The notes under the pieces: generated by a model
Told to the model about the DNA's origin: nothing
What the model saw: only the letters and a program-made list of their open reading frames with translations
The model's database searches: none
Part shown: positions 1-64,000 of the stretch, in pieces
How positions within the stretch are numbered: position 1 is the first letter of the stretch
How the letters are laid out: each line of letters starts with the position of its first letter
Position numbers and translations under genes: made by a program
Source of the DNA: Haloquadratum walsbyi J07HQW2
Lineage (GTDB): Archaea; Halobacteriota; Halobacteria; Halobacteriales; Haloferacaceae
DNA length: 64,000 nucleotides
Reading direction: 5' to 3'
Assembly (NCBI RefSeq): GCF_000415985.1
Contig: NZ_KE356561.1
Location: forward strand, 2,002,657-2,066,656

Positions 1-738
1 GAACGACTCGTCAGATTGTTCCTCCGTGTCCTTGGAACAGAAGATCAACCACACCGGGCGTGTCCTCACGACGTGGTCGAAGCGATGCTCCACATTGCCC
101 AATCCACACAGAATTACGATTTCCTCACTGTCCAAGACATCTCATTCGGATTGTCGAATCTTCCCACAAAGCGTCTCTTGCCTGAACTCCCTCCAACAGC
201 GACGAAACTCCTCAAGACATTGCTCAACGCTGATGATCCGATGGGTCGGTCTGAGATTATTGATACCGCCGATATTTCCGCAAGTAGTTATGATCGTTAT
301 ATTAACGAACTCGCCGCTTGGGATAGTATCGAACCACGCGAAGTCAAGGGACGCCGCCGGTGGGAGGCACACTTAGAACCGTGGTGGACACCACAGAGTG
401 ATCGGGACGAACCCTTCTGTGACCCTGACCCAGACACGGGCATTCTTTATGCTGAATTCCCACGTGATGTTGCCAGTGCAGTCATGTGCCATCTGATGAC
501 TCACTACGACTTACCCAATCTCAAAACAGCGTATATCGAGGGGATTCGACCAGGAGATGATATTAAGTCTCTCTTCGATGATCATGACAGGCTCAGACGA
601 TGGTGGTCGTTCCTCTGGGGTGCATTTGCTGATTCGGATGAGCTTAAGACAGGTCCTGATGATGCCGCAGGCTCGGATTCAACGGTGGTTTGTCTTGGTC
701 ACTCTCCAGAATCCGTGACAAGATATTCGGCTATCTAA
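1..738 (+). CDS. Hypothetical protein, 3' part of a gene cut by the window edge
   Basis: The reading frame is open from base 1 (first codons Glu-Arg-Leu-Val-Arg), so the TTG at 16 is probably not the true start and the gene begins upstream of the window. About 245 residues are visible. The stretch around residues 60-120 (repeated Leu, then SEIIDTADIS and a basic RRRW segment) looks like a winged-helix DNA-binding fold, followed by a Trp- and Asp-rich C-terminal part. I do not recognise the family. Haloarchaeal plasmid and replication-associated proteins often have this composition, but that is only an impression. The end at 738 is clear; function is unknown. Confidence 0.6.
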   Translation, partial: ERLVRLFLRVLGTEDQPHRACPHDVVEAMLHIAQSTQNYDFLTVQDISFGLSNLPTKRLLPELPPTATKLLKTLLNADDPMGRSEIIDTADISASSYDRYINELAAWDSIEPREVKGRRRWEAHLEPWWTPQSDRDEPFCDPDPDTGILYAEFPRDVASAVMCHLMTHYDLPNLKTAYIEGIRPGDDIKSLFDDHDRLRRWWSFLWGAFADSDELKTGPDDAAGSDSTVVCLGHSPESVTRYSAI

Positions 739-880
739 TCGATTCCCGATTTCAGCCACTGTGGGCACAACTATTAGCCATTGTATCAGAGAATAGCGGA
801 GTCAGAACTTGAGCGCTCGTAGTGTTCCTCGCATGGCTCCACGTAGTGGCTTTCAAGACATCCAGCCAGCCACCAACTCG

Positions 881-1117
881 TCAGGGTCGTGGCGGAATCC
901 GAATCTCCTCGCCTACCTCATACAGATAGCCTTTGAGGAGCAACTGCTTGAGCCGGTTGTTGACTTCGACACGTCCGATACCCTGCTTCATGAGATATAC
1001 GGTTGCCGTTTCACGCGTGAGCGTGTCGTCATCTGTGTTTGCGTCGATATACGCCTCAAGATGATCAAGGATGTCTTGTTCACCCGCTTCGATTGGTCGT
1101 CTCTGATCTTTCATCAT
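881..1117 (-). CDS. Small conserved-looking haloarchaeal protein, possible winged-helix
   Basis: This encodes 78 residues, acidic overall (LDHLEAYIDANTDDD), with a helical pattern ending in a beta-hairpin-like tail (KGYLYEVGEEIRIPPRP) that resembles the wing of a small winged-helix domain. Two ATGs lie in tandem at 1117 and 1114, and either may be used. Amino-acid composition is typical of haloarchaeal proteins, unlike the antisense frame over the same bases, which is rich in Ser, Cys and Arg. It stands alone, convergent with the truncated gene at 1-738. The function is unknown; a small regulator is plausible. Confidence 0.65.
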   Translation of the reverse strand: MMKDQRRPIEAGEQDILDHLEAYIDANTDDDTLTRETATVYLMKQGIGRVEVNNRLKQLLLKGYLYEVGEEIRIPPRP

Positions 1118-1234
1118 TCATATCCTACGTGTGCCACATATGAGACAGTTTGGGTCATATGTCGTTCCGGGTCAGTAGGACGCCTTCGAAAGAACACTCC
1201 AGTTCTACGTGCAGTGTAGTCCTAACGGATCTAA

Positions 1235-1534
1235 CGAACCAGTGACATACTGGACGCGACGTCGAGATACATCCTCAAAACAAACATATCAGCTAACGGG
1301 ATATCAAATAGTGCTACCGACATCGACAACGCCCGAGACGGTGATGCCGACGAATTCGGGGAACCGAATATTATCGAGGGGATCGTGCTGTTCCTCGACA
1401 ATCTTCACTCGTCGCGAGGTGTGTCTGTTTTCGGTCAGCAGCCTGTGAGCCGGCAACAGTACATGTTAATCAGCACTCATCAGAGTGTACCCTTTCGATA
1501 TGATTTAGTGTACGAACCAAGACAAATCAAATAA
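1235..1534 (+). pseudogene. Start-less open frame, likely gene remnant
   Basis: After the TAA at 1232-1234 a frame runs open for 99 codons to TAA at 1532-1534. No ATG or GTG lies near its beginning; the first Met codon is close to the end. The translation is protein-like and acidic in the middle (ARDGDADEFGEPNIIEG, then IVLFLDNLHSS), quite unlike a random frame. It may be the 3' part of a gene that lost its 5' end. I do not recognise the family. It stops three bases before the start of the next gene at 1538. Alternatively it is a chance open frame. Confidence 0.35.
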
Positions 1535-1537
1535 TAA

Positions 1538-2071
1538 ATGCTGCATACGGCGAAGGGACGCGTTTTAGCCGTTACTCTCCTACTTACTTCGCTCGCTGTG
1601 CTGTGCCCGCTCTATGCACAACAGCCGGTGAATCCCGAATTAGGAGTATATGCAGATGATAATGAATTTACAGAGACACCAGAGCGATATATTGGTGATA
1701 CCGTCGTCACGGGAGGGATCGTGCAACAGGTCTCTCCACTCATTATTGAACTCGAAACAACACAGGGACAACGCGAAATAACGATTACTGACAGCGCGTT
1801 TCGTCCTGAGGTTGGTGACAAGGTTCGTGTATTCGGGACACTCACTGCTGCCGGAAGGGTTCAGAGCCAAAGTGGATTCGCTGTGCCGCAGACTGGACGA
1901 TGGTATGCATGGGGTATTTCCTTCCTTGCCGGGTTGTGGGTACTCACTCGACTTATTCGACACTGGAGGATCGATTGGGCACGGATTCGGTTTCAACGTC
2001 GAGAGAGACCACTCTCACTGAGAGACATCTATCAGATCCCGACATCACTCGATGGTGACCGAGATGCCTGA
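1538..2071 (+). CDS. Secreted or membrane-anchored OB-fold-like protein
   Basis: The product has 177 residues. Residues 1-27 form a hydrophobic signal sequence or membrane anchor (VLAVTLLLTSLAVL). A beta-rich domain of about 80 residues follows (YIGDTVVTGGIVQQV ... GDKVRVFGTL), a pattern typical of OB-fold domains. A second membrane segment lies around residues 123-140 (WGISFLAGLWVLTRLI), followed by an Arg-rich cytoplasmic tail. The likely topology places the beta domain outside the cell. The stop overlaps the start of the next membrane-protein gene by 20 bases, so the two are probably one transcription unit. Specific function is unknown. Confidence 0.75.
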   Translation: MLHTAKGRVLAVTLLLTSLAVLCPLYAQQPVNPELGVYADDNEFTETPERYIGDTVVTGGIVQQVSPLIIELETTQGQREITITDSAFRPEVGDKVRVFGTLTAAGRVQSQSGFAVPQTGRWYAWGISFLAGLWVLTRLIRHWRIDWARIRFQRRERPLSLRDIYQIPTSLDGDRDA

Positions 2072-2570
2072 TCTGTTAGCACATGTGTTCATTGCGTACA
2101 GCGTCTGCCGAGTTCTCTCATGGCGAGTATCATGGCTCACGAGTCAATACATCACGCTTGGAATGGTCGGTGCGTTCATTCCAGATCTTGTGAAAATCAA
2201 ATTAGTGATTCCAAGTTGGCGAGTTGAGCAACTACTCGGGATTCCATTCGATTGGGGGAGTTTCGCTACGGGTGGTGGCGTGCTACTGAGTATGCTGATT
2301 GGTATTGTGTTGTTATCGACGACAGAGCGCCGCAGAGGAGGAGCACTTCTCGCTCTTGGGGTGCTGACTCACCTTCTGACGGATAGTTTATTACTCACAC
2401 CTACAGGTCGAACGACACAGTTGCTGTGGCCACTCACGCAATACACAACACCAGCTCCAGGGTTGTATCTAAGCACACAGCCAGAGCCGACAATCGTGAC
2501 TGGAGGCTTTGCTATAATCGTGTGGGGCATCCACCGATATCGAATTGGGCACTCTGAGACAGAATCCTGA
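2052..2570 (+). CDS. YdjM-like membrane-bound metal-dependent hydrolase family protein
   Basis: The 172-residue product is mostly hydrophobic, with four or so membrane segments. It begins MPDLLAHVFIAY and has GMVGAFIPDLVK and LGVLTHLLTDSLL, matching the pattern of the YdjM/LexA-regulated family of inner-membrane putative hydrolases (PF04307), where the conserved His and Asp residues (HVF, PDL, HLLTD) are thought to bind metal. ATG at 2052 overlaps the upstream gene by 20 bases; ATG at 2064 (MPDLL) would leave an 8-base overlap and may be the real start. No member of this family has a firmly established substrate that I know of. Confidence 0.75.
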   Translation: MVTEMPDLLAHVFIAYSVCRVLSWRVSWLTSQYITLGMVGAFIPDLVKIKLVIPSWRVEQLLGIPFDWGSFATGGGVLLSMLIGIVLLSTTERRRGGALLALGVLTHLLTDSLLLTPTGRTTQLLWPLTQYTTPAPGLYLSTQPEPTIVTGGFAIIVWGIHRYRIGHSETES

Positions 2571-2767
2571 ACAGATACTCAGACCTCAGCCAATCAGCGA
2601 CGTGTAATAAACACACTCATCGGCTGCATCGACCCTACACATCTTTAGTAAGCGTATGAGTAGCCGCTCACAGTGAGGAGTACTCAAACGATCTTATCGA
2701 TAGTATACGATAACCCATAATCAAAATAACAAAAAGCATCAAGCCGCCACTATGGTATAATAGCGAT

Positions 2768-3922
2768 ATGGATGATGTGTCGACATATATTGAGCGACTT
2801 GAGGAGGTGACAGAGACGAAACAGGGGGCTGCTGAGACAGAGGCGGAGTATATCAATCGACTTGGGCAGGAGACATCGCTGTCTGAATCAGAGATAACTA
2901 CGACATCAGAAGCGATAACGAAATCAGCCTACTCGCCAGGAGATCTTTCAGCAGATGAAGAGGAGATACTCGACTCGTTTTTCGAGGCAGTGCAGACAAC
3001 ATACGATGGAGACTCGACACAACAGGAAACAACCACAGATACAACGGTAGACGACCAGACCGATGAGGATTCACCTAAATCCGATAGAGAAACCACTGAC
3101 GATACGTTGTCAATCGACTATCCTGAGGCGGCTAAGTCAGACCCTCCAGAGATATCTAATGATGACAGTATTTTCAATAATTTTAGACTACTTGCTATAA
3201 CAACGATAATATTGTTAGTATTCACTGCTGTGATCGTTGCTGGTGCTATTGGAGCCATAGAAATTCCAGGTGTCACTGCTGCGGTTACAGGCAGTATAGG
3301 AGTTGATGACACGAGTGGAACCGACCCACAAGGATCTGCAGGAGTATCTACCACCACAACGTCTGAATCATCACCAACACAAACCACAACTGCTACGCCA
3401 ACCGCAACATCGACGCCCGAACCGACACCAATACCAACTCCAACGCCGACAGCCACCCCGACTCCAACGCCGACACCGACGCCCACCCCAACGCCAACAC
3501 CTGAGCCAGCTGCTGGAACAGTCGGGGAATGGGTTGAAACAACACATAATGGAACGAGTGTAAGGGTGCAGGTTGTCGAATACCGTGTTACAGAGACAAT
3601 TCAAAAACAGGGAGGCGGAACACGTGATGCTCCAGATGATGAACGATTCGTCGTTGCAGAGGTATGGATCAGTGCGAACCCTGGGAATGCGATTACCGTC
3701 GGTCGAGATCAATGGACATTCGTCGATGTAACAGACACAAACCATACTGTAAATAACGGTGCCACAAATGATGTTGTAGAGAGCTTCCCCCGGGAGACAG
3801 TCATCAAAGGAGATGCTGAGCGAGGGCAGGTCGTATGGACAACACCATATTGGCGTGATGTGACGGTCCGAGTGGAACCGTATGGTGGACAATCCGGTCG
3901 AACAGTTCGGATACTCACATGA
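2768..3922 (+). CDS. Single-pass membrane protein with Thr-Pro stalk and DUF4352-like outer domain
   Basis: The product has 384 residues. Residues 1-135 are acidic and Ser/Thr-rich and probably cytoplasmic. One membrane helix lies near 139-163 (LLAITTIILLVFTAVIVAG). Residues about 195-248 are a low-complexity Thr-Pro stalk, and residues 250-384 form a beta-rich domain (VRVQVVEYRVTETI, then FVVAEVWISANPGNAI) resembling the extracellular DUF4352 fold. The TP repeat suggests a rigid, possibly O-glycosylated spacer lifting the C-terminal domain from the membrane. The gene stands alone with a TATA-like stretch upstream (around 2755-2762). The ligand or role is unknown. Confidence 0.75.
   Translation: MDDVSTYIERLEEVTETKQGAAETEAEYINRLGQETSLSESEITTTSEAITKSAYSPGDLSADEEEILDSFFEAVQTTYDGDSTQQETTTDTTVDDQTDEDSPKSDRETTDDTLSIDYPEAAKSDPPEISNDDSIFNNFRLLAITTIILLVFTAVIVAGAIGAIEIPGVTAAVTGSIGVDDTSGTDPQGSAGVSTTTTSESSPTQTTTATPTATSTPEPTPIPTPTPTATPTPTPTPTPTPTPTPEPAAGTVGEWVETTHNGTSVRVQVVEYRVTETIQKQGGGTRDAPDDERFVVAEVWISANPGNAITVGRDQWTFVDVTDTNHTVNNGATNDVVESFPRETVIKGDAERGQVVWTTPYWRDVTVRVEPYGGQSGRTVRILT
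3395..3504 (+). repeat. In-frame hexanucleotide-type Thr-Pro coding repeat
   Basis: The DNA is made of near-identical units of the type ACNCCN that encode alternating Thr-Pro, giving a low-complexity stalk inside the membrane protein at 2768-3922. Purity is highest around 3455-3500. Such tracts expand and contract by slippage in multiples of six bases without breaking the frame. Confidence 0.85.
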
Positions 3923-4083
3923 TGAGACAGGCCCATTGAAGATGATACGAAGTTGATTGAAGGGTTTATGTTGAAGATAATAATTGCTCACCGAGCGACC
4001 CATTATACTCAATCGTTCTCAACAAGTTTTCTCGTATGTATGGTCTTCAACGAATCTCCACTCAAACGTTAATTAAAAATTAT

Positions 4084-6604
4084 TTAAATTATGGCGCGAC
4101 TCGGCTCAAAAACATATCCAAGAATAATAAGAATGATTGAGGCGACGGCTGTCGTGAGGATCACACCTACTGACCCAACTATCCCTATCTGTGCCAGCCC
4201 CACTGCAGATATAAACGTAATCAATACACTGATAAGATACGCAGTGAGCAACCGCAGCGTCAGATACCGTAGGTGACTTCGCGTTGTACTATCGAAAGCA
4301 AGTTCGATATCTGATGGCTGTGTTAGTTCCTGGTTACCGTTGAGTGGACCTTGTTGGTCATCATCACCTCTATATCGTGATATTCTATTGGATACTTTCA
4401 AAATTGCCTGTCGAATGTAAAGAGAGACACGGGTGGTAAAGAATGTGACCACCGGGAGGTATAGCAGCCATGGGATGTTCCCACGACGCGTGCTGATTGA
4501 CGGCTGGCCGGAAACTGAGTCCAATTGATAATACCGCCGTTGAGCGCGATAAAACATATCGACTGGAATGAGCGAAAGCAGGAACGGCCATAAAATGCCA
4601 GAAATGATGATTTGAAGTGGATATAACAATCCTGATTCCGACTGTCTCACCGCACTAGGCGTCTCGCCGGATTGTGCTGCTTGCTGCCCCCTCTCCATCG
4701 GAGTACCGGCAGGGGTAGGGGTACCAAGCGGACTCTCGTTCCGCTCAGGCAAAATGCCTATACTTTCAGCGACTCCCAAAATTCCGCCACCACCGCCGCC
4801 TCCCCCTCCCGAGACAGCCGTGCCATCATCGCGTGGGGTATCTACCTGAGGTGGATCGTTATCACCACCTCCACCTCCATTCCCATTTCCATCTCCAGGT
4901 GTTGATGTCGACGTCTCTGTTGACACTGGAGATACGACTGGGGTTGATGTATTTGTTTGAGGTGTTTCATCATCGCCACCATCACCATCGCCACCATCTC
5001 TAGGTGTCGGTGTCGGCGTATCCGTCGGCGTATCGGTTGGTGTTGTTCGAGCCGGGCAGCCTCTGCCTAGCGAATCACTATCGCGGTAATTTGGCGTCCC
5101 GTCGCCATCAATATCAGCAGTACCTTCGATACTGTCAGGACAGCCATCGCCGTCGGAGTCAGTATCACGAAAGTCAGGTATATTATCACCATCGGTATCA
5201 GGAGGACCGTCAGATAATAGTAAGCTTGGTGTCCCGCCGATCGTTTCCCCTTCGACACTATCGTCGATACCGTCATCATCTGAGTCAGCATCAAGTGCAT
5301 CAATCACCCCATCGTCGTCTGTGTCGATTGCAACTCCACCATTTGTTTCGGTTCCATCGCTGATCCCATCGCCGTCTGTATCCCTATCGCGAGGGTCCAA
5401 TCCAAGCCCTAGGTCCGGGTCGGGATTACGTTCAACGATATTTCGAAGTCCATCACCATCGAGATCCCCACTCGGTCCTTCCGAGTCGGTCGGATCTCGG
5501 TAATTCGGCGTTCCATCGGCATCAATATCAGTTACTCCCTCATTCCTGTCCAATTTCCCGAGAATCACATCGCCATCACCGTCGATATCTATCTGTGTTT
5601 GATTTACATCTCCGTCGTTATCGCTGTCGATATTTGCATCACCGTCGCTATCGCGGTCTCGATAGTTTGGGATCCCATCAGAGTCGGTATCGACTGTGCC
5701 TTCAACCACGTCAGGAATTCCATCATCGTCACTATCCGTATCCTGAAGATCTGGAGTCCCGTCTGCATCAGTATCGCGTAACGCAGAAACAGCAGATACT
5801 GAAGCGGGAACCCCACCGGTAGCATTCGCTTCAATTGTATCGTTTATTTCATCACCATCACTATCGGTATCAAGAAAATTCGGCAATCCGTCGGCATCAG
5901 TATCGACACTGGTCTCTAGTGTGTCATTGACCCGATCACCGTCTGCATCACTATCGCGATAGTTCGGAATGCCATCGTTGTCCCTGTCGCCACTGTCCTC
6001 AATCGTATCATTGATTCCATCACCGTCGCTGTCGGTATCGCGGAAATCAGGCGTGCCGTCAGCATCAGTGTCAGGCGGTTCGTCCAATCCGACGCTTGGT
6101 CGCCCTGCGTTTGTGCTTCCTTCCTCTCTATCAGAAATGCCATCACCGTCTGAATCACGATCAAGTGCATCGATAGTCCCATCGTCGTCTGTGTCAATTC
6201 GCTGTCCGCCATTTGTTTCAGTCCCATCTTCAATCCCGTCATTATCGGTGTCGACATTATTTGGATCAGTGCCTAACTGCTGCTCACGAGCATTATCTAT
6301 CCCATCACCGTCTGAGTCGGTTGCACTCTGTGATACCGGATTAATACTATCGACGTTTTTCTGTGAACTGTCGCGACATTGACCACTCTCAGTTTGATTG
6401 TCGCATATATCATAGACATCTGAAGAAGCAGAATCTGAAAAGTCGGGAATAGGTGATATAGATGCAGATGCGAGATATAGATGTAGGTGTGTCCGATAAG
6501 TCGAGTATTCCAGCTACTGGGGTAACGATACCAGTCGAGAGACTCAGTATACAGATGCTCAACACAATCGCGGTTTTGAGGTTAATTGGCAGTATATTGA
6601 TCAT
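4084..6604 (-). pseudogene. Asp-rich thrombospondin type 3-like repeat surface protein, frameshifted after the signal peptide
   Basis: The main frame (6513 down to 4084) encodes a long array of calcium-binding type repeats (DTDADGTPDF, DSDGDGINDTIE, DADSDDDGIDDSVE), then a Thr-Pro and Gly-rich linker, then a C-terminal membrane region with about four hydrophobic segments (FLLSLIPVDMFY, WLLYLPVVTFFTT, VGVILTTAVASIILII). This frame has no ATG at its head; the TTG at 6087 lies inside the repeat array. In another frame, an ATG at 6604 opens a perfect signal peptide (AIVLSICILSLSTGIV) that runs out around 6410. Joining the two frames near 6465-6495 restores one continuous protein of about 840 residues; the total length is a multiple of three plus one base. 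So the gene carries a one-base insertion (or two-base deletion), or a sequencing error. Confidence 0.8.
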
Positions 6605-6748
6605 TTTATTTTATCATATCTAGAAATGATGGTCAAGATCTATTGGGTAAGCTAACGCGAGAGTCGAGCTGCAAACTGAAGAGGGGGGAATGCGAGGGCA
6701 TAGGTGAGAGATTTTCAATTTAGTCGAAGCAACGCCATACGGGGACTG

Positions 6749-6855
6749 CCATGCGACCCCACTCACACAGTGATTTACGATATGGGGATGTCCCGGTGCA
6801 GTATTATCCTCGACCCTGCCTGCTACTGGGAATATCCACAGGGCGTCATTGAGAC
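6749..6855 (+). repeat. Copy A of a 107-base dispersed repeat, decayed coding remnant
   Basis: This stretch aligns over its whole length with 22567-22673; the strongest shared run is the core around GTGCAGTAT and ACCCTGCCTGC. Copy A carries several single-base indels relative to copy B, so its frame is broken. In copy B the sequence reads as a plausible piece of a beta-sandwich (PKD-like) domain; copy A appears to be a further-decayed fragment of the same kind of gene. Confidence 0.6.
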
Positions 6856-7709
6856 GTCTCAGTCGCTTGTTATCATCAACTGAATTATTCCCTTATACTT
6901 ATAATTACGTGTACTGGTAAAAAAGATAACAAAAATTCAGTATCGCGAATATAATCAATTGATGACTATCGTTTCAATATCAAGCGCGAGATACATATTG
7001 ACGCTGATATACCCTCGTTACCTCGACGATATGCCACGTATGAGTCGTATCAGGTCATATGCTGCCCGTTGTTGATCGAGGAGCTGTCATACTCAGAGAA
7101 TAATTCCTACTCATGCATCCGATATCTGCGGTTATAATTCCAAATAAGGGTCTTGGAAGCTACGTATACAGCGCATTTGATACTAATCTGTATATCAATA
7201 TATCAATTTAATATTTATCTCTCATATTTACATGAATTTAAGAAGTATTTCTATAAATTTACACTAACGTAAGTAATTTTAATATTAATATAGCTCACTT
7301 TGTCAGATATCGTCTGTAATGACGGATTAATAAGTCAAATATACTTCTATTTGCACTGATATATTCTTTTTTATTTGCTAACGAGTTTCATTCCTGAACG
7401 TTCAGCAAGAATTCATGTGTTCTGATATTTACGATGCGATATACGACTCTATTTCGACGATCACTCACTCTCAAGACGGTCGGAATTCGATTTTTATTTC
7501 CAGAAAATAGTATGATACTGGCAGGTTGTCACGGCACTAGCTTATTATCGCATGCCAGCGGTCATACATCGTAGTAAGCTCAACCGAGGTGTCTAATGAC
7601 TCAACGATTCTCCCACAAAAGTGAGTAACGCGATTCAACAGAAGTGCCTCAGACCGCCACTGTCGGCAACACAAAACAATCAGATGAAGTGGACGTATGA
7701 AGTTCCAAG

Positions 7710-7731
7710 CTCACAGCGAATGCGCTGTGAG
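7710..7731. terminator. Perfect 9-bp stem hairpin downstream of the urt operon
   Basis: CTCACAGCG, a four-base loop AATG, and CGCTGTGAG form a perfect inverted repeat about 135 bases beyond the urtE stop codon. It could act as an RNA hairpin at the end of the urea-transporter transcript. Alternatively it is the end of a lost IS200/IS605-type element, because similar hairpins mark such ends in haloarchaea. No run of T follows directly. Confidence 0.35.
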
Positions 7732-7864
7732 GCTACTCAGCGAATCTCTACACGACTGTCCGAGTTAATCTCGTCATGAATCACATAATCTGAATAGTCA
7801 ATGGCAAAATAACACACTTGTCAACACAACTCGGCTGTCAGATAACCGGATTTTAATTAAACAA

Positions 7865-8563
7865 TCAAACAACAAGATATTCTTCAAGTTGATCGCGTTC
7901 ACTAACAGCCTCGCCGGTAATCTCATCAACGATTGTTCCATGATCAATCGCATAACACCGATCAGCCAGTCCCTGAATCACCGAAAGGTTCTGTTCAACG
8001 AAGAGAATCGTCGTGTCGAATTCCTCATTGATTTGCCGGAGATCCTCTGTGATCGATTGAACGATTGACGGCTGTACTCCCTCAGATGGCTCATCGACCA
8101 GTAATAAATCCGGGCTGCCAACGAGGGCGCGGGCGATGGCTAACATCTGTTGTTGTCCTCCACTCATCGTCCCGGCAGACTGCCCTTTCCGTTCGGCAAG
8201 AATTGGGAAATAATCATATACCTGCTCATATCGTGTTTTATCATCACCACCAATTGATTCACCAATCAGTAGATTTTCCTTGACACTCAAATCGGGAAAT
8301 ACATCGCGTCCCTGTGGGACGTATCCAATACTTTGTTTGGCGTGAGTATCTGCGGACTTCTCGGTCATATCTTCGCCATCATACATAACCCGACCTGACT
8401 CGGGCGTGAGAAGTCCCATGATTGTTTTCAGTAGCGTTGTTTTGCCAACACCGTTACGACCAACAATGCCGACAATTTCTCCGGTATCAACGCCAAATGA
8501 AATATCTCTGATAACCGGGGTTCCATCATAACCAGCATTAAGATTAGTGACCTCAAGGCTCAT
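7865..8563 (-). CDS. urtE: Urea ABC transporter ATP-binding protein UrtE
   Basis: The 232-residue protein is a LivF-type ABC ATPase, with Walker A GRNGVGKTT near residue 36, signature MSGGQQQMLA, Walker B LLLVDEPSEG and a switch His (LFVEQN region). It is the last gene of a minus-strand operon in the standard urt order A-B-C-D-E. The operon lies next to nickel-uptake and urease genes, which makes urea rather than branched amino acids the likely substrate. Its ATG overlaps by four bases the position where the ancestral urtD stop codon would lie, before the urtD frameshift described at 8600. Confidence 0.92.
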   Translation of the reverse strand: MSLEVTNLNAGYDGTPVIRDISFGVDTGEIVGIVGRNGVGKTTLLKTIMGLLTPESGRVMYDGEDMTEKSADTHAKQSIGYVPQGRDVFPDLSVKENLLIGESIGGDDKTRYEQVYDYFPILAERKGQSAGTMSGGQQQMLAIARALVGSPDLLLVDEPSEGVQPSIVQSITEDLRQINEEFDTTILFVEQNLSVIQGLADRCYAIDHGTIVDEITGEAVSERDQLEEYLVV

Positions 8564-8599
8564 GCGTTCTCACCCAAATATATTCGACGAACTTCGTCA

Positions 8600-9334
8600 T
8601 CATTCTCGATGGCCTCCAATCGGTCCTTGTCGAAGGATCGACCCCTGATTGAGCACTGTCACCTGTTCGGAAATCTTCCGAACAAACTCCATATCATGTT
8701 CAACGACAAGGAACGTCATTCCGTCATCATGCAGTGACCGAATCAACTCGGCAATATCAGCCGTTTCATCTATCGACATTCCTGCGACGGGTTCATCGAG
8801 TAACATGAGCTTTGGATCAAGCGTGACCGCCATTCCGATTTCTAAGCGCTGTTTCTCTCCATGTGAGAGATCACTCGCTGACGCATCGGCTTGTGTCTCG
8901 AGAGAAATGCGGTCAAGCGTGTCTGTCAGAACGGTCTCAATCTCTCTATTTGTTCGCTGAAGCGGCACCCGAAGGTTCTGTTCAACGGTGAGACTCTCAT
9001 AGATATGTGGTGACTGGAATTTGACGCTGATACCAGCATCCATCCGCTCATGAGGCTCAAGTGTGGTCAAATCAAGACTATCAAAGTAGATATCTCCTTG
9101 TGTCGGGGAGAGTTGTCCGGTGATGAGCTCTAGTAATGTGCTTTTCCCAGCTCCATTAGGACCGATCAGACATCGGATCTCGCCTTCTTCGACAGTGAAT
9201 TCAACACCGTCAACAGCTGTAAGTCCACCAAATTTCTTTGTAAGCTGACTAGTCGAAAGAATTGCCGATCGATCACTACCGGTTGCTGCAACCGCTGGTT
9301 GCTGGTTGACACCCATGTTTTGTGGAGTGCTCAT
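8600..9334 (-). CDS. urtD: Urea ABC transporter ATP-binding protein UrtD, frameshifted at its C-terminus
   Basis: This 244-residue LivG-type ATPase has Walker A GPNGAGKST, signature LSHGEKQRLE and Walker B LMLLDEPVAGMS. All catalytic motifs are intact. The frame ends GPIGGHRE and stops at 8600. If one G is removed from the CCTCC run at 8613-8617 (plus-strand letters), the frame continues GPIEAIENDDEVRRIYLGEN and ends at 8560-8562 in an ATGA overlap with urtE, exactly the ending expected of this family. So the last 18 or so residues are replaced by five unrelated ones. The core ATPase may still work. It is either a true mutation or a one-base sequencing error. Confidence 0.9.
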   Translation of the reverse strand: MSTPQNMGVNQQPAVAATGSDRSAILSTSQLTKKFGGLTAVDGVEFTVEEGEIRCLIGPNGAGKSTLLELITGQLSPTQGDIYFDSLDLTTLEPHERMDAGISVKFQSPHIYESLTVEQNLRVPLQRTNREIETVLTDTLDRISLETQADASASDLSHGEKQRLEIGMAVTLDPKLMLLDEPVAGMSIDETADIAELIRSLHDDGMTFLVVEHDMEFVRKISEQVTVLNQGSILRQGPIGGHRE

Positions 9335-10521
9335 TCGCGCATCACCTCAGAACTCCCTGGTGTATCTGATTCAGAGACATTAATACCAACCGAGCCGAGC
9401 AACGTTTTGACTCGAGTTTGAATCGTGTCACGACCGTATTCGACACCCTCACGGAGTCCGTGAGTGCTGAGAAACACGTACATATTTTTGATTCCTGGAA
9501 GAATGCCTCGTGGGATAAACAGAATTGTCACCATCAGAATCAAGCCGACAAAAACAATGGCGAATTCTGAGGCATTAATCGAGAACCACTTGCGAAGCCA
9601 CTCAATAATGACTGTCCCGACAATAGCCCCAAGTAAGGACTCTCGTCCGCCTAGTGTTACCCAGACAATCGGAATCGTGGCAAAAGTAAGTGAGAACACA
9701 CTTGGGTCCACATAATTGCCCCAGTTGGCGTAGAATATCCCACTGAGTCCGGCTAACGCGCCTGCAAATGTGAATACAGCGAGTTTTACCTTCTTAACAT
9801 TGTAACCAAGCATTGCCGTTCGCTCCTCATCTTCACGGATCGCCACCAGTGAGTATCCGTATTTACTGTTGACAAGGACCCGTGAGCCAAGATATGCGAA
9901 GAGTAATACACCAAGTACGAACCAGTAAAATCTTGATCCTGAGAGAGTGAATGAGCTTTCGCCAACCCCGAGTGTGAAATTCTGAACTCCAGGGATTCCA
10001 TTAAATCCACCGAGTTTAACACTTCCAATTGACCATTGGGCGCCCGCTGTTTGTGCCATAAATGTCTCAAGCACGAGCGTCACGACCAACGTGAGGATGG
10101 CAACGTAGACATTCCGAACACCTCCATAGAACATGAAGTACCCGAGAATAAACGCTGACACTGTTGCAACGGCGATCGCAATTGGCAATGCGACAGTTGG
10201 ACCGATTGCACCACCGAGGTTGAGACTCACAACTGCATACGTATAGCCGGCGATTCCAAAGAAGGCGACCTGCCCGAAGCTGAGAATGCCGGCATATCCC
10301 CAGATGAGCGATAACGACAGTCCAAGTAACCCATAAGCAAGAAACAGCGAAAACTGACCCGCTGCGTATGAACCGCGGACAATTGGCTGGGCGATTAATA
10401 TGAGCAGTCCAACTGCAAAGGCTGCCCAGAATACCCGTGAATTACCCAGTGTATTTGGACCATTCAGTTTGCTGATAATGCCGTTGAGCTGTGAAGGGAG
10501 CATGTCTGAACTCAGTTTCAT
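9331..10521 (-). CDS. urtC: Urea ABC transporter permease UrtC
   Basis: The 396-residue protein is a LivM-type permease with about nine membrane segments and the conserved cytoplasmic loop ending in REDEERTAMLGYNVKKVK, the contact with the ATPase subunits. Segments AYGLLGLSLSLIWGYAGILSFGQ and FAGALAGLSGIFYANW are typical of the family. The N-terminal 30 residues are polar and cytoplasmic. It overlaps urtD by four bases and shares one base with the end of urtB, so the genes are translationally coupled. With UrtB it forms the membrane channel. Confidence 0.92.
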   Translation of the reverse strand: MKLSSDMLPSQLNGIISKLNGPNTLGNSRVFWAAFAVGLLILIAQPIVRGSYAAGQFSLFLAYGLLGLSLSLIWGYAGILSFGQVAFFGIAGYTYAVVSLNLGGAIGPTVALPIAIAVATVSAFILGYFMFYGGVRNVYVAILTLVVTLVLETFMAQTAGAQWSIGSVKLGGFNGIPGVQNFTLGVGESSFTLSGSRFYWFVLGVLLFAYLGSRVLVNSKYGYSLVAIREDEERTAMLGYNVKKVKLAVFTFAGALAGLSGIFYANWGNYVDPSVFSLTFATIPIVWVTLGGRESLLGAIVGTVIIEWLRKWFSINASEFAIVFVGLILMVTILFIPRGILPGIKNMYVFLSTHGLREGVEYGRDTIQTRVKTLLGSVGINVSESDTPGSSEVMRE

Positions 10522-11477
10522 TATTGTTGTTCACCCAATTTATTACGGATAGCGTTTGCAAGCCCTGTCAAACCACCCGGGAGGAGCCGGATGATGAGAA
10601 TTGCCGTGATGAGCAATGCGATTTGTCCGAAGAAATTCCCATAGAGATTTGAAAAAACCGCGTTGATCATCCCAAGGATCCCACCGGCGAGTGCTGTCCC
10701 AAGTAATACTGAAGATCCACCGGTGACGACTGTAACAAATGATTCAACGAGGAATGACTGTCCCATTCCTGGAACAATTGTTGCTGAAGGCGCATACAAT
10801 GCACCAGTTAATCCGGCAAGTCCAGAGCCAATGGCAAATGTGATTGTATACATTCGATCTGTATCAATTCCCATCGCTCGAGCGGTCTCAGGATCTTGAA
10901 TCGTTGCACGTGCGTGGACGCCAAACTTCGTGCGCGTGAATACAAGATACACGGAGCCAAGCACTGCAATCGCTGCAAGCAACAACAAAACGCGGTATCC
11001 AGAGTAGGTATATCCTGGAACTTGCCCAAGTGGAGTACCAATCGACCGCAATGAATTACCGAATATAATTCGGGTGCCCTGTGTCAGAATCAGCCCGAGT
11101 CCGAACGTGACGATCATCGAGTCTAACAGCCGACCATACAGCCGTTTGATGATGGTTCGTTCAACAATCGCTCCAAAAACTGCAGTGCCGAGTGCTCCAA
11201 GCAGCATGGCTACCGGCAATGGTAATGATGCAACATTGATAGAGAGGGTTGTAATGTAAGCACCCATCATGATGAACTCACCATGTGCGAGATTGATCAC
11301 ACCCATCATCCCGAAGATGATTGTCAGACCAATCGCTGCAAGTGCAATAAACGCAATACTATCTGCCATTTGCAGAAGCTGTGTCACCGGTACCCCAACA
11401 CTGTCGAGCCCTGTCAGTAGTTCAGCAATAAATAGTGGAGTCATACCGGTAATTTCAGCCAGACCCAATGACATCAA
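10521..11477 (-). CDS. urtB: Urea ABC transporter permease UrtB
   Basis: This 318-residue LivH-type permease has eight or so membrane segments. Typical stretches are IALAAIGLTIIFGMMGVINLAHGEF near the N-terminus and the cytoplasmic EAA-like loop TKFGVHARATIQDPETARAMG. It follows urtA directly, with no spacer, and overlaps the urtC start by one base. It is unusual only in lacking the long periplasmic N-terminal extension found in some bacterial UrtB proteins, which is normal for archaeal members. Confidence 0.92.
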   Translation of the reverse strand: MMSLGLAEITGMTPLFIAELLTGLDSVGVPVTQLLQMADSIAFIALAAIGLTIIFGMMGVINLAHGEFIMMGAYITTLSINVASLPLPVAMLLGALGTAVFGAIVERTIIKRLYGRLLDSMIVTFGLGLILTQGTRIIFGNSLRSIGTPLGQVPGYTYSGYRVLLLLAAIAVLGSVYLVFTRTKFGVHARATIQDPETARAMGIDTDRMYTITFAIGSGLAGLTGALYAPSATIVPGMGQSFLVESFVTVVTGGSSVLLGTALAGGILGMINAVFSNLYGNFFGQIALLITAILIIRLLPGGLTGLANAIRNKLGEQQ

Positions 11478-12788
11478 TCATCCACCCGCTTCGTCAAAGT
11501 ACTCAACCGGTGTGAATTGTTTTGTCATTCCGTCGTCCTCACCGGAAAGATCTATTCCGACTGTCTCAGAGAGGAACTGCTCAGGAATCTTACGTTGGTC
11601 TTCAACAGTAATATTATGCTCAGCATCACATCGCATGACTCGCATGTTGTGGGTCATATGATGGACCGGACCCTGGAAGCTGATATCTCCCTCTGGAGAC
11701 ATATCACCAGTAACTTCCATGCCACTTTCAAGAACGTCTCGGACAGCCTCTTGATCGGTCGTACCAGCTTCTTCAACGGCTTCTTTATACATATAAATCG
11801 AGAAGTAATTATTGATTGACTCCTCATTTGCGTAGCCAGCATCAGGGAATTTGTCGTAATACCGACTTACATAATCTTCATTTCGACTTGTCGGGATCTC
11901 TTCCATGTAATTAAATCCGCCATAGACATCTTTGAGTGCTGGCGCTTCGAGTCGTTTGTGTTGATACCCCTGAGCCATCACGGTTGAGGTACCCATTGGG
12001 AGCTCAAGCCCAGCAGAAGTTCGCTGATTCCAGAATGAGGAATGATTTGCACCAACCAGAATAGCCATGACAAAGTCTGGGTCAGCATCCTGAATATTAC
12101 TAATCGTTGAGCCGAAGTTCTGCACTGACAGTGGAATGAATTCTTCACCAATGACTTCTGCGTCATTTTCATTTGCAATTACTTTCACCCAGTCGGCGGA
12201 TAGTTGACCAAAATTATAATCAGCAGCAATGGTGTAGATACTTGACCCAAAGTTCTCAATCATGTATGGGACAACACTACCCAGTTGCTGGCGGGCTGTT
12301 GGTCCCATACAGAACGTATACTCATCAGCGACGCCGCCTTCATACTGTGTTGTATAGAAGTACAGCTGCTCGGTGCGGTCAATCGTCGGTCGGATTGCTT
12401 CCCTAGTTGCTGAGGAGTACCCAGCCCACAATGCATCTACGTCTTCCTGTTGGATTAACCGAGAGGTGAGTTGTTGATATCGTTCATTATCTGACTGTGG
12501 GTCAGGATCAAATAGTTCAATCTGTTTGCCCATGATCCCACCATCTGCATTGATTTCATCGATTGCTAGTTTGCTGGCACGCCACTTTGGTGTCCCGACG
12601 AGTGAAAAGTTTCCTGAGCGATCCTCAAGAACACCGATTTTGATTGTGTCACTTTCGGAGCTTCCACTTCCACCGGAACTACTACCACCACCGGACCCAC
12701 CGCCGCCAGAACAGCCAGCAAGTGATGCACCAAGACCAACCGCGCCTGTCGCCAGCACGGCTCTTCGGGACATACGATTATCGCTCAT
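11478..12788 (-). CDS. urtA: Urea ABC transporter substrate-binding lipoprotein UrtA
   Basis: The 436-residue product starts with a twin-arginine signal (MSRRAVLATG) and a lipobox LAGC at about residues 23-26, so it is a Tat-exported, lipid-anchored binding protein, the usual haloarchaeal arrangement. A Gly/Ser linker follows, then a periplasmic-binding type I domain starting IKIGVLEDRSGNFSLVG, with features of the urea/short-chain amide binding family (LYFYTTQYEGG, PSRNEDYVSRY-like region). It is the first gene of the urtABCDE operon. A GGAGG ribosome-binding site lies 6 bases before the ATG, which supports this start. Confidence 0.92.
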   Translation of the reverse strand: MSDNRMSRRAVLATGAVGLGASLAGCSGGGGSGGGSSSGGSGSSESDTIKIGVLEDRSGNFSLVGTPKWRASKLAIDEINADGGIMGKQIELFDPDPQSDNERYQQLTSRLIQQEDVDALWAGYSSATREAIRPTIDRTEQLYFYTTQYEGGVADEYTFCMGPTARQQLGSVVPYMIENFGSSIYTIAADYNFGQLSADWVKVIANENDAEVIGEEFIPLSVQNFGSTISNIQDADPDFVMAILVGANHSSFWNQRTSAGLELPMGTSTVMAQGYQHKRLEAPALKDVYGGFNYMEEIPTSRNEDYVSRYYDKFPDAGYANEESINNYFSIYMYKEAVEEAGTTDQEAVRDVLESGMEVTGDMSPEGDISFQGPVHHMTHNMRVMRCDAEHNITVEDQRKIPEQFLSETVGIDLSGEDDGMTKQFTPVEYFDEAGG

Positions 12789-12793
12789 TTAAA

Positions 12794-12822
12794 TTCCTCC
12801 ACAAATGAATCTCGTTTATATG
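12794..12822 (-). promoter_or_regulatory. urtA promoter and Shine-Dalgarno
   Basis: On the minus strand a TATA-like CATATAAAC lies at about 12813-12822 and GGAGGAAT at about 12794-12801, 6 to 13 bases before the urtA ATG at 12788. The strong GGAGG is uncommon in this window, where many first genes appear leaderless. Only the sequence pattern supports this. Confidence 0.5.
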
Positions 12823-13394
12823 TATTTGCAACGCATATGACAGAATTATTTTGCAAGCAACTACTCATTTCGATATGTTCTTGAAAATACCTACAAGATA
12901 TAAACCCTTCTAAGTGGCTTGAAATAAGTGGATATACGTCTAGGTATTCTTCTTTTTATTCATATATCATTATATTCTGACCGTATATCCAGCGTAATCT
13001 ATTCTGTGTCGTCGCCAAATTTACAAAAAAGTATTTTGATGTCTTCATATTTCCTATTCTAAACAATGTATCGATAGTATAGCTTAATGTTGTTTCTTAG
13101 TGTTGCGTTTCATACACTGATCTATCATCATATTTCTTCATATCGACACGCAATTTCCGTTCGTTGTGACATTATGATGTGCCACGCGAACGAAGTCCAG
13201 ACAGTATCCAGTAATATATCATATATTTTATGTAGTAGTGATCATCCGATCTAGAGATGTTAGCATATTCGACTCAGTTATTATTGCATCGGCTCTTATA
13301 TATCTAAATCAAACCCGATTGTTTCGGTTATGATGCGAGCTGAGTACAGGAAGAGGACAATAATAGTTTCAATGTATGCTACAGCGGTATTTGC
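12823..13394. other. Gene-free AT-rich spacer between urtA and nikR
   Basis: About 570 AT-rich bases with many stops on both strands. It lies upstream of urtA and downstream of nikR, so it may hold nitrogen- or nickel-responsive sites, but I could not identify an operator with confidence. Confidence 0.5.
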
Positions 13395-13847
13395 TCACTC
13401 GCTGGCGTGTGCGTCGGTGTGAGTATCAGTGTTGCGTTCGGCTTGGACCATGGCGAGCTTGACTTGATGCACACCTTCTAGTGGTCGAATCCGGGACAGT
13501 AATGCTTCAATTCGAGCACCCGATCCATCGACAGCAATGGACTCTAAACAGAGATGATCGCTAAGATGGACATGATGAACAGCAACAATCGTATCTGTAA
13601 AATCATGCTGAAGTTCACTCATTTCATTGGTGACGCCACTATGCTCGTGTTGATAGAGGACAACCACTGTCCCACTGAGAGTTTCCGATAGTCCGGTTTG
13701 TTGCTTGAACTCTGTAACAAATGCACGAAGTGCGTCCCGAGTTGCCTCCGAGCGACTATTGTATTCACCGGCGTCGACAACATCATTCAATTCAGACAGG
13801 AGATCTGGTGGAAGTGTTACGCTCATACGGTCAACATCTTGGCTCAT
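13395..13847 (-). CDS. nikR: Nickel-responsive transcriptional regulator NikR
   Basis: The 150-residue protein begins with a ribbon-helix-helix DNA-binding domain (residues 6-50: RMSVTLPPDLLSEL, then SRSEATRDALRAF), followed by an ACT-like metal-binding domain. The nickel ligands known from E. coli NikR (His76, His87, His89, Cys95) map to His81, His92, His94 and Cys100 with identical spacing (QHDF, HHVHLSDHLC). The C-terminal tail has extra His residues. It is divergent from the nickel ECF transporter genes and lies between the urea transporter and urease, so it probably represses nickel uptake when nickel is sufficient. Confidence 0.93.
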   Translation of the reverse strand: MSQDVDRMSVTLPPDLLSELNDVVDAGEYNSRSEATRDALRAFVTEFKQQTGLSETLSGTVVVLYQHEHSGVTNEMSELQHDFTDTIVAVHHVHLSDHLCLESIAVDGSGARIEALLSRIRPLEGVHQVKLAMVQAERNTDTHTDAHASE

Positions 13848-13937
13848 AAATGCAGGTTTTCGACTAACCGTTTAATTCTTCATGTGCGTGCAATTGAGTC
13901 GGAGTAACTCATAACATATTACGATAGTCTCGAAAAG

Positions 13938-13968
13938 TATTATTAAGCAGGTGTATCGTATATCGCAT
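13938..13968 (+). promoter_or_regulatory. Likely promoter of the nickel-transport operon
   Basis: A TATA-like TATTATTAA at 13938-13946 lies about 26-34 bases before the ATG at 13972, the spacing expected for a leaderless haloarchaeal transcript. The nikR gene diverges from here, so a NikR operator probably overlaps this region; I see no clear long palindrome. Confidence 0.4.
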
Positions 13969-13971
13969 AGA

Positions 13972-14628
13972 ATGCATATCCCCGATGGCTTTCTTGACCC
14001 GCTGGTGGCAGGGCTATTTTGGCTTGCTTCAGCGGCTGCAATCGGGCTTGCGGTAAGACGTGCCCGCGGCGAGCTCGGTGATGAACGCACACCGCTGCTT
14101 GGTGTTATTGCAGCAGGTATTTTCGCTGCACAGATGTTGAACTGGCCGATTCCTGGCGGAACCAGCGCACATTTTGTCGGTGGTGCCTTCGCTGGAATTC
14201 TGCTGGGACCGTCTCTTGGTGTCCTCGCGATGACCGCTGTTGTTACAATTCAGGCGCTTGTGTTCGGTGATGGTGGAATTATCGCACTTGGAAGCAATCT
14301 CTTTGCGATAGCTGTGGTTAATGTGGTAATCGGATATGGGTTGTTCCGAGTGCTCAGAGATACTCATGAATCAGGAGCCGCGTTTATCGCCGGATGGGCA
14401 GCAGTAATAGCCTCAGCACTCGTTGTCGCCCTTGGTGTCGGCTTTTCCTCAGCGTTCGCGTATGAGGTAGCCACAACAGTCACCATCATGGCTGGCGGTC
14501 ACGCGATTCTTGGAGTTATTGAAGGAGCGATCACTGCCGGAGTTTACGCATACGTCGCTGCTGCTCGACCCGATCTTGTTCCTACTCGATTTGAAAATAA
14601 GAATCCGTCTCCGGACGTGAGCGCATGA
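13972..14628 (+). CDS. ECF-type nickel (or cobalt) transporter substrate-binding subunit, CbiM/NikM family
   Basis: The start at 13972 gives the canonical CbiM N-terminus MHIPDGFLDP; the conserved N-terminal His2 belongs to the metal site, so an upstream GTG at 13951 is unlikely to be used. The 218-residue protein has about seven membrane segments, including IFAAQMLNWPIPGGTSAHFVG and EGAITAGVYAYV, typical of the S component. It overlaps the next gene by four bases. The neighbouring nikR and urease genes argue for nickel rather than cobalt as substrate. Confidence 0.9.
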   Translation: MHIPDGFLDPLVAGLFWLASAAAIGLAVRRARGELGDERTPLLGVIAAGIFAAQMLNWPIPGGTSAHFVGGAFAGILLGPSLGVLAMTAVVTIQALVFGDGGIIALGSNLFAIAVVNVVIGYGLFRVLRDTHESGAAFIAGWAAVIASALVVALGVGFSSAFAYEVATTVTIMAGGHAILGVIEGAITAGVYAYVAAARPDLVPTRFENKNPSPDVSA

Positions 14629-14921
14629 TGGACATAACGGAGTCGTGGCTGCAGCGAGCGGGTCTTATCCTTCTGGTGCTTGTCATAGCAGCCCCTATTT
14701 TCGGATGGACAGCTAGTACTGTCGGCTACGCCGAGCCACTCAACAACGCCGCAGAAACGACAGGTGCCACTGATGCGAGTGTGAGTCTTAATTCTGGTAT
14801 ACTCCCCGATTATACCGTTCCAGGGGTTTCAACTCCGCTTGGGACACTCATCTCGGCTGGAGTCGGAACAGCGTTGACACTGATCGTTGCTCTCGGCGCT
14901 GGTCGGCTTCTTGAGCAGTGA
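14625..14921 (+). CDS. Small accessory membrane subunit of the nickel ECF transporter (PDGLE-like)
   Basis: The 98-residue protein has two membrane segments (LILLVLVIAAPIFGW and GTALTLIVALGAG) flanking an outer loop with GYAEPLNNAAETTGA and LPDYTVPG. This matches the PDGLE/CbiN-like small subunits found between the M and Q components of nickel and cobalt ECF transporters. It overlaps both neighbours by four bases. Such subunits help load metal into the M component. Confidence 0.8.
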   Translation: MMDITESWLQRAGLILLVLVIAAPIFGWTASTVGYAEPLNNAAETTGATDASVSLNSGILPDYTVPGVSTPLGTLISAGVGTALTLIVALGAGRLLEQ

Positions 14922-15730
14922 CCGGTATTGTTGCTCAGTCTGTCGAGTCCATTACAGGTGCACTCCGGGCTGTATTCACTGCCGAGCAGATTGCCGAAAA
15001 TGATGGCTTTCTTCAACGACGTGACCCGCGGGTGACGCTGATCGCCGTTGCGGGATTTGCACTGGCGGTCATGCTTTCCCGACGAATATCAGTGACAGTT
15101 TGTTTCGGTCTGTTGACGGTCATACTAGCTCGCACATCAGCAGTTCCAGTAAGACAGTTAGCTAAACGATCAGCAGTCGTACCACTCGTATCAGCATTGA
15201 TCGTTCTCCCACAAGCGGTTATTATGCCTGGAGATACGCTTGTGTCGTTTGCCGGGATGACCGTTACTGTAGCTGGCGTCGAGTACGTTATTTTGTTCAC
15301 CCTTCGTGTTGGCGTCGGTGTCGGACTTCTATCGCTAATTGTACTCACAACACCGTTTTCGGAAGTAATCGCAGCAATGCGCTCACTACATATCCCAGTT
15401 GCACTTGTATGGGTCATCGCCATCACATACCGATATTTATTCTTATTTTTTGATGAGTTACAGCGGTTGGTTCTCGCACGAAACAGCCGGACAACCGGTC
15501 GCACCCGACTCCGCGGTGCATGGCAAGATGCGAGCCGTATGGCTGGTAGTTTTCTATTACGAACACTGAATAGAGGTGAACGAGTTGGTCGGGGAATGCG
15601 AGCTCGCGGTGGTGCACGCGCTCCATCACCGTATGGTCGATTACAACAGATTGATAGATACGATTACGCACTGCTCACTGTTTCAGCCGTTACGATTATG
15701 ATTTCAGGAGTGATTCGATGGAGTCTGTGA
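14918..15730 (+). CDS. ECF transporter T component, CbiQ/NikQ-like
   Basis: The start is GTG, overlapping the stop of the previous gene. The 270-residue protein has about five membrane helices and, near the C-terminus, the coupling motif RGMRARGG (family pattern ARG), which binds the ATPase in ECF transporters. The stretch VALVWVIAITYRYLFLFFDEL is typical of the CbiQ family. Its end overlaps the start of the ATPase gene by 13 bases. It is the energy-coupling membrane subunit of the nickel transporter. Confidence 0.88.
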   Translation: MTGIVAQSVESITGALRAVFTAEQIAENDGFLQRRDPRVTLIAVAGFALAVMLSRRISVTVCFGLLTVILARTSAVPVRQLAKRSAVVPLVSALIVLPQAVIMPGDTLVSFAGMTVTVAGVEYVILFTLRVGVGVGLLSLIVLTTPFSEVIAAMRSLHIPVALVWVIAITYRYLFLFFDELQRLVLARNSRTTGRTRLRGAWQDASRMAGSFLLRTLNRGERVGRGMRARGGARAPSPYGRLQQIDRYDYALLTVSAVTIMISGVIRWSL

Positions 15731-16518
15731 TCGACGCCTCTGGAGTACGACATGAATATCCTGATGGGACGACCGCAATCAAGAGTATTGAGATAACGAT
15801 TGAACAAAAGGAGCGGGTCGCAGTCATCGGAGCGAATGGGTCAGGAAAAACCACGCTGCAACTCGTTCTTGGTGGGCTTGTTGAGCCAACTGCTGGATCA
15901 ATCGAATTCTTTGAAACAACAACCGATGCCGAGGCAGTTCGAGAACAACTTGGAGTGTTACTACAGAATCCCGATGATTATCTCTTCAATACGACCGTTC
16001 GGGAAGATATCGAATACGGTCCAGCACAGTTGGGTCATGACCGGGCGACCACAGAGCGCCGTATCAAGTCGCTTGCAGATACACTCGGACTGGATGAGTT
16101 ACTTGATCGACCACCGTTTCGTCTTTCAGGTGGTGAGAAACAACGAGCTGCGATTGCCAGTGTATTTGCGTTTAAGCCGGATGTGCTTCTGTTAGATGAG
16201 CCCTTTGGCGCAGTCGATGCCACGTATCGCAAACGAGTTCGGAGTCTTCTCAGCAATCATACCGGTGCGATGCTGGTCTTTACACCATCGCTTGATCTAG
16301 TTCCGGCGATTGCCAATCGAGTGATTCTCATGAGTCAAGATGGGTCAATCGCTGCTAAGGGGTCCGTTCGTGAGGTGCTGACAGATCGTGCGTTACTGTC
16401 AAATCATGGGCTCCGACCACCACAGACGGTACAAATATTTGAAGGAGTGTTGCCAACCGCCGATATTCCACTAACCGCTGAGGCAGCCCGCAAACTCCTC
16501 GCAAGTCAAGAATTTTAG
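15718..16518 (+). CDS. ECF transporter ATP-binding protein, CbiO/NikO-like
   Basis: The 266-residue ABC ATPase has Walker A GANGSGKTT near residue 40, the Q-loop LLQNPDDYLFNTTV typical of CbiO (Asp pair contacting the T component), signature LSGGEKQRAA and Walker B VLLLDEPFGAVD. It is the last gene of the four-gene nickel uptake operon. It powers metal transport together with the T component. A 273-base AT-rich gap then separates it from the urease operon. Confidence 0.9.
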   Translation: MESVIDASGVRHEYPDGTTAIKSIEITIEQKERVAVIGANGSGKTTLQLVLGGLVEPTAGSIEFFETTTDAEAVREQLGVLLQNPDDYLFNTTVREDIEYGPAQLGHDRATTERRIKSLADTLGLDELLDRPPFRLSGGEKQRAAIASVFAFKPDVLLLDEPFGAVDATYRKRVRSLLSNHTGAMLVFTPSLDLVPAIANRVILMSQDGSIAAKGSVREVLTDRALLSNHGLRPPQTVQIFEGVLPTADIPLTAEAARKLLASQEF

Positions 16519-16791
16519 CCGACATTGTTTTATTAGCTATTAATCATCGATGTCGGAGAGAGTTTAGGGTTCATGTTGTCGATATAATTCAAAGATTTCT
16601 ATTGATTATCTATAATGAGGCTGATAATCATACGATTGATTATTTTAACCTTTCAATTTATTCGATGTTTCCTTATTACATCAGCGTGCTTCTAAGAGAA
16701 ATATTTTTATCATCCTTGTCCGAATTTCATTTTGTTATGATAGTTCATTCATCGACACGTAGAGATTGGATTAACCGAAGGGACTGGCGTC

Positions 16792-17175
16792 ATGAGTGAT
16801 ATTACGCCTGGAGAACTGATTCCGGCTGACGAACCAGTCGAGATTAATGTTGACCGTGAGACAGCATCGGTTACCGTTGAAAACACCGGTGATCGACCAT
16901 CTCAGGTTGGTTCGCATTTTCATTTCTTCGAGACAAATCCAGCACTTTCATTCGATCGAAAGAAAGCATACGGAATGCGACTCGATATCCCAGCAGGAAC
17001 TGCAATTCGATTTGAACCTGGCTGTGAGAAAGATGTTGATCTTGTCGCGATTGGCGGTGACCGGATTGTCAAAGGGATGGGCGGGTTGGTCAACGGAAAA
17101 CTCGATAATGACGAGGTACGCGAGCGAGCATTCGAGCGGGCAAGAAAGGCAGAATACATGGAGGCTGAACGGTGA
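16792..17175 (+). CDS. ureB: Urease subunit beta
   Basis: The 127-residue protein starts [19 protein letters not shown], matching the beta subunit, and contains [14 protein letters not shown] and [17 protein letters not shown], the family hallmarks. It has an acidic, slightly longer C-terminal helix ([19 protein letters not shown]). It is the first gene of the urease operon and overlaps ureC by four bases. A TATA-like ATTTTTATC at about 16701-16712 lies some 80 bases upstream, so a short leader is possible. Confidence 0.95.
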
Positions 17176-18884
17176 GTCGAAAACTCTCTCGAGAAGCCTA
17201 TACTGACCTATTCGGTGCCACTGAGGGTGATCGATTACGACTTGGTGACACCAATCTGCTCGCTAAGATCGAAAGGGATCACAGCACATACGGTGATGAG
17301 GCAGTTTTCGGTGGTGGGAAGACGATGCGAGACGGCATGGGAATGCAGTCAGGGACGACTCAAGCGGAAGGCGCGCTCGATTGGGTCTTCAGCAATGCCG
17401 TTATTATTGACCCTATTTTGGGAGTCCAGAAAGGCGATATCGGCGTCCGTGACGGCAAGATCGCCGGTGTTGGCAAGGCTGGGAACCCTGACACGATGGA
17501 CGGGGTCGATGATGAACTCGTTATTGGACCAAGCACAGACACCGCACCGGCGGATGGGCTGATTGCAACACCAGGAGCACTTGATATTCATATTCATTTC
17601 AACAGTAAGGAGCTGTTCGAACATGCACTGGCTAGTGGTGTGACGACGATGTTCGGTGGTGGCTACGGTGGAGGTGCAACCACCTGTACGACCGGACCGG
17701 AGAATATCAAGCGATTCCTTCAGGCTGCCGAGGAATATCCAGTAAACGTTGGGTTCTACGCAAAGGGTAATTCAAGTGGTCCTGACCCAATCGTCGAACA
17801 GATTGAGGCTGGTGCATGTGGGTTGAAATTACACGAAGATTGGGGGTCAACGCCTGACGTCGTCGATACTGCTCTTACCGTTGCTGATGAGGAAGACGTG
17901 CAAGTGTGTATTCACACCGATACGCTCAATGAATCAGGCTTCCTCGAAGACACCTTCGACGCAATCGACGGTCGAACGATCCATACCTTCCATATTGAGG
18001 GAGCCGGTGGTGGTCATGCACCGGATGTACTCGAACTCATTGGCTATGATCACATGCTCCCGTCATCGACGAATCCGTCGATGCCCTATACAGTCAATAC
18101 ATTTGATGAGCATCTTGATATGGTGATGGTCTGTCATCATCTTAATCCAGACGTGCCAGAAGATGTTGCATTTGCCGAGTCCCGCATCCGTTCTGAGACT
18201 ATTGCCGCGGAAGATGTACTTCACGACATGGGCGCAATCAGCATGATGACATCCGACTCACAGGCAATGGGGCGGATGGGTGAAGTAATCACACGGACAT
18301 GGCAAACAGCACATAAAATGAAGTCCCAACGTGGACCGCTCCCGAGCGACGTGGGAACAGACGCAGATAACGCTCGTATTAAGCGATACGTTGCAAAATA
18401 CACAATCAACCCCGCAAAGGTCGCCGGCATCGACGATTATGTTGGCTCACTAGAGCCGGGGAAGATGGCAGATATCGTGCTCTGGGAGCCAGAGTTCTAC
18501 GGTATCAAACCCAAATACGTGATCAAAGGCGGTTTCCCAGTGCATAGTGAGATGGGCGAAGCAAATGGCTCATTAATGACGTGTGAGCCGGTGATGCAGC
18601 GGTCTCGTATGGGTGCAGTCGGTAAGGCAAAGCATGCAATAAGTACAACATTTGTCAGTGGAGCAGCGTATGAAAATGATATCGGCGATCAACTTGGTCT
18701 TGAATCGCGCGTACGCCCTGTTGAGGGAACTCGTGATGTTGGTAAAGAAGATATGCGACATAATGACTACGCACCAGAGGATATCGATATCGACCCACAG
18801 ACGTTTGAGGTCGAGGTTGACGGTGAACACGTCACCTGTGAGCCGGCTGAGGAGCTCCCACTTGCAAAACGGTATACATTATGA
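17172..18884 (+). CDS. ureC: Urease subunit alpha (catalytic)
   Basis: The 570-residue catalytic subunit starts with GTG at 17172. All residues of the di-nickel centre are present: His140 and His142 (DIHIHF), carbamylated Lys219 (GLKLHEDWG), His248 (CIHTD), His274 (HTFHIEG) and Asp362 (TSDSQAMG). The mobile-flap Cys321 and His322 (VCHHLNP) are also there. Length and motifs match active ureases, so the enzyme should hydrolyse urea to ammonia and carbamate. It overlaps ureB and ureA by four bases each. Confidence 0.97.
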
Positions 18885-19207
18885 AACTTTCACCGAAAGA
18901 TAACGAACGACTGAAGATTTTCATGGCTGCAGAGCTCGCCAAACAACGCAAAGAACGAGGCGTGAAACTAAATCATCCAGAGACAATCGCGTATATCTCT
19001 AATTGGGTTTGTGAACGCGCTCGTGACGGAATGGATGTTGCTGAGATTCGTCAGGAGGCAACGAGTCTGTTGACTCGTGAAGATGTCATGGAAGGCGTCC
19101 CAGAAATGATTGATATGGTACAGGTCGAACCGACATTCGCAGACGGCACAAAACTCGTTACAGTGCACGACCCAATTCGTGGCGATACACGGGAACAAGT
19201 GGAATAA
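18881..19207 (+). CDS. ureA: Urease subunit gamma
   Basis: The 108-residue protein starts [14 protein letters not shown] and has [20 protein letters not shown] and the conserved C-terminal VTVHDPIR, all typical of the gamma subunit. In this operon it follows ureC, so the order is B-C-A rather than the common bacterial A-B-C. It shares four bases with ureC and one with ureG. Confidence 0.95.
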
Positions 19208-19827
19208 TGGGATATCGAGATGTTGCAAAAGTCGGGCTTGGTGGTCCTGTCGGGTCAGGAAAGACGGCACTTGTACAGGAACTTGTTCCACGATTAGATG
19301 ATGCCGGCTATAATGTGGGTGTTATTGCAAATGATATTATGACTCAAGAGGATGCACAACGACTGCAATCGTCATTTGCCGGTCGGATTGAGAAAGACCT
19401 CATTGCCGGTGTCGAAACCGGGGCATGTCCACACACTGGAATACGTGAGGATCCATCAATGAATCTCGATAAGATCGATGAATTCAGTGAGAATCACCCT
19501 GAGTTGGATGTCGTCCTTATCGAATCTGGTGGCGACAACCTTGCAGCAACATTCAATCCCGAGCTTGCGGATTATTTCATGTTTGTCATCTCAGTCGCTG
19601 AGGGTGATGATATCCCACGGAAACGTGGACCTGGGATTACGCAAGCTGACCTATTGGTAATCAATAAAACGGATCTTGCACCACATGTCGATGTTGATCT
19701 TGAGGTGCTTCGAAAGGATGCAACGGAGGTTCGTGGTGATGACCCCACAGCATTCACTAATTGTAAAGCTGGAGAAGGGATTAACAAAATAATCAATTCT
19801 GTCGAACGGAGCGTCCTATTCGCGTGA
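19207..19827 (+). CDS. ureG: Urease accessory GTPase UreG
   Basis: The 206-residue SIMIBI-class GTPase has P-loop [10 protein letters not shown] at residues 12-21, the metal-binding Cys74-Pro-His76 motif ([13 protein letters not shown]), [11 protein letters not shown] and the guanine-specificity motif NKTDLA. It binds nickel and GTP and drives metal insertion into urease together with UreE, UreF and UreD. The N-terminus lacks the His-rich stretch found in some homologues, whereas UreE here has it. It overlaps ureD by four bases. Confidence 0.95.
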
Positions 19828-20771
19828 GCACTGGCACTGACACTGACACTGACATCGATACTGATAGCAACCGTACGCACCCAATCCCGCCGGCGTTCCA
19901 AGAGTACGACACACAACAACTGCAACAATCGCCTGCGTTCAGTCACGGGAAACACGGAATTGCCGACCTGGTTGTCGGTCGTGAAGGAGATAACCCAACT
20001 CGACTGTTATCAGATTTCACACGGGTGCCATATCACCTTTCAGGAACACTTGACAGTGACCCAGTCGATGAACTGATTACAATCTGCTTGCAGGATCCAA
20101 CTGGTGCAATCACCCAGGGCGACCGGCACAGTCTCACTGTCACAGCACGCCCAGATGCACATGCTCACATAACAGATCAAAGTGCCTCAAAAGTGCAGAC
20201 AATGAAAGCTAGTTATGCACATCTTGAGGCAACGTTGATCGCTGAATCAGGGGCGTATCTCGAATATCTCCCAAAGCCAACGATTCTGAACGAGGATGCT
20301 CGGTGTCTGCAGACAACGACTGTTGAGATGGCTTCAGATGCAACGGTGATTGTTGGGGACGTGTTTGTTCCTGATGGACTGTCCGCACATGAGCCATTCA
20401 GTTTTGACCATTATCAGAGTCGAGTCAATGCAAGGGTTGAGGAGAATCTTATGTGTGCTGACGCTGTCAATCTCCGACCGGATCAACGCGACCCTCGTGA
20501 TTTGGCAACTATTGGTGAGTATACTGTTATTGGTACCCTGTACGTCTTTGCACCGAGTGCTGACACGGCGACAATTACGGAGATGATTCACGGACGGCTA
20601 ACCGATCATGAAGTCGCTGCTGGTGTTTCGCCCCTTCGGAATGAGGCTGGTGTCACCGTTCGTGTGCTTGGTGATCGGAGTGCAGATGTAACGACCGCAA
20701 TCGAGGCTGCATGGAATGAAACTCGACAAGAGTTGCTTGATGTTGGCGCGCCATTTGGAGACCGTCGATGA
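19824..20771 (+). CDS. ureD: Urease accessory protein UreD
   Basis: The GTG start overlaps the ureG stop. The 315-residue protein begins with a short repetitive Thr-Asp tract ([12 protein letters not shown]) encoded by repeats of ACTGAC. The body matches UreD/Ure[25 protein letters not shown]-like region, [15 protein letters not shown] near the centre, and [12 protein letters not shown]. UreD is the scaffold that binds urease apoprotein and channels nickel from UreG through UreF. It overlaps ureE by four bases. Confidence 0.93.
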
Positions 20772-21520
20772 AGCGAGTTGACGGTATTGTCGGGAATATC
20801 AATTCTGACCCCGCTCTTGCCAGTGCCATCGCCGATCATAAAGAAGCTGATACATTAGAAACGGTGGTTCTTGATGATACTGAACGTAAACGCTCACGAA
20901 TTCGTGTGACGACAGACGCGGGAACCGATCTTGGTGTTCTTGTCGATCAGCCAGAACTCACTGCTGGCGATGTACTGATACGTAATACCGATCGTGCTGT
21001 TATCGTCGCTTTCGAGGCTCGGGAAGCGTTTGTTATTGACTTTTCAACGCCACAACTAGCAGTATCAACGGCTATTGATCTTGGACATCGAATCGGGAAT
21101 CAACACTGGGATATCGCTGTCGACGATGAGACGATCTACATTCCAGTTGAGGCTGATCGCGCAATTATTGAAGAAGTGTTGAGACCGTATATTCCGGCTG
21201 GGGCAACAACATATTATGAGACTGTCGATGCCGAACAGTTCCTCAATAATACCGATAAAACGAGCATAGCCACGAACACACACAATACTAGTGATACGCA
21301 CGGGCAATCAGATCAAGACCACGATGAGAGTGCTCACGTTCATCAACACGACCACAGTCATGATTATGACCACGATCATAACCATGATAGTCGTAACCAA
21401 ATCAGTTATAACAGCAATGAGACTGATCACGACCAGACGTGTCCCGATGCCGATGTGTGCGACGATGAATCCAATTCAGAGTTGGTATCAACTGATTCAC
21501 TCGATGAGGATACACAATGA
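20768..21520 (+). CDS. ureE: Urease accessory nickel metallochaperone UreE
   Basis: The 250-residue protein has the two-domain UreE core in residues 1-155 (KRSRIRVTTDAGTDLGVLV, then DLGHRIGNQHWDIAVDDETIYIP, which holds the conserved metal-binding His). After it comes a very long His- and Asp-rich tail from about residue 175 (HVHQHDHSHDYDHDHNHD) and an acidic end with two Cys. The tail can bind several nickel ions and may serve as storage. It overlaps ureD and ureF by four bases each. Confidence 0.93.
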   Translation: MKRVDGIVGNINSDPALASAIADHKEADTLETVVLDDTERKRSRIRVTTDAGTDLGVLVDQPELTAGDVLIRNTDRAVIVAFEAREAFVIDFSTPQLAVSTAIDLGHRIGNQHWDIAVDDETIYIPVEADRAIIEEVLRPYIPAGATTYYETVDAEQFLNNTDKTSIATNTHNTSDTHGQSDQDHDESAHVHQHDHSHDYDHDHNHDSRNQISYNSNETDHDQTCPDADVCDDESNSELVSTDSLDEDTQ

Positions 21521-22245
21521 CTGAAATGAACGCATTGCTCACAGCAATGCGACTTTCGGACTCGATGTTACCGGTTGGCACATACACCGCCTCTTATGGG
21601 ATCGAACAGTATCTCAATGAGGGTAGCATTGATACGCCTGAGGAGCTCGGAAATCTTATTGAGGGATATCTTCACGGGGTAATCGGTCCGGCAGAGATCG
21701 TTGCACTCGGTCATGCCTATCGATCAGCGATGAGTGGTGATCTTGATGCTATCATAGCCGCTGATGAACGGCTTGGAGCGGCGACACTGCCGGCGGAGTT
21801 CCGTAACAGTTCAACAAAAGCCGGTGGGAAGTTGTTGGAGTTACTCGATGACATCGATAGTGATCTACTAGCCGACACGAACACAGATACTGAGACGGGT
21901 GGATCGGTGAGTGATTACACAATCGCTTATGAGGAAGGTCAGACTGCAGGACATCTTCCAGTTGCTCTTGGCGTCGTATGTCAAGCATCTGGTCTCGGAT
22001 GCCGTGAGACAGCACTAGTGAGTGCATACAGCTCAGTTACTGGACTGCTTGGGGCGGCCCAGCGACTTGGTCGCTTTGGGCACACAGCAATTCAGGCACA
22101 ACTCTCGAATCTATTCCCGGTTATCGAGAATATCTGCACAGAATATCATGATGATGACCTTCGTGCGATGTATTCATTTGCACCGATGGTCGATGTGATG
22201 GGCATGAATCATGAACGAGCTGACCGACGGCTTTTCAGTAGCTAA
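21517..22245 (+). CDS. ureF: Urease accessory protein UreF
   Basis: The 242-residue, mainly helical protein has the family features LRLSDSMLPVGTYTASYGIEQ-like start, LIEGYLHGVIGPAEIVALGHAYRSA, GHLPVALGVV and the C-terminal region with RLGRFGHTAIQ. It acts with UreD and UreG during active-site assembly. It is the last gene of the urease operon, overlapping ureE by four bases. The order after the structural genes is G-D-E-F. Confidence 0.93.
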   Translation: MTEMNALLTAMRLSDSMLPVGTYTASYGIEQYLNEGSIDTPEELGNLIEGYLHGVIGPAEIVALGHAYRSAMSGDLDAIIAADERLGAATLPAEFRNSSTKAGGKLLELLDDIDSDLLADTNTDTETGGSVSDYTIAYEEGQTAGHLPVALGVVCQASGLGCRETALVSAYSSVTGLLGAAQRLGRFGHTAIQAQLSNLFPVIENICTEYHDDDLRAMYSFAPMVDVMGMNHERADRRLFSS

Positions 22246-23270
22246 TCTATCCGTATTTGGATATTTTTGTCCAACCACTCGGTCAGATAATCAACGGTCG
22301 CCAGGTGACATTCAACGAAGATATATATCTCATGACGTCTGTAAGCCATAATCGTACTACTGGTAGATATCTAATTACAAATTTTTCGGACACAGCAGAA
22401 ATAATTGCATCTGGTGATAACCAGCAACGATGGGATAAATACGAGTATCAAAAGCAACTATAATTACAATACGGCGAGGCAACGGAGCTATATTGAGCAA
22501 GTAATAATATGAAAAATTGAAAGGGGGAAAGAATTCCTCTCGTGACACGATGAGAGAGGAAATGCTGTCATGCAATCGTAACCCTCAGTGATCCAATAAT
22601 CGAGGGCATTCCAGTGCAGTATCAGACCTCAACCCTGCCTGCGGCTGGAGATATCACAGGGTATCATTGGTACTCATCTTGTATACGTAATCTAATATGT
22701 GCTATTAGCTAAATATCTGTTAAATACACTGCTTATTTATACTTTATGCTGAATCCACAGAATAATAATTGCGTATCATTTGCTTAGCGATTATCATATT
22801 ATACACTATTAGACACGCGGTATGCGTAATAATTGATAGAATAATTTTGATCGTCTCTGATACGTCATCTTCTGATCAAATTCGATGAATCAGCTGTATT
22901 TATTATTGTTTCAAATATATGTCAAGACATAGGATAACACTCGAAGACAACGAGTACTTCTCTAGAGATGCTATAGTAATGTTATAAATTATATATTTAT
23001 TTTGGGTATCAGTGTAGTTGATAACAGCGTTCTAATTATTCTGTTTTGACAGTGAAATTGTTGTTAGGAAGTAATATAAAATACACATCATATTCTGTTT
23101 ATATAATTTTGCACTATGTATCTTTTTTGCGAAAGTATATTGACTTATATTGCATAATAAAAAACATTTATATCATAGTGTATTATTGTAGGCTAATAGC
23201 CACGAATCTAGTGCTATGTCACTCAAATTAGTAGATAAAAATTATCGTGTGACCGTGAATAGTATTTGTC
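22246..23270. other. Gene-free AT-rich spacer of about 1 kb after the urease operon
   Basis: No gene is supported. An open frame at 22257-22463 has no recognisable features and starts right after ureF. The stretch contains copy B of the 107-base dispersed repeat, and from about 22690 onwards it is extremely AT-rich with stops in all frames. Confidence 0.55.
22567..22673 (+). repeat. Copy B of the 107-base dispersed repeat, PKD-like remnant
   Basis: This is the better-preserved copy. In the frame starting at 22570 it reads open through the whole repeat, HAIVTLSDPIIEGIPVQYQ followed by TSTLPAAGDITGYHWYSS. The pattern of short beta strands ending in an aromatic-Trp motif resembles a piece of a PKD-type or Ig-like surface-protein domain. 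No start codon precedes it and stops follow soon after 22700. It is probably a remnant of a large secreted protein gene. Confidence 0.55.
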
Positions 23271-23474
23271 ATGTCTGATCGCGATAGTCAAAAAGTTGAG
23301 CTTTGTCTAAGCCAAGAGATGCTGCTTGAGATTGATCTGCTTGTTGCAGAATGTCATGAATCAGACATTGATCGATCTGAGGTCATAGAAGGCATTCTCA
23401 CCTGGTCGACACAGTCAGATTTTCATAAGTCTAGATACATATTAAACGAGATAAAACAACAGAATGATACCTAA
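23271..23474 (+). CDS. Small ribbon-helix-helix (CopG-like) protein
   Basis: The 67-residue product has the plan of a ribbon-helix-helix regulator: an N-terminal strand KVELCLSQE, helix MLLEIDLLVAECHE, and a second helix beginning DRSEVIEGILTW. The ATG at 23271 follows a very AT-rich upstream region with several TATA-like boxes. It stands alone, with no toxin gene next to it, so it is more likely a small regulator than an antitoxin. No target can be inferred. Confidence 0.65.
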   Translation: MSDRDSQKVELCLSQEMLLEIDLLVAECHESDIDRSEVIEGILTWSTQSDFHKSRYILNEIKQQNDT

Positions 23475-23901
23475 AGTCCGCTAGATGTGAGCTTAAACAA
23501 TCAAATATGATCACGGTAGGATATCCGCTATTAGAATATTGACATGCTCTAAGCTCCGGCTTTTAATCACTGCTCATACACTCCAGAGTCAATTCAATTA
23601 AATCTGAACTGAACGAATGAACGATCATTATCAGTGGGTAATCTTACGGTGGCTATTTCTCTCAAAATTTACTCATCGACAAATTGATTTATACCTCAAT
23701 CGGATGTTTTCGTATTAACATTGTATTATTGAATTTCATATTTCGCTCACACTCAGATCTATTGTGACACGAGTATGGGTGTCACGTTGGCGCGGTCTAA
23801 TTAAATGATAGTAATTTAATTCAGCTAAAAAGTTAAAATATATAGATAACTGATAGTAGTCACTGTTCAAAAATAAATTCGTATAAATGTAATCTAAGTT
23901 G
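23475..23901. other. AT-rich gap, nothing recognised
   Basis: The 427 bases between the convergent RHH gene and the RdfA-like gene hold only short, stop-broken frames. No repeat or structure was recognised. Confidence 0.45.
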
Positions 23902-24552
23902 TTATGTGTTTGAATATTCAGTATTATGAGTGCATTGACATCCGTTGTCGTCAAGGAACGCTGCTGGCGACCAGCGTTCACCACAGTGTTGACACGTGAC
24001 CCGCACAGCAACATCTACAGTATATGATCCATGGGTAACGACATCCTTTCGAATCCACTGATCAATATTGTTCGCCACAATGGCTCGGAGGCGATTGGCA
24101 AGCTTTTGGATTGGTTCAAGAGCTGCCTCTGAAGTGTGAGTCGTTTCCTGAGACTTCCGAGAGACATTTCTATCACGTTTAAGATAATTATATACTGATT
24201 GATACGATACCAAATTTGACTCAAGATTATCGATATCAATCCCTTTGTTCTTGAGACTTTGTCGAGCCTCTGTTCGCATCCCCGCGGTAACGTTATCATC
24301 AATAAGAAGTCGACAAATATTCTCAGCTTCCCCATCAAGTAGTGTAATTGAATCATCAACGGCAGCGTGGATAAGGCGGTTGTTTACTCGATCAGCCAAG
24401 TCTCGAAGACTCTCGCGTTCATATTCACCTTCTCCAAGCCATCGAGAGACTAATTCATCACCCAACCCCTGGAGATCATATTCACCAGCTATCCGCTCAA
24501 TTTTTGACCCCTTTCCTCCGCGGCGGGAGACGGATGGATTCTTCGTTGTCAT
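23902..24552 (-). CDS. RdfA-like (rod-determining factor) protein
   Basis: The 216-residue protein matches from memory the haloarchaeal family to which Haloferax volcanii RdfA belongs: KIERIAGEYDLQGLGDELVSR and LRDLADRVNNRLIHAA at the N-terminus, then DGEAENICRLLIDDNV with TEARQSLKNKGID, a central helical region, and a C-terminal zinc-ribbon-like part (CQHCGERWSPAAFL, then CQC). RdfA is known in Haloferax as needed for rod-shaped cells. A TATA-like GTTATATAC at about 24573-24582 lies 27 bases before the ATG, which suggests a leaderless transcript. In Haloquadratum, whose cells are flat squares, its role is open. Confidence 0.75.
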   Translation of the reverse strand: MTTKNPSVSRRGGKGSKIERIAGEYDLQGLGDELVSRWLGEGEYERESLRDLADRVNNRLIHAAVDDSITLLDGEAENICRLLIDDNVTAGMRTEARQSLKNKGIDIDNLESNLVSYQSVYNYLKRDRNVSRKSQETTHTSEAALEPIQKLANRLRAIVANNIDQWIRKDVVTHGSYTVDVAVRVTCQHCGERWSPAAFLDDNGCQCTHNTEYSNT

Positions 24553-24755
24553 ATGGTTCCTGATTCTATAAGATAACGTATATAACTTTTGTATTTTTAA
24601 ATTGTGTCTCCGCCTATATTCACAAATGAATAAAATTTCAGCATATCTAACTCTTTATTTTGAATTTGTAAGTATCAACGCGTATGTCATGCAGATCATA
24701 CCGACCGTGTTATCATCAAAATAATACGTTTGATGTCCCTGTCAAGACGTATAAA

Positions 24756-26945
24756 CTAGAATGTAAGATGCTGAAGTAGACAACGAACAGATCCTGACCG
24801 ACGGGATTTGTGTACATAAGTAGTTATGATTGTACATCCTGGTCTTGGAAACATCGGACTATCATCAGATAGTACGCCTCGAAGTCTTCCAACAGTGCCG
24901 CGTCGTACAACCACATCGGGAATTGATGGTCGTCCTCCGTCAGCTCGAATTTCCTCTACCTGAACTGAGATGGAAAGCATCTCCGAAAGTTCGGTCCGAT
25001 AATCATTGAGTGTCTGTGTGTACTCATCAGTCTCGGTCTCAGTCTCGGTCTGATCAGTGGGTTGCCAAAGTGAGATATCGCTGTCATTCGCAGTGGCGAT
25101 AGCCCCGGCGACGTTCACCGCTAGCGGGGAGTATGGTCCAGCATCTCCTGAGAGTACAACCTGTCTCGGGCAGTCATAGCCAAGATTGTCCACGAGAAGA
25201 ACATCACACGGTGCATGACGGACTACCCAGTCAATCGGGTCACCGAATAATCGAGATCGAAGCCGTAGTGGCTCATGTTCGGTCAGTATCGAATCTACCC
25301 CTCGATCATCTGCAAAATTGACGACTGCATGTTTCGTGTCGTGACTCACAATCTCGTCGGCTTCGATGTCGACACCTAATTTCGCCGAGAGCGAGCCAAT
25401 CTGAGATTCATATGAGAGATCGGATGACGACTGTGTTGTCATATTCTCTGTAAGAGGTGTCTGATCGGGTACCTCCTCGAATTGAACAACGACTACACGA
25501 CCATCGTCGGGACGAACGAGATCGGCAGCGATGGTGATTAATGCTTCTTCTCGACTCTCATCGAGATTCTTTGTGAGCGCAACAAGCACCTCGCGTGGGG
25601 TATCGTCTATCGCGGATTCGGTTTCTGCGAGTATCTCTTTACCGACATGTCGACGGACCGCATCTGTTGCTGCTCCCTCTCGACTCACTCGCGACCGAAC
25701 ATAAAATAGGTACCAGCCAATGCTCCCGACAATGATTACGACAGCTCCGGTAAGAGCGATTGTTCCCATTTGTGTCAACAAGAGCAAACCGGTGATGGCA
25801 CCGAATATCTGCATCCATGGATACAGTGGTGCAGTAAACTCGGGTTCGTACGCGATATTACCCTCGCGGAATGCAACGACGGTCACATTGATCAGCCCGA
25901 ACACCAGAATTTGGAATGCGCTAGCAAGTTTGGCAATATCAAGAATCGGAACGAAGGCAATCAACATCAACAATACCGCTCCAGTGAGTGTAATCGAAGC
26001 CACGGGCGTTCCAAACCGCTCACTTACCGTTGAAAACGACGGCGGAGCGAGTTTATCGCGACTCATTGCGAATGGATACCGCGATGAAGAGAGGATTCCT
26101 GCATTAGCCGTTGATACTAAAGCAAGAATAGCTGCAAGAATGACAATGATAACACCGAGTTGACCGAGCGTCGACTCCGCAGCTACTGCTACTGGCGTCA
26201 GCGACCCAGCGATACCTCTTAGATCCGTGACGCCGACTAACACTGCCACGATTGCCACATAGAGAATGGTCGTAAATGCGAGTGACCCGAGAATACCGAG
26301 TGGAATATTTCGAGCCGGACTTTCAATTTCTTCGGCGACGCTGGCAACTTTTGTCACACCCGCATATGAGACGAATACTAATCCAGTCGCAGCCAGGAGC
26401 CCACCAATTCCATCTACAAAGAAATTCGCATAGTTAGCCGATTCAACGCTGGGAGCACTTCCAGCTGCAAACCAACCGAGAGCAGCAAGCATCACAACAA
26501 CAATCCCTACCTGTAGACGCCCTGTTTGTTTCGCGCCGACGATGTTTATTAATATTAACACCAAAGCAAGACCCAGCGCGACTGGTTTTAGTGGGAGGTC
26601 GAATAATAACAGTAGATATGGAACACCACCCACGAGCGCGAGTGCCCCCTTGAAAGATAATGAAAACCATGTACCGACACCAGCAATAGTGCCAAGCAGT
26701 GGCCCCATGCCTCGCTCAATATAAATGTATGTCCCCCCAGCTTCGGGCATCGCAGTCGCCATCTCGGATTTCGAGAGGGCTGCCGGTACAACAAGTACTC
26801 CTGCAAGTGCGTATGCGAAGATTACCGCTGGTCCAGCGATTCCAACAGCGAGTGCAGGCAAAATGAAGACTCCACTGCCAATCATCGCACCAACGCTTAT
26901 TGCGAGTACCGATGAAAGCCCGAGATCGCGTTCAAGTTCCTTCAT
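24756..26945 (-). CDS. APC-family amino-acid permease fused to a universal-stress-type domain
   Basis: The 729-residue protein starts with about 12 membrane segments (residues 10-425), beginning LGLSSVLAISVGAMIGSGVFILP, the hallmark of APC-superfamily transporters. The remaining 300 residues are soluble and resemble one or two UspA-like domains (REVLVALTKNLDESREEALITIAADLV; CDVLLVDNLG). The natural substrate is probably an amino acid or other small amine; the Usp domain may bind nucleotide and gate transport. The ATG overlaps the TrkA-N gene stop by four bases, so both are co-transcribed. Confidence 0.85.
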   Translation of the reverse strand: MKELERDLGLSSVLAISVGAMIGSGVFILPALAVGIAGPAVIFAYALAGVLVVPAALSKSEMATAMPEAGGTYIYIERGMGPLLGTIAGVGTWFSLSFKGALALVGGVPYLLLLFDLPLKPVALGLALVLILINIVGAKQTGRLQVGIVVVMLAALGWFAAGSAPSVESANYANFFVDGIGGLLAATGLVFVSYAGVTKVASVAEEIESPARNIPLGILGSLAFTTILYVAIVAVLVGVTDLRGIAGSLTPVAVAAESTLGQLGVIIVILAAILALVSTANAGILSSSRYPFAMSRDKLAPPSFSTVSERFGTPVASITLTGAVLLMLIAFVPILDIAKLASAFQILVFGLINVTVVAFREGNIAYEPEFTAPLYPWMQIFGAITGLLLLTQMGTIALTGAVVIIVGSIGWYLFYVRSRVSREGAATDAVRRHVGKEILAETESAIDDTPREVLVALTKNLDESREEALITIAADLVRPDDGRVVVVQFEEVPDQTPLTENMTTQSSSDLSYESQIGSLSAKLGVDIEADEIVSHDTKHAVVNFADDRGVDSILTEHEPLRLRSRLFGDPIDWVVRHAPCDVLLVDNLGYDCPRQVVLSGDAGPYSPLAVNVAGAIATANDSDISLWQPTDQTETETETDEYTQTLNDYRTELSEMLSISVQVEEIRADGGRPSIPDVVVRRGTVGRLRGVLSDDSPMFPRPGCTIITTYVHKSRRSGSVRCLLQHLTF

Positions 26946-27355
26946 ATACTTTTTGCGACCGTCTCAGATAGTATCGTTGTCACACAGAGTGGTTCATGAC
27001 CAGCTTCGGCTACTGCAGAAATACGCTCGGGATCATACACAAGCACGGTAATCTGTTGGATATCAAAGTGGACTCGAATCAGTTGGGCAACAAGGAGGTT
27101 CCGCGCGTCTGACTGAGTCCCAACGACCACTGATTCTGCTGTTTCCAATCCCGATTCTGTGAGCAATTCAATATCTGTCGGCTTACCTTTGATCCCAGGG
27201 ACTGTATCGGAATTATGCGTCTCATTGACTATTGTAACGCTGTGTCCGTCCATCTGCAGCCGCTCGGCTATTGCTATCCCAGTTCGGTTCCCTCCTAACA
27301 CGAAGTGGGTGGTCTGTGAGTTTTTGAATCTGGAGTTATTTTTGATTTGAGACAT
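26942..27355 (-). CDS. TrkA-N (RCK) domain protein partnered with the permease
   Basis: The start at 27355 gives MSQIKNNSRFKNSQ followed by the Rossmann strand THFVLGGNRTGIAIAERLQ (GxxxxG nucleotide-binding loop), VTIVNET at the end of strand 2, and GLETAESVVVGTQSD, as in TrkA-N domains that bind NAD(H) or ATP. An ATG at 27535 would add 60 unrelated residues and is not favoured. The 137-residue single domain overlaps the APC-Usp permease by four bases and probably regulates it. Confidence 0.78.
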   Translation of the reverse strand: MSQIKNNSRFKNSQTTHFVLGGNRTGIAIAERLQMDGHSVTIVNETHNSDTVPGIKGKPTDIELLTESGLETAESVVVGTQSDARNLLVAQLIRVHFDIQQITVLVYDPERISAVAEAGHEPLCVTTILSETVAKSI

Positions 27356-27535
27356 TTGTATATTATTTATGCTATTTGATTTGAATGATCTCGCGAGTTT
27401 GAACCTATGCTCGCATTCTTGTGACGTAACAATATAAATAAGAGGTTTCTGAAGACAGTTCGTCATTATAATTACTCTCAGTTGTTGTTCCGTCAAACTA
27501 AGTTCGATATGGATGATGAGAAAGTCGGCAATCAC

Positions 27536-27853
27536 TCATATTGATTTTGTGTTACTAATAGTAGACACGTAGACTGATATTCCAAATACAGGATTTAGAT
27601 CAGCTTCGAGTCATGCTGCTGATCAGTGGCAAGTATAAAACTCCCTGACAGCAGAGACAAGCTTAGAATAAACCTGGGCTGACCATCGAATAGATCGTCA
27701 CAACCCTCAATAATACAGTTACACTCTCAGTTTGCCACGACAGAGGAACTCTTGTACGCATTGGAGTTCACGTTGAATATACTATTATGAATCGTAGCTA
27801 ACGTCAGTGTCAATCGACTCAACACTTTACACTAGCGAGTACTCATAGGTGAT
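27536..27853. other. Gap without recognised gene
   Basis: About 318 bases between the TrkA-N gene region and the DUF2892 gene. No gene, repeat or structure stands out. The stretch 27356-27535 just before it belongs to an upstream in-frame extension that I reject. Confidence 0.4.
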
Positions 27854-28072
27854 ATGAAACGAAACGTTGGTCGAGTTGATGCACTCATCCGAATTGCAGG
27901 TGGAACTATGATTGCAGTACTTGCAATTCTTGTCGCGATTGGTAGTATAAGTGTTCCAGTGTTTTCTGCAGTCGGATTAGGTGTTGCTGGGGTGGTGTTA
28001 TTTATTGAAGGTGCAACACGACGGTGTCTGCTATATCGTGTGCTTGGAATTGATCGATGCCCAGTTGATTAG
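27854..28072 (+). CDS. DUF2892-family small membrane protein
   Basis: The 72-residue protein opens with MKRNVGRVDALIRIAGGT and has two membrane helices (IAVLAILVAIGSISV and AVGLGVAGVVLFIEG) followed by CLLYRVLGIDRCP. This is the full pattern of the DUF2892/YgaP-type membrane domain, whose paired Cys may take part in sulfur chemistry. ATG at 27854 follows a TATA-like region. It stands alone. Confidence 0.88.
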   Translation: MKRNVGRVDALIRIAGGTMIAVLAILVAIGSISVPVFSAVGLGVAGVVLFIEGATRRCLLYRVLGIDRCPVD

Positions 28073-28867
28073 TGCCAGTATGTATCCATCAGATATTAGT
28101 GTCATGTCGATAATCGGATTTTTCTCTATTAGCCACAACCGACTACGGTATATTCTCGCTCGTCGAACTGGTGATACTATTGAAGAGCTTCTATGAGGTT
28201 TGGTCGAGATTATCAAATGCTGATTGACCATATCGGTAAACCTCACTGCCACTCTTCACTCATCGTCGCTATTTGTGACCAGCCCATGATCCGCTCTCAC
28301 CTCATCGTTTGCGTGTTCCCCTGTCGAATATTGACTTTATTCGCAAGCATCGTCTTTAGCTCCGCTCAGTTGAAATCAGGATCCTAATCATATGTTTAAG
28401 TATGTCACGGATGGAATCGCAACGACTTTGTGTCCCTCTTTTCTCCGGACTTCGTCGGCATCGTCAAGAGAAGTCTCCACCATCCAGATATTGATTGTTG
28501 TTTTCTCGGGAGGTTTGGCTTCCGATATGTGATTGCATTGAATTTGTGTGCTAATACTTCACATATAATCACCACAGTATCAGTGAATCGAGTGGATATC
28601 TCAGTCGAGTCGGTCATACGAATTGTGCCTCACCTACCCCGCAAAAGTCGGTCGTCTCAAGCGTCGCCCTGTTGGTTTGAGATCATGAGGAACCAGTCGG
28701 TTGCCGTCCCAATCCAAAGATAGTCGATACCGCGCATCTCAAGACCGTTCGTTGCGGTTCGAAGCGATTCGTGTTGGTGAGAGCAGCTATCACCACATCG
28801 GAATGTGTATTCTCATGGTTGGCATTTCGTATAGCGATATATGGTTTATTTTCCTCACATCTTGGAA
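28073..28867. other. Region without intact gene, possible decayed sequence
   Basis: No intact gene is seen. On the minus strand near 28650-28740 a short open stretch reads MRGIDYLWIGTATDWFLMIS and then stops; with neighbouring frames it may be the end of a lost gene. Nothing could be named. GC content rises towards the transposon on the right. Confidence 0.4.
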
Positions 28868-29080
28868 GTTGAGGCTACACCGGGTTTAGCGGGGCTGTGA
28901 AGCGTGGTTTTGGCCGATTCAGTGGGCGGAAACTGACCCAGAGTGCCCTCCACACGGTCAATCTTGCTGAGATTCCAACCACCCACGCGAATTTCGGTGA
29001 CTTCCGACAGCGTAGCCACTCATACACCGCACTACCACGGGGTGAGTCCCGTTACTATCCGACTCCTGTCTCCTTCTTCA
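28868..29080 (+). repeat. Left-end repeat, copy 1 (213 bases)
   Basis: This stretch aligns with 32328-32540 without any gap at roughly 78 percent identity by eye. It covers the terminal inverted repeat, about 185 noncoding bases and the last eight codons of the transposase. A conserved hairpin (CGGG, six bases, CCCG) at about 29037-29052 follows the transposase stop and may end its transcript. Mismatches fall about equally on all three positions of the frame that is open in both copies, so I regard it as noncoding. Confidence 0.8.
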
Positions 29081-30731
29081 GCAGCGTCAGCGTATTATCG
29101 GCCGTCACAATCGGCGAATGCTCGTACTCACCAGTCAACTTGACCTGCACAAGCAGGTCCACCGCTCGCCAAATCGAGTACAGCAGACACGCGAACGCGA
29201 AGTAAAAGAACCGCAGTCCGAAATTCTTCGAGGTCGTCGCAGCCATGAACCGCTTGATCGACCGATAGCCACTCTCGATCTCCCACCGGTACCCGTACTC
29301 AGTGAGAAATCCGCTCCCCCGATTCGACATGAACACTGAGTATTGCCGATGATCGTTATGCTCTGAATTCTCTTTCCGTCGATAGATCAGCGTCGTCTCG
29401 TGCCACTTGTTCTTGCCGAGATGGAGCTTCCTGTCGGTTTCATACCGGTCCTGATCTCGTCGGAGCAACCGCTTTGCCTGAGCTTTCTCGCTGGTCTGCA
29501 TCCGCTTGGGCACGACGTAGGAAAGGCCGCGCTGGCTGAGCATCTCGAGGACGTGCTGACTGTCGAACTCTCGATCCATCAGCACGTTATCGACGTGAAC
29601 CATCTCCTCAGCCGACTCCAGGAGGTCCTCAACGATTTCTAAGCGGGACTCACCCTTCTGAACTGGTCTCGCGTCCAGCACGATTGGGACGGCATTCCCT
29701 ACTAATTGGACGGTGGCCCACTGATAGGCGTACTCGTCGGTCTTCTCCTTCGTCCCGATGATCTCGTTCTCGTGGCCGGTCCTGTCGCCGGTGAAAGGAT
29801 CGGCTTCAGTGATGTCGATTGCAACAATCCCAGCCCGAAAGAACTGCTCCGTCTCCGCGACCTGGTTCAGAAGCCTATTAACGGCCTGCCGGTACATCTC
29901 ACGAATCTCTAATACCGAGAGATCACGAATATGCTCGCGGTGAGCGTGGCCCAAAGGTGTCCGCTCTCGAGTTGACTCGTAGGTAAAGCTGCGAGCGCCT
30001 TCGTTGGCAGCCAGATTTTCGCGAAGTCCGAGATACGTCTGTAAGTCCCAGTAGGCGTTCTCGTGGATCTCACAGCCCTTCCCTCGGTCCAGCGAGAATG
30101 CCGGGAAGACAACGCGGCTGACATGCTCCGTAATCGGTGCTGCTTCGTCGAGGACAGCTTGATCGTCTGGGTCCGATTCGAACTCTTCGTCACCGTGAGA
30201 CGGACGGTGTCGCTTTGGTTTGCGCGGAACATTGACACCCGCACTCTGGGCTTTGATGAGGATGGTTCGCGCAGCTGTCTCGATTGTACTGCGAAACTCG
30301 GCAGTGAACCGCTTGTGGCAACTGCGCCACAGCGTCGATTGATTCGGCACTGTCTCCAGACCCAATTGCTCGCAGAGTTCTGGACGCCGATCGAGATACT
30401 CGACGAGTGCTGTCTCATGGGCCCAGCCGTGGCACTCTTTCAGGAAGAACACGCGAAAGAGGATTTCCATCCCGTATCGAGTTGGGCCCGCGTAGCGGTC
30501 GTGCGCGTCGAAGTCGAAATACGTCAACGGGAGTGAGTGGACGAACTTTTCGACCGACTCGTGGCGGTCGTGCCTGAACCAAGTCTGCGAGACGATCCGA
30601 ACATCTGACTCCAGCCCGTCGAGCGAGCTTTGCCCGTACAGCGGCGTCGAATCGTACACTGGCCAATCAGCGTGTGGTCGGTGGGCAATCCGTCGAAAGA
30701 CACTCCGGCGAGACTCACGAGTTGGTGCCAC
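29055..30731 (-). CDS. IS4-type DDE transposase
   Basis: The 558-residue protein has the DDE catalytic plan: Asp in AGIVAIDITEADPFTGD, Asp in DNVLMDREFDSQ, and Glu inside YGYRWEIESGYRSIK, which fits the Y-(2)-R-(3)-E-(6)-K signature of IS4-superfamily transposases exactly. No stop or frameshift is seen, so it may be active. It is encoded on the minus strand with its 3' end inside the conserved left end of the element. Its start lies only 25 bases from the stop of the pRiA4b-like gene, leaving no room for a separate right end there. Confidence 0.9.
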   Translation of the reverse strand: MAPTRESRRSVFRRIAHRPHADWPVYDSTPLYGQSSLDGLESDVRIVSQTWFRHDRHESVEKFVHSLPLTYFDFDAHDRYAGPTRYGMEILFRVFFLKECHGWAHETALVEYLDRRPELCEQLGLETVPNQSTLWRSCHKRFTAEFRSTIETAARTILIKAQSAGVNVPRKPKRHRPSHGDEEFESDPDDQAVLDEAAPITEHVSRVVFPAFSLDRGKGCEIHENAYWDLQTYLGLRENLAANEGARSFTYESTRERTPLGHAHREHIRDLSVLEIREMYRQAVNRLLNQVAETEQFFRAGIVAIDITEADPFTGDRTGHENEIIGTKEKTDEYAYQWATVQLVGNAVPIVLDARPVQKGESRLEIVEDLLESAEEMVHVDNVLMDREFDSQHVLEMLSQRGLSYVVPKRMQTSEKAQAKRLLRRDQDRYETDRKLHLGKNKWHETTLIYRRKENSEHNDHRQYSVFMSNRGSGFLTEYGYRWEIESGYRSIKRFMAATTSKNFGLRFFYFAFACLLYSIWRAVDLLVQVKLTGEYEHSPIVTADNTLTLLKKETGVG

Positions 30732-30755
30732 TACGAGACGCTGAACACGACTCGC

Positions 30756-31229
30756 TCAAAAACGCCGCTCTCTTGATGAGCCATACTGATCGATCGATTC
30801 TCCCTCGGTATTCACAACTGCTGGTTCCGTATCGCTTGGTTCGTCGGCGAGGACTTCCTTCAGGATAGCGTAGAAGCGCCACTCGTCACCGTAGTCGTAG
30901 AGGTAACAGATGCGGTCGTACTGTTCGAGGTCCAACTGTCTCGCCATCTCACCAATCGTCACCTCACCCGCATTCTCAAGACGTTCGGTGCGAAAAACCG
31001 GATCACCGCCACTCGATTGCTCGTATTCCTGTGGGCACTGATACTTGACTTCACTATCCCAGTACTCCTCGTCGGTCCCCATGAACCAGAGATGGGTCTG
31101 GTCGAGACCGACTGCAGGATTGATCGCTGACTGGAATTCAGCAATCGTTCTGTCAGCACCGACGACGATGTCCCGCCACAGCGATGTCGGATCGGGAGCG
31201 AATTTGACCCGGAAGCGATACGCGGTCAT
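30756..31229 (-). CDS. pRiA4b ORF-3-like protein
   Basis: The 157-residue protein begins MTAYRFRVKFAPDPTSLWRDIVV and has the family pattern of plasmid pRiA4b ORF-3-like proteins (PF07929): a beta-grasp-like core, HLWFMGTDEEYW, TIGEMARQLDLEQ and the conserved YDYGDEWRFYAIL. Proteins of this family are common on mobile DNA and have no settled function. It lies between the transposase and the toxin-antitoxin pair on the same strand and is part of the GC-rich segment. Confidence 0.85.
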   Translation of the reverse strand: MTAYRFRVKFAPDPTSLWRDIVVGADRTIAEFQSAINPAVGLDQTHLWFMGTDEEYWDSEVKYQCPQEYEQSSGGDPVFRTERLENAGEVTIGEMARQLDLEQYDRICYLYDYGDEWRFYAILKEVLADEPSDTEPAVVNTEGESIDQYGSSRERRF

Positions 31230-31313
31230 CCTTGCCTCTCCATTCCCGTGCGAAAAAGCCTGAAATCATCGATTCTCAATACCTGTGATGGATGGGTCCA
31301 CACAGTGGATCAA

Positions 31314-31825
31314 TCATCGATACGCTGCGATATCTCGATAGGGCACGTAGTAGCCAATCTCATCGATCCACGTCGAGAGCCATCCGTCAGCGGTCTGCTC
31401 AGTAATCTTCCCAGCATTGATCGCGGCGAGGAGCACGCCGACCGACCCGACAACGGTCACGCCCTGTTCTTTCGCAAATGATCGGGCATCGCCATCGTCG
31501 GTCAGCAATCGGCCGTCGTGTGCGTCTGCGAGGGCGAACGCCTGTGCTTCACCCGGCCCGGATCGAGATGATTACTGACAACAGCCTCTCTGTTTGCGAC
31601 TGTGCCCGAAATGGTCGCGACTGGAATCCCGTCGTCGAGTGTATCGAGTGCTGTCTGGAGATACGAATGATCAGCAACGCCGTGTTCGAGTTCCTCGCGA
31701 ACAACCGGAACCGTACAGATCCCAGAGAGTCCTGCAACCACCCACAACTGGTCGATGTACGCAAAATTCGAGAGGACAGTCGTGTTCAGGACACTCGGAT
31801 TCGCCGGAATATCATCGCCTGTCAT
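31314..31825 (-). pseudogene. PIN-domain (DUF3368-like) toxin, broken by a 5-base duplication
   Basis: The first part (31825 down) starts MTGDDIPANPSVLNTTVLSNFAYI with the PIN-domain Asp/Asn-Thr-Val-Leu-Ser pattern and VVREELEHGV; the frame then runs into RVKHRRSPSQTHTTADC and stops at 31502. In the next frame the protein goes on as GEAQAFALADAHDGRLLTDD with ARSFAKEQG, GKITEQTADGW and so on to 31314. The cause is a tandem duplication of CCGGG (plus strand about 31551-31560). Removing five bases gives a single 168-residue PIN toxin of normal length. The broken protein lacks the C-terminal catalytic Asp residues, so the toxin should be dead. Confidence 0.85.
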
Positions 31826-32190
31826 TTCGCAGGCGATTCCTCAGTCTCCGAGTCCTCATCCTCAAATTCGAGTCCGCTCGCTGCCTCTACTTCGTAGGCT
31901 GCGTCGTCTTCGTCAACGAGTCCGAGGCGGGGTTCGACGCCGTGCTCACGGAGGAGATCACGCATCGTCCAGCGATCGACATCGGCAAGCCGCGCAGCAT
32001 CACCGAGTGTGATTCGTTCGCGTTCGTAGAGCGCAACCGCAGCCGCAATGCGCTCATTCTCGTGGTCTTCGAAGTATTCGCGGACGAACTCGCGCAACGC
32101 ATCGCTCTTGCCTCCGAACACGCCAGCCTCGACAGCACCCTCGATGAGTAGATCGAGGTCATCCGGATAGGAGCCAGTGATTCGAGCCAT
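31822..32190 (-). CDS. UPF0175-family antitoxin
   Basis: The 122-residue protein has an N-terminal ribbon-like part (DDLDLLIEGAVEAGVFGGKSDALREFVREYF) and the UPF0175 helix-turn-helix region (AAVALYERERITLGDAARLADVDRWTMRDLLREHGVE). The C-terminal tail is acidic. The family typically pairs with DUF3368 PIN-domain toxins, and here it overlaps such a gene by four bases. The antitoxin is intact while the toxin is broken, a typical end state of toxin-antitoxin decay. It is the first gene inside the right end of transposon-like element 1. Confidence 0.85.
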   Translation of the reverse strand: MARITGSYPDDLDLLIEGAVEAGVFGGKSDALREFVREYFEDHENERIAAAVALYERERITLGDAARLADVDRWTMRDLLREHGVEPRLGLVDEDDAAYEVEAASGLEFEDEDSETEESPAK

Positions 32191-32244
32191 TTGTCTATCC
32201 GAGTCTACGTTTTCATACTATGTATGAACTGCGCCAGAGTGGCG

Positions 32245-32270
32245 TATGGATCGAGAAGAGTAGTCTCAAC
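32245..32270 (+). repeat. Right-end repeat, copy 1
   Basis: These 26 bases, ending GTAGTCTCAAC, match 33396-33421 at 21 of 26 positions. The last 11 bases are the inverted repeat of the element's left end. They lie upstream of the UPF0175 gene and might also carry its promoter. Confidence 0.6.
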
Positions 32271-32327
32271 TACTGAAGTTTTGTTCTGATAAACCGTATG
32301 ATGCTATATCAAATGGGTATACTGGGA

Positions 32328-32540
32328 GTTGAGGCTACAGAGGGTATCGTGGAGCTGTGATGCGCTGTTTCGACCGATTCAATGAACGGAAATTGATTCA
32401 GATTGCTCTTCAAACAGTCAATCTTGTTGAACCACCAAGCATACACGCGAATGTCGGTAACTTCCGGCAGCGTAGCCACTCGGACACCACGGTACTACGG
32501 GTTGAATCCCGTTACTATCCGATTTCCATCTCCTTCTTCA
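32328..32540 (+). repeat. Left-end repeat, copy 2 (213 bases)
   Basis: It aligns without gaps to 28868-29080. The subterminal hairpin is kept with sequence changes (ACGGG, six bases, CCCGT). The similarity stops exactly at 32540, just inside the transposase coding end. Confidence 0.8.
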
Positions 32541-32576
32541 CTAGAATTCTGTCCAAGTGAAATACCGAGTATGCTG

Positions 32577-32928
32577 CTAACACAGTTCTTCGACGAGAGC
32601 AGCGACCGCCTCGTCGGTGAGGTCGCTGTCAAGACGACCCTGCCAGAAGTCGATGTCTATGTCTTCGTGATCAAGTGGACGCCCCACGGGACGACCCGAC
32701 TCTCACTAGGAGTTCCATCATAAGGCCAACTCTTCCCGGGGATGTTGATCAGACTGTCCATCTAAGATTTCGACGTCAACGTCAGCATGATATACTGATC
32801 GTGGTGAAACGGACAGTCTTCATGATTCGAGAGAATAAGCCAGGTTGAGTGTCTTCCTCGCATTTGAATGGATCATCACCGTGGACGACGTCACAACGCT
32901 CAAAGACTGGTTTCTCTCCGTCGATCAC
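32577..32928 (-). pseudogene. PemK/MazF-like toxin remnant
   Basis: Reading the minus strand with several frame corrections gives EKPVFERCDVVHGDDPFK, then LILSNHEDCPFHHDQYIMLT with LTSKS, a stop codon, MDSLINIP, WPYDGTPSESRVVPWGVH, and finally DFWQGRLDSDLTDEAVAAL with a stop at 32577-32579. From memory this order matches haloarchaeal PemK/MazF-like growth-inhibitor proteins (GDVV..DPFK, PWLILSN, SRVVPWGV, QGRL). There is at least one in-frame stop and two frameshifts, so it is not functional. It overlaps the preceding winged-helix gene remnant at the stop/start, as toxin-antitoxin pairs do. Confidence 0.7.
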
Positions 32929-33286
32929 TATTCGTCCTCGATCTTGGGTGTGGTTCCTGTGGTGTGTGTGATCACGTCAAGAATCCCTGTCCTCCGTACT
33001 CAGTTGATCGTTGAACAGCGCCGTTGCCTGTTCACCTGCTGTATCCGTCGAGTCGCCGGGCGTCGTCAGTCACCGCCCGATACGTCGCCCTGTGTTCGAG
33101 ACTACAGTCATTTAGCCGTGAGAGAGCGGTGCTGACTTGCCCCTTCATTGACCTCAGCCATGAGGAGATTTCGCGAAGCTTGAACGCCCGATCCTCGTTG
33201 GCGGCGAGGAACCCGAGGGCCTGGTCTGGGGGAGAAAGATATTCGATCTCGTCCTCGCTCGTGTTATCGAAGGTATCTCAATCCAT
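32928..33286 (-). pseudogene. Winged-helix (MarR-like) antitoxin or regulator remnant
   Basis: An ATG at 33286 is followed after two codons by a stop, then an open part IEYLSPPDQALGFLAANEDR with AFKLREISSWL, VSTALSRLND and HRATYRAVTDDARRLDGYS, then a frameshift, ATALFNDQLSTEDRD, another frameshift, and an end KIEDE with stop at 32928-32930. This is the plan of haloarchaeal winged-helix proteins encoded directly upstream of PemK/MazF-like toxins. One nonsense codon and two frameshifts make it a pseudogene. Confidence 0.65.
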
Positions 33287-33395
33287 GAACATTATTCACT
33301 TTGGATACGTGATCCGCTGGAAAGAGCATTAGGAGTGAAAGCTTTGAACCCGAGAAAAGAGAAATCATATCGACCACGAAGCGGTTCGAGGGTCA

Positions 33396-33421
33396 TATGC
33401 ATCAAGAAGGTCAGTCTCAAC
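33396..33421 (+). repeat. Right-end repeat, copy 2
   Basis: These 26 bases ending CAGTCTCAAC match 32245-32270 at 21 of 26 positions, marking the right end of element 2. Confidence 0.55.
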
Positions 33422-33895
33422 CACCGGGTATATATGAAATTCATCTGGATTTACCATTAATTGGAGTTTCACTAGATAGAGATATCACAAGGAGTCAAGC
33501 GTCGAGCAAGAATAGTGAAGTCCCTCGGGGACGAGCCCCGACTCCGAGGCTGCACTGCCCCAGCAAGGGAATTTAATTCCTCCCGACGTCCCCCCCCTCC
33601 ATGAGGAGTTGGCTGGAAGTCACACCCGAACACACGATGTGTCTGTGGGAGCCGGTCACTGTCACTCCGCCATGACCCGGTGAAACTCCCGTCCCCGTCG
33701 CAGCCACCAGTAGCAGATAATGAGAGAAGACACACTTCCAAACTGTCGCAGCCACCAGTAGATGAAGTTCGGAGTGCGATAGCGGAGGAGCATCGTTACA
33801 GCTTCAATTGTTCATATAATGGATTCTTTTGAATTCACGTAGAGTAAAATATCAGTCCGTGATTTCTGTTATCAGTGTCCTGCTATGAGTTAGGT
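33422..33895. other. Gene-free region with a hairpin and a short direct repeat
   Basis: No gene is seen. A GC-rich hairpin-like piece at about 33522-33549 (CCTCGGGG, ACGAG, CCCCGA, then CTCCGAGG) resembles the structured right ends of IS200/IS605-type elements in haloarchaea. A 17-base direct repeat GTCGCAGCCACCAGTAG occurs twice, at about 33699 and 33747. There is also a poly-C run near 33591. This looks like a scar of an older insertion. Confidence 0.45.
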
Positions 33896-34408
33896 TCAGC
33901 TTGTGATTGTAAATGACTCAAACACATCGCCGTCGACGGTGATGAGTCGACCATCTAGTTTTCTTTCTGATTGAACCTCAAACTCTGCGTGTGCTGCACG
34001 GTGTCCACGTGGTTGGGCATGACTACCAGGATTGACGAGTGTACACTTTTCAGTTGCGATAACTGTCGGGCGGTGACTGTGACCAAAGATCACGACGTCG
34101 GCATCTCGCTCACGACCAAGTAATGACAGTTCAGTTGACCCTCCGCGTCTCGTATGTGTCATAACAAATTGCACACCTGCAAAGGTAAACTGTCGTGTCG
34201 TAGGTAGTCGATCACAGATCCCAGCATCATCATTATTGCCAGCAACGCCGAGTAATTGAGTCGCCTCGCGCTGGAATGCGTCTAACACAGACTCGCGCAT
34301 GAAATCGCCTGCATGTGCAACTATGTCTGCGTCTCGGACTGCCTCGTGAGTCCGCCCCGATAACCGATGATCATCAGTGCTATGCGTATCAGAAATAACT
34401 GTGAGCAT
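33896..34408 (-). CDS. YfcE/MJ0936-type metallophosphoesterase
   Basis: The 170-residue protein has the complete calcineurin-like metal site of small phosphodiesterases: VISDTHS at residues 4-10, DIVAHAGDF, VAGNNDD, VQFVMTHTRRGG and VVIFGHSHRP, then NPGS. Family members hydrolyse phosphodiester bonds with a two-metal centre; physiological substrates are mostly unknown. Length is normal. It is a single gene between the transposon region and the TnpB remnant. Confidence 0.92.
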   Translation of the reverse strand: MLTVISDTHSTDDHRLSGRTHEAVRDADIVAHAGDFMRESVLDAFQREATQLLGVAGNNDDAGICDRLPTTRQFTFAGVQFVMTHTRRGGSTELSLLGRERDADVVIFGHSHRPTVIATEKCTLVNPGSHAQPRGHRAAHAEFEVQSERKLDGRLITVDGDVFESFTITS

Positions 34409-34682
34409 ACTGAACGTTACTCAAATGCACACAAGAATAGTCCGTTTGGTGAAAGGAGTATAGAGTTTTGTAAACTATATTTCTGACACATCTTAGCACT
34501 ACACTCGAGTTATTTTTGAATCAAGATCTTATACATGGAGCAGGCGCAATACCACGTCACATCGTTCACGGCGTGGATACGAGCCGTCACTCGCTGACGC
34601 AATAAATGTCTACTAACTTTCTGGATATTCCACGCTAGCTGAAATCAATGCATTTAGCATTGCTCGCTATTAGAAGTCGTCT

Positions 34683-36013
34683 ATGGCGAAACAGGTCGTC
34701 AAACGCACTATTACTGGTTACATCCAGAACCACTCGCAAGTGCAGGATGAGCTTGACTCGCTTGGATTCGCCGCCAGTAAACTCTGGAATGTCGCCCGCT
34801 GGACAAGCGGACGAGTCTGGAACGAAACAGGCCACATCCCCGAAGACAGCGAACTGAAATCGTACCTCAAGTCTCACGAACGCTATGATGACCTACACTC
34901 GCAGTCAAGTCAGCGAGTTCTCAAAGAGCTCTCAAGCGTTCAACAGCTGGTACGGGAAACGCCAAAATGGGGACACGAAAGCGAATCCACCAGCATACCA
35001 TACCGCAAACACGACGACGAGCATCCACGCTCAACACTTACTTTCAAAGGTGCTGGCTTCAAGTTCGATACGAACAACGGACGAGTTCGACTCTCCAAAG
35101 GTGAGAACCTGAAAGAGTACTGGACAGACTTCGCTCTCTGCGACATCCAAACACGGTCTGATGTTGACCTTTCTGCGATTGAGAGCGTCCAACAGAACAG
35201 ATTCGTGCTGTCTGGAACAAGCAACGAGATCAAGATGAGTGGGAACTCCACATCGTCTGCAATATTGAAATTACTGTGTCAGAGAAACACGGAGAAAACC
35301 CTTGGTATTGACCTTGGAATCTGTCACTTCGCTGCCCTCGCCTTTGAAGACAAAGAGTCCGAACTATACCCGTTGAACTGTCTCAAACGGGACAATTACT
35401 ATTTCAGCAAGCATATCGCTCGCTGTGATGATTCCACGTCCCAAGAGACAGTTCGATTAAATGTCAAGAAGTCGAATCGTCGGACGCACTATTTCCACAC
35501 GCTCTCGAAACACATCATCCAACAATGTGTTAACGAGAACGTTGGTGCGATTGCAATCGGTGACCTCAGTGGCATCCGTGAGGATGAAGATGGGGAGACG
35601 AAGAACTGGGGCTGGGGCAAACACGGGAACGGGAACGGGAACGGGAACGGGAACTTGGACTTGCACTTGCACTCGTGGGCGTTTGACCGCTTCACAGACA
35701 TGGTTGAATACAAAGCTGAAGAAGCTGGAATTGATGTGATGTTGAACGCGTGTCTGAAAAGAATACGTCAAAGTCGTGTTCCTCGTGTGGATGTAAGAGT
35801 GATACAAACCGAGTTGAGCGTGGATTGTACGTGTGTGACGAGTGTGATTTGGTTGCGAATGCTGACGTGAACGGTGCTGAGAACATTAGAAAACAAGTAA
35901 CTTCGAGTCCTCAGCGTGAGAATAGAAGTAACGGCTGGTTGGCACAGCCATCGACCTACCTGTTTGACAAAGGAACTGGCTCGTTCGAGCCTCAAGAAAG
36001 GTTAGTGTCGTAG
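34683..36013 (+). pseudogene. IS1341-type TnpB, frameshifted
   Basis: The gene can be followed from MAKQVVKRTITGYIQNHSQ to the C-terminus, but needs at least three frame changes. Around 35225-35295 the proper frame reads DEWELHIVCNIEITVSEKHGE; before and after, the frame beginning at 34683 is correct (TLGIDLGICHFAALAF). Near 35740 the frame shifts again into TSKSCSSCGCKSDTNRVERG and VCDECDLVANADVNGAENI, the zinc ribbon and last RuvC Asp, ending at 36013. RuvC Asp of GIDLGI and NADVNG are present; the middle acidic motif reads AIAIGDLSG. A GGGAAC tandem repeat and doubled Leu-His codons have expanded one loop. It should be inactive. Confidence 0.88.
35626..35655 (+). repeat. GGGAAC tandem repeat inside tnpB
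   Basis: Five consecutive GGGAAC units encode alternating Gly-Asn, where related TnpB proteins have a single Gly-Asn before LDLH. A doubled TTGCAC lies just after it. Both are in-frame 6-base expansions. Confidence 0.85.
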
Positions 36014-36027
36014 ACCTTCATATCCCA

Positions 36028-36085
36028 AACCAGCGGTGTGGTATCGTGGGATTCCCACGTCTTTAGGCGTGGGAGGATGTCAAGC
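36028..36085 (+). ncRNA. TnpB element right end, likely end of the guide (omega/reRNA) scaffold
   Basis: After the tnpB stop comes a conserved-looking hairpin CCCACG, eight bases, CGTGGG (36054-36073), followed by AGGATGTCAAG. This layout (gene end, hairpin, short tail at the element end) matches IS200/IS605 and IS1341 right ends, where TnpB-associated guide RNA finishes at the element boundary. Established knowledge links such RNAs to TnpB; their expression here is inference, and the protein is broken. Confidence 0.5.
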
Positions 36086-36208
36086 TGCACGCCTCGCGCT
36101 TGTACCATGTATAATTATCAGCATGGATAGACAAAAATACACACGTGATTAATGTATCACTAGTATTGGTGTCGAAAGGAGTTTGTTATTGACGCGACAT
36201 ATATTTGT

Positions 36209-37294
36209 ATGGACCCGCGTATTCGGGATCACGCACAGACGATAATTGATCATTCAACGGATATCGACAGCGGAGACCGCGTTGTCATTGGCGCACCTGC
36301 AGCAGCTTCAGACCTCGTGATTGCACTGTATGAGGAATGTGCAAACCGAGGTGCACATCCGGTTTCATTACAGAGTGACTCCCGGGCAACACGAGCATTC
36401 CTACAGAATCACAGTGATGATGACTTCGAAACGCCGTCACATCTACTGGCCTTATATCAGGAGATGGATGCATACATTGCCGTCCGTGGTGATGAAAACG
36501 CAACCGAGACTGCTGATGTTGACCCTGAAACGAATGCTGCATATCGTCGAGCAATGCAGCCAGTGCTTCAAGAACGACTATCAAAAACATGGTGTCTAAC
36601 ACAGTATCCGACCACAGGTAACGCACAGTTAGCTGGGATGAGCACTGAGGCGTATGAGAACTTTGTCTGGGACGCAGTTGGATTAGATTGGGATGCCCAG
36701 CGTGAGCATCAATCACAGTTGGTTGATATCCTTGCTGATGCTGATGAGGTTCGGATCCAATCAGGATCAAACACGGATATAACGATGCGTATCGCTGGAA
36801 ATACCGCTCTCAATGATTACGGCGAGAAGAATCTTCCAGGCGGTGAGGTCTTTACGGCGCCAATCAAGCACTCTGTTGAGGGTGAGGTTCATTTCGATAT
36901 GCCGCTGTATCGACAAGGTCGAGAGATCGAAGATGTCCGAGTGCAGTTTGAGGAGGGCTATGTCGAGTCTTACAGCGCTGGTCGGAATGAGGCTGTTCTT
37001 GATGGAATCTTTGCGACTGATGATGGAGCACGATATCTTGGCGAACTTGGCATTGGAATGAATCGCGCTATTGACCAGTTTAGCTATAATATGCTATTCG
37101 ATGAGAAGATGGGCGATACAGTCCATATGGCTGTCGGGTCAGCGTATGCAGAGACAGTCGGAGAAGATAATGAACAAAATCAAAGTGCGGAACATGTCGA
37201 TATGATCGTTGATATGAGTGAGAACTCAACAATCGAAGTTGACGGTGAGACTATTCAGCGAAATGGGACATTCGTTTTTGAAGACGACTTTTAG
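36209..37294 (+). CDS. M29-family aminopeptidase
   Basis: The 361-residue protein resembles the AmpS/PepS thermophilic metallo-aminopeptidases (M29): an N-terminal Rossmann-like part (DRVVIGAPAAASDLVIALYEECANRGAHPV), then the catalytic part with NLPGGEVFTAPIKHSVEGEV, RYLGELGIGMN, YNMLFDEKMGDTVHMAVGSAY (metal-binding Glu and His residues) and HVDMIVDM at the end. It likely trims N-terminal residues from peptides in the cytoplasm. A TATA-like box lies near 36196-36204. The gene stands alone. Confidence 0.9.
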   Translation: MDPRIRDHAQTIIDHSTDIDSGDRVVIGAPAAASDLVIALYEECANRGAHPVSLQSDSRATRAFLQNHSDDDFETPSHLLALYQEMDAYIAVRGDENATETADVDPETNAAYRRAMQPVLQERLSKTWCLTQYPTTGNAQLAGMSTEAYENFVWDAVGLDWDAQREHQSQLVDILADADEVRIQSGSNTDITMRIAGNTALNDYGEKNLPGGEVFTAPIKHSVEGEVHFDMPLYRQGREIEDVRVQFEEGYVESYSAGRNEAVLDGIFATDDGARYLGELGIGMNRAIDQFSYNMLFDEKMGDTVHMAVGSAYAETVGEDNEQNQSAEHVDMIVDMSENSTIEVDGETIQRNGTFVFEDDF

Positions 37295-37514
37295 CTAAGA
37301 TACGCTTGAAAATTCACTACTGAGAAACAAAGCTGTGTGAGGTGATTCATCATAGGTACACTCAGCTAGATCAACTATCTTACAGGGAAGTAATATTGCT
37401 TTCTCTGGGATAGTTTATGACTCAGTCGTATGATATGTCTATTATATGTCTGATATTACTATATATTCTCAGACAGTTTCGGATGATTACTATATGAACT
37501 TCGTCAGTGATATT

Positions 37515-37973
37515 TTACTGAGTTAGTTTTAAATTAAACTGCTCATTTTCAGCAACCGGATTAAGCACCACGCTGGTGTTTGATTCGCGGATATCAGTAT
37601 CTGTAAGTAGCTCTTTAATTTGTTCGTTCATCCCATCGGTATCGCGGAACTTTCCAACAGCGATCACATCGTAATCACCAGTCACCTCATACACAGTTAT
37701 CATCTGTTTTTGTTCCTCAAGTCGATCCGTGATACTTGGAAGTGCACTTCCTTCAACTTTCAATTGGATGATTGCTGTTACATCATAGCCGATTGCATCA
37801 TAGTTGACACGCGGACTATAGCCCTCGACAACACTTTCATTTTCAAGATCACGGAGGTGATTCGAGACCGTTGTGACAGAAACATCAAGCTCCTCAGCAA
37901 GACTTCGAAGACTGGCACGGCCATCCCCAAGTAATGCATTAATTAGTTTTGCGTCGAGATTTTCGTACGTCAT
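37515..37973 (-). CDS. lrp: Lrp/AsnC-family transcriptional regulator
   Basis: The 152-residue protein has an N-terminal helix-turn-helix ([40 protein letters not shown]) and a C-terminal RAM/ACT-like ligand domain ([26 protein letters not shown]). It is encoded divergently from glnA with about 125 bases between the start codons, so it probably controls glutamine synthetase and itself in response to an amino acid. This neighbourhood is common in haloarchaea to my knowledge. Confidence 0.9.
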
Positions 37974-38061
37974 TACAACTACTGACGCTTTGGGGGGACT
38001 AGAATTTTACGAATATCCAGTTACTAGCCCAACTTGGGGCATTTGCACCAAACGATAACGT

Positions 38062-38099
38062 CTTTATACTCGGCGTCTTCGATTTTGACTGTATACAAA
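38062..38099 (+). promoter_or_regulatory. glnA promoter
   Basis: A TATA box CTTTATACT at 38062-38070 lies about 30-38 bases upstream of the glnA ATG at 38100, giving a predicted leader of only a few bases. The Lrp-type regulator gene diverges from the same region, so an operator is likely between 37974 and 38062, although no clear palindrome was identified. Confidence 0.55.
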
Positions 38100-39476
38100 A
38101 TGACGGACGAAAATAAGTCTGATTCGACAGCCACTGACGGTGGTCTCTCAGCAGAAGCACAGCGTGTCGTCGATCAAATTGAAGAAGGAGATATTGAATT
38201 CCTTCAGTTACAATTCACCGATATTCTCGGTACCGTTAAGAACGTATCAATTCCGGCTTCACGGGCAGAAAAGGCATTCAAAGATGGTGTCTACTTTGAT
38301 GGATCCAGTATTGAAGGATTTGTTCGGATTCAAGAATCCGACATGCGGTTGAAACCAGACCCATCAACATTCGCTGCTCTCCCATGGCGTAATGGTCAGT
38401 CGGCACGTATGATCTGTGATGTTATTAATACATCAACAGGTGAGCCATTCGAAGGAGACCCACGTGCGGTATTGAAGGATACACTCGAACGTGCATCTGA
38501 GATGGGATTCACGGTCAACACGTCTTCTGAACCGGAGTTCTTCCTCTTTGAAGAGGATGAAGAGGGACGAGCAACGACAAAGACGAACGATGCAGGTGGC
38601 TATTTTGACCTTGCACCGAAAGACCTCGCATCAGACATTCGTCGAGATATTATCAAAGGGCTCGAAGAGATGGACTTCAACATTGAGGCGAGCCATCATG
38701 AGGTTGCAGAGGGACAGTACGAAATTAACTTTGAGTATGAAGATGCCCTCACAACCGCTGACAACATTGCGACGTTCCGAACGGTTGTTCGTGCTATCGC
38801 AGCACAACATGATCTGCATGCGACATTCATGCCGAAGCCGATTTCACGGATCAACGGCTCAGGAATGCATACGCACATTTCGCTGTTCGATGAAAACGGA
38901 AATAATGCGTTCCACGATGAGAGCGATGAATTCAATCTCTCAGAAACGGCTCACTCATTCCTTGCTGGAGTGCTTGAACACGCACCGGCTATCACAGCTA
39001 TCGCAAACCCAACCGTAAATAGTTACAAACGGCTTGTTCCTGGATACGAGGCACCAGTGTATGTTGCGTGGTCTGACCGCAACCGTTCAGCCTTAGTCCG
39101 AAAACCAGCCGCTCGAGTTCCAGCAGCCTCACGAATTGAGCTCCGTTCACCAGATCCATCATGTAATCCGTATCTTGCACTTTCAGCGATCATCACTGCT
39201 GGATTGAACGGTATTGAGAGTGGACTTGAAGCTCCGGATCCAATCCGTGAGAATATCTATGAGTTTGATGAAGAAACTCGGATGGAGTACGGAATTAACA
39301 CTCTCCCAGGCAACCTTGGCGAGGCTATTGATGAACTTGAGTCCGATGAGGTCATCGAGGGTGCTCTCGGAGGTCATGTGTATGATAAATTCGTTGAAGC
39401 AAAAACACAGGAATACGACGAGTTTCGTGTCGATGTCTCCGACTGGGAGCTTGATCGGTACCTCGAAACGTACTAA
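38100..39476 (+). CDS. glnA: Glutamine synthetase, type I
   Basis: The ATG at 38100 gives [15 protein letters not shown], then [19 protein letters not shown]; the in-frame ATG at 38034 would include the promoter and is rejected. The 458-residue enzyme has the family landmarks FDGSSIEGF, the Glu-rich SEPEFFLFE, the ATP-binding [17 protein letters not shown] and the glutamate-binding [11 protein letters not shown]. It makes glutamine from glutamate and ammonia, the main route to use ammonia released by the urease encoded elsewhere in the window. It is divergent from an Lrp-type regulator. Confidence 0.96.
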
Positions 39477-39764
39477 AGTACTTATCCGCTAATGACATAA
39501 TCAGATTATCTGATACGTGTCTTAGATTATGATCGAAGCGGATTCTTTTGACATTTAGATTGACATAACGAACTCCTGATATCAGTCAGTTAATCTCAGG
39601 ATTACACAATAATACTCTCTGAGTGAGAGAGCAGCAACCCAATCAGTTCTACAATAAAATCTATTTAGTCCAGATAATCGGGAAGAGGCGGGTCATCAAT
39701 CTGTGTGTGAAGTATTTCAGGATTAATTTCCAAAGCGCTCATCTTGATTTTTATACATTCAAGT

Positions 39765-40703
39765 TCAGATATCTGCAGCCCGATTAGCGATAAATGGCGT
39801 CGTGAGGATTGTTACTGCAGCAAAGATGCCTGTTGAGATAGCATACGGTATTATTAGGATTGACCCAGCTATCGCTCCAATTTGAGCTACGTATGTTGTA
39901 TCATTTACTATCATAGCGGTTATGAGCACGCCAAATCCGATTACGAGAGACGTTCCTCCGACCAGAAGGGTTCGTAATTTGATTGGCAGTTGTATAGCAC
40001 CAAGCGTTCGTCCGTATCTGTGCCAAATAGCAGTACTTGCCGCTGCCATACCAGTTCCAAGCAGCGTTCCCGTCTCATCTGGTGCAATCACAATGGAGAT
40101 AATCGTCAAAAGGGTGGCAACTCCAAATGTTGCTGTGACGTCTGTATGTGTTGGGCGGACAAGCGCACTCATCTGTCCTCTCATCTCGAATCCCGGTCCA
40201 ATAGTGACGAGAGTGACTAACAGACCAATACCAATCGCAATGCCGGCGAGAACATCGACAAGATAGTGCACGCCAATAATAACTCGAGATGCAGCGACGA
40301 GAGTAATCACACTACCAGCAAGGACAGCTCGGTGCCGCCACTGTCCACGCTCAATCAATAGCGCTGCTGCACCCCAAAATGCAGTTATCCCGATTGCATG
40401 TCCACTTGGAAACCCAAACCCACTACGAAATGATGCTGGTGGGCGAGGTAACGCAAACAGATGCTTCAACCCGATTGTGAGTCCGATTGCAGCGACTCCG
40501 ATTGCAAGCATGAATGCTGCTCGTCGTCGAACCAGAAGCCCACGTCGACCAAGGAGATATAATACTGATACCATAGCAAACAGTGTGTAGGGACTTCCGA
40601 GATGCGTTAATATCCGAAAGACCGCCACCACTATTTCTGGAACATCGCTAAGGATGCGTGATTCACCAATCCCACGCGTAGTCAATACAGTAAAAAAGCT
40701 CAT
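39765..40703 (-). CDS. PAP2-superfamily membrane phosphatase
   Basis: The ATG at 40703 (MSFFTVLTTRG) is preferred over 40817, which would overlap the upstream gene by more than 100 bases. The 312-residue protein has about nine membrane segments and the three PAP2 motifs: KHLFALPRPPASF, FPSGHAIG and SRVIIGVHYLVDVLAG. It probably dephosphorylates a lipid phosphate such as a polyprenyl diphosphate at the membrane. The extra C-terminal half with four or more hydrophobic segments is of unknown role. It follows the coiled-coil membrane protein gene by 7 bases. Confidence 0.88.
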   Translation of the reverse strand: MSFFTVLTTRGIGESRILSDVPEIVVAVFRILTHLGSPYTLFAMVSVLYLLGRRGLLVRRRAAFMLAIGVAAIGLTIGLKHLFALPRPPASFRSGFGFPSGHAIGITAFWGAAALLIERGQWRHRAVLAGSVITLVAASRVIIGVHYLVDVLAGIAIGIGLLVTLVTIGPGFEMRGQMSALVRPTHTDVTATFGVATLLTIISIVIAPDETGTLLGTGMAAASTAIWHRYGRTLGAIQLPIKLRTLLVGGTSLVIGFGVLITAMIVNDTTYVAQIGAIAGSILIIPYAISTGIFAAVTILTTPFIANRAADI

Positions 40704-40710
40704 ATCCGTG

Positions 40711-41277
40711 TTATCGTATCCGATCAAGCAAGTTCCGAGATGTATCGACTGCATTGAATCCAACACCGAAGAGGACAAATAGTGCATACAAACCCAGCGT
40801 CGAGAGGTATGTGACAATCATCGCAACAAGGGCAACAAGATCATCCAAAAGGTAGAATGCAGCAATTGTTGTTGCGGTTCCATATAATAAAATCAAGTAC
40901 GGTCCCCATCCCCGGGCTTTACCACGCCGGAGTTGCTTCCGAGTATATTCCTCGAGATCAGTCTTAAGCGTTGGTCGATCAACCGTCCGTGATTCGACCT
41001 CCTCTTCGAATGAATCAAGATCGGCTCGCAACGTCTCAATTTCACGTTGTAATGTCTCGATATCTGGTGCGCCCTGTGGGTCGACCGTGGTGGCATCTTC
41101 GGTGGTATCTGCTGTAGAATCATCAGCTGTGGTCGAGTCTGACATTTCTGTGTCTATCTCGAGTGTTGTATCATCTGGTTGAGTGTCATCATTAGTGTCA
41201 TCGTCGTGGTTATCTGCATCACTCTCCCCGGTAACTCCGTCTGTCTCACGTGATGTCTCATCATCCGCACTCATCAT
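40711..41277 (-). CDS. Acidic coiled-coil membrane protein
   Basis: The 188-residue protein has a very acidic Asp/Thr-rich N-terminus (residues 1-72), a coiled coil (residues 73-112: IETLQREIETLRADLDSFEEEVESR), a short basic stretch (RKQLRRGKARGWG) and two membrane helices (YLILLYGTATTIAAFYLL and VAMIVTYLSTLGLYALFVLF). ATGs at 41277 and 41274 are both possible. It is probably co-transcribed with the PAP2 gene. I know of no characterised function. Confidence 0.82.
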   Translation of the reverse strand: MMSADDETSRETDGVTGESDADNHDDDTNDDTQPDDTTLEIDTEMSDSTTADDSTADTTEDATTVDPQGAPDIETLQREIETLRADLDSFEEEVESRTVDRPTLKTDLEEYTRKQLRRGKARGWGPYLILLYGTATTIAAFYLLDDLVALVAMIVTYLSTLGLYALFVLFGVGFNAVDTSRNLLDRIR

Positions 41278-41426
41278 CTGGTCTGGTCTGCACGTCGGTC
41301 TGGCATATGTTGTACCTACCGGTCTATCCTAGTGTTCATTCAATGAGATAGCGCTATCAATTAATCATTGAATATGTCGTTTATCACCAGCGAAATATAC
41401 GACAGCTCTGAATTATTGGCGATTGA

Positions 41427-42584
41427 TTAGCTTTCATTTGAATCAGTGGTCACCGATTTTATTTGCTCAATGCTTGCATCTGTTTTGAATGAAGTCCCAC
41501 TGTAATGTGTTCGTGTTGCATCAAAGCCTGCTGTTCGGAGTTGCTCAATAAATTCATCCATAGCAATTGCTGACCGGGTCCATTGCTTACAGAGTCGATG
41601 TTGGTCATAATGTGTTGGCGTCTCAATTTCATTTTCGATTGTTTCAAGCATTGAGTCCGCTTTTTGTGCCTCTCCCATTTCTGCGGTAATATGATTCCGA
41701 ACATGACGTGTGAATGCTTGTTCACGAACCGATCCAAGATACAACGGACCAGCAGTTAGAATTCGATCACCTTCGCAATGATTACAGATCGATGGTGGGT
41801 GTGCGGTATGGCTGAACTCGTGGCGTCGCGTTAGACAGTCTTCGCAGTGATGGACGTACCCAAGATTTGAGACTAATTCATCCGCATGGGTCGCTCGGGT
41901 ATCAAGCTCAAGATATGTCCGGGCATAATGACGAGTGACATGTGAGAGAATGGGGGTTGCTGCCGTATCATAGCGTGCCGCGGTGCGAATAAGTGCCGAT
42001 AGTAGTACTCGAAGTCCCATTTCAGGATGATATTCAGTATTCTGTGGGAGTGTCGAATATGTTCGAATACCAGATTGCTGATGAGCACCACATAGCGGCG
42101 CAGTGTCTGTTGCTGTAACGCAGACGAGATTTCGGGCATTCGAGAGTGCTGCATCGGCGAATGGTATTGGTGTTCCGAACGGATCAAGATCAACAATATC
42201 GAAGATTGATTCGGGTCCATAGGGTGATTCCGGGCCAGATTGATACAGGACGGCGTTTGCATCCATATTTAATGTCTGTCCATCAAGCTCGTTTTCCTTG
42301 AGATTCGATTGTGCAAGAGCAACTGCATCAGGGTCAGTGTCGGTACAGGTGACCTCATATCCAGATGCTGCGGCTCGAAGTCCACGAACGCCACTTGCAG
42401 TCATCGCATCAAGATACGTCTCAGTGCGTGGCTCACGTTCTTGATACGCGCGAAGTGTCGCGATTGTAATATCGCGATTGAGTTCCTGTGTCGGATTATA
42501 GAAGACGTCGTCACCGACCCCCGCATCAGCCCCATCACGAGCCGCCGGCACGGTGAACTCGACAGCGCCCTCATCAACATTCAT
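41427..42584 (-). CDS. trm1: tRNA (guanine26-N2)-dimethyltransferase Trm1
   Basis: The 385-residue protein has [17 protein letters not shown], the SAM-binding part [12 protein letters not shown], the catalytic [11 protein letters not shown] and [14 protein letters not shown], and a C-terminal zinc-binding pair (CEDC and CNHC) followed by GPLYLGSV. This is the complete archaeal Trm1 plan. The enzyme dimethylates G26 at the hinge of many tRNAs. Length is normal. It is transcribed away from the SWIM-domain gene. Confidence 0.95.
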
Positions 42585-42945
42585 TATATGACATCATCAC
42601 CAAGCATCGAAAAATAAAGCGATATGATATGCTGATAAGTTGACTTTCATCTGCGCAGAGAAATACTGAGATTCCACACAGAATTTACTTCAACTCTTCA
42701 GTTAACTCATCAACGTCTCCGTTCTTTAGCTAAGCTTTCTAGACAGGAAAAGCGGTCTACGATGCTCATGCTCCCATTCATTCGGTTTAATATTCGCTCA
42801 GTCGGTATGATTGTTCCTGTCGTGTGTGTTTCTCACAAAGCGGGTCATGGTATTGTCATGTTGTGGTCGATGTTCGATACTGATCAAACAGTATGCAAAT
42901 AAAGTGTGTATATCTCCAAGGAGACATATAAACCAGACTATACTC
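42585..42945. other. Intergenic region between divergent trm1 and SWIM genes
   Basis: About 360 bases with no gene. Possible TATA boxes are visible on the plus strand near 42924 (ACATATAAAC). An in-frame extension of the next gene to 42811 is open but Cys-rich and non-haloarchaeal in composition, so I treat it as noncoding. Confidence 0.4.
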
Positions 42946-43668
42946 ATGTATCGGTGGGACTTTGTCTGTGCAGGGTGTGATATATTCGTGGTCGACGGCG
43001 AATGCGATTTCGATTCAGTGTCTACTGATAATGACATTATCTCAGCCACGCAACGCGATAGAGACATCAATAGAGACGTGGATCGAGTTGCAATCAGGGG
43101 CAACAGTGATCAGAGTAATCAAAACTCGGAGACAGATGCGGATACGGACGCAGACGCGGACGCGGACGCGGAAACCACAACTCACGATATAGCAGCCACT
43201 GATTTTGAGTCAGCCGACGCAGCCGAGGAGGCATCAATGATGACAAACAGCGAAACAAACGAGATGTTTGATGATCCAGATGCTAATACACATCATGTTG
43301 TCTCGAACAATGTTGATGATAAGGCCGAAGCTAGGTGGCGAAAAGAACTAGCTGAGACAAATAAACTAACACCAGCGATCGTTGATTCAATTATTACATA
43401 CCACGGAGATAGAGGTACTCGCGCTATTGAAGCAGTCTCAGAAAAACGTGTGAAGCGATATCGTGATTTTACTGTTGTTGTCGGACATCATGATGAGTAC
43501 ATCGTCGAGGCTGGAGGATGTACGTGTAAAGATAGTTTATATAATCTTGATCCGACAGACCCTACACAGTGTTGTTGGCACGTCCTCGCAACGGCGGTTG
43601 CTGAGCGTATCGGCGCCATTGATTATCATGATATGTGGTATTCGGATGTTCATGACTTTTTATCGTGA
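42946..43668 (+). CDS. SWIM zinc-finger protein
   Basis: The C-terminal 140 residues hold a clear SWIM domain: RYRDFTVVVGHHDEYIVEAGG, then CTCK and CCWH with the CxC...CxH metal pattern, preceded by WRKELAETNKLTPAIVDSII. Known SWIM proteins bind DNA or protein partners. The start is uncertain: ATG at 42946 gives a 240-residue protein with a CAGC motif and an acidic Asp-Ala repeat (DTDADADADA); ATG at 43237 gives just the conserved core. The acidic composition of the extension favours translation. Its stop overlaps an upstream extension of the alcohol dehydrogenase frame, so the two are probably co-transcribed. Confidence 0.75.
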   Translation: MYRWDFVCAGCDIFVVDGECDFDSVSTDNDIISATQRDRDINRDVDRVAIRGNSDQSNQNSETDADTDADADADAETTTHDIAATDFESADAAEEASMMTNSETNEMFDDPDANTHHVVSNNVDDKAEARWRKELAETNKLTPAIVDSIITYHGDRGTRAIEAVSEKRVKRYRDFTVVVGHHDEYIVEAGGCTCKDSLYNLDPTDPTQCCWHVLATAVAERIGAIDYHDMWYSDVHDFLS

Positions 43669-43703
43669 ACATTTATTACAGACTAGCGCGAATTCTGAAT
43701 ACT

Positions 43704-44747
43704 ATGGACGCAGCAAGACTCCACAGTTATACAGAAGATATGGATAGTGCGCTGAGTATCGACAATGTTGACCGACCAACTGTCGAACGATCCGATGATA
43801 TCATTGTGGAGGTCGCTGGCGCTGGGTGGTGTCAGACGGATAATCATATTATTGAGGGAATGTGGACCGATTACGTTGATCAAGACCTCCCAATGACACT
43901 TGGGCATGAGAATACCGGCGAGGTAATTGCGGTTGGTGATGAGGTACAAACAATCGATGTTGGCGATAACATAATTTGTCATCCTGTAATGACGTGTGGG
44001 ACCTGTCGACAGTGTCGTCTTGGTGAGGATATGTACTGTGAGAATCTTTCATTCCCTGGTCTCACGACCGATGGAGGATTTGCAGAGTATCTCCGCACGA
44101 GTGAAAGATCAGCAATACCACTTCCTGACGGTGTTGACCCTGTTGATATTGCCCCACACGCTGATGCTGGAATTACTGCATACCACGCGGTTAAGAAGGC
44201 TGTTGATAAACTGAATCCAGGCGATCCAGCTATTGTCATCGGTGTTGGCGGATTGGGACATATTGGACTACAATGTCTTAACGCGATGAGTGCAGCAGAT
44301 ATTATTGCCCTTGATGTGAAGGAGGCAGCTCGTGAACTTGCGGCTGATCTTGGCGCACGTCACACAGTTGATCCAACGAGCGAAGATGTTTCAATAGCAA
44401 TTGATGATCTCACCGATGAGCATGGTGCTGAACAGGTACTTGATTTTGTTGGTGCTGATGTTACAACAGGCTATGCACCGGATATAATCGCCCCCGGTGG
44501 CGATCACCATATCATCGGGTACGGTGGTCATATTCATGAACCGTCACAGGCACTTGTCGATGCAGAGTTCGCATATCGTGGAACGATTGTGGGACAGTAC
44601 ACTGAACTACAGGAACTTGTCCGATTGGTTGAGCGTGGTGATGTCGAGTTGCGAACAAGCCGATACGACCTCGGCTCTGTCAACGTTGCTGCCGAACAAC
44701 TTGAACATGGTGAAATCGAAGGACGTGCGGTAATCACACCAAATTAA
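43704..44747 (+). CDS. Zinc-dependent alcohol dehydrogenase
   Basis: The ATG at 43704 (MDAARLHSYTEDM) fits the family better than the one at 43665. The 347-residue protein has catalytic zinc residues (GAGWCQTDNH, GHENTG), the structural zinc Cys cluster (CGTCRQCRLGEDMYC) and the NAD(P)-binding Rossmann motif GVGGLGHIG followed by Asp at the end of strand 2 (IIALDVKE), which suggests NAD. Substrate cannot be told from sequence. It starts 35 bases after the SWIM-domain gene. Confidence 0.92.
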   Translation: MDAARLHSYTEDMDSALSIDNVDRPTVERSDDIIVEVAGAGWCQTDNHIIEGMWTDYVDQDLPMTLGHENTGEVIAVGDEVQTIDVGDNIICHPVMTCGTCRQCRLGEDMYCENLSFPGLTTDGGFAEYLRTSERSAIPLPDGVDPVDIAPHADAGITAYHAVKKAVDKLNPGDPAIVIGVGGLGHIGLQCLNAMSAADIIALDVKEAARELAADLGARHTVDPTSEDVSIAIDDLTDEHGAEQVLDFVGADVTTGYAPDIIAPGGDHHIIGYGGHIHEPSQALVDAEFAYRGTIVGQYTELQELVRLVERGDVELRTSRYDLGSVNVAAEQLEHGEIEGRAVITPN

Positions 44748-45016
44748 GTGACTGAGTTGGATTCGTGTCTGTACTGCTAGACTGAGATAGTCATTTTATC
44801 ACAGTCGAAGTAGATTACACATTTTGTGTCAATATTGATAATTTATCTATGGGTCGGAAGGAGTATCTAATATCTTAATTCTGAGTCATTGATACCGAAA
44901 TAATGGCTTGTGATGCTTATTCAACGATCTGAAATTCCCGATAACAACAGCTTGGGTGGTGGGTTCGTCGGCGTAGTCTGTGCGGTCACAGTCGATGATT
45001 GTCCGGCATTAGTGAC

Positions 45017-45213
45017 CTACCGTGCCCTACCGCGCTCGGGGCTGCTCGCCCCTCGCTTGTCAAGCATAGGGCTTCCTGTTTCTGTGTCAGAATTGATACC
45101 TACCGTGGGCACAGGGGTTCCAGACTCCGCAGGCGATTTCGCTTCACGGGCGGTTCGGAGTGAACCACTCATACCTGTGCTGTGGATACTCGCCTACAAT
45201 CAACAGTGCGCGC
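45017..45213 (-). pseudogene. TnpB (IS1341-type) C-terminal remnant
   Basis: One minus-strand frame reads GMSGSLRTAREAKSPAESGT followed by PVPTVGINSDTETGSPMLDK and RGASSPERGRAR before a stop. This order resembles the variable tail of haloarchaeal IS1341-type TnpB proteins (ALPVDT, then VETGSPxLxE), as I remember them. The rest of the gene is missing or frame-broken. Assignment is tentative. Confidence 0.35.
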
Positions 45214-45335
45214 TTTGTGTTGCGCTTGAATATCGTCAGAAGCGTGGGAAGTATCGGACTATTCAGTCCGACAAGCAGGATCAGGATAGTACCTGTATCG
45301 ATTGAACTCTCTGCATAACTGATGACAGTGCTATA

Positions 45336-45409
45336 TCCCCGCCGCCGCCCCCGCCGTACTCACTCGCTTCGCTCGTTCCGTGAGGACGGGGGGGCGGGGG
45401 ATGGGGATG
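45336..45409. other. GC-rich imperfect hairpin with 29-base arms
   Basis: The left arm (45336-45364) is C-rich and the right arm (45381-45409) G-rich; they pair imperfectly around a 16-base loop CTCGCTTC-type sequence. It stands out in a low-GC region. It may be a transcription terminator, an IS end or a cruciform-forming remnant. Confidence 0.5.
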
Positions 45410-45811
45410 GGGATTAGCACCAATATTCAGCTAAACGGCGTATCACCAGACTCATCAGCAATACTTCTCGAATACCGCATGATGAGCGATGCGATCGTTG
45501 GCACAAACACCAATATCCTGCAGGAGCGTGAGGATTACATCGTCGCGTTGCTGGGGATAATTGTTGAGATAGCGATACCCAGCAGTTCAGAGTGTGTCAA
45601 CATGATTAAGTATAGATCACGCTGTCAATTTAATTTGAAAGATCATATGTCGAGTTATAAATATAGTATCTATCTAACTAAATGTGTACAACGGATATAG
45701 CCAATTTCAGACTCTGCATAATAGGTCCAATATCCCTAGAAGATGATACAATATTAAGTCATATGCGTCCAGTATGTTAGATATACTATTGCGCAGTGTA
45801 GTGCTCGACGA

Positions 45812-46051
45812 ATGAGGGATTCTTCATATCTAAAACACATTTCGTCTGCTGATATTCACCCAAGCGCCGACCTTTCCAGTGCTAACCTCATGGATACCGA
45901 CCCCGCGGGGGCTGACCTTCCAGACATTGATCTTTCTGGTGTCAACCTCCGCTACGTCGACCTCACAGATACCGATCTTACAGGTATTGACCTCATCAGT
46001 ACTGACATTTCTGGTGCTGACCTCACCGACACAGATTTTCCTCAATCTTAA
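45812..46051 (+). CDS. Small pentapeptide-repeat protein
   Basis: The 79-residue product is built of pentapeptide repeats with the A(D/N)LXX rhythm: SADIH PSADLSSANLMDTD, then GADLP, DIDLSGVNLRYVDLTDTDL and SGADLTDTDF. About 12 repeats give three right-handed beta-helix turns. It is short for the family, and the last repeat runs directly into a stop, so it could be a fragment. The upstream DNA is AT-rich. No neighbour hints at its function. Confidence 0.65.
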   Translation: MRDSSYLKHISSADIHPSADLSSANLMDTDPAGADLPDIDLSGVNLRYVDLTDTDLTGIDLISTDISGADLTDTDFPQS

Positions 46052-46290
46052 CATCAAACTAGGGTCTTCTCCAGCAGAATGCCCACTGTAATCGCGATAA
46101 ATAGAATGACCGACTGTCCAATGATTGCTGACCACACAATTCAGTGAATGTTATTCAGCAAATCATACAATGAGTCAGGCTGTAGACAGGACGAACCCAT
46201 CGGGGACGACCGGTTGTGCGGTCATGCGCCCGTGCGCACTCGCGCACGCCGGAGCGACATACATGTGCCTGTATCCCCTAAAAAGAGTAG
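46052..46290. other. Short gap with GC-rich alternating piece
   Basis: No gene seen. The part 46222-46256 contains GC-rich alternating purine-pyrimidine pieces (GTGCGCACTCGCGCACG), a short inverted repeat that may form a hairpin upstream of the next gene. Confidence 0.35.
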
Positions 46291-46872
46291 ATGAGTAGTT
46301 TTACGAGACGGTCAATTATACTCGCCACAGCGGGACTCGCCGCTGCAGGTGTAGGAGTCACAGCCTCTGAGTCAGAACCTGAAGGAAGTGTTGAAGGACA
46401 AGCGGACGTCCAAGCTGAGCAGGCATTGACTGTGGCTGATGTAACTATCAGAAGTAGCGATCAAGACGTATCCTTCACTCGAACAAGCGATGATAATACT
46501 GAGTTCCAGGCAGCCGTCGAATTGAACAACGGTGACAGCGTACTGTTCGATGCTGAGGTTGAAAACAGCGCAGCAGATGACCTAGATGTCCAGGTTGCTG
46601 TAGATTCGCCTGATCCCATCGATATTGATGTGCGAAAGAAGGGTAACAGCTCAAATGATAGTAGCTCTGGAAACTCTAATCTCAATGGTAATGGAGCGTC
46701 CAGTGGTGCTGTTCAAACCGGCGAAGAAACGTTCATAACGACGATTAATCGTGCCGACACCGACGAAGGCTCGCAGATCAACAGCGTCGCCATTTTCGCT
46801 AAACTCAGCGATACCGCTGATCCTGGATCATATGATATCAGCGTTGCAATCAACCCACTGAGTACCGACTAA
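46291..46872 (+). CDS. Tat-exported haloarchaeal secreted protein
   Basis: The 193-residue protein starts with a twin-arginine-like signal (FTRRSIILATAGLAAAGVGV), then a beta-rich acidic domain (VTIRSSDQDVSFTRTSDD, VELNNGDSVLFDAEVEN), a Ser/Asn/Gly-rich linker near residue 120 and a last beta segment (GSYDISVAINPL). It resembles DUF1102-type haloarchaeal surface proteins in layout. No catalytic motif is seen. It is monocistronic. Confidence 0.72.
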   Translation: MSSFTRRSIILATAGLAAAGVGVTASESEPEGSVEGQADVQAEQALTVADVTIRSSDQDVSFTRTSDDNTEFQAAVELNNGDSVLFDAEVENSAADDLDVQVAVDSPDPIDIDVRKKGNSSNDSSSGNSNLNGNGASSGAVQTGEETFITTINRADTDEGSQINSVAIFAKLSDTADPGSYDISVAINPLSTD

Positions 46873-47487
46873 TGTATACCCAAATAGACACCGAGTTAAC
46901 GACTCCATATCTCATCTTTCTCAACGAATAGAATGAAATAGACTGTGTACAAAACTATCTTGGGTGGTCGGGCGGCACGCGCACGCGCACGCGCGGAATG
47001 GGCAAGGTTCCCTCTACCCGTATGTGATGATACATGGGCAGTCCTGCACAGTCGCAGAATGCCAGGAATCCTGACGCTCACTCAATGTGGTCAGTCATGA
47101 TATTATCCTCACGGATAACCCTAATCGATCAATGTTGATTCGACTAACACTTTCAGGTATACCATACGATTCTTAATTGGTCGCCAGAGCGTTTGTCGTA
47201 CGGTGGTTTGTGACCATTGTGTCAGCATCGACCATGGTCCGCTCTCTAATCTCGCTTGCTGTTTGGTGTGTTGAGTAAGTGTCTCACTGTCCTAATATAA
47301 TATTGTGCAGAATGGATGAGTAAGCGCTGGGGATCATATCACTGTCGGGTGTGATATACTCCTTCAGATATTTCCTCCGTCTGGATTATATATTTGGGAT
47401 TGATTGTGACTGGTTATCAGTCCCGATGGTAAGAGCTATATGGACGGTCATGTGCCCATTTATTACTATCAGCAATAATATGGAGAT
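46873..47487. other. Gene-poor gap of about 600 bases
   Basis: It holds an alternating CG/CA tract at 46976-46996 and, on the minus strand 47121-47291, a 56-codon open stretch without a good start (MLTQWSQTTVRQTLWRPI in its middle) that could be the end of a lost gene. Otherwise nothing is recognised. Confidence 0.4.
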
Positions 47488-47652
47488 ATGCCACGCCCGA
47501 GTGTAAGTGAAGACCTAAAGGAACGCTTAGAGTCGGTAGTCAATGATCGTGCTGATGTTCCGGTTGAACATCTCACCTTTGAGCAGAAAGTATCATTCGT
47601 TCTTGATGAGCTCGCCAAAGAATCAGACTCTAGTGGTGGGTTGCTCCCCTAA
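47488..47652 (+). CDS. Very small protein, possible RHH-type
   Basis: This 54-residue frame begins MPRPSVSEDLKERLESVVND and continues EHLTFEQKVSFVLDELAKES, then ends GGLLP. Its composition is strongly haloarchaeal, and the layout (short strand PSVSED, helix, turn, helix FVLDELAKE) resembles the haloarchaeal mini ribbon-helix-helix-like proteins. An upstream AGCAATAATATGGAGAT stretch includes a GGAG six bases before the ATG. It stands alone. Function is unknown. Confidence 0.6.
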   Translation: MPRPSVSEDLKERLESVVNDRADVPVEHLTFEQKVSFVLDELAKESDSSGGLLP

Positions 47653-47810
47653 TCCGAGCTGGAAAGAACTCTATCGAAGCATGTAGACCGCCCAAATGCG
47701 GCTACGATCTATTAGTCTGTGTGAACTGAGAGGGCCTAAAGCGATGAACACGGCTTCCTGGTTCACATTGCTCCCAACTGCTTTTATTGGCGATGTGAGA
47801 AGGTAGCCAC

Positions 47811-48824
47811 ATGCCAACAATCGATGAAAAGCGGGTATATACAGACGCCGCAGGCACGGAAACTGTCTATCTTGGCAGTGAATTAGGAGTTCTTCGTGTC
47901 ACCGTGTCCGACGCAGTCGTTGGTGAGTTCAGTCTCGTGTATCGCGGATCAGTGCATGATATTGCAACCGCGGGTCCGTATATTTCTGTGGCTGCCGATG
48001 ACGGCGTTTTGCTCGCTGACCATCGACGGACATCTGTTGAGGATGGTGAGGATGAACCCACTACAGATGAACTACAGTTTCATAACATCGGTGTCGGCAT
48101 CGATACTGCCACTGCTGTTGAATTTGAAATAAATGACTCAGAGATAATCGCGCTCATCGCAGGGGATATGTCTGGAGGAATCCACCGACTCACGACACCG
48201 CTGGATGATGTGTTTGAGAGTGCCGAGCGAACACTCGCTGCATGGAACTCTGTCGACGTATCTAGCAGTATTAATGCGATTGACATGCCACTCGTTGCGA
48301 CCACTGACGGGGTTTTTGAGGTATCACCTGATGCACCAGCAGGTGTTACCATTTCATACGTTGGATTGGACAGCACTCATGATGTTGACGCTGAGGCTGA
48401 GCCAATTGCGGCGACTGCAGATGGACTCTATGTGCTTGCGAATGGATGGATGAGTATTCCCTCAATCGGACAGGTATCTGAATCCGTTGATATTAGACGG
48501 TCTTCTGCTGAGACCGTGCGAGCACATGCTGTTTGTGGCGGTAGTCTATTTGCATGTCACGTAGGCGATACAGGTGGACTTGTGCCTGATATGGGTGCTT
48601 GCTGGGAGTCAGTTACCCTTCCAATCACAGAGCCGATTGTGGCTGTAACACATAGTCCAACAGCAACGTATGCTGTTACGACTGATGGGACGCTTGTGGC
48701 ATGTGTGGATGACAACCCTGATAATGGAAATAAAAATGCTGATGAAGACGAGGCTGAGTGGCATCATCGGAGTCTTGGTGTGACAGGTGTTGTTGCCGTT
48801 GCTGTTTCCCACATGTCCTCGTGA
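47811..48824 (+). CDS. HVO_0234-like beta-propeller protein
   Basis: The 337-residue protein is made of recurrent short beta motifs (ETVYLGSELGVLRVTV, HDIATAGPYISVAADDGVLLAD, MPLVATTDGVFEVS, PIAATADGLYVLANGW, ATYAVTTDGTLVACVD), consistent with a beta-propeller. I recall the Haloferax family named HVO_0234 next to the PRPP synthetase gene, and here prs follows 57 bases downstream. No signal peptide is present, so it should be cytoplasmic. Function unknown; the context may link it to nucleotide metabolism. Confidence 0.8.
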   Translation: MPTIDEKRVYTDAAGTETVYLGSELGVLRVTVSDAVVGEFSLVYRGSVHDIATAGPYISVAADDGVLLADHRRTSVEDGEDEPTTDELQFHNIGVGIDTATAVEFEINDSEIIALIAGDMSGGIHRLTTPLDDVFESAERTLAAWNSVDVSSSINAIDMPLVATTDGVFEVSPDAPAGVTISYVGLDSTHDVDAEAEPIAATADGLYVLANGWMSIPSIGQVSESVDIRRSSAETVRAHAVCGGSLFACHVGDTGGLVPDMGACWESVTLPITEPIVAVTHSPTATYAVTTDGTLVACVDDNPDNGNKNADEDEAEWHHRSLGVTGVVAVAVSHMSS

Positions 48825-48880
48825 GTTACCCGAAACCGACATTTGAAAAGGGGTTTTACTACGGACTGAAGACACTAATT

Positions 48881-49753
48881 ATGATTGTTCCTGGGAGCTC
48901 CTCGCAAGCACTCGCCTCAACTCTTGCGACAGAACTCAATGAACCTCTCGCCGAAGTTACGTATGATCGGTTTCCCGACGGCGAAACGCTTGCTGCCGTA
49001 CCTGAATTCGGTGGTGATAGAGCGATTATTGTCGCGACAACCGACACGAACGATACGTGGGTTGAGTTGTTGCAGCTACAGGATGCTGTGACAGAGGCAG
49101 GTGCTACAGAAGTCATAACAGTTATTCCGTATATGGGATACACACGACAGGATCGAGCGTTCAAATCTGGGCATCCTGTCTCTGCACGCGCAATGGCTCG
49201 GGCAATTTCACCAACGACTGACCGTGTTGTCCTGATTAATCCGCACGAACAGTCGGTTGCTGATTTCTTTGATGGACATGTGACGATTTGTGATGCAGCA
49301 CCACATCTCGCGGAGTCACTGCCATCTGGGCTATCTGAGCCACTATTTATTGCTCCAGACTCGAGTGCCGTTGAACTCGCCACTGCTGTCCGAGATACAT
49401 ATGGAACTGGTAGTACTGATTACTTTGAGAAAACACGTCATTCTGGGACCGATGTTGAGATGATCACAAGTGATACAGATGTATCTAACCGGGATGTCGT
49501 CGTTGTTGATGATATTATTGCTACTGGGGTGACGATGAGTACAGCCGTTAGTCATCTCAATGATGGTGGCGCAGCACGTGTTTATATCGGGTGTATTCAT
49601 CCCCTACTGGCTCGGGGTGCTCGAACAAAGCTTGAACGTGCTGGTATTGAACAGGTTATTGGAACCGATACGATTGAACAAGAGGTGAGTGTCGTCTCAG
49701 TCGCTCCAACTGTCGCAACAGCCATCAATGCAGTTGATGTTGAGATGCGGTGA
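48881..49753 (+). CDS. prs: Ribose-phosphate pyrophosphokinase
   Basis: The ATG at 48881 (MIVPGSSSQALASTLATEL) is the natural start; the frame is open upstream but overlaps the propeller gene. The 290-residue enzyme has the ATP-binding region TVIPYMGYTRQDRAF, the flag-like GHPVSARAMAR, the metal site NPHEQSVADFF and the PRPP loop VVVVDDIIATGVTM. It makes PRPP for nucleotide, His and Trp synthesis. It follows the propeller-like gene and probably shares its transcript. Confidence 0.94.
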   Translation: MIVPGSSSQALASTLATELNEPLAEVTYDRFPDGETLAAVPEFGGDRAIIVATTDTNDTWVELLQLQDAVTEAGATEVITVIPYMGYTRQDRAFKSGHPVSARAMARAISPTTDRVVLINPHEQSVADFFDGHVTICDAAPHLAESLPSGLSEPLFIAPDSSAVELATAVRDTYGTGSTDYFEKTRHSGTDVEMITSDTDVSNRDVVVVDDIIATGVTMSTAVSHLNDGGAARVYIGCIHPLLARGARTKLERAGIEQVIGTDTIEQEVSVVSVAPTVATAINAVDVEMR

Positions 49754-49867
49754 GTTTCAATCTCATATCAAGAATCATTCGACGTTATCTTTGGAGAGAC
49801 TGCTGTCAGAGCAAACACAACGTGGTAACCCGAACCTACTTGCTGTCGTCGTATAAACTGATAATAT

Positions 49868-50302
49868 ATGAGTGAAGATTCAACGATCTTCGAACAGATT
49901 GCTGCTGGTGAAATTCCAGCTCGAATCGTTCATGAAACCGAGACGATTCTTGCGTTTCTTGATGCAAATCCACTCGCGCCGGGGCATACACTTATTATTC
50001 CAAAAGAGGCGTATACCAAGATTGGAGATCTTCCTGATGATGTTGCGGCGGAGTTGTGGGCGAGTGCGCAATCGTTAACACCGACTATTGAGACCGCAGT
50101 GAGCGCTGATGCAACAACTGTTGGTATTAATAATGGATCTGCGGCAGGCCAAGAGGTCCCACACGTGCATATCCACATTATCCCCCGATTTGATGACGAT
50201 GGAGGTGGTCCAATTCATGCTGTTGCTGGCACACGTCCAGAGTTGAGTGATTCCGAACTTGATGATATTGCAGCGAATATCGAATCAGCAGACAACATCT
50301 GA
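49868..50302 (+). CDS. HIT-family hydrolase
   Basis: The 144-residue protein opens TIFEQIAAGEIPARIVHETE and has the histidine triad HVHIHII at residues 99-105, preceded by GINNGSAAGQEVP. This is the Hint/HinT-like branch, which hydrolyses nucleoside phosphoramidates or dinucleotides. Length is normal for the family. ATG at 49868 follows an ATAATAT box. It is monocistronic after prs. Confidence 0.93.
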   Translation: MSEDSTIFEQIAAGEIPARIVHETETILAFLDANPLAPGHTLIIPKEAYTKIGDLPDDVAAELWASAQSLTPTIETAVSADATTVGINNGSAAGQEVPHVHIHIIPRFDDDGGGPIHAVAGTRPELSDSELDDIAANIESADNI

Positions 50303-50502
50303 ACTGCCTTGGGATCAAGCCCCGAAGCACTCGCTTCGTAATCCGTAGATAGCCAATTCAATATTTTGCGCTGATAAGATATCTTATATGAAATGGTGTG
50401 TATGACGACATTCTTAGTCTCGTCTATCGATTTGGGTGTGTGATTGTAGTTGCAGTCGTGATTGCGACTATCCCAGGAAGCGCTACTTAAATCGATTAAT
50501 AA
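50303..50502. other. Gap with a short hairpin after the HIT gene
   Basis: Right after the stop lies CTTGGGATCAAGCCCCGAAG (about 50309-50328), a hairpin-like piece followed by CACTCGCTTCG. It resembles IS200/IS605-type right ends in haloarchaea and may be a scar or a terminator. No gene is present. Confidence 0.35.
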
Positions 50503-51230
50503 ACCAGCCGTATTATCTGTAATCTGCTCGTGGTTGTCCTGCGATCACAACAGCAAGATGGGTAATTAAACTTGCATACCCATGTGTCTGAATCGTGTGG
50601 TGTTGAATTCACCATTGTGTCAGTGCCGGTGAGGGTCGGAGTGGTAGTCTCAGCCTTATCGCTTTGTCCAAACGTTGAGACACTGATTGAGGTCTCAAAT
50701 TGCACATCAGCAAGACGGTCATACATTCGCTGAAGTGCCGTCACTTCTCTAGTTGTTGCTGGCGTTATGACAATTTGATGGCTAGCAGCATGCGCGGCTG
50801 CAACTTCAATATTCGCACTGATCGGTGGAAAGTCAATCAGAACGGTGTAGCTGCAGTTGTTATTCGTGCCTCAAACTGTTCCGCGGTTGCGACAGACTGT
50901 GCACGGGCAAGCCGTTCAAATGGGGCAGCGATCGGACAGACACTGAGATCTCCTGATACTGTATCGTTCCATGGAAATGAGTAAAGCACAGCAGACAATA
51001 TAGTGTATTGTTGACTGCATCTGTGAGAACTGTTGTGAGAATCTGGGTCAAGGCGACCCTCAATTAGCCTGGAAGCCCTGTGGCCCGACTGCAGCATCAA
51101 AGGTAATATCCGCTCCGGTCCGTGCGAGTGCTGTTGCTACCTCAACCGTTGTCCGTGTTGTTCCCGCTCCACCGGTTGCACCGGTTGTATCAATAGTCGT
51201 AGTAATCGTTGGCTGATTAGATGCTGTCAT
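50503..51230 (-). pseudogene. ParA/MinD-like ATPase remnant
   Basis: From an ATG at 51230 the frame reads MTASNQPTITTTIDTTGATG followed by GAGTTRTTVEVATALARTGAD, a P-loop-like start, then stops after FQAN. In other frames the protein continues: TQILTTVLTDAVNN, AVLYSFPWNDTVSGDLSVCP with IAAPFERLARAQSVATAEQF, LIDFPPISANIEVAAAHAAS, VITPATTREVTALQRMYDRL, and ITHLAVVIAGQPRADYR. This is a complete ParA/MinD-like protein broken by at least three frameshifts and one stop. The P-loop lysine is replaced (GGAGTTRTT), so even the ancestor may have been a degenerate ATPase. Confidence 0.75.
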
Positions 51231-51683
51231 TGCTATGTCTGCACTCGTTTTGTCGCGGAGACCAGAGTCGGATCATATCGGACACAATCCGATGACACAA
51301 CTGATATTGATTTTTGCTGTCGAATAACTGCCTGAGCGTGACGATCAATACTTTGTCTTGCTGCTCGCTGAACGCACAGTTTAGTAGATTTGTCTTTATA
51401 TTGATGTATGAAACTGTGGTTGGTTTCGTATGGTGAAGTAATGTGTAATTATAACTGTCCTTGAGTACTGCTCGCTGACATTATTGCTGGATTTCATTTG
51501 AGTATATCTTTTCTTGTGGTCACTGACAGCGTCGTTGAATAATCCAGGAGGAGTGAGAAGTATCGTCGACAGCTCAGTTTTGGATATCCGATGATAGCTA
51601 CACCGGTGAGGTGGTATTTGAAAATGTGTGTTCGTGTCATGTGTCTGAGTATTACTGTTGGTATTCGTATTTGGATTCGATTA
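51231..51683. other. Gap without recognised features
   Basis: About 450 bases between the ParA remnant and the DUF7858-like gene. Short frames only; no repeat, hairpin or gene was recognised. Confidence 0.4.
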
Positions 51684-52202
51684 TTACAGATCAGCGCGAT
51701 TAGGTGTCAACTCAGTGAATGTCTGTGAGTTTGAAATAGAGGTATCCTCACGAAGCGAATTGGTTACATCACGGCGTACGACGTCCGCGATTGGTTCAAT
51801 TATCCCATGTGTTTCGATATACGCGGCAAGTGCGAACGTCGACTCATCGGTTTGTGTCAGCGCAAGCGCGTCAACCCGAGAGAGTTGCCCTGCAAGCCAA
51901 TCGGAAAGCACCTGTCGTCCCCCTGGAGTCAGTGGCATAATGCCCGGGTTACCACATCGATAAAGCGTCTTTGCGGCAGTAACAGGTGCAACTCCCGCAG
52001 CCATCGCGGCAGCCTCTATCCCAGTCCCAGTATCATATGCTTCAAGAACTGTCGCTGCGGCAGCCGCTGTACAGGGAAGCTCTGATTCGTGTTCATCAAG
52101 ACGCTCTCGCAAACTAATATCGGTATCATCGATTGTTGTAACCTGACGCGTCTGCTGTTTTGTTGTTGACTCAATTCCTGCGGCAATATCCGACAATCCC
52201 AT
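51684..52202 (-). CDS. Haloarchaeal DUF7858-like protein
   Basis: The ATG at 52202 (MGLSDIAAGIESTTKQQ) is preferred over an upstream in-frame alternative at 52235. The 172-residue, all-helical acidic protein has an N-terminal coiled-coil-like start, LRERLDEHESELPCTAAAAATVLEAY with GTGIEAAAMAAGVAPVTAAKTL (a helix-turn-helix-like pair), then LSDWLAGQLSRVDALAL. I associate it from memory with the haloarchaeal DUF7858 family, which travels with TFB and MCM. Divergent from the TFB gene. Function is unknown. Confidence 0.75.
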   Translation of the reverse strand: MGLSDIAAGIESTTKQQTRQVTTIDDTDISLRERLDEHESELPCTAAAAATVLEAYDTGTGIEAAAMAAGVAPVTAAKTLYRCGNPGIMPLTPGGRQVLSDWLAGQLSRVDALALTQTDESTFALAAYIETHGIIEPIADVVRRDVTNSLREDTSISNSQTFTELTPNRADL

Positions 52203-52266
52203 TGAGTGTGGTGTTCTCACTCTAGTACATAACATATTGGTCCGGGGTATCGATTCTGAGAATTAG

Positions 52267-52289
52267 AACTAACCGGTAACCGGTTAGTT
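52267..52289. promoter_or_regulatory. Palindromic operator candidate
   Basis: The sequence AACTAACCGG, TAA, CCGGTTAGTT is a perfect inverted repeat with 10-base arms around a 3-base centre. It lies between the divergent DUF7858-like and TFB genes, about 80-100 bases before the TFB start. It may bind a dimeric regulator. Confidence 0.55.
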
Positions 52290-52329
52290 ACAATGGCTAT
52301 CTCAATTCGAATCAGTAGCATTTGTGCTA

Positions 52330-52341
52330 GAGTTAAATATC
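52330..52341 (+). promoter_or_regulatory. TFB gene promoter
   Basis: The TATA-like AGTTAAATATC at about 52331-52341 lies 26-36 bases before the ATG at 52367, the usual spacing for a leaderless haloarchaeal transcript. Just upstream, AACTAACCGGTAACCGGTTAGTT (about 52267-52289) is a long perfect palindrome, a candidate operator between the divergent TFB and DUF7858 genes. Confidence 0.5.
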
Positions 52342-52366
52342 AATTCATAGCCGAGTTATATATGTG

Positions 52367-53308
52367 ATGAACAGTACACCTGTCAACACTGAAAAAAGAG
52401 ATAAAACCAATACTGAGACATCTCTCGCGACAGATACGCCGGTGCCGTGTCCTGAATGCGATGGATATCCCAAAAGTACAGGAGAAGAGACCATTTGTGG
52501 AGACTGTGGATTAGTACTATCAGAATATCGCATTGATCATGGACCTGAATGGCGGTCGCTCGCAGATAATACAACAAATCCAAAACGGACTGGAGCACCA
52601 CTAACACGGTCGCGACACGACCGTGGTCTGTCTACTGAAATCGGTCGGTCAATTCGTCTTACTGGGCGCAAGCAACGACAGTTTGCTCGTCTCCGTCGTC
52701 AGCATAATCGCGCTCGAATCTCAACGAAACGTGAGCGTAATCAAGTATATGCATTTACCGAGATCCGCCGACTTACAGGTGCGTTCTCACTTCCAGAGCA
52801 GATTCGAGATGATGCATGTTCGCTATTCCGGTCTGCACAATCTGAGGATTTACTTCGGGGTCGTTCGCTTGAGGGCTTCGCTGCTGCGTGTGTATATGCT
52901 GCCTGTCGAGTCGCCGATGTTGCTCGGACTGCTGAAGAGATTACTGAGATTGCAAAGGCGACACCTGCTGAGCAACGTGCCGCATACACTGCACTCAATC
53001 GTGAGCTTGGACTTCCGATTGGACCGATTAATCCAGCACAGTATCTTCCGCGATTTGCCTCTGAATTGGAACTTCCCTCTGATATAGAACGGTGCGCTCG
53101 CGAGTATGTCTCAATGATAACAGCTCAAGAAATCGGTGCTGGACGAAATCCAAGCGGTGTTGCTGCTGCGTGTCTGTATACTGCTGCTCGTGATATTGGA
53201 TTTGAACTTACACAACAGACAGCAGCCAATATTGCAGATGTCACGCCGGTAACGCTCCGGGCAACATATCATGATCTCCGTGAGTTAACGCCATTGTCAA
53301 CTGAGTGA
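52367..53308 (+). CDS. tfb: Transcription initiation factor IIB (TFB)
   Basis: The 313-residue protein has an N-terminal zinc ribbon (CPECDGYP, then CGDCGLVLSE), the B-finger/linker region (DHGPEWRSL, TGAPLTRSRHDRGLSTEIG) and two cyclin-like repeats (residues about 110-205 and 206-305) ending in a helix-turn-helix (LTQQTAANIADVTPVTLRATY). The preceding GTG at 52364 also could be used. Haloarchaea hold several TFB paralogues with different promoter choices. A 23-base palindrome in its upstream region may control it. Confidence 0.95.
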   Translation: MNSTPVNTEKRDKTNTETSLATDTPVPCPECDGYPKSTGEETICGDCGLVLSEYRIDHGPEWRSLADNTTNPKRTGAPLTRSRHDRGLSTEIGRSIRLTGRKQRQFARLRRQHNRARISTKRERNQVYAFTEIRRLTGAFSLPEQIRDDACSLFRSAQSEDLLRGRSLEGFAAACVYAACRVADVARTAEEITEIAKATPAEQRAAYTALNRELGLPIGPINPAQYLPRFASELELPSDIERCAREYVSMITAQEIGAGRNPSGVAAACLYTAARDIGFELTQQTAANIADVTPVTLRATYHDLRELTPLSTE

Positions 53309-53330
53309 TCACTCATATTATGTGAGCGGG

Positions 53331-53999
53331 TCAAACATCAAGATGTGCTGTATCACCGCTGTATTTGAGCTGCCAATTATTATTCCCGTTTATTTTCGTT
53401 TCAGTGCTGCTTACCGTGTCGCTTTGATTGCAATCGAGTCTCGATATTCCACATAACGGTGCATCGACATCTTCGGTTGTGCCAATCAATCCATCAACGA
53501 CACCGCCGATTGTCGCCCCGTGCCCGACGAGAACGAGCGCGCCAGAGGTTGATTCAACAAGCTGACGCGTTGTCTCACCAATCCGGTCCATCGCCTCGGT
53601 AGAGGATTCAGGATAATTCGGTTTAATTTTCGGGACATGTACATGTTCTTGATGAAGTCTCTCAAATTGTATATCGAGACGGTCAAGAGCAATCGTCTGT
53701 GGTTCAGCGTCAAACCATTCAGGGTTTCTGTGCTCACCAAGTCCGGGCTCAACTGCAAATGACGCTGAAATTTCTGCACAAATCTCACTAGCTGTCTCAA
53801 CAGCACGAAGAAACGGTGAGCTGTACACAGCATCGATTGAGATATTCATTTCAGCAAACCGCCGACCAACTCGCCATGCTGCCCATCGACCAAGGTCAGT
53901 CAATCCTGGATCATGAAGACGATCAGCATGTGTCTCCCAATCAGGGTCAACACTATCTTGTCGTTGTCCATGCCGCACGGCAAAAACTTTCTCAACCAT
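53331..53999 (-). CDS. Histidine-phosphatase-family protein
   Basis: The ATG at 53999 gives MVEKVFAVRHGQRQDSVDPD, with the catalytic RHG at residues 9-11; the 54011 start adds only four residues. The 222-residue protein has AVYSSPFLRAVETAS, GLGEHRNPEWF and the second catalytic His in ALVLVGHGATIGGVVDGL, the full phosphoglycerate-mutase-like phosphatase plan. The substrate is unknown. It is encoded convergent with TFB and directly after the DUF7857-like gene, whose frame overlaps its start by 100 bases. Confidence 0.9.
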   Translation of the reverse strand: MVEKVFAVRHGQRQDSVDPDWETHADRLHDPGLTDLGRWAAWRVGRRFAEMNISIDAVYSSPFLRAVETASEICAEISASFAVEPGLGEHRNPEWFDAEPQTIALDRLDIQFERLHQEHVHVPKIKPNYPESSTEAMDRIGETTRQLVESTSGALVLVGHGATIGGVVDGLIGTTEDVDAPLCGISRLDCNQSDTVSSTETKINGNNNWQLKYSGDTAHLDV

Positions 54000-54956
54000 A
54001 GCAAACACCAACAGATCGACATTTTTTGAGTTACCGGTTGTATTACCATGTTAGTAGAATTATACCTCATTTTGCGGTCATCAGCCACAGATGCTTCCAT
54101 AGATTGTACATCAAAAGCAGATGCAAACGACGAGGTATTGACAGTGTGTGTCGCGATTTGACGGAGTATTCTAATAGGTTGATCGAGAGTATGTGATGTA
54201 GCTATCGTAATTTGGTCAATTCGTTCGGTAATATCCTGGAGTGCTTGATAATCTGTGTCGATTGAACGCTGTCTCGACTCAGATGACGCGTATGGACTGT
54301 GTCCAGCATCTGGCTGGTTTGATCCCGGTTGTCGATTACCATCAGCTACTGACGCATCGATGTCCAGTGATTGAATGAGCCGACTCTCGATGTCAGCGAG
54401 CCATACGTCGACACACGGTAGTAACAGAGTCTGCTTTTCTATAGATTCTGAGATTGTAGATGTAGTATCAGAATCTGTGTCAGTCGTTGTGATCTTTTCA
54501 GTATCATTCTGAGAAGTAGAAGTAGAAGTAGGAGTAGGAGTAGGAGTTGTGGTTGGGGTTGAATCTGGAACTGCATCGATCGGTGGGCGAGCACATCCAA
54601 GTGTTCGAATGACCGTTTTCGTTGATGAAGTAATACTCGCATCTGGTTGTGAGTAACTGTCCATCGTCTCCTCTGCATACGCCTCAACAGAGACAATTTT
54701 ATTCGCCGACGGTGTCGGATTATCATCACTTGGACACATGTGCCCAGTCGTCATTTGTTTGCCAGCCGGAACATGTCCGTTATACCCTGTAGTATCCCAT
54801 CCGGTTGTCGGGAGACCTGCTTGTCGAGAGGGAACCACAGGTCCATTGAGTCTGTTTTGAACGTACACCCTACAGTCAAATACCTGTGTTGTTATGCACT
54901 ATGACAGCAACAGGTGTCACGCCAGCGGCCTGATCCGTTGAAACAATAGTCTGCAT
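53900..54956 (-). pseudogene. Haloarchaeal DUF7857-like protein, frameshifted near its N-terminus
   Basis: The family's N-terminal part starts at ATG 54956: MQTIVSTDQAAGVTPVAVIV, then HNNTG, and breaks off at a TGA near 54890. In the next frame the expected continuation reads VFDCRVYVQNRLNGPVVPSR with QAGLPTTGWDTTGYNGHVPAG, CPSDDNPTPS, a Thr-Pro/Thr-Ser repeat and a helical C-terminal part. One base change of frame restores the whole protein. The last 40 residues (MSICWCLLWLRKFLPC and onwards) overlap the next gene out of frame and look unnatural, so the true end is uncertain. From memory the DUF7857 family belongs to a haloarchaeal cluster near MCM and TFB. Confidence 0.7.
54508..54552 (-). 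repeat. Thr-Ser/Thr-Pro coding 6-base repeat
   Basis: AGAAGT and AGGAGT units (plus-strand letters) are tandemly repeated, encoding a Thr-Pro and Thr-Ser tract inside the DUF7857-like gene. It is another in-frame six-base repeat in this window. Confidence 0.75.
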
Positions 54957-55136
54957 ATCGACAATAGCTGCGTATTCACATATCAAACCTTGTTATACCC
55001 ACCTAATAGCTATATTCTCTTTGATGAGGTTTGCTCAAATCGAGCATTGAGAGTGAATATATGTGGTTACACTGTATTTATGACGCTACCGATCAAATGC
55101 TATGAAATTGGAGTTTGGATGTGGGTTTGAAACAGT

Positions 55137-56198
55137 TCACGTAGTGGCAGTACCGACAATTACTGTCGCATTAAGCCGAATTGCAAGTGCTGATGCGCCA
55201 CCAAATGTAGATGCCACGTGCTTATGTATGACTAACGGTGCCCGAAGAGGAGTGAGTAAGGAGATTGCAAGCGCATCAGCAAGTGCAGATGTATGATTAT
55301 CATTCGAATGGATACCGTCAGTAATCCACGGCGTCTGTCTGATATTGTCAAATTTAGTCTTTACCGCATCAAAAATTGCTGTCCGGATGCGGCGGGTTAG
55401 ATTCTGACGGCGATCGATGAGTGACAGACGTTTCTCTTTTTGATCACGAGCACTGCGAGCAATATCCATCAATTGTGCAAGTCGCTGAGCTGCGGCGATT
55501 TCCTCTGTTGAAGCTTCAGAAAGTGTTCGGATCGTGTCTTTGAGTGCAACTTCCGTTTCAGTGATATCAGCCGTCGCATCACTCTCGTGATATACAGCCA
55601 TACGACCACGAAGCATAGCAACACGTTCATGTAAGCGCTCAACATCCACTCCAGCGGTAGCAACGCGCTCTCGTGCGCTTGTAAGATCAGGCACCGATGA
55701 TGATTCTAGTTGATCGATAGCTGACTGCACACTTCGAAAAGAAGCGTCATACGATGTTTTAATTCCCCAGAGCTGCCCAATAGCGATGAGTGCATCTCGG
55801 CGTTTAATATTCGGATTATGAGTAATTACACCGATGTATTCACGTACGGGCGTCGGGGCTGGTGAATAAATACATAGACTCTTCGATGGTGTCGGTGCGC
55901 CCGCATGCACAGCTTGATCAAGTTCAACAAGCGAGATATCTGTATTTAATTGATGTGAGCAATACCGTAGTTCAAGTTGTGAATTCGATCGAGGTCGAAT
56001 AGCTTTTTGACTCCTCTTAGAATCAGAACTGATAATTTGATCACTGGAGTCTGGTTGAATAGGCGAATCTGAGAATTCAATTATATGTCCCTGTAGTTGC
56101 TGTCCACTAGGAAGCTCAATAGTTGCTGCTGGAGGCACGGCAGATGTCGAATTGTGATTATCAGTGTGAGTATAATGAGTAGCATGATGGCTGCTCAT
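55137..56198 (-). CDS. Haloarchaeal DUF7856-like coiled-coil protein
   Basis: The 353-residue protein has an N-terminal half with LRYCSHQLNTDIS and PSKSLCIYSPAPTPVREYIG, then NIKRRDALIAIGQLWGIKTS, followed by a long coiled coil (SARERVATAGVDVERLHERVAMLRGRMA) and a last part rich in Arg. I recognise from memory the haloarchaeal DUF7856 family (typical phrase PVHEHVGYL, then RRxALAxAARSRGLxTP and ARERVAxAGxDVERLRERVAELRGRL). It overlaps the DUF7855 gene by four bases. The function is unknown; the coiled coil and cluster with MCM suggest a chromosome- or transcription-related role, which is inference. Confidence 0.78.
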   Translation of the reverse strand: MSSHHATHYTHTDNHNSTSAVPPAATIELPSGQQLQGHIIEFSDSPIQPDSSDQIISSDSKRSQKAIRPRSNSQLELRYCSHQLNTDISLVELDQAVHAGAPTPSKSLCIYSPAPTPVREYIGVITHNPNIKRRDALIAIGQLWGIKTSYDASFRSVQSAIDQLESSSVPDLTSARERVATAGVDVERLHERVAMLRGRMAVYHESDATADITETEVALKDTIRTLSEASTEEIAAAQRLAQLMDIARSARDQKEKRLSLIDRRQNLTRRIRTAIFDAVKTKFDNIRQTPWITDGIHSNDNHTSALADALAISLLTPLRAPLVIHKHVASTFGGASALAIRLNATVIVGTATT

Positions 56199-56533
56199 AA
56201 TTTTCTGGTGCGCATCGACTCAGAGCTTGGATACTCAGTTCCCACGGCAAATTTATCATATGGTGTACTCGGTGTCTCTCGGCGTTCATATGCTGTTGCA
56301 GCTGTTCGAATTTCCTCAGGGACGTCAAGAAACTCATTAAATGGCCTTGTCCGTTCGACTTGGACATCCGCACCATGGCGAGCGCGCAGCCGACAGGCAA
56401 GAAATGCACTGTACTCTGTTTCTGTGAAAAGCGCAGCTCGCCCAAATCGGCGCACGACACTCTCCGTGTGTGACCGGCAGGCGTTCCGAAGTGTTTGGCG
56501 TGCATGAGGGCTATAGGTTACAATCAACAACAC
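56195..56533 (-). CDS. Haloarchaeal DUF7855-like protein
   Basis: The 112-residue protein starts MLLIVTYSPHARQTLRNACR and has HTESVVRRFGRAALFTETEYSAFLACRLRARHGADVQ-type features: a basic N-terminal alpha/beta domain with an Arg-rich core and the phrase TEYSAFLA. It overlaps DUF7856 by four bases. The family is known to me only as part of the DUF7854-7858 neighbourhood in haloarchaea. No catalytic motif seen. Confidence 0.78.
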   Translation of the reverse strand: MLLIVTYSPHARQTLRNACRSHTESVVRRFGRAALFTETEYSAFLACRLRARHGADVQVERTRPFNEFLDVPEEIRTAATAYERRETPSTPYDKFAVGTEYPSSESMRTRKL

Positions 56534-56627
56534 GGCTGAGCTTCGAATTCACGCGGTAATATAAAAATCACGCGTCTTTCTGTTCGAGATTATCTCACAG
56601 GAGTCAGCATAGAGATTACATACCGCA

Positions 56628-56894
56628 TCAAACGGGAGTCATACTGACTTCATCACTAAGATCGGATCGGTTAAAATCTAAGAGCGTAGCAATCCGCTCA
56701 CGCGCTTTTGATTTGGTTAGTGAAACAACAATGAGACCTGTAACTCGTTCACTCCCACTTGCTTGATACGCACACAACTCTGCAGAGGTTGTCTCAAGTT
56801 CTGCGGCGTACGTTCGAAGCACACCAATAACTCGCTGTTCAACCGTTGTGAGATCTGAGTTCCCTTGTGTTGAAACCGTACAGTGACCCCTCAA
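56628..56894 (-). CDS. Haloarchaeal DUF7854-like small protein
   Basis: The 88-residue protein reads TTVEQRVIGVLRTYAAELET with TSAELCAYQASGSERVTGLIVVS, then SKARERIATLLDF; it appears as an alpha-beta fold with a central strand (GLIVVS). ATG at 56894 could instead be replaced by an in-frame GTG nearby. It precedes the DUF7855 gene by 94 bases on the same strand. Position and composition fit the DUF7854 family of this haloarchaeal cluster; the assignment is from memory. Confidence 0.65.
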   Translation of the reverse strand: MRGHCTVSTQGNSDLTTVEQRVIGVLRTYAAELETTSAELCAYQASGSERVTGLIVVSLTKSKARERIATLLDFNRSDLSDEVSMTPV

Positions 56895-57130
56895 TATTTC
56901 TCAGTGCTGAGATTCGGTCTATAAGTATCAATATTTATATTGATTTTTATTTGATTTACGATTACGGGTTTGTTATTAAAGATACTGATGAGACCAGCGA
57001 TAAAATGACGATGCTGTGTGTCTACGTGTAAATACTAAGTATAATTCCCCCAGACCAACTGCTCGGGTCTAGAGCTATGTTACATCCAATTACGGGTGTA
57101 GTATGGTGAAACGATTCTGCAGTGTTGTAA

Positions 57131-60100
57131 TCATGTCGTCCGGAGCGAACCGGTCCGCGGTTCATACACCTCACCCTTCGCACGAAGATTTTCAATTTCT
57201 CCCTCAGCTTTTGATTCGGTCAATCCAAGTTCACTTACTGCTTGCTCAATCACCTCATCAACAGGGGCTCCCTCATCATAATCAGCCTCAATGTTCTCAA
57301 TAAGATGTTTGAGATTCTTAATCCGATCACGCTGGTTCTTTGATGTCCCAGTCTCGACGATATCAGCATCAAATTCACCCGTTTCAGGATCCATCCCGAT
57401 ATCTCGAAGACAGGATTCAACAATTGAGGTGACACGTGTTGCGTCTTCCTTTTCAACTGTATCAGAAAGTCGTAATCGTGCGGACGCCTCTGAGAGTCGG
57501 ACGAGTGCTTCAAGCTTTCGAGCGGTCACAGGAACTGGTGCATCATCATCAGCACCTTTGGCGCGGAAATCAACATAGAAATCACGGATAATCTCCTGAG
57601 CTTCATCGGTCATCGTCGGATAACAATTACGCCTGGCGTATGCAACATATTTTCGAAGCAATTCAGCATCGATTGTTGGCGTGACCTCAGCAGTTGCACT
57701 CTCAACTTCACTGTCTGTGAATTCCGAATTCGGGATGTTTGCCTTCTGTGTGTGCAGTTCGCCCGCATAATTGGTGTTAATAATGTGGTCTGCGAGTTGT
57801 GCATCCGTATCTGGATCGGGGTCATCAGTCACAGTGAATATTAAGTCAAATCGTGAAATGAGCGCTGGCTCAAGATCGATCTGTTCACCGATTGGTTCGT
57901 ACTGATCAAAACGACCATACTTTGGATTCGCAGCACCAAGCAATGAACATCGTGATTTCAGCGTTGCATTAATGCCGGCTTTAGAGACAGAAATTGAATT
58001 ATGCAACACAACTCCGTTAGTAATGAATGTGTTTGTCGGCTCAACCGTGATATCATAGACCCATTCGCAGGCATGACGACCGGCGTTTGGAACCGTATCC
58101 ACGGCTACTACGCGGTGGTATCGCCGATTGCAACGTGAATCCACTGTATTAAGTCGTTGTGTTGCTGTGATGAGTTGTTCAGTAGTAACACCGGCTGTGA
58201 CTGAGGCTGAATTTAGACTTGTCGATGAAGATACAACGCCTTCGTCTGTCCCAACATGTTGTGTTTGAGATTGTTTCGACGATGCTATTGTTTTCTGTGA
58301 TACAGTATCGTCTTCTGTATGCACATATTCGGATGAGGGTAGTGTCGAGGACGCAACACCAGCGTTTGTCCGCACAGGTATGTGACCGTGATTGGCATTC
58401 ACTCGGAGTGATTCAATATGATCCCGGAGTATGTCGATTTCAGCGCGTGCAGTGGATAACTCAATACCGCGATCTGCTTCACTGATAGATACTAACTGCT
58501 CATTTGCTGAGATATTCAATAGTTGTCTAATCGACTGAAGTTCATCTGCAATACCCGTTGGTAGTATCTCAGAGTTTGACATCTGATTATTATCCGTGCT
58601 CTGTTCGGATGCCACACGTTGGTCAGCCTGCGTGGACGTATCAGATGATATTGGCTTTAGCTCAGAAAGAGCAAATACGCTGCAAGCTCGGTCATAATCA
58701 GAATCACAGTTGATGACAGTCTGTGCTGCTGTTTCTGCTGGACCATCCTGCACTGACGCCGTAATGCCGAGTTTCAACAATGCATCTGCGTAGTCGCATG
58801 CGAGTTCGTCTGAAGGAGAACTGAGTCTGATTGTGCCATCTGAGACGCATCCAGAAGCGATCATAACACCTCTAAGAAATCGTCGGACGACAGCCTCAGA
58901 CCCTCCAAGAACTGCGTCTGGAACGCGACGATTCCGACGGTCAGTCGTGATCGATGGCGCAATCTCGGTCATCCATTCTACAAATGAGTCTGCAGACCAT
59001 CGACACTGCTTTGCAGTCAATCGAGTATCTGGTTTTGATGACTGGATTACTGTGCTGTTATCATGCGGTGGCATGACAGATCCGAGAGCATCGCTGATGA
59101 TATCCACAGAGGAATCGACTGCGTGAGTCATGTCGACAGCAATGCCGCGTTCTTGATCATCGATATATGTCTTCCCAACAGCGGTGATGATACCGAGTGC
59201 CTGTGCACCATCGATGAGTCTGAACTCATTATCATCTACTTGTGCTCCAGCATTGCGTTCTGCTCTCGTTTCTGTCTGTGTTCCTACCGTTGAGATGTCA
59301 CAATCGTCATCAGGGGCAACTGAAGCGTCTGCGTTTACCCCTGGAAGCTGATGTGGTGCCGGGACAAATTCACCACCGGATAATGTGTCTGCCTGAACGG
59401 TTTTTACTTCGGAGCCATCATCGACAAACATTGGATGCTCTGGGGTCACAAGCACTGACCGACCATTGGAGAACGTGACTTTGGTAAATTCTGCAGGCGC
59501 TTGATGTCTGCTTACTCGATCAACGGAGACCGTGCTGACAGAGCCAGTATCAGTGTCAACGCTATATACATCTATATCATCAACTGGGAGAATCTCGCAG
59601 TCGACGCCGTCAATTACATCCGTATCATGTCTCTCAATTCGTGAATCAACAAAGGAGCCAATGTTGACGCGCTGTCCATCGGCTAGTAATACTTCCGAGG
59701 TTGGATGATATGACTGTTGTTCAAGTGCTTCATGCATTGCTGATCGGTCCTCGGAGTTGTGAACAATCATGCCATCAGCGACGAAATTGTGTGTTCCGGA
59801 GACGGTGAGGTCATATACACTTGTCTCAGCGGGAGGCTGAACCGTTTCAATACGGGCAATTGTCTCAGTTGTGACATCGTCTGCACCATCACTAGAGATA
59901 TCGACAGTGGATTTAGAAGATGAGTACTGATCTGTCTGTGTACGGGTCATACCACCAGCGGGGATACCGTTATGACGCGACTCCGGATCGGATGTAATAA
60001 CAGAATTCGAAGCAGTATGATCGTCTGCGGGAACATACAGTTCGTCATTTTCGGTGAGGTCTTTAGCTGGACACTCATATTTGTCGTCTCCCTCGATAAT

Positions 60101-63100
60101 GAAGAACGGATGATCTGCGGTTGTCGTCACCTCACTGCCATCGGTGAGTGTGATACGCCAGAGGGTGTCAGGTGAATTATACTGATGAATCGCTGTGACT
60201 GACCGTTTTGTGAGCTGTTCATTATCTGTCATTGTCCACACAGCAAGGTCATCAATACCGCGAATCGTCTGTCCAGTTCCATCTGGTCTTGACTCGATGT
60301 GTCCTGTCTTGGATGCGTCCGTGGCTAACGACGCAATCGGAACATGACGTCCGTCGGCGAGACTGACCAACGTCTCACCGGTGACGCACCGCATCTTATC
60401 AAGCTCATCAACAGCTGCAATTCCTTTATCTGCGAGGACTAGTGCTCCGGCTTCGAGGCTCCATTGTTGACCATCTCCAAAATCATCCTGAACAGCAGCT
60501 GCAGTGTTATGTGTAACAATACCGCCTCCGATGAAATTCTGTGTGTCCGGAACTGTGAGATCGAATACCTCCTTCTTACCGGTATCAACTGCTTCGACGA
60601 CCGTCTCGGTCTGAATTTCATCTGTTTGAGACGGTTGCGGTATTCCACCGTCACTTTCGGTCCGAGCAGCTACAGTAGACATATCAGTTGCGGATACAGC
60701 CGACGCCGTGTCATTACGTATTTTCACTTGGGTGTCTGTCGGAGTTAAACTCGAAGTCAGGCGTGGTTGAGTATCTGCATCTGGTTCCGCAGATAGCGAA
60801 GATATCTGTCGATACCATGATGATTCAGCTTCGACTTTCGTTCCGATAACTGTCCGATATATTTCTGCATCGGATCCGGTGAGCGTCACATAATGTTTCT
60901 GTGATGATGACCCTGCTGCGGGTAATCTTGAGATATCAGTACCTGATTGATTGCACATGCCTCGATGCGAGGCGATACCGTATGTCTCAAATAGTAATTG
61001 TACCTGCTCAATAAGTGGCTCACTCGGTGTCTCAAAAGTAATCTGAGACGAGTTCGTTTTATTGATTTCCCCACCAGTGTCGAATAGTCCGCGAAGAAAC
61101 GCATCAGCCCCAGTGATAGTAGTCAGTCGTGGATGAATCTCACGAGGAGTTGAGTTTGCTGTTTGTTCAAGTCCAAGTGTCTCGAACAGTCGCGTAACAG
61201 TTGTGCTGGTCACTCGAACGATATTCGTCTGCTCAGTGTCGCTCTGTACCGATTCGGAACCAAACGTTGCAACTGCAGCATCCACAATATGATCACTAAG
61301 CGATTCCTCAGCAGTGTGGAATTGAATCCATCGTTCTTCATTGCCATCAGCGTTGTCTGTGATGATATCACCACAAGCAAACGCCGCGCCGAGAAGATAT
61401 AGTAGATTTTCGGTAATTACCGCTGGTATATCGATCGGAGTCTCACTCGGACCGATGACATGGTGGATAGTGAGATCTGCAAATGCAATATTGACGGCAT
61501 CACAAACACGATCAATTACGGTATAAGCAATAGGCTGTCCTGTAATGAGCATCTCAATTGAATGCACATCAGTATTGAGAGCATCTGCTGCTGCAGCTAT
61601 ATTTTGATATTGTGAGGTAATTTTATTATGAAGAGTCGTAGCTGAGCTTTCTGTTAGTTGGATTCGTTCCTGTGTGAACTCAAAGAGATCTGCGATTGAA
61701 ACGGATGATCGTTCGATATTTTTGTACTGTGGAATAACGACACGATCAGTGGCTTCAACCGCACTGATTGGTTTCCATGTGGTTTCCGTCCCATCGGCAG
61801 TGAGGACAGGCGTATTGACAGATGCCTCTAATTGCTTTCCAGATGCAGTTCTGATTCGACGACAGTGTTTTTCAGGCATTCGCCATATGTGTGAACTCTC
61901 AGTCTGCGTTACTTCCGCAGATTCCGTTGGTCGCTCAACTGTGTAGAGTTCGCGTTCATATTCAGCAGCTGTTTCTGTAGTAACTGTATCTGGATGATAT
62001 TTCGTTGCCAGCTGTCTGATGGGTACGAATCCATCTATTGTATGAACTCGTGTCTCTCCAGTGACACAGAGTCCAGCTGAGCTGCTTCCTTTTCCTGATG
62101 TGTACACCGACCGGGGAGCGATGTTTCGTATATATTGAAGCATCGCGGAGTTATGTGAGAGCATCCCATTCGTGAAATAAGCATGCGTGTCCGCGACTTC
62201 AAGATCATACACCCATTCTGTGGTCGGTGTAAACGTCTCGATTGCAGTTATCCGGTCAGCCCTGAGATGATCGGTTGTATTCGTTGCTGCGGCTTCAGAG
62301 TGAAGTGCTGATTCATTGGATTCGGTCTTACAGAGACCACCATCGGTACTGATATCACCAGCAATGGCGATTAACTCACCAACAGACAGTGAATCAGCGC
62401 GTCGTGCGGCATACGTCCCGTTTTGTTCAATAAATAACGGATGTGATGGTGTAACTGTCACTGATCGTCCGCTTGCCGTCTCAACTCGATACATCGTATC
62501 TGGAGATTGACGTTTCCACACGCGCGTCACATCTCGTTCGATGACTTCTCCAGTGTGAATCGCTGATGTGACGGTAAAATCTGCAGTATCCCAGACACCG
62601 TCATCAACTGGCTTTGGATCATCTAGCGCTGATTCGACCAGCTCACGGATTCTAGTTGTTGTCCCATCCGTGAGAGTGATATTCGTCTCTCCAGCGACGC
62701 ATTTTCCAGTTCCGGGGTCGCCAATCAGGAGCATGTGTAGATCCCCCCGGATACGGGATCCATCAGGAAGGTGTTTGGTTACACCAGAGAATAACTGAAG
62801 AATCATCGATAGTTTCTCTTCTTCATATCCATAGATAGAGGGAGCAACAGAGTCGACCATCTGCTGATAGATATCTGAATTATTTGAGAGTTCAATAATC
62901 TCAGCGATATCCTCATCACTGATATCCATATCGTCGAACTCTTCATCCTCAATTTCGACTGAACGACCGCTCATGTAGATATCAAAAATTGGGGTCTTTT
63001 CATTCCCATTTGTCTGCTGTTCAATATGAAGAACACCGCTCGTGATTACATGATCGCCTGCGGTGACTGCACCGGTTGCGTCATCCTCAAGATCGATATC

Positions 63101-63706
63101 AATGCTCTGTGGCGTTTCTCCGCCACGAAGCCCTTCTGGGCTTTCTTGGACGCGAACTTTCTGTGCGTCTATAAACTCTGATTGGTCGAAGTCGACATCG
63201 AATGGTCCCTGTCTTTCACAGCCTTGACATTCGTGAGGTTCTTGAAATCCACTATCAGATTGTGAAATATATGTCATCGTTCCACAGCGCTGACATTCAA
63301 ATGCCGCCTCAGTAATCTTTGGACGGACATCTGTTGCTTTCCGGACAATACCCTGTACTGCAATCAAATGTCCGATGTGATCATCATGAACCCTGATATT
63401 CCGGATATCAACTGTACTTGGGAGATTTCGCATCCGGACGTGTGCGCGTCCGAGTTTAATATCCGCTGGAAGATCATAGAGTCGGAGTGCTTCCTCAGCA
63501 TATTCTCGTATCTGATCCGGTTCCCGCCGGTAGTCCTCTGCAAGTTCAACATCAAACGCATACAGGTCGTGATAATCGATATATAACGAGCGTTTCTCGT
63601 GTGGAAACTGCTGTGCAAGAGTCCCAATATCGTCACGATAGTACTTCCGGTAGAACTGAATAAATCGATCGGTCAGGTCCTGTGGATCCTGTGGGGCCTG
63701 TGCCAT
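57131..63706 (-). CDS. mcm: Replicative DNA helicase MCM precursor with four inteins
   Basis: The 2191-residue precursor contains a normal MCM of 703 residues once four inteins (residues 336-519, 547-1067, 1107-1317, 1332-1903) are removed. Host features are an N-terminal domain, a zinc-binding motif (CQRC at 138-141, CQGC at 160-163), Walker A GDPGTGK at 329-335, Walker B AAVDELDKM at 1098-1105, SISVSKAGI at 1904, the arginine finger SRFD at 1951-1954 and a C-terminal winged helix (VDEVIEQAVSELGLTESKAEGEI). It unwinds DNA at the replication fork, so all four inteins must splice for the cell to live. No frameshift is seen in over 6.5 kb. An ATG at 63706 is preceded by no obvious Shine-Dalgarno. 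Confidence 0.96.
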   Translation of the reverse strand: MAQAPQDPQDLTDRFIQFYRKYYRDDIGTLAQQFPHEKRSLYIDYHDLYAFDVELAEDYRREPDQIREYAEEALRLYDLPADIKLGRAHVRMRNLPSTVDIRNIRVHDDHIGHLIAVQGIVRKATDVRPKITEAAFECQRCGTMTYISQSDSGFQEPHECQGCERQGPFDVDFDQSEFIDAQKVRVQESPEGLRGGETPQSIDIDLEDDATGAVTAGDHVITSGVLHIEQQTNGNEKTPIFDIYMSGRSVEIEDEEFDDMDISDEDIAEIIELSNNSDIYQQMVDSVAPSIYGYEEEKLSMILQLFSGVTKHLPDGSRIRGDLHMLLIGDPGTGKCVAGETNITLTDGTTTRIRELVESALDDPKPVDDGVWDTADFTVTSAIHTGEVIERDVTRVWKRQSPDTMYRVETASGRSVTVTPSHPLFIEQNGTYAARRADSLSVGELIAIAGDISTDGGLCKTESNESALHSEAAATNTTDHLRADRITAIETFTPTTEWVYDLEVADTHAYFTNGMLSHNSAMLQYIRNIAPRSVYTSGKGSSSAGLCVTGETRVHTIDGFVPIRQLATKYHPDTVTTETAAEYERELYTVERPTESAEVTQTESSHIWRMPEKHCRRIRTASGKQLEASVNTPVLTADGTETTWKPISAVEATDRVVIPQYKNIERSSVSIADLFEFTQERIQLTESSATTLHNKITSQYQNIAAAADALNTDVHSIEMLITGQPIAYTVIDRVCDAVNIAFADLTIHHVIGPSETPIDIPAVITENLLYLLGAAFACGDIITDNADGNEERWIQFHTAEESLSDHIVDAAVATFGSESVQSDTEQTNIVRVTSTTVTRLFETLGLEQTANSTPREIHPRLTTITGADAFLRGLFDTGGEINKTNSSQITFETPSEPLIEQVQLLFETYGIASHRGMCNQSGTDISRLPAAGSSSQKHYVTLTGSDAEIYRTVIGTKVEAESSWYRQISSLSAEPDADTQPRLTSSLTPTDTQVKIRNDTASAVSATDMSTVAARTESDGGIPQPSQTDEIQTETVVEAVDTGKKEVFDLTVPDTQNFIGGGIVTHNTAAAVQDDFGDGQQWSLEAGALVLADKGIAAVDELDKMRCVTGETLVSLADGRHVPIASLATDASKTGHIESRPDGTGQTIRGIDDLAVWTMTDNEQLTKRSVTAIHQYNSPDTLWRITLTDGSEVTTTADHPFFIIEGDDKYECPAKDLTENDELYVPADDHTASNSVITSDPESRHNGIPAGGMTRTQTDQYSSSKSTVDISSDGADDVTTETIARIETVQPPAETSVYDLTVSGTHNFVADGMIVHNSEDRSAMHEALEQQSYHPTSEVLLADGQRVNIGSFVDSRIERHDTDVIDGVDCEILPVDDIDVYSVDTDTGSVSTVSVDRVSRHQAPAEFTKVTFSNGRSVLVTPEHPMFVDDGSEVKTVQADTLSGGEFVPAPHQLPGVNADASVAPDDDCDISTVGTQTETRAERNAGAQVDDNEFRLIDGAQALGIITAVGKTYIDDQERGIAVDMTHAVDSSVDIISDALGSVMPPHDNSTVIQSSKPDTRLTAKQCRWSADSFVEWMTEIAPSITTDRRNRRVPDAVLGGSEAVVRRFLRGVMIASGCVSDGTIRLSSPSDELACDYADALLKLGITASVQDGPAETAAQTVINCDSDYDRACSVFALSELKPISSDTSTQADQRVASEQSTDNNQMSNSEILPTGIADELQSIRQLLNISANEQLVSISEADRGIELSTARAEIDILRDHIESLRVNANHGHIPVRTNAGVASSTLPSSEYVHTEDDTVSQKTIASSKQSQTQHVGTDEGVVSSSTSLNSASVTAGVTTEQLITATQRLNTVDSRCNRRYHRVVAVDTVPNAGRHACEWVYDITVEPTNTFITNGVVLHNSISVSKAGINATLKSRCSLLGAANPKYGRFDQYEPIGEQIDLEPALISRFDLIFTVTDDPDPDTDAQLADHIINTNYAGELHTQKANIPNSEFTDSEVESATAEVTPTIDAELLRKYVAYARRNCYPTMTDEAQEIIRDFYVDFRAKGADDDAPVPVTARKLEALVRLSEASARLRLSDTVEKEDATRVTSIVESCLRDIGMDPETGEFDADIVETGTSKNQRDRIKNLKHLIENIEADYDEGAPVDEVIEQAVSELGLTESKAEGEIENLRAKGEVYEPRTGSLRTT
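57998..59713 (-). other. Intein 4 of MCM, Ser1-type, degenerate endonuclease
   Basis: Residues 1332-1903 (572 residues) begin with Ser (SYHPTSEVLLADG) rather than Cys, include block B TPEHPMF and end WVYDITVEPTNTFITNGV-VLHN before Ser1904. Only 14 host residues separate it from intein 3. The LAGLIDADG motifs are poor (ALGIITAVGKTYI at about 1503; FLRGVMIASGCV at about 1610), both without the catalytic Asp. A long Ser/Thr-rich part with a coiled coil (RAEIDILRDHIESL) follows, which I do not recognise from other inteins. Confidence 0.9.
59756..60388 (-). other. Intein 3 of MCM, mini-intein after Walker B
   Basis: Residues 1107-1317 (211 residues) start CVTGETLVSLADG, contain block B TADHPFF and end VYDLTVSGTHNFVADGM-IVHN before Ser1318. 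It lies right after DELDKMR. No endonuclease motifs are seen; the linker is Ser/Thr/Asp rich. Confidence 0.93.
60506..62068 (-). other. Intein 2 of MCM with LAGLIDADG-type domain
   Basis: Residues 547-1067 (521 residues) start CVTGETRVHTIDG and end VFDLTVPDTQNFIGGG-IVTHN before Thr1068. The middle holds LAGLIDADG-like motifs LLGAAFACGDI (about 771-781) and FLRGLFDTGGEI (about 870-881). The second has Gly where an acidic residue is expected (usual DG), so homing activity may be lost. Block B has VNTPVLT instead of the usual T-x-x-H. Confidence 0.9.
62150..62701 (-). other. Intein 1 of MCM (Walker A site), mini-intein
   Basis: Residues 336-519 (184 residues) start CVAGETNITLTDG, contain block B TPSHPLF and end WVYDLEVADTHAYFTNGM-LSHN, followed by Ser520. 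It splits the P-loop exactly between GTGK and Ser. It has no endonuclease domain. Confidence 0.93.
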
Positions 63707-63808
63707 CGCTTTAGTAATAAATATCTCATTGAGTAAGAATCTTCGCCACTACCAGACGGATATAGACAGGATCTGAAAACGCGCTCAGTGAATATCATAT
63801 ATCGATAC

Positions 63809-64000
63809 TCATAATGAAACGTCAGTCTCGAGATCATCAATCGCCGGCTCGAGCCCATCGCGTCGCGCATCAGTCGCCAATCGCTCTGACAGCGCATTAT
63901 CACTGAGAAGGTCAGCAAGGGAGGCGCGAAATCGATGGCTTACTTGTCTTGATTCAGCTTCCGCTTCAATAACGCGTTGAAGTCGATCAACCGTTGTGGG
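63809..64000 (-). CDS. Unidentified protein, C-terminal part, cut by the window edge
   Basis: The minus-strand frame is open from the window edge for 63 codons to a TGA at 63809-63811. It reads VDRLQRVIEAEAESRQVSHR with FRASLADLLSDNALSERLAT, then DGLEPAIDDLETDVSL, an acidic helical end typical of haloarchaeal proteins. The start lies outside the window. It is encoded upstream of mcm on the same strand, about 100 bases away. I do not recognise the family. Confidence 0.65.
   Translation of the reverse strand, partial: PTTVDRLQRVIEAEAESRQVSHRFRASLADLLSDNALSERLATDARRDGLEPAIDDLETDVSL

Follow-up and report, generated by a model that had tools for sequence, protein, structure and literature searches.

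A decayed, transposase-free toxin-antitoxin element in Haloquadratum walsbyi very probably arose by internal deletion from a haloarchaeal transposon with a DDE transposase

Two mobile elements lie close together in the window, the 64,000-nucleotide stretch of Haloquadratum walsbyi J07HQW2 DNA that was analysed (C1:2002657-2066656 of a single-contig 3.59-Mb genome; 47.8% G+C). Element 1 is a complete transposon. Element 2, judged by its ends, its cargo and its relatives, is very probably a non-autonomous, decayed element that derives by internal deletion from a family of haloarchaeal transposons with a DDE transposase. The features of both are listed in Table 1.

Table 1. Features of element 1, element 2 and the element 2 insertion site (positions in the window)
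Feature	Position	Strand	Basis
Element 1, complete 3413-bp transposon, both ends	28863..32275	- (strand of its genes)	L090 match; right end
Element 1 left end, TGGAAGTTGAGGCTACACC..., non-coding as far as the transposase stop	28863..29054		End-pattern matches
Element 1 transposase, 558 aa, open frame	29055..30731	-	DUF772 and DDE_Tnp_1; IS4-like YREK motif
Element 1 cargo: PRiA4_ORF3-like protein	30756..31229	-	98% identity with L090 copy
Element 1 cargo: toxin-like protein, frameshifted near 31550	31317..31825	-	Intact 168 aa in L090
Element 1 cargo: UPF0175 protein, likely antitoxin	31822..32190	-	100% identity with L090
Element 1 right end AGTCTCAACTACTG	32262..32275		Exact 14-mer, 4 genome places only, all at ends of element 1's family
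Target-site motif ATAAACCGTATGATGCTATA used by element 2	32289..32308	+	9 genome matches, 6 beside ends of element 1/2 family
Putative 8-bp target duplication, left copy GGGTATAC	32315..32322		Flank comparison
Element 2, transposase-less toxin-antitoxin relic, ~1.1 kb	32323..33425	- (strand of its genes)	Both ends, cargo
Element 2 left end and 26 bp of transposase 3' end	32323..32540		79% to 28863-29080
PemK/MazF-like toxin remnant, three frames, in-frame stops	32577..32949	-	tblastn with intact L081 toxin
MarR-like winged-helix antitoxin remnant; codon 4 is a stop, frameshift after	32945..33292	-	Comparison with L081
Element 2 right end	33398..33425		Right-end consensus match at 33398-33422
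Putative target duplication, right copy GGGTATAT	33426..33433		Flank comparison

Element 1 matches an element of Haloplanus ruber (L090) end to end, over positions 1-3413, at 95.1% DNA identity. A preliminary description of this DNA had assumed a shorter element 1; an end near 30790 is ruled out by the match to L090, which is unbroken up to 32275, where the right end lies. The position of this right end places 1.5 kb of cargo inside the element. Beside the transposase, element 1 is likely to carry a second toxin-antitoxin pair, predicted from the toxin-like and UPF0175 genes. The toxin-like gene, unbroken in L090, has one frameshift in element 1; its product is 168 aa in relatives and matches, via the L169 homologue, the PADLOC candidate PDC-S70. 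The G+C content of element 1 is 56.4%, against 44–50% in its flanks, and this suggests recent transfer. Matching 8-bp flanks are absent from element 1, which lies between TCACATCT and AAGTTTTG. At the same chromosomal place in a Haloquadratum-like genome (L277) there is a more distant right end with a UPF0175 gene (80.5%). On one reading, an incoming element 1 may have recombined with an older resident element. Matches to the 14-mer right end at 1–2 mismatches in the same genome are no more numerous than in the control and are noise, with the exception of element 2.

Element 2 begins with an ungapped 218-bp repeat of the left part of element 1 (32323-32540 against 28863-29080; 78.9% identity, E ~7e-49 within the window). 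The transposase stop of element 1 is at 29055-29057, therefore the shared repeat takes in 26 bp of the coding sequence before it stops. The preliminary description had likewise put the end of homology at 32540, in the stop region of the transposase, and that of the PemK-like toxin about 35 bases further on; the stop of the toxin remnant, at 32577-32579 on the minus strand, is 37 bp beyond 32540. At the junction, 43 bp have no clear alignment. Both ends are present, with 5 mismatches to the family consensus in the left and 4 in the right, which bears out the view of element 2 as a transposase-free unit between conserved ends of the same family. The right end closes the unit much as had been described, although the first base is 32323 rather than 32328 and the last is at about 33425.

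The genes between these ends are a PemK-type toxin-antitoxin pair, as had been proposed, but both are pseudogenes with frameshifts and stops. The intact toxin of L081 matches PemK_toxin PF02452 with 25.3 bits against a cut-off of 23.1, while the match of the intact L081 antitoxin to MarR_2 is below threshold. With toxin and antitoxin both frameshifted, element 2 is a relic, and from its reading frames it is predicted to be dead as a toxin-antitoxin system. Among 48 copies of the pair, the antitoxin is intact in 46 and both genes are intact in 34, fractions that are skewed towards intact because the sample was picked by similarity. Both broken antitoxins belong to this genome. The antitoxin is unbroken in several copies with a broken toxin; only in the two copies of this genome are both genes broken (n = 48).

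The flanks indicate that element 2 is a discrete, separate insertion. Sequences 32315-32322 and 33426-33433 agree at 7 of 8 bases with a 1-nt slip, which is equalled by 1.2–1.5% of random flank pairs. The homology of L277 to the window ends exactly at 32314, the base preceding the duplication; the target motif is present there, with other DNA after it. Together, the target motif, the near-duplicate flanks and the point at which the L277 homology stops support an insertion event of element 2's own, probably at its own target site. The imperfection of the duplication, with one base different and a one-base shift, counts against the explanation preferred here.

The orthologous locus in the Haloquadratum-like genome contains much mobile-element debris. 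In the window, a repeat of about 230 bp (~33515-33772) is present more than 10 times in this genome and many times in G099, a genome of the same genus, and an IS605-type OrfB (TnpB-like) gene adjoins the locus at 34683-35870. Also found are a pair of 147-nt direct repeats of 71% identity (5224-5370 and 6094-6240) and, within repetitive sequence (3441-5045), a pair of 43-nt inverted repeats.

Comparison with relatives indicates that the transposase of element 2 was deleted and not replaced, making it an apparent internal-deletion derivative. In Halobellus sp. Atlit-31R (L081) and Haloarcula argentinensis (L121), the left end is followed by the transposase, other genes, the PemK-like toxin, the MarR-like antitoxin and finally the right end. 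The same pair is against the right end in the transposase-bearing L220, L225 and L228. The start of the antitoxin is 121–157 bp from the right end in 41 of the 48 copies. The pair is thus the normal right-end cargo of transposase-bearing relatives, and loss of the transposase accounts for element 2 with no exchange. The preliminary description had instead proposed that the pair replaced the transposase, for example through recombination between conserved ends, generating a new non-autonomous element. Such a replacement is favoured by how abruptly the transposon end gives way to the toxin gene, but it is unneeded when the same pair has the same place in elements still possessing a transposase, and the junctions vary among derivatives. 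It is largely refuted by the five elements named above and is very improbable.

Other derivatives also point to deletion. In Halalkalirubrum salinum (L106), the left end is represented by about 56 bp, after which the sequence matches the toxin-antitoxin-right-end segment of L081 at 92% identity; this is an independent deletion. The number of C-terminal transposase codons kept is 93 in L214 and 128 in L236. The junctions of element 2, L106, L214 and L236 all differ, which suggests repeated deletion events. Only for L106 is there a known parent that closely resembles the deleted form. The identity of about 76% between element 2 and its nearest transposase-bearing parent over the toxin-antitoxin part, together with the 43 bp of unclear alignment at its junction, counts against the deletion reading. 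One branch of that reading is decay entirely in situ, in which a complete element landed, a local deletion removed the transposase and the transposase-free form never moved. The chances of this are about even. No second example of the 32540 junction turned up in the same genome or among 40 related toxin-antitoxin loci, the element 2 copy is heavily decayed, and repeat-mediated deletions within elements have been described for Haloquadratum (PMC3119063); against it, sister forms that lack a transposase share one junction across many loci, which indicates that such forms can move. It could also be that a truncated left end happens to abut an unrelated chromosomal toxin-antitoxin relic, since each part is decayed and mobile-element debris abounds at the orthologous locus. 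This is highly implausible given that a matching right end closes the unit, that the distance of the pair from the right end is so constant, that the flank is near-duplicate beside a target motif, and that there are relatives with intact ends.

Transposase-free sister forms have the distribution that element 2 lacks. A short form of 0.9 kb with the left end TGGAAGTTGAGACTTCGYTCAGAAGAAGG, no transposase and the same gene pair has one junction at 9 places in 7 genomes, with a shortened relative in L235. Its copies are 85–95% identical over about 915 bp, and two of its loci have perfect 8-bp duplications (TCTACCAG/TCTACCAG and GCGATTCG/GCGATTCG). The preliminary description had suggested that one junction at different loci would prove movement of the transposase-free form. 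The 32540 junction, seen once among the loci compared, gives no such proof for the exact form of element 2, whereas a fixed junction at about 10 loci in the sister form supports trans-mobilisation within the family. From these comparisons, the sister forms probably can move to new sites in trans, and a relative of the element 1 transposase may be responsible. The proposal that element 2 is non-autonomous, with a transposase supplied in trans by element 1, is therefore upheld in part: there is no transposase in element 2 and the frame in element 1 is open, but trans movement is indicated for the sister form only. Another transposase-free element in this genome (L018; C1:3104165-3105810) has a 9-bp flank match, GATAGGAAG; its cargo is a copy of the element 1 cargo at 89% identity and its junction is different.

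The transposon family is present in many haloarchaea. The canonical layout of 60 annotated units is a left end, the transposase, 0.2–9.7 kb of cargo and a right end, with the transposase gene beginning, 3' end first, about 165–190 bp inside the left end. A close transposase relative is found in 103 of the 170 genomes of the taxonomic family, and the left-end 23-mer (up to 2 mismatches) in 77 of 170, with none in the reversed control. At loose settings, 144 left and 106 right end patterns were found in 101 loci, compared with 7 and 1 in the reversed sequence. Flank identity at 7 or 8 of 8 bases is seen for 16 of 36 isolated units, against 1.5% of random pairs.

Insertion sites show a sequence preference. 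The target motif ATAAAYCRTATRNCGCTATA has nine copies in its own genome, six beside ends of the element 1/2 family. The 20-bp insertion-site motif is at 32289-32308 and 28830-28849 in the window and at C1:1087311, 3102918, 3104131 and 3514538; three further copies of the motif are at C1:10678, 1078861 and 3548430. A CGCTATA-type motif lies no more than 40 nt away from 40 of 77 outer left ends, against 0 of 77 control stretches. A second recurrent target sequence, GAAGGCACGCATCAAATCTATCCTCCGAGGTTG, is present at many left flanks (L104, L109, L116 and L148 for example).

Head-to-tail arrays with 8-bp spacers are found across L081-L176 (L082, L089 and L138 for example). The spacer is about 8 bp in 33 of 34 distinct right-end-to-left-end junctions (12–14 nt between pattern borders), the one exception, at 52 nt, being in this window. 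The spacer of several arrays is identical to the outer flank, as though a newcomer had inserted exactly at the duplication of a resident copy. That all arrays arise via one shared 8-bp site is only partly true, with flanks of at least 7 of 8 in 12 of 31 units in tandem settings. Since the flanks of the remaining tandem units differ, insertion of circles or dimers, recombination or decay must also act. A relic array (L015; C1:425528-427545) starts with the same MarR/PemK pair, a right end and an 8-bp spacer, continues with a left end with a transposase fragment, an intact MazF-like toxin gene and an upstream small gene, and finishes with a right end, an 8-bp spacer and a left-end fragment. It is conserved in part in the Haloquadratum-like genome (L280).

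Toxin-antitoxin genes are not the sole cargo, which is very diverse (L082, L089, L091, L095, L131, L167, L172 and others) and includes ribonucleotide reductase subunits with NrdR, Fic, nickel transport with NikR, arsenic genes, DabA, ThiC, zinc uptake and a small multidrug transporter. A cargo tally by NCBIfam is dominated by ABC-transporter models and is of little use. The balance tips slightly towards the view that haloarchaea harbour an extensive family of target-selective cargo transposons that is apparently undescribed. In these, newcomers would preferentially insert precisely at the 8-bp repeat next to a resident right end, building head-to-tail arrays with changing cargo (toxin-antitoxin pairs, ribonucleotide reductase, Fic, metal transport, carbon uptake), and one branch would have the toxin-antitoxin pair tied permanently to the right end within the mobile unit, the pair also spreading alone as a 0.9-kb transposase-free element. 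No published description of the family was found in the open-access literature searched, which is weak evidence for novelty.

The element 1 transposase is best called a putative IS4-superfamily enzyme with no assigned family. It has the Y(2)R(3)E(6)K motif of the IS4 family, read directly as YGYRWEIESGYRSIK, and is a weak relative of ISH3, its best NCBIfam match (1.4e-29), at 103.2 bits, well below the cut-off of 225. The ISH3 family, which is IS4-related and archaeal, resembles the present family in this match and in its haloarchaeal occurrence, but has direct repeats of about 5 bp, while the IS4 family, which shares the YREK motif, has repeats of about 10 bp, against 8 bp here (PMC2266710).

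Among known systems, the Tn3-family transposons also carry type II toxin-antitoxin passenger pairs that differ between members (PMC7157771). They are bacterial, have resolvases and a different transposase, and are not relatives of the element 1/2 family, in which no resolvase was seen. Tn3 elements generate 5-bp duplications, whereas the present family has an archaeal IS4-like DDE transposase, 8-bp duplications and a pair against the right end. Reliance on the transposase of an autonomous element, with terminal repeats and duplication length in common with it, is a feature of MITEs, including the Tn3-derived TIMEs (PMC4133298) and the MITEs of Haloquadratum, which are described as at most about 520 bp long and largely non-coding (PMC3119063). 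The transposase-free forms described here, at about 0.9–1.1 kb and encoding a toxin-antitoxin pair, are unlike the latter. As in non-autonomous elements generally, element 2 lacks a transposase and shares its ends with complete copies; occurrence at several loci is seen for the sister short form and not for the 32540 junction. Transporter IS and mobile insertion cassettes are IS-like elements with passenger genes, which also have transposase-free versions. Both properties are shared with the present family, in which, by contrast, cargo varies by member and reaches nearly 10 kb and elements pile head to tail. The term for them occurs in PMC2266710.

A mechanism can be proposed from these comparisons. 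The DDE transposase would bind the short inverted ends and insert the element beside the target motif, duplicating 8 bp. The PemK/MazF-like toxin and MarR-like antitoxin are the cargo closest to the right end in one branch. Internal deletions would spare the ends and the pair, loss of the transposase and any inner cargo bringing the left end up against the pair; the element 2 deletion would begin 26 bp inside the transposase gene. The transposase of a complete relative could then move the transposase-free forms in trans. The pair may benefit the element as an addiction module, by penalising loss of the DNA that carries it, which would favour a form without movement of its own.

As far as was found, toxin-antitoxin pairs as fixed parts of transposons have been documented mainly in bacterial Tn3 elements. 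The same association is seen here in an archaeal transposon family unrelated to Tn3, with natural transposase-free versions that have continued to spread. This makes it testable whether a toxin-antitoxin pair aids the persistence of a transposon once its transposase is lost. The target motif and the 8-bp-spaced arrays are a ready system for gene build-up in haloarchaeal plasmids and islands.
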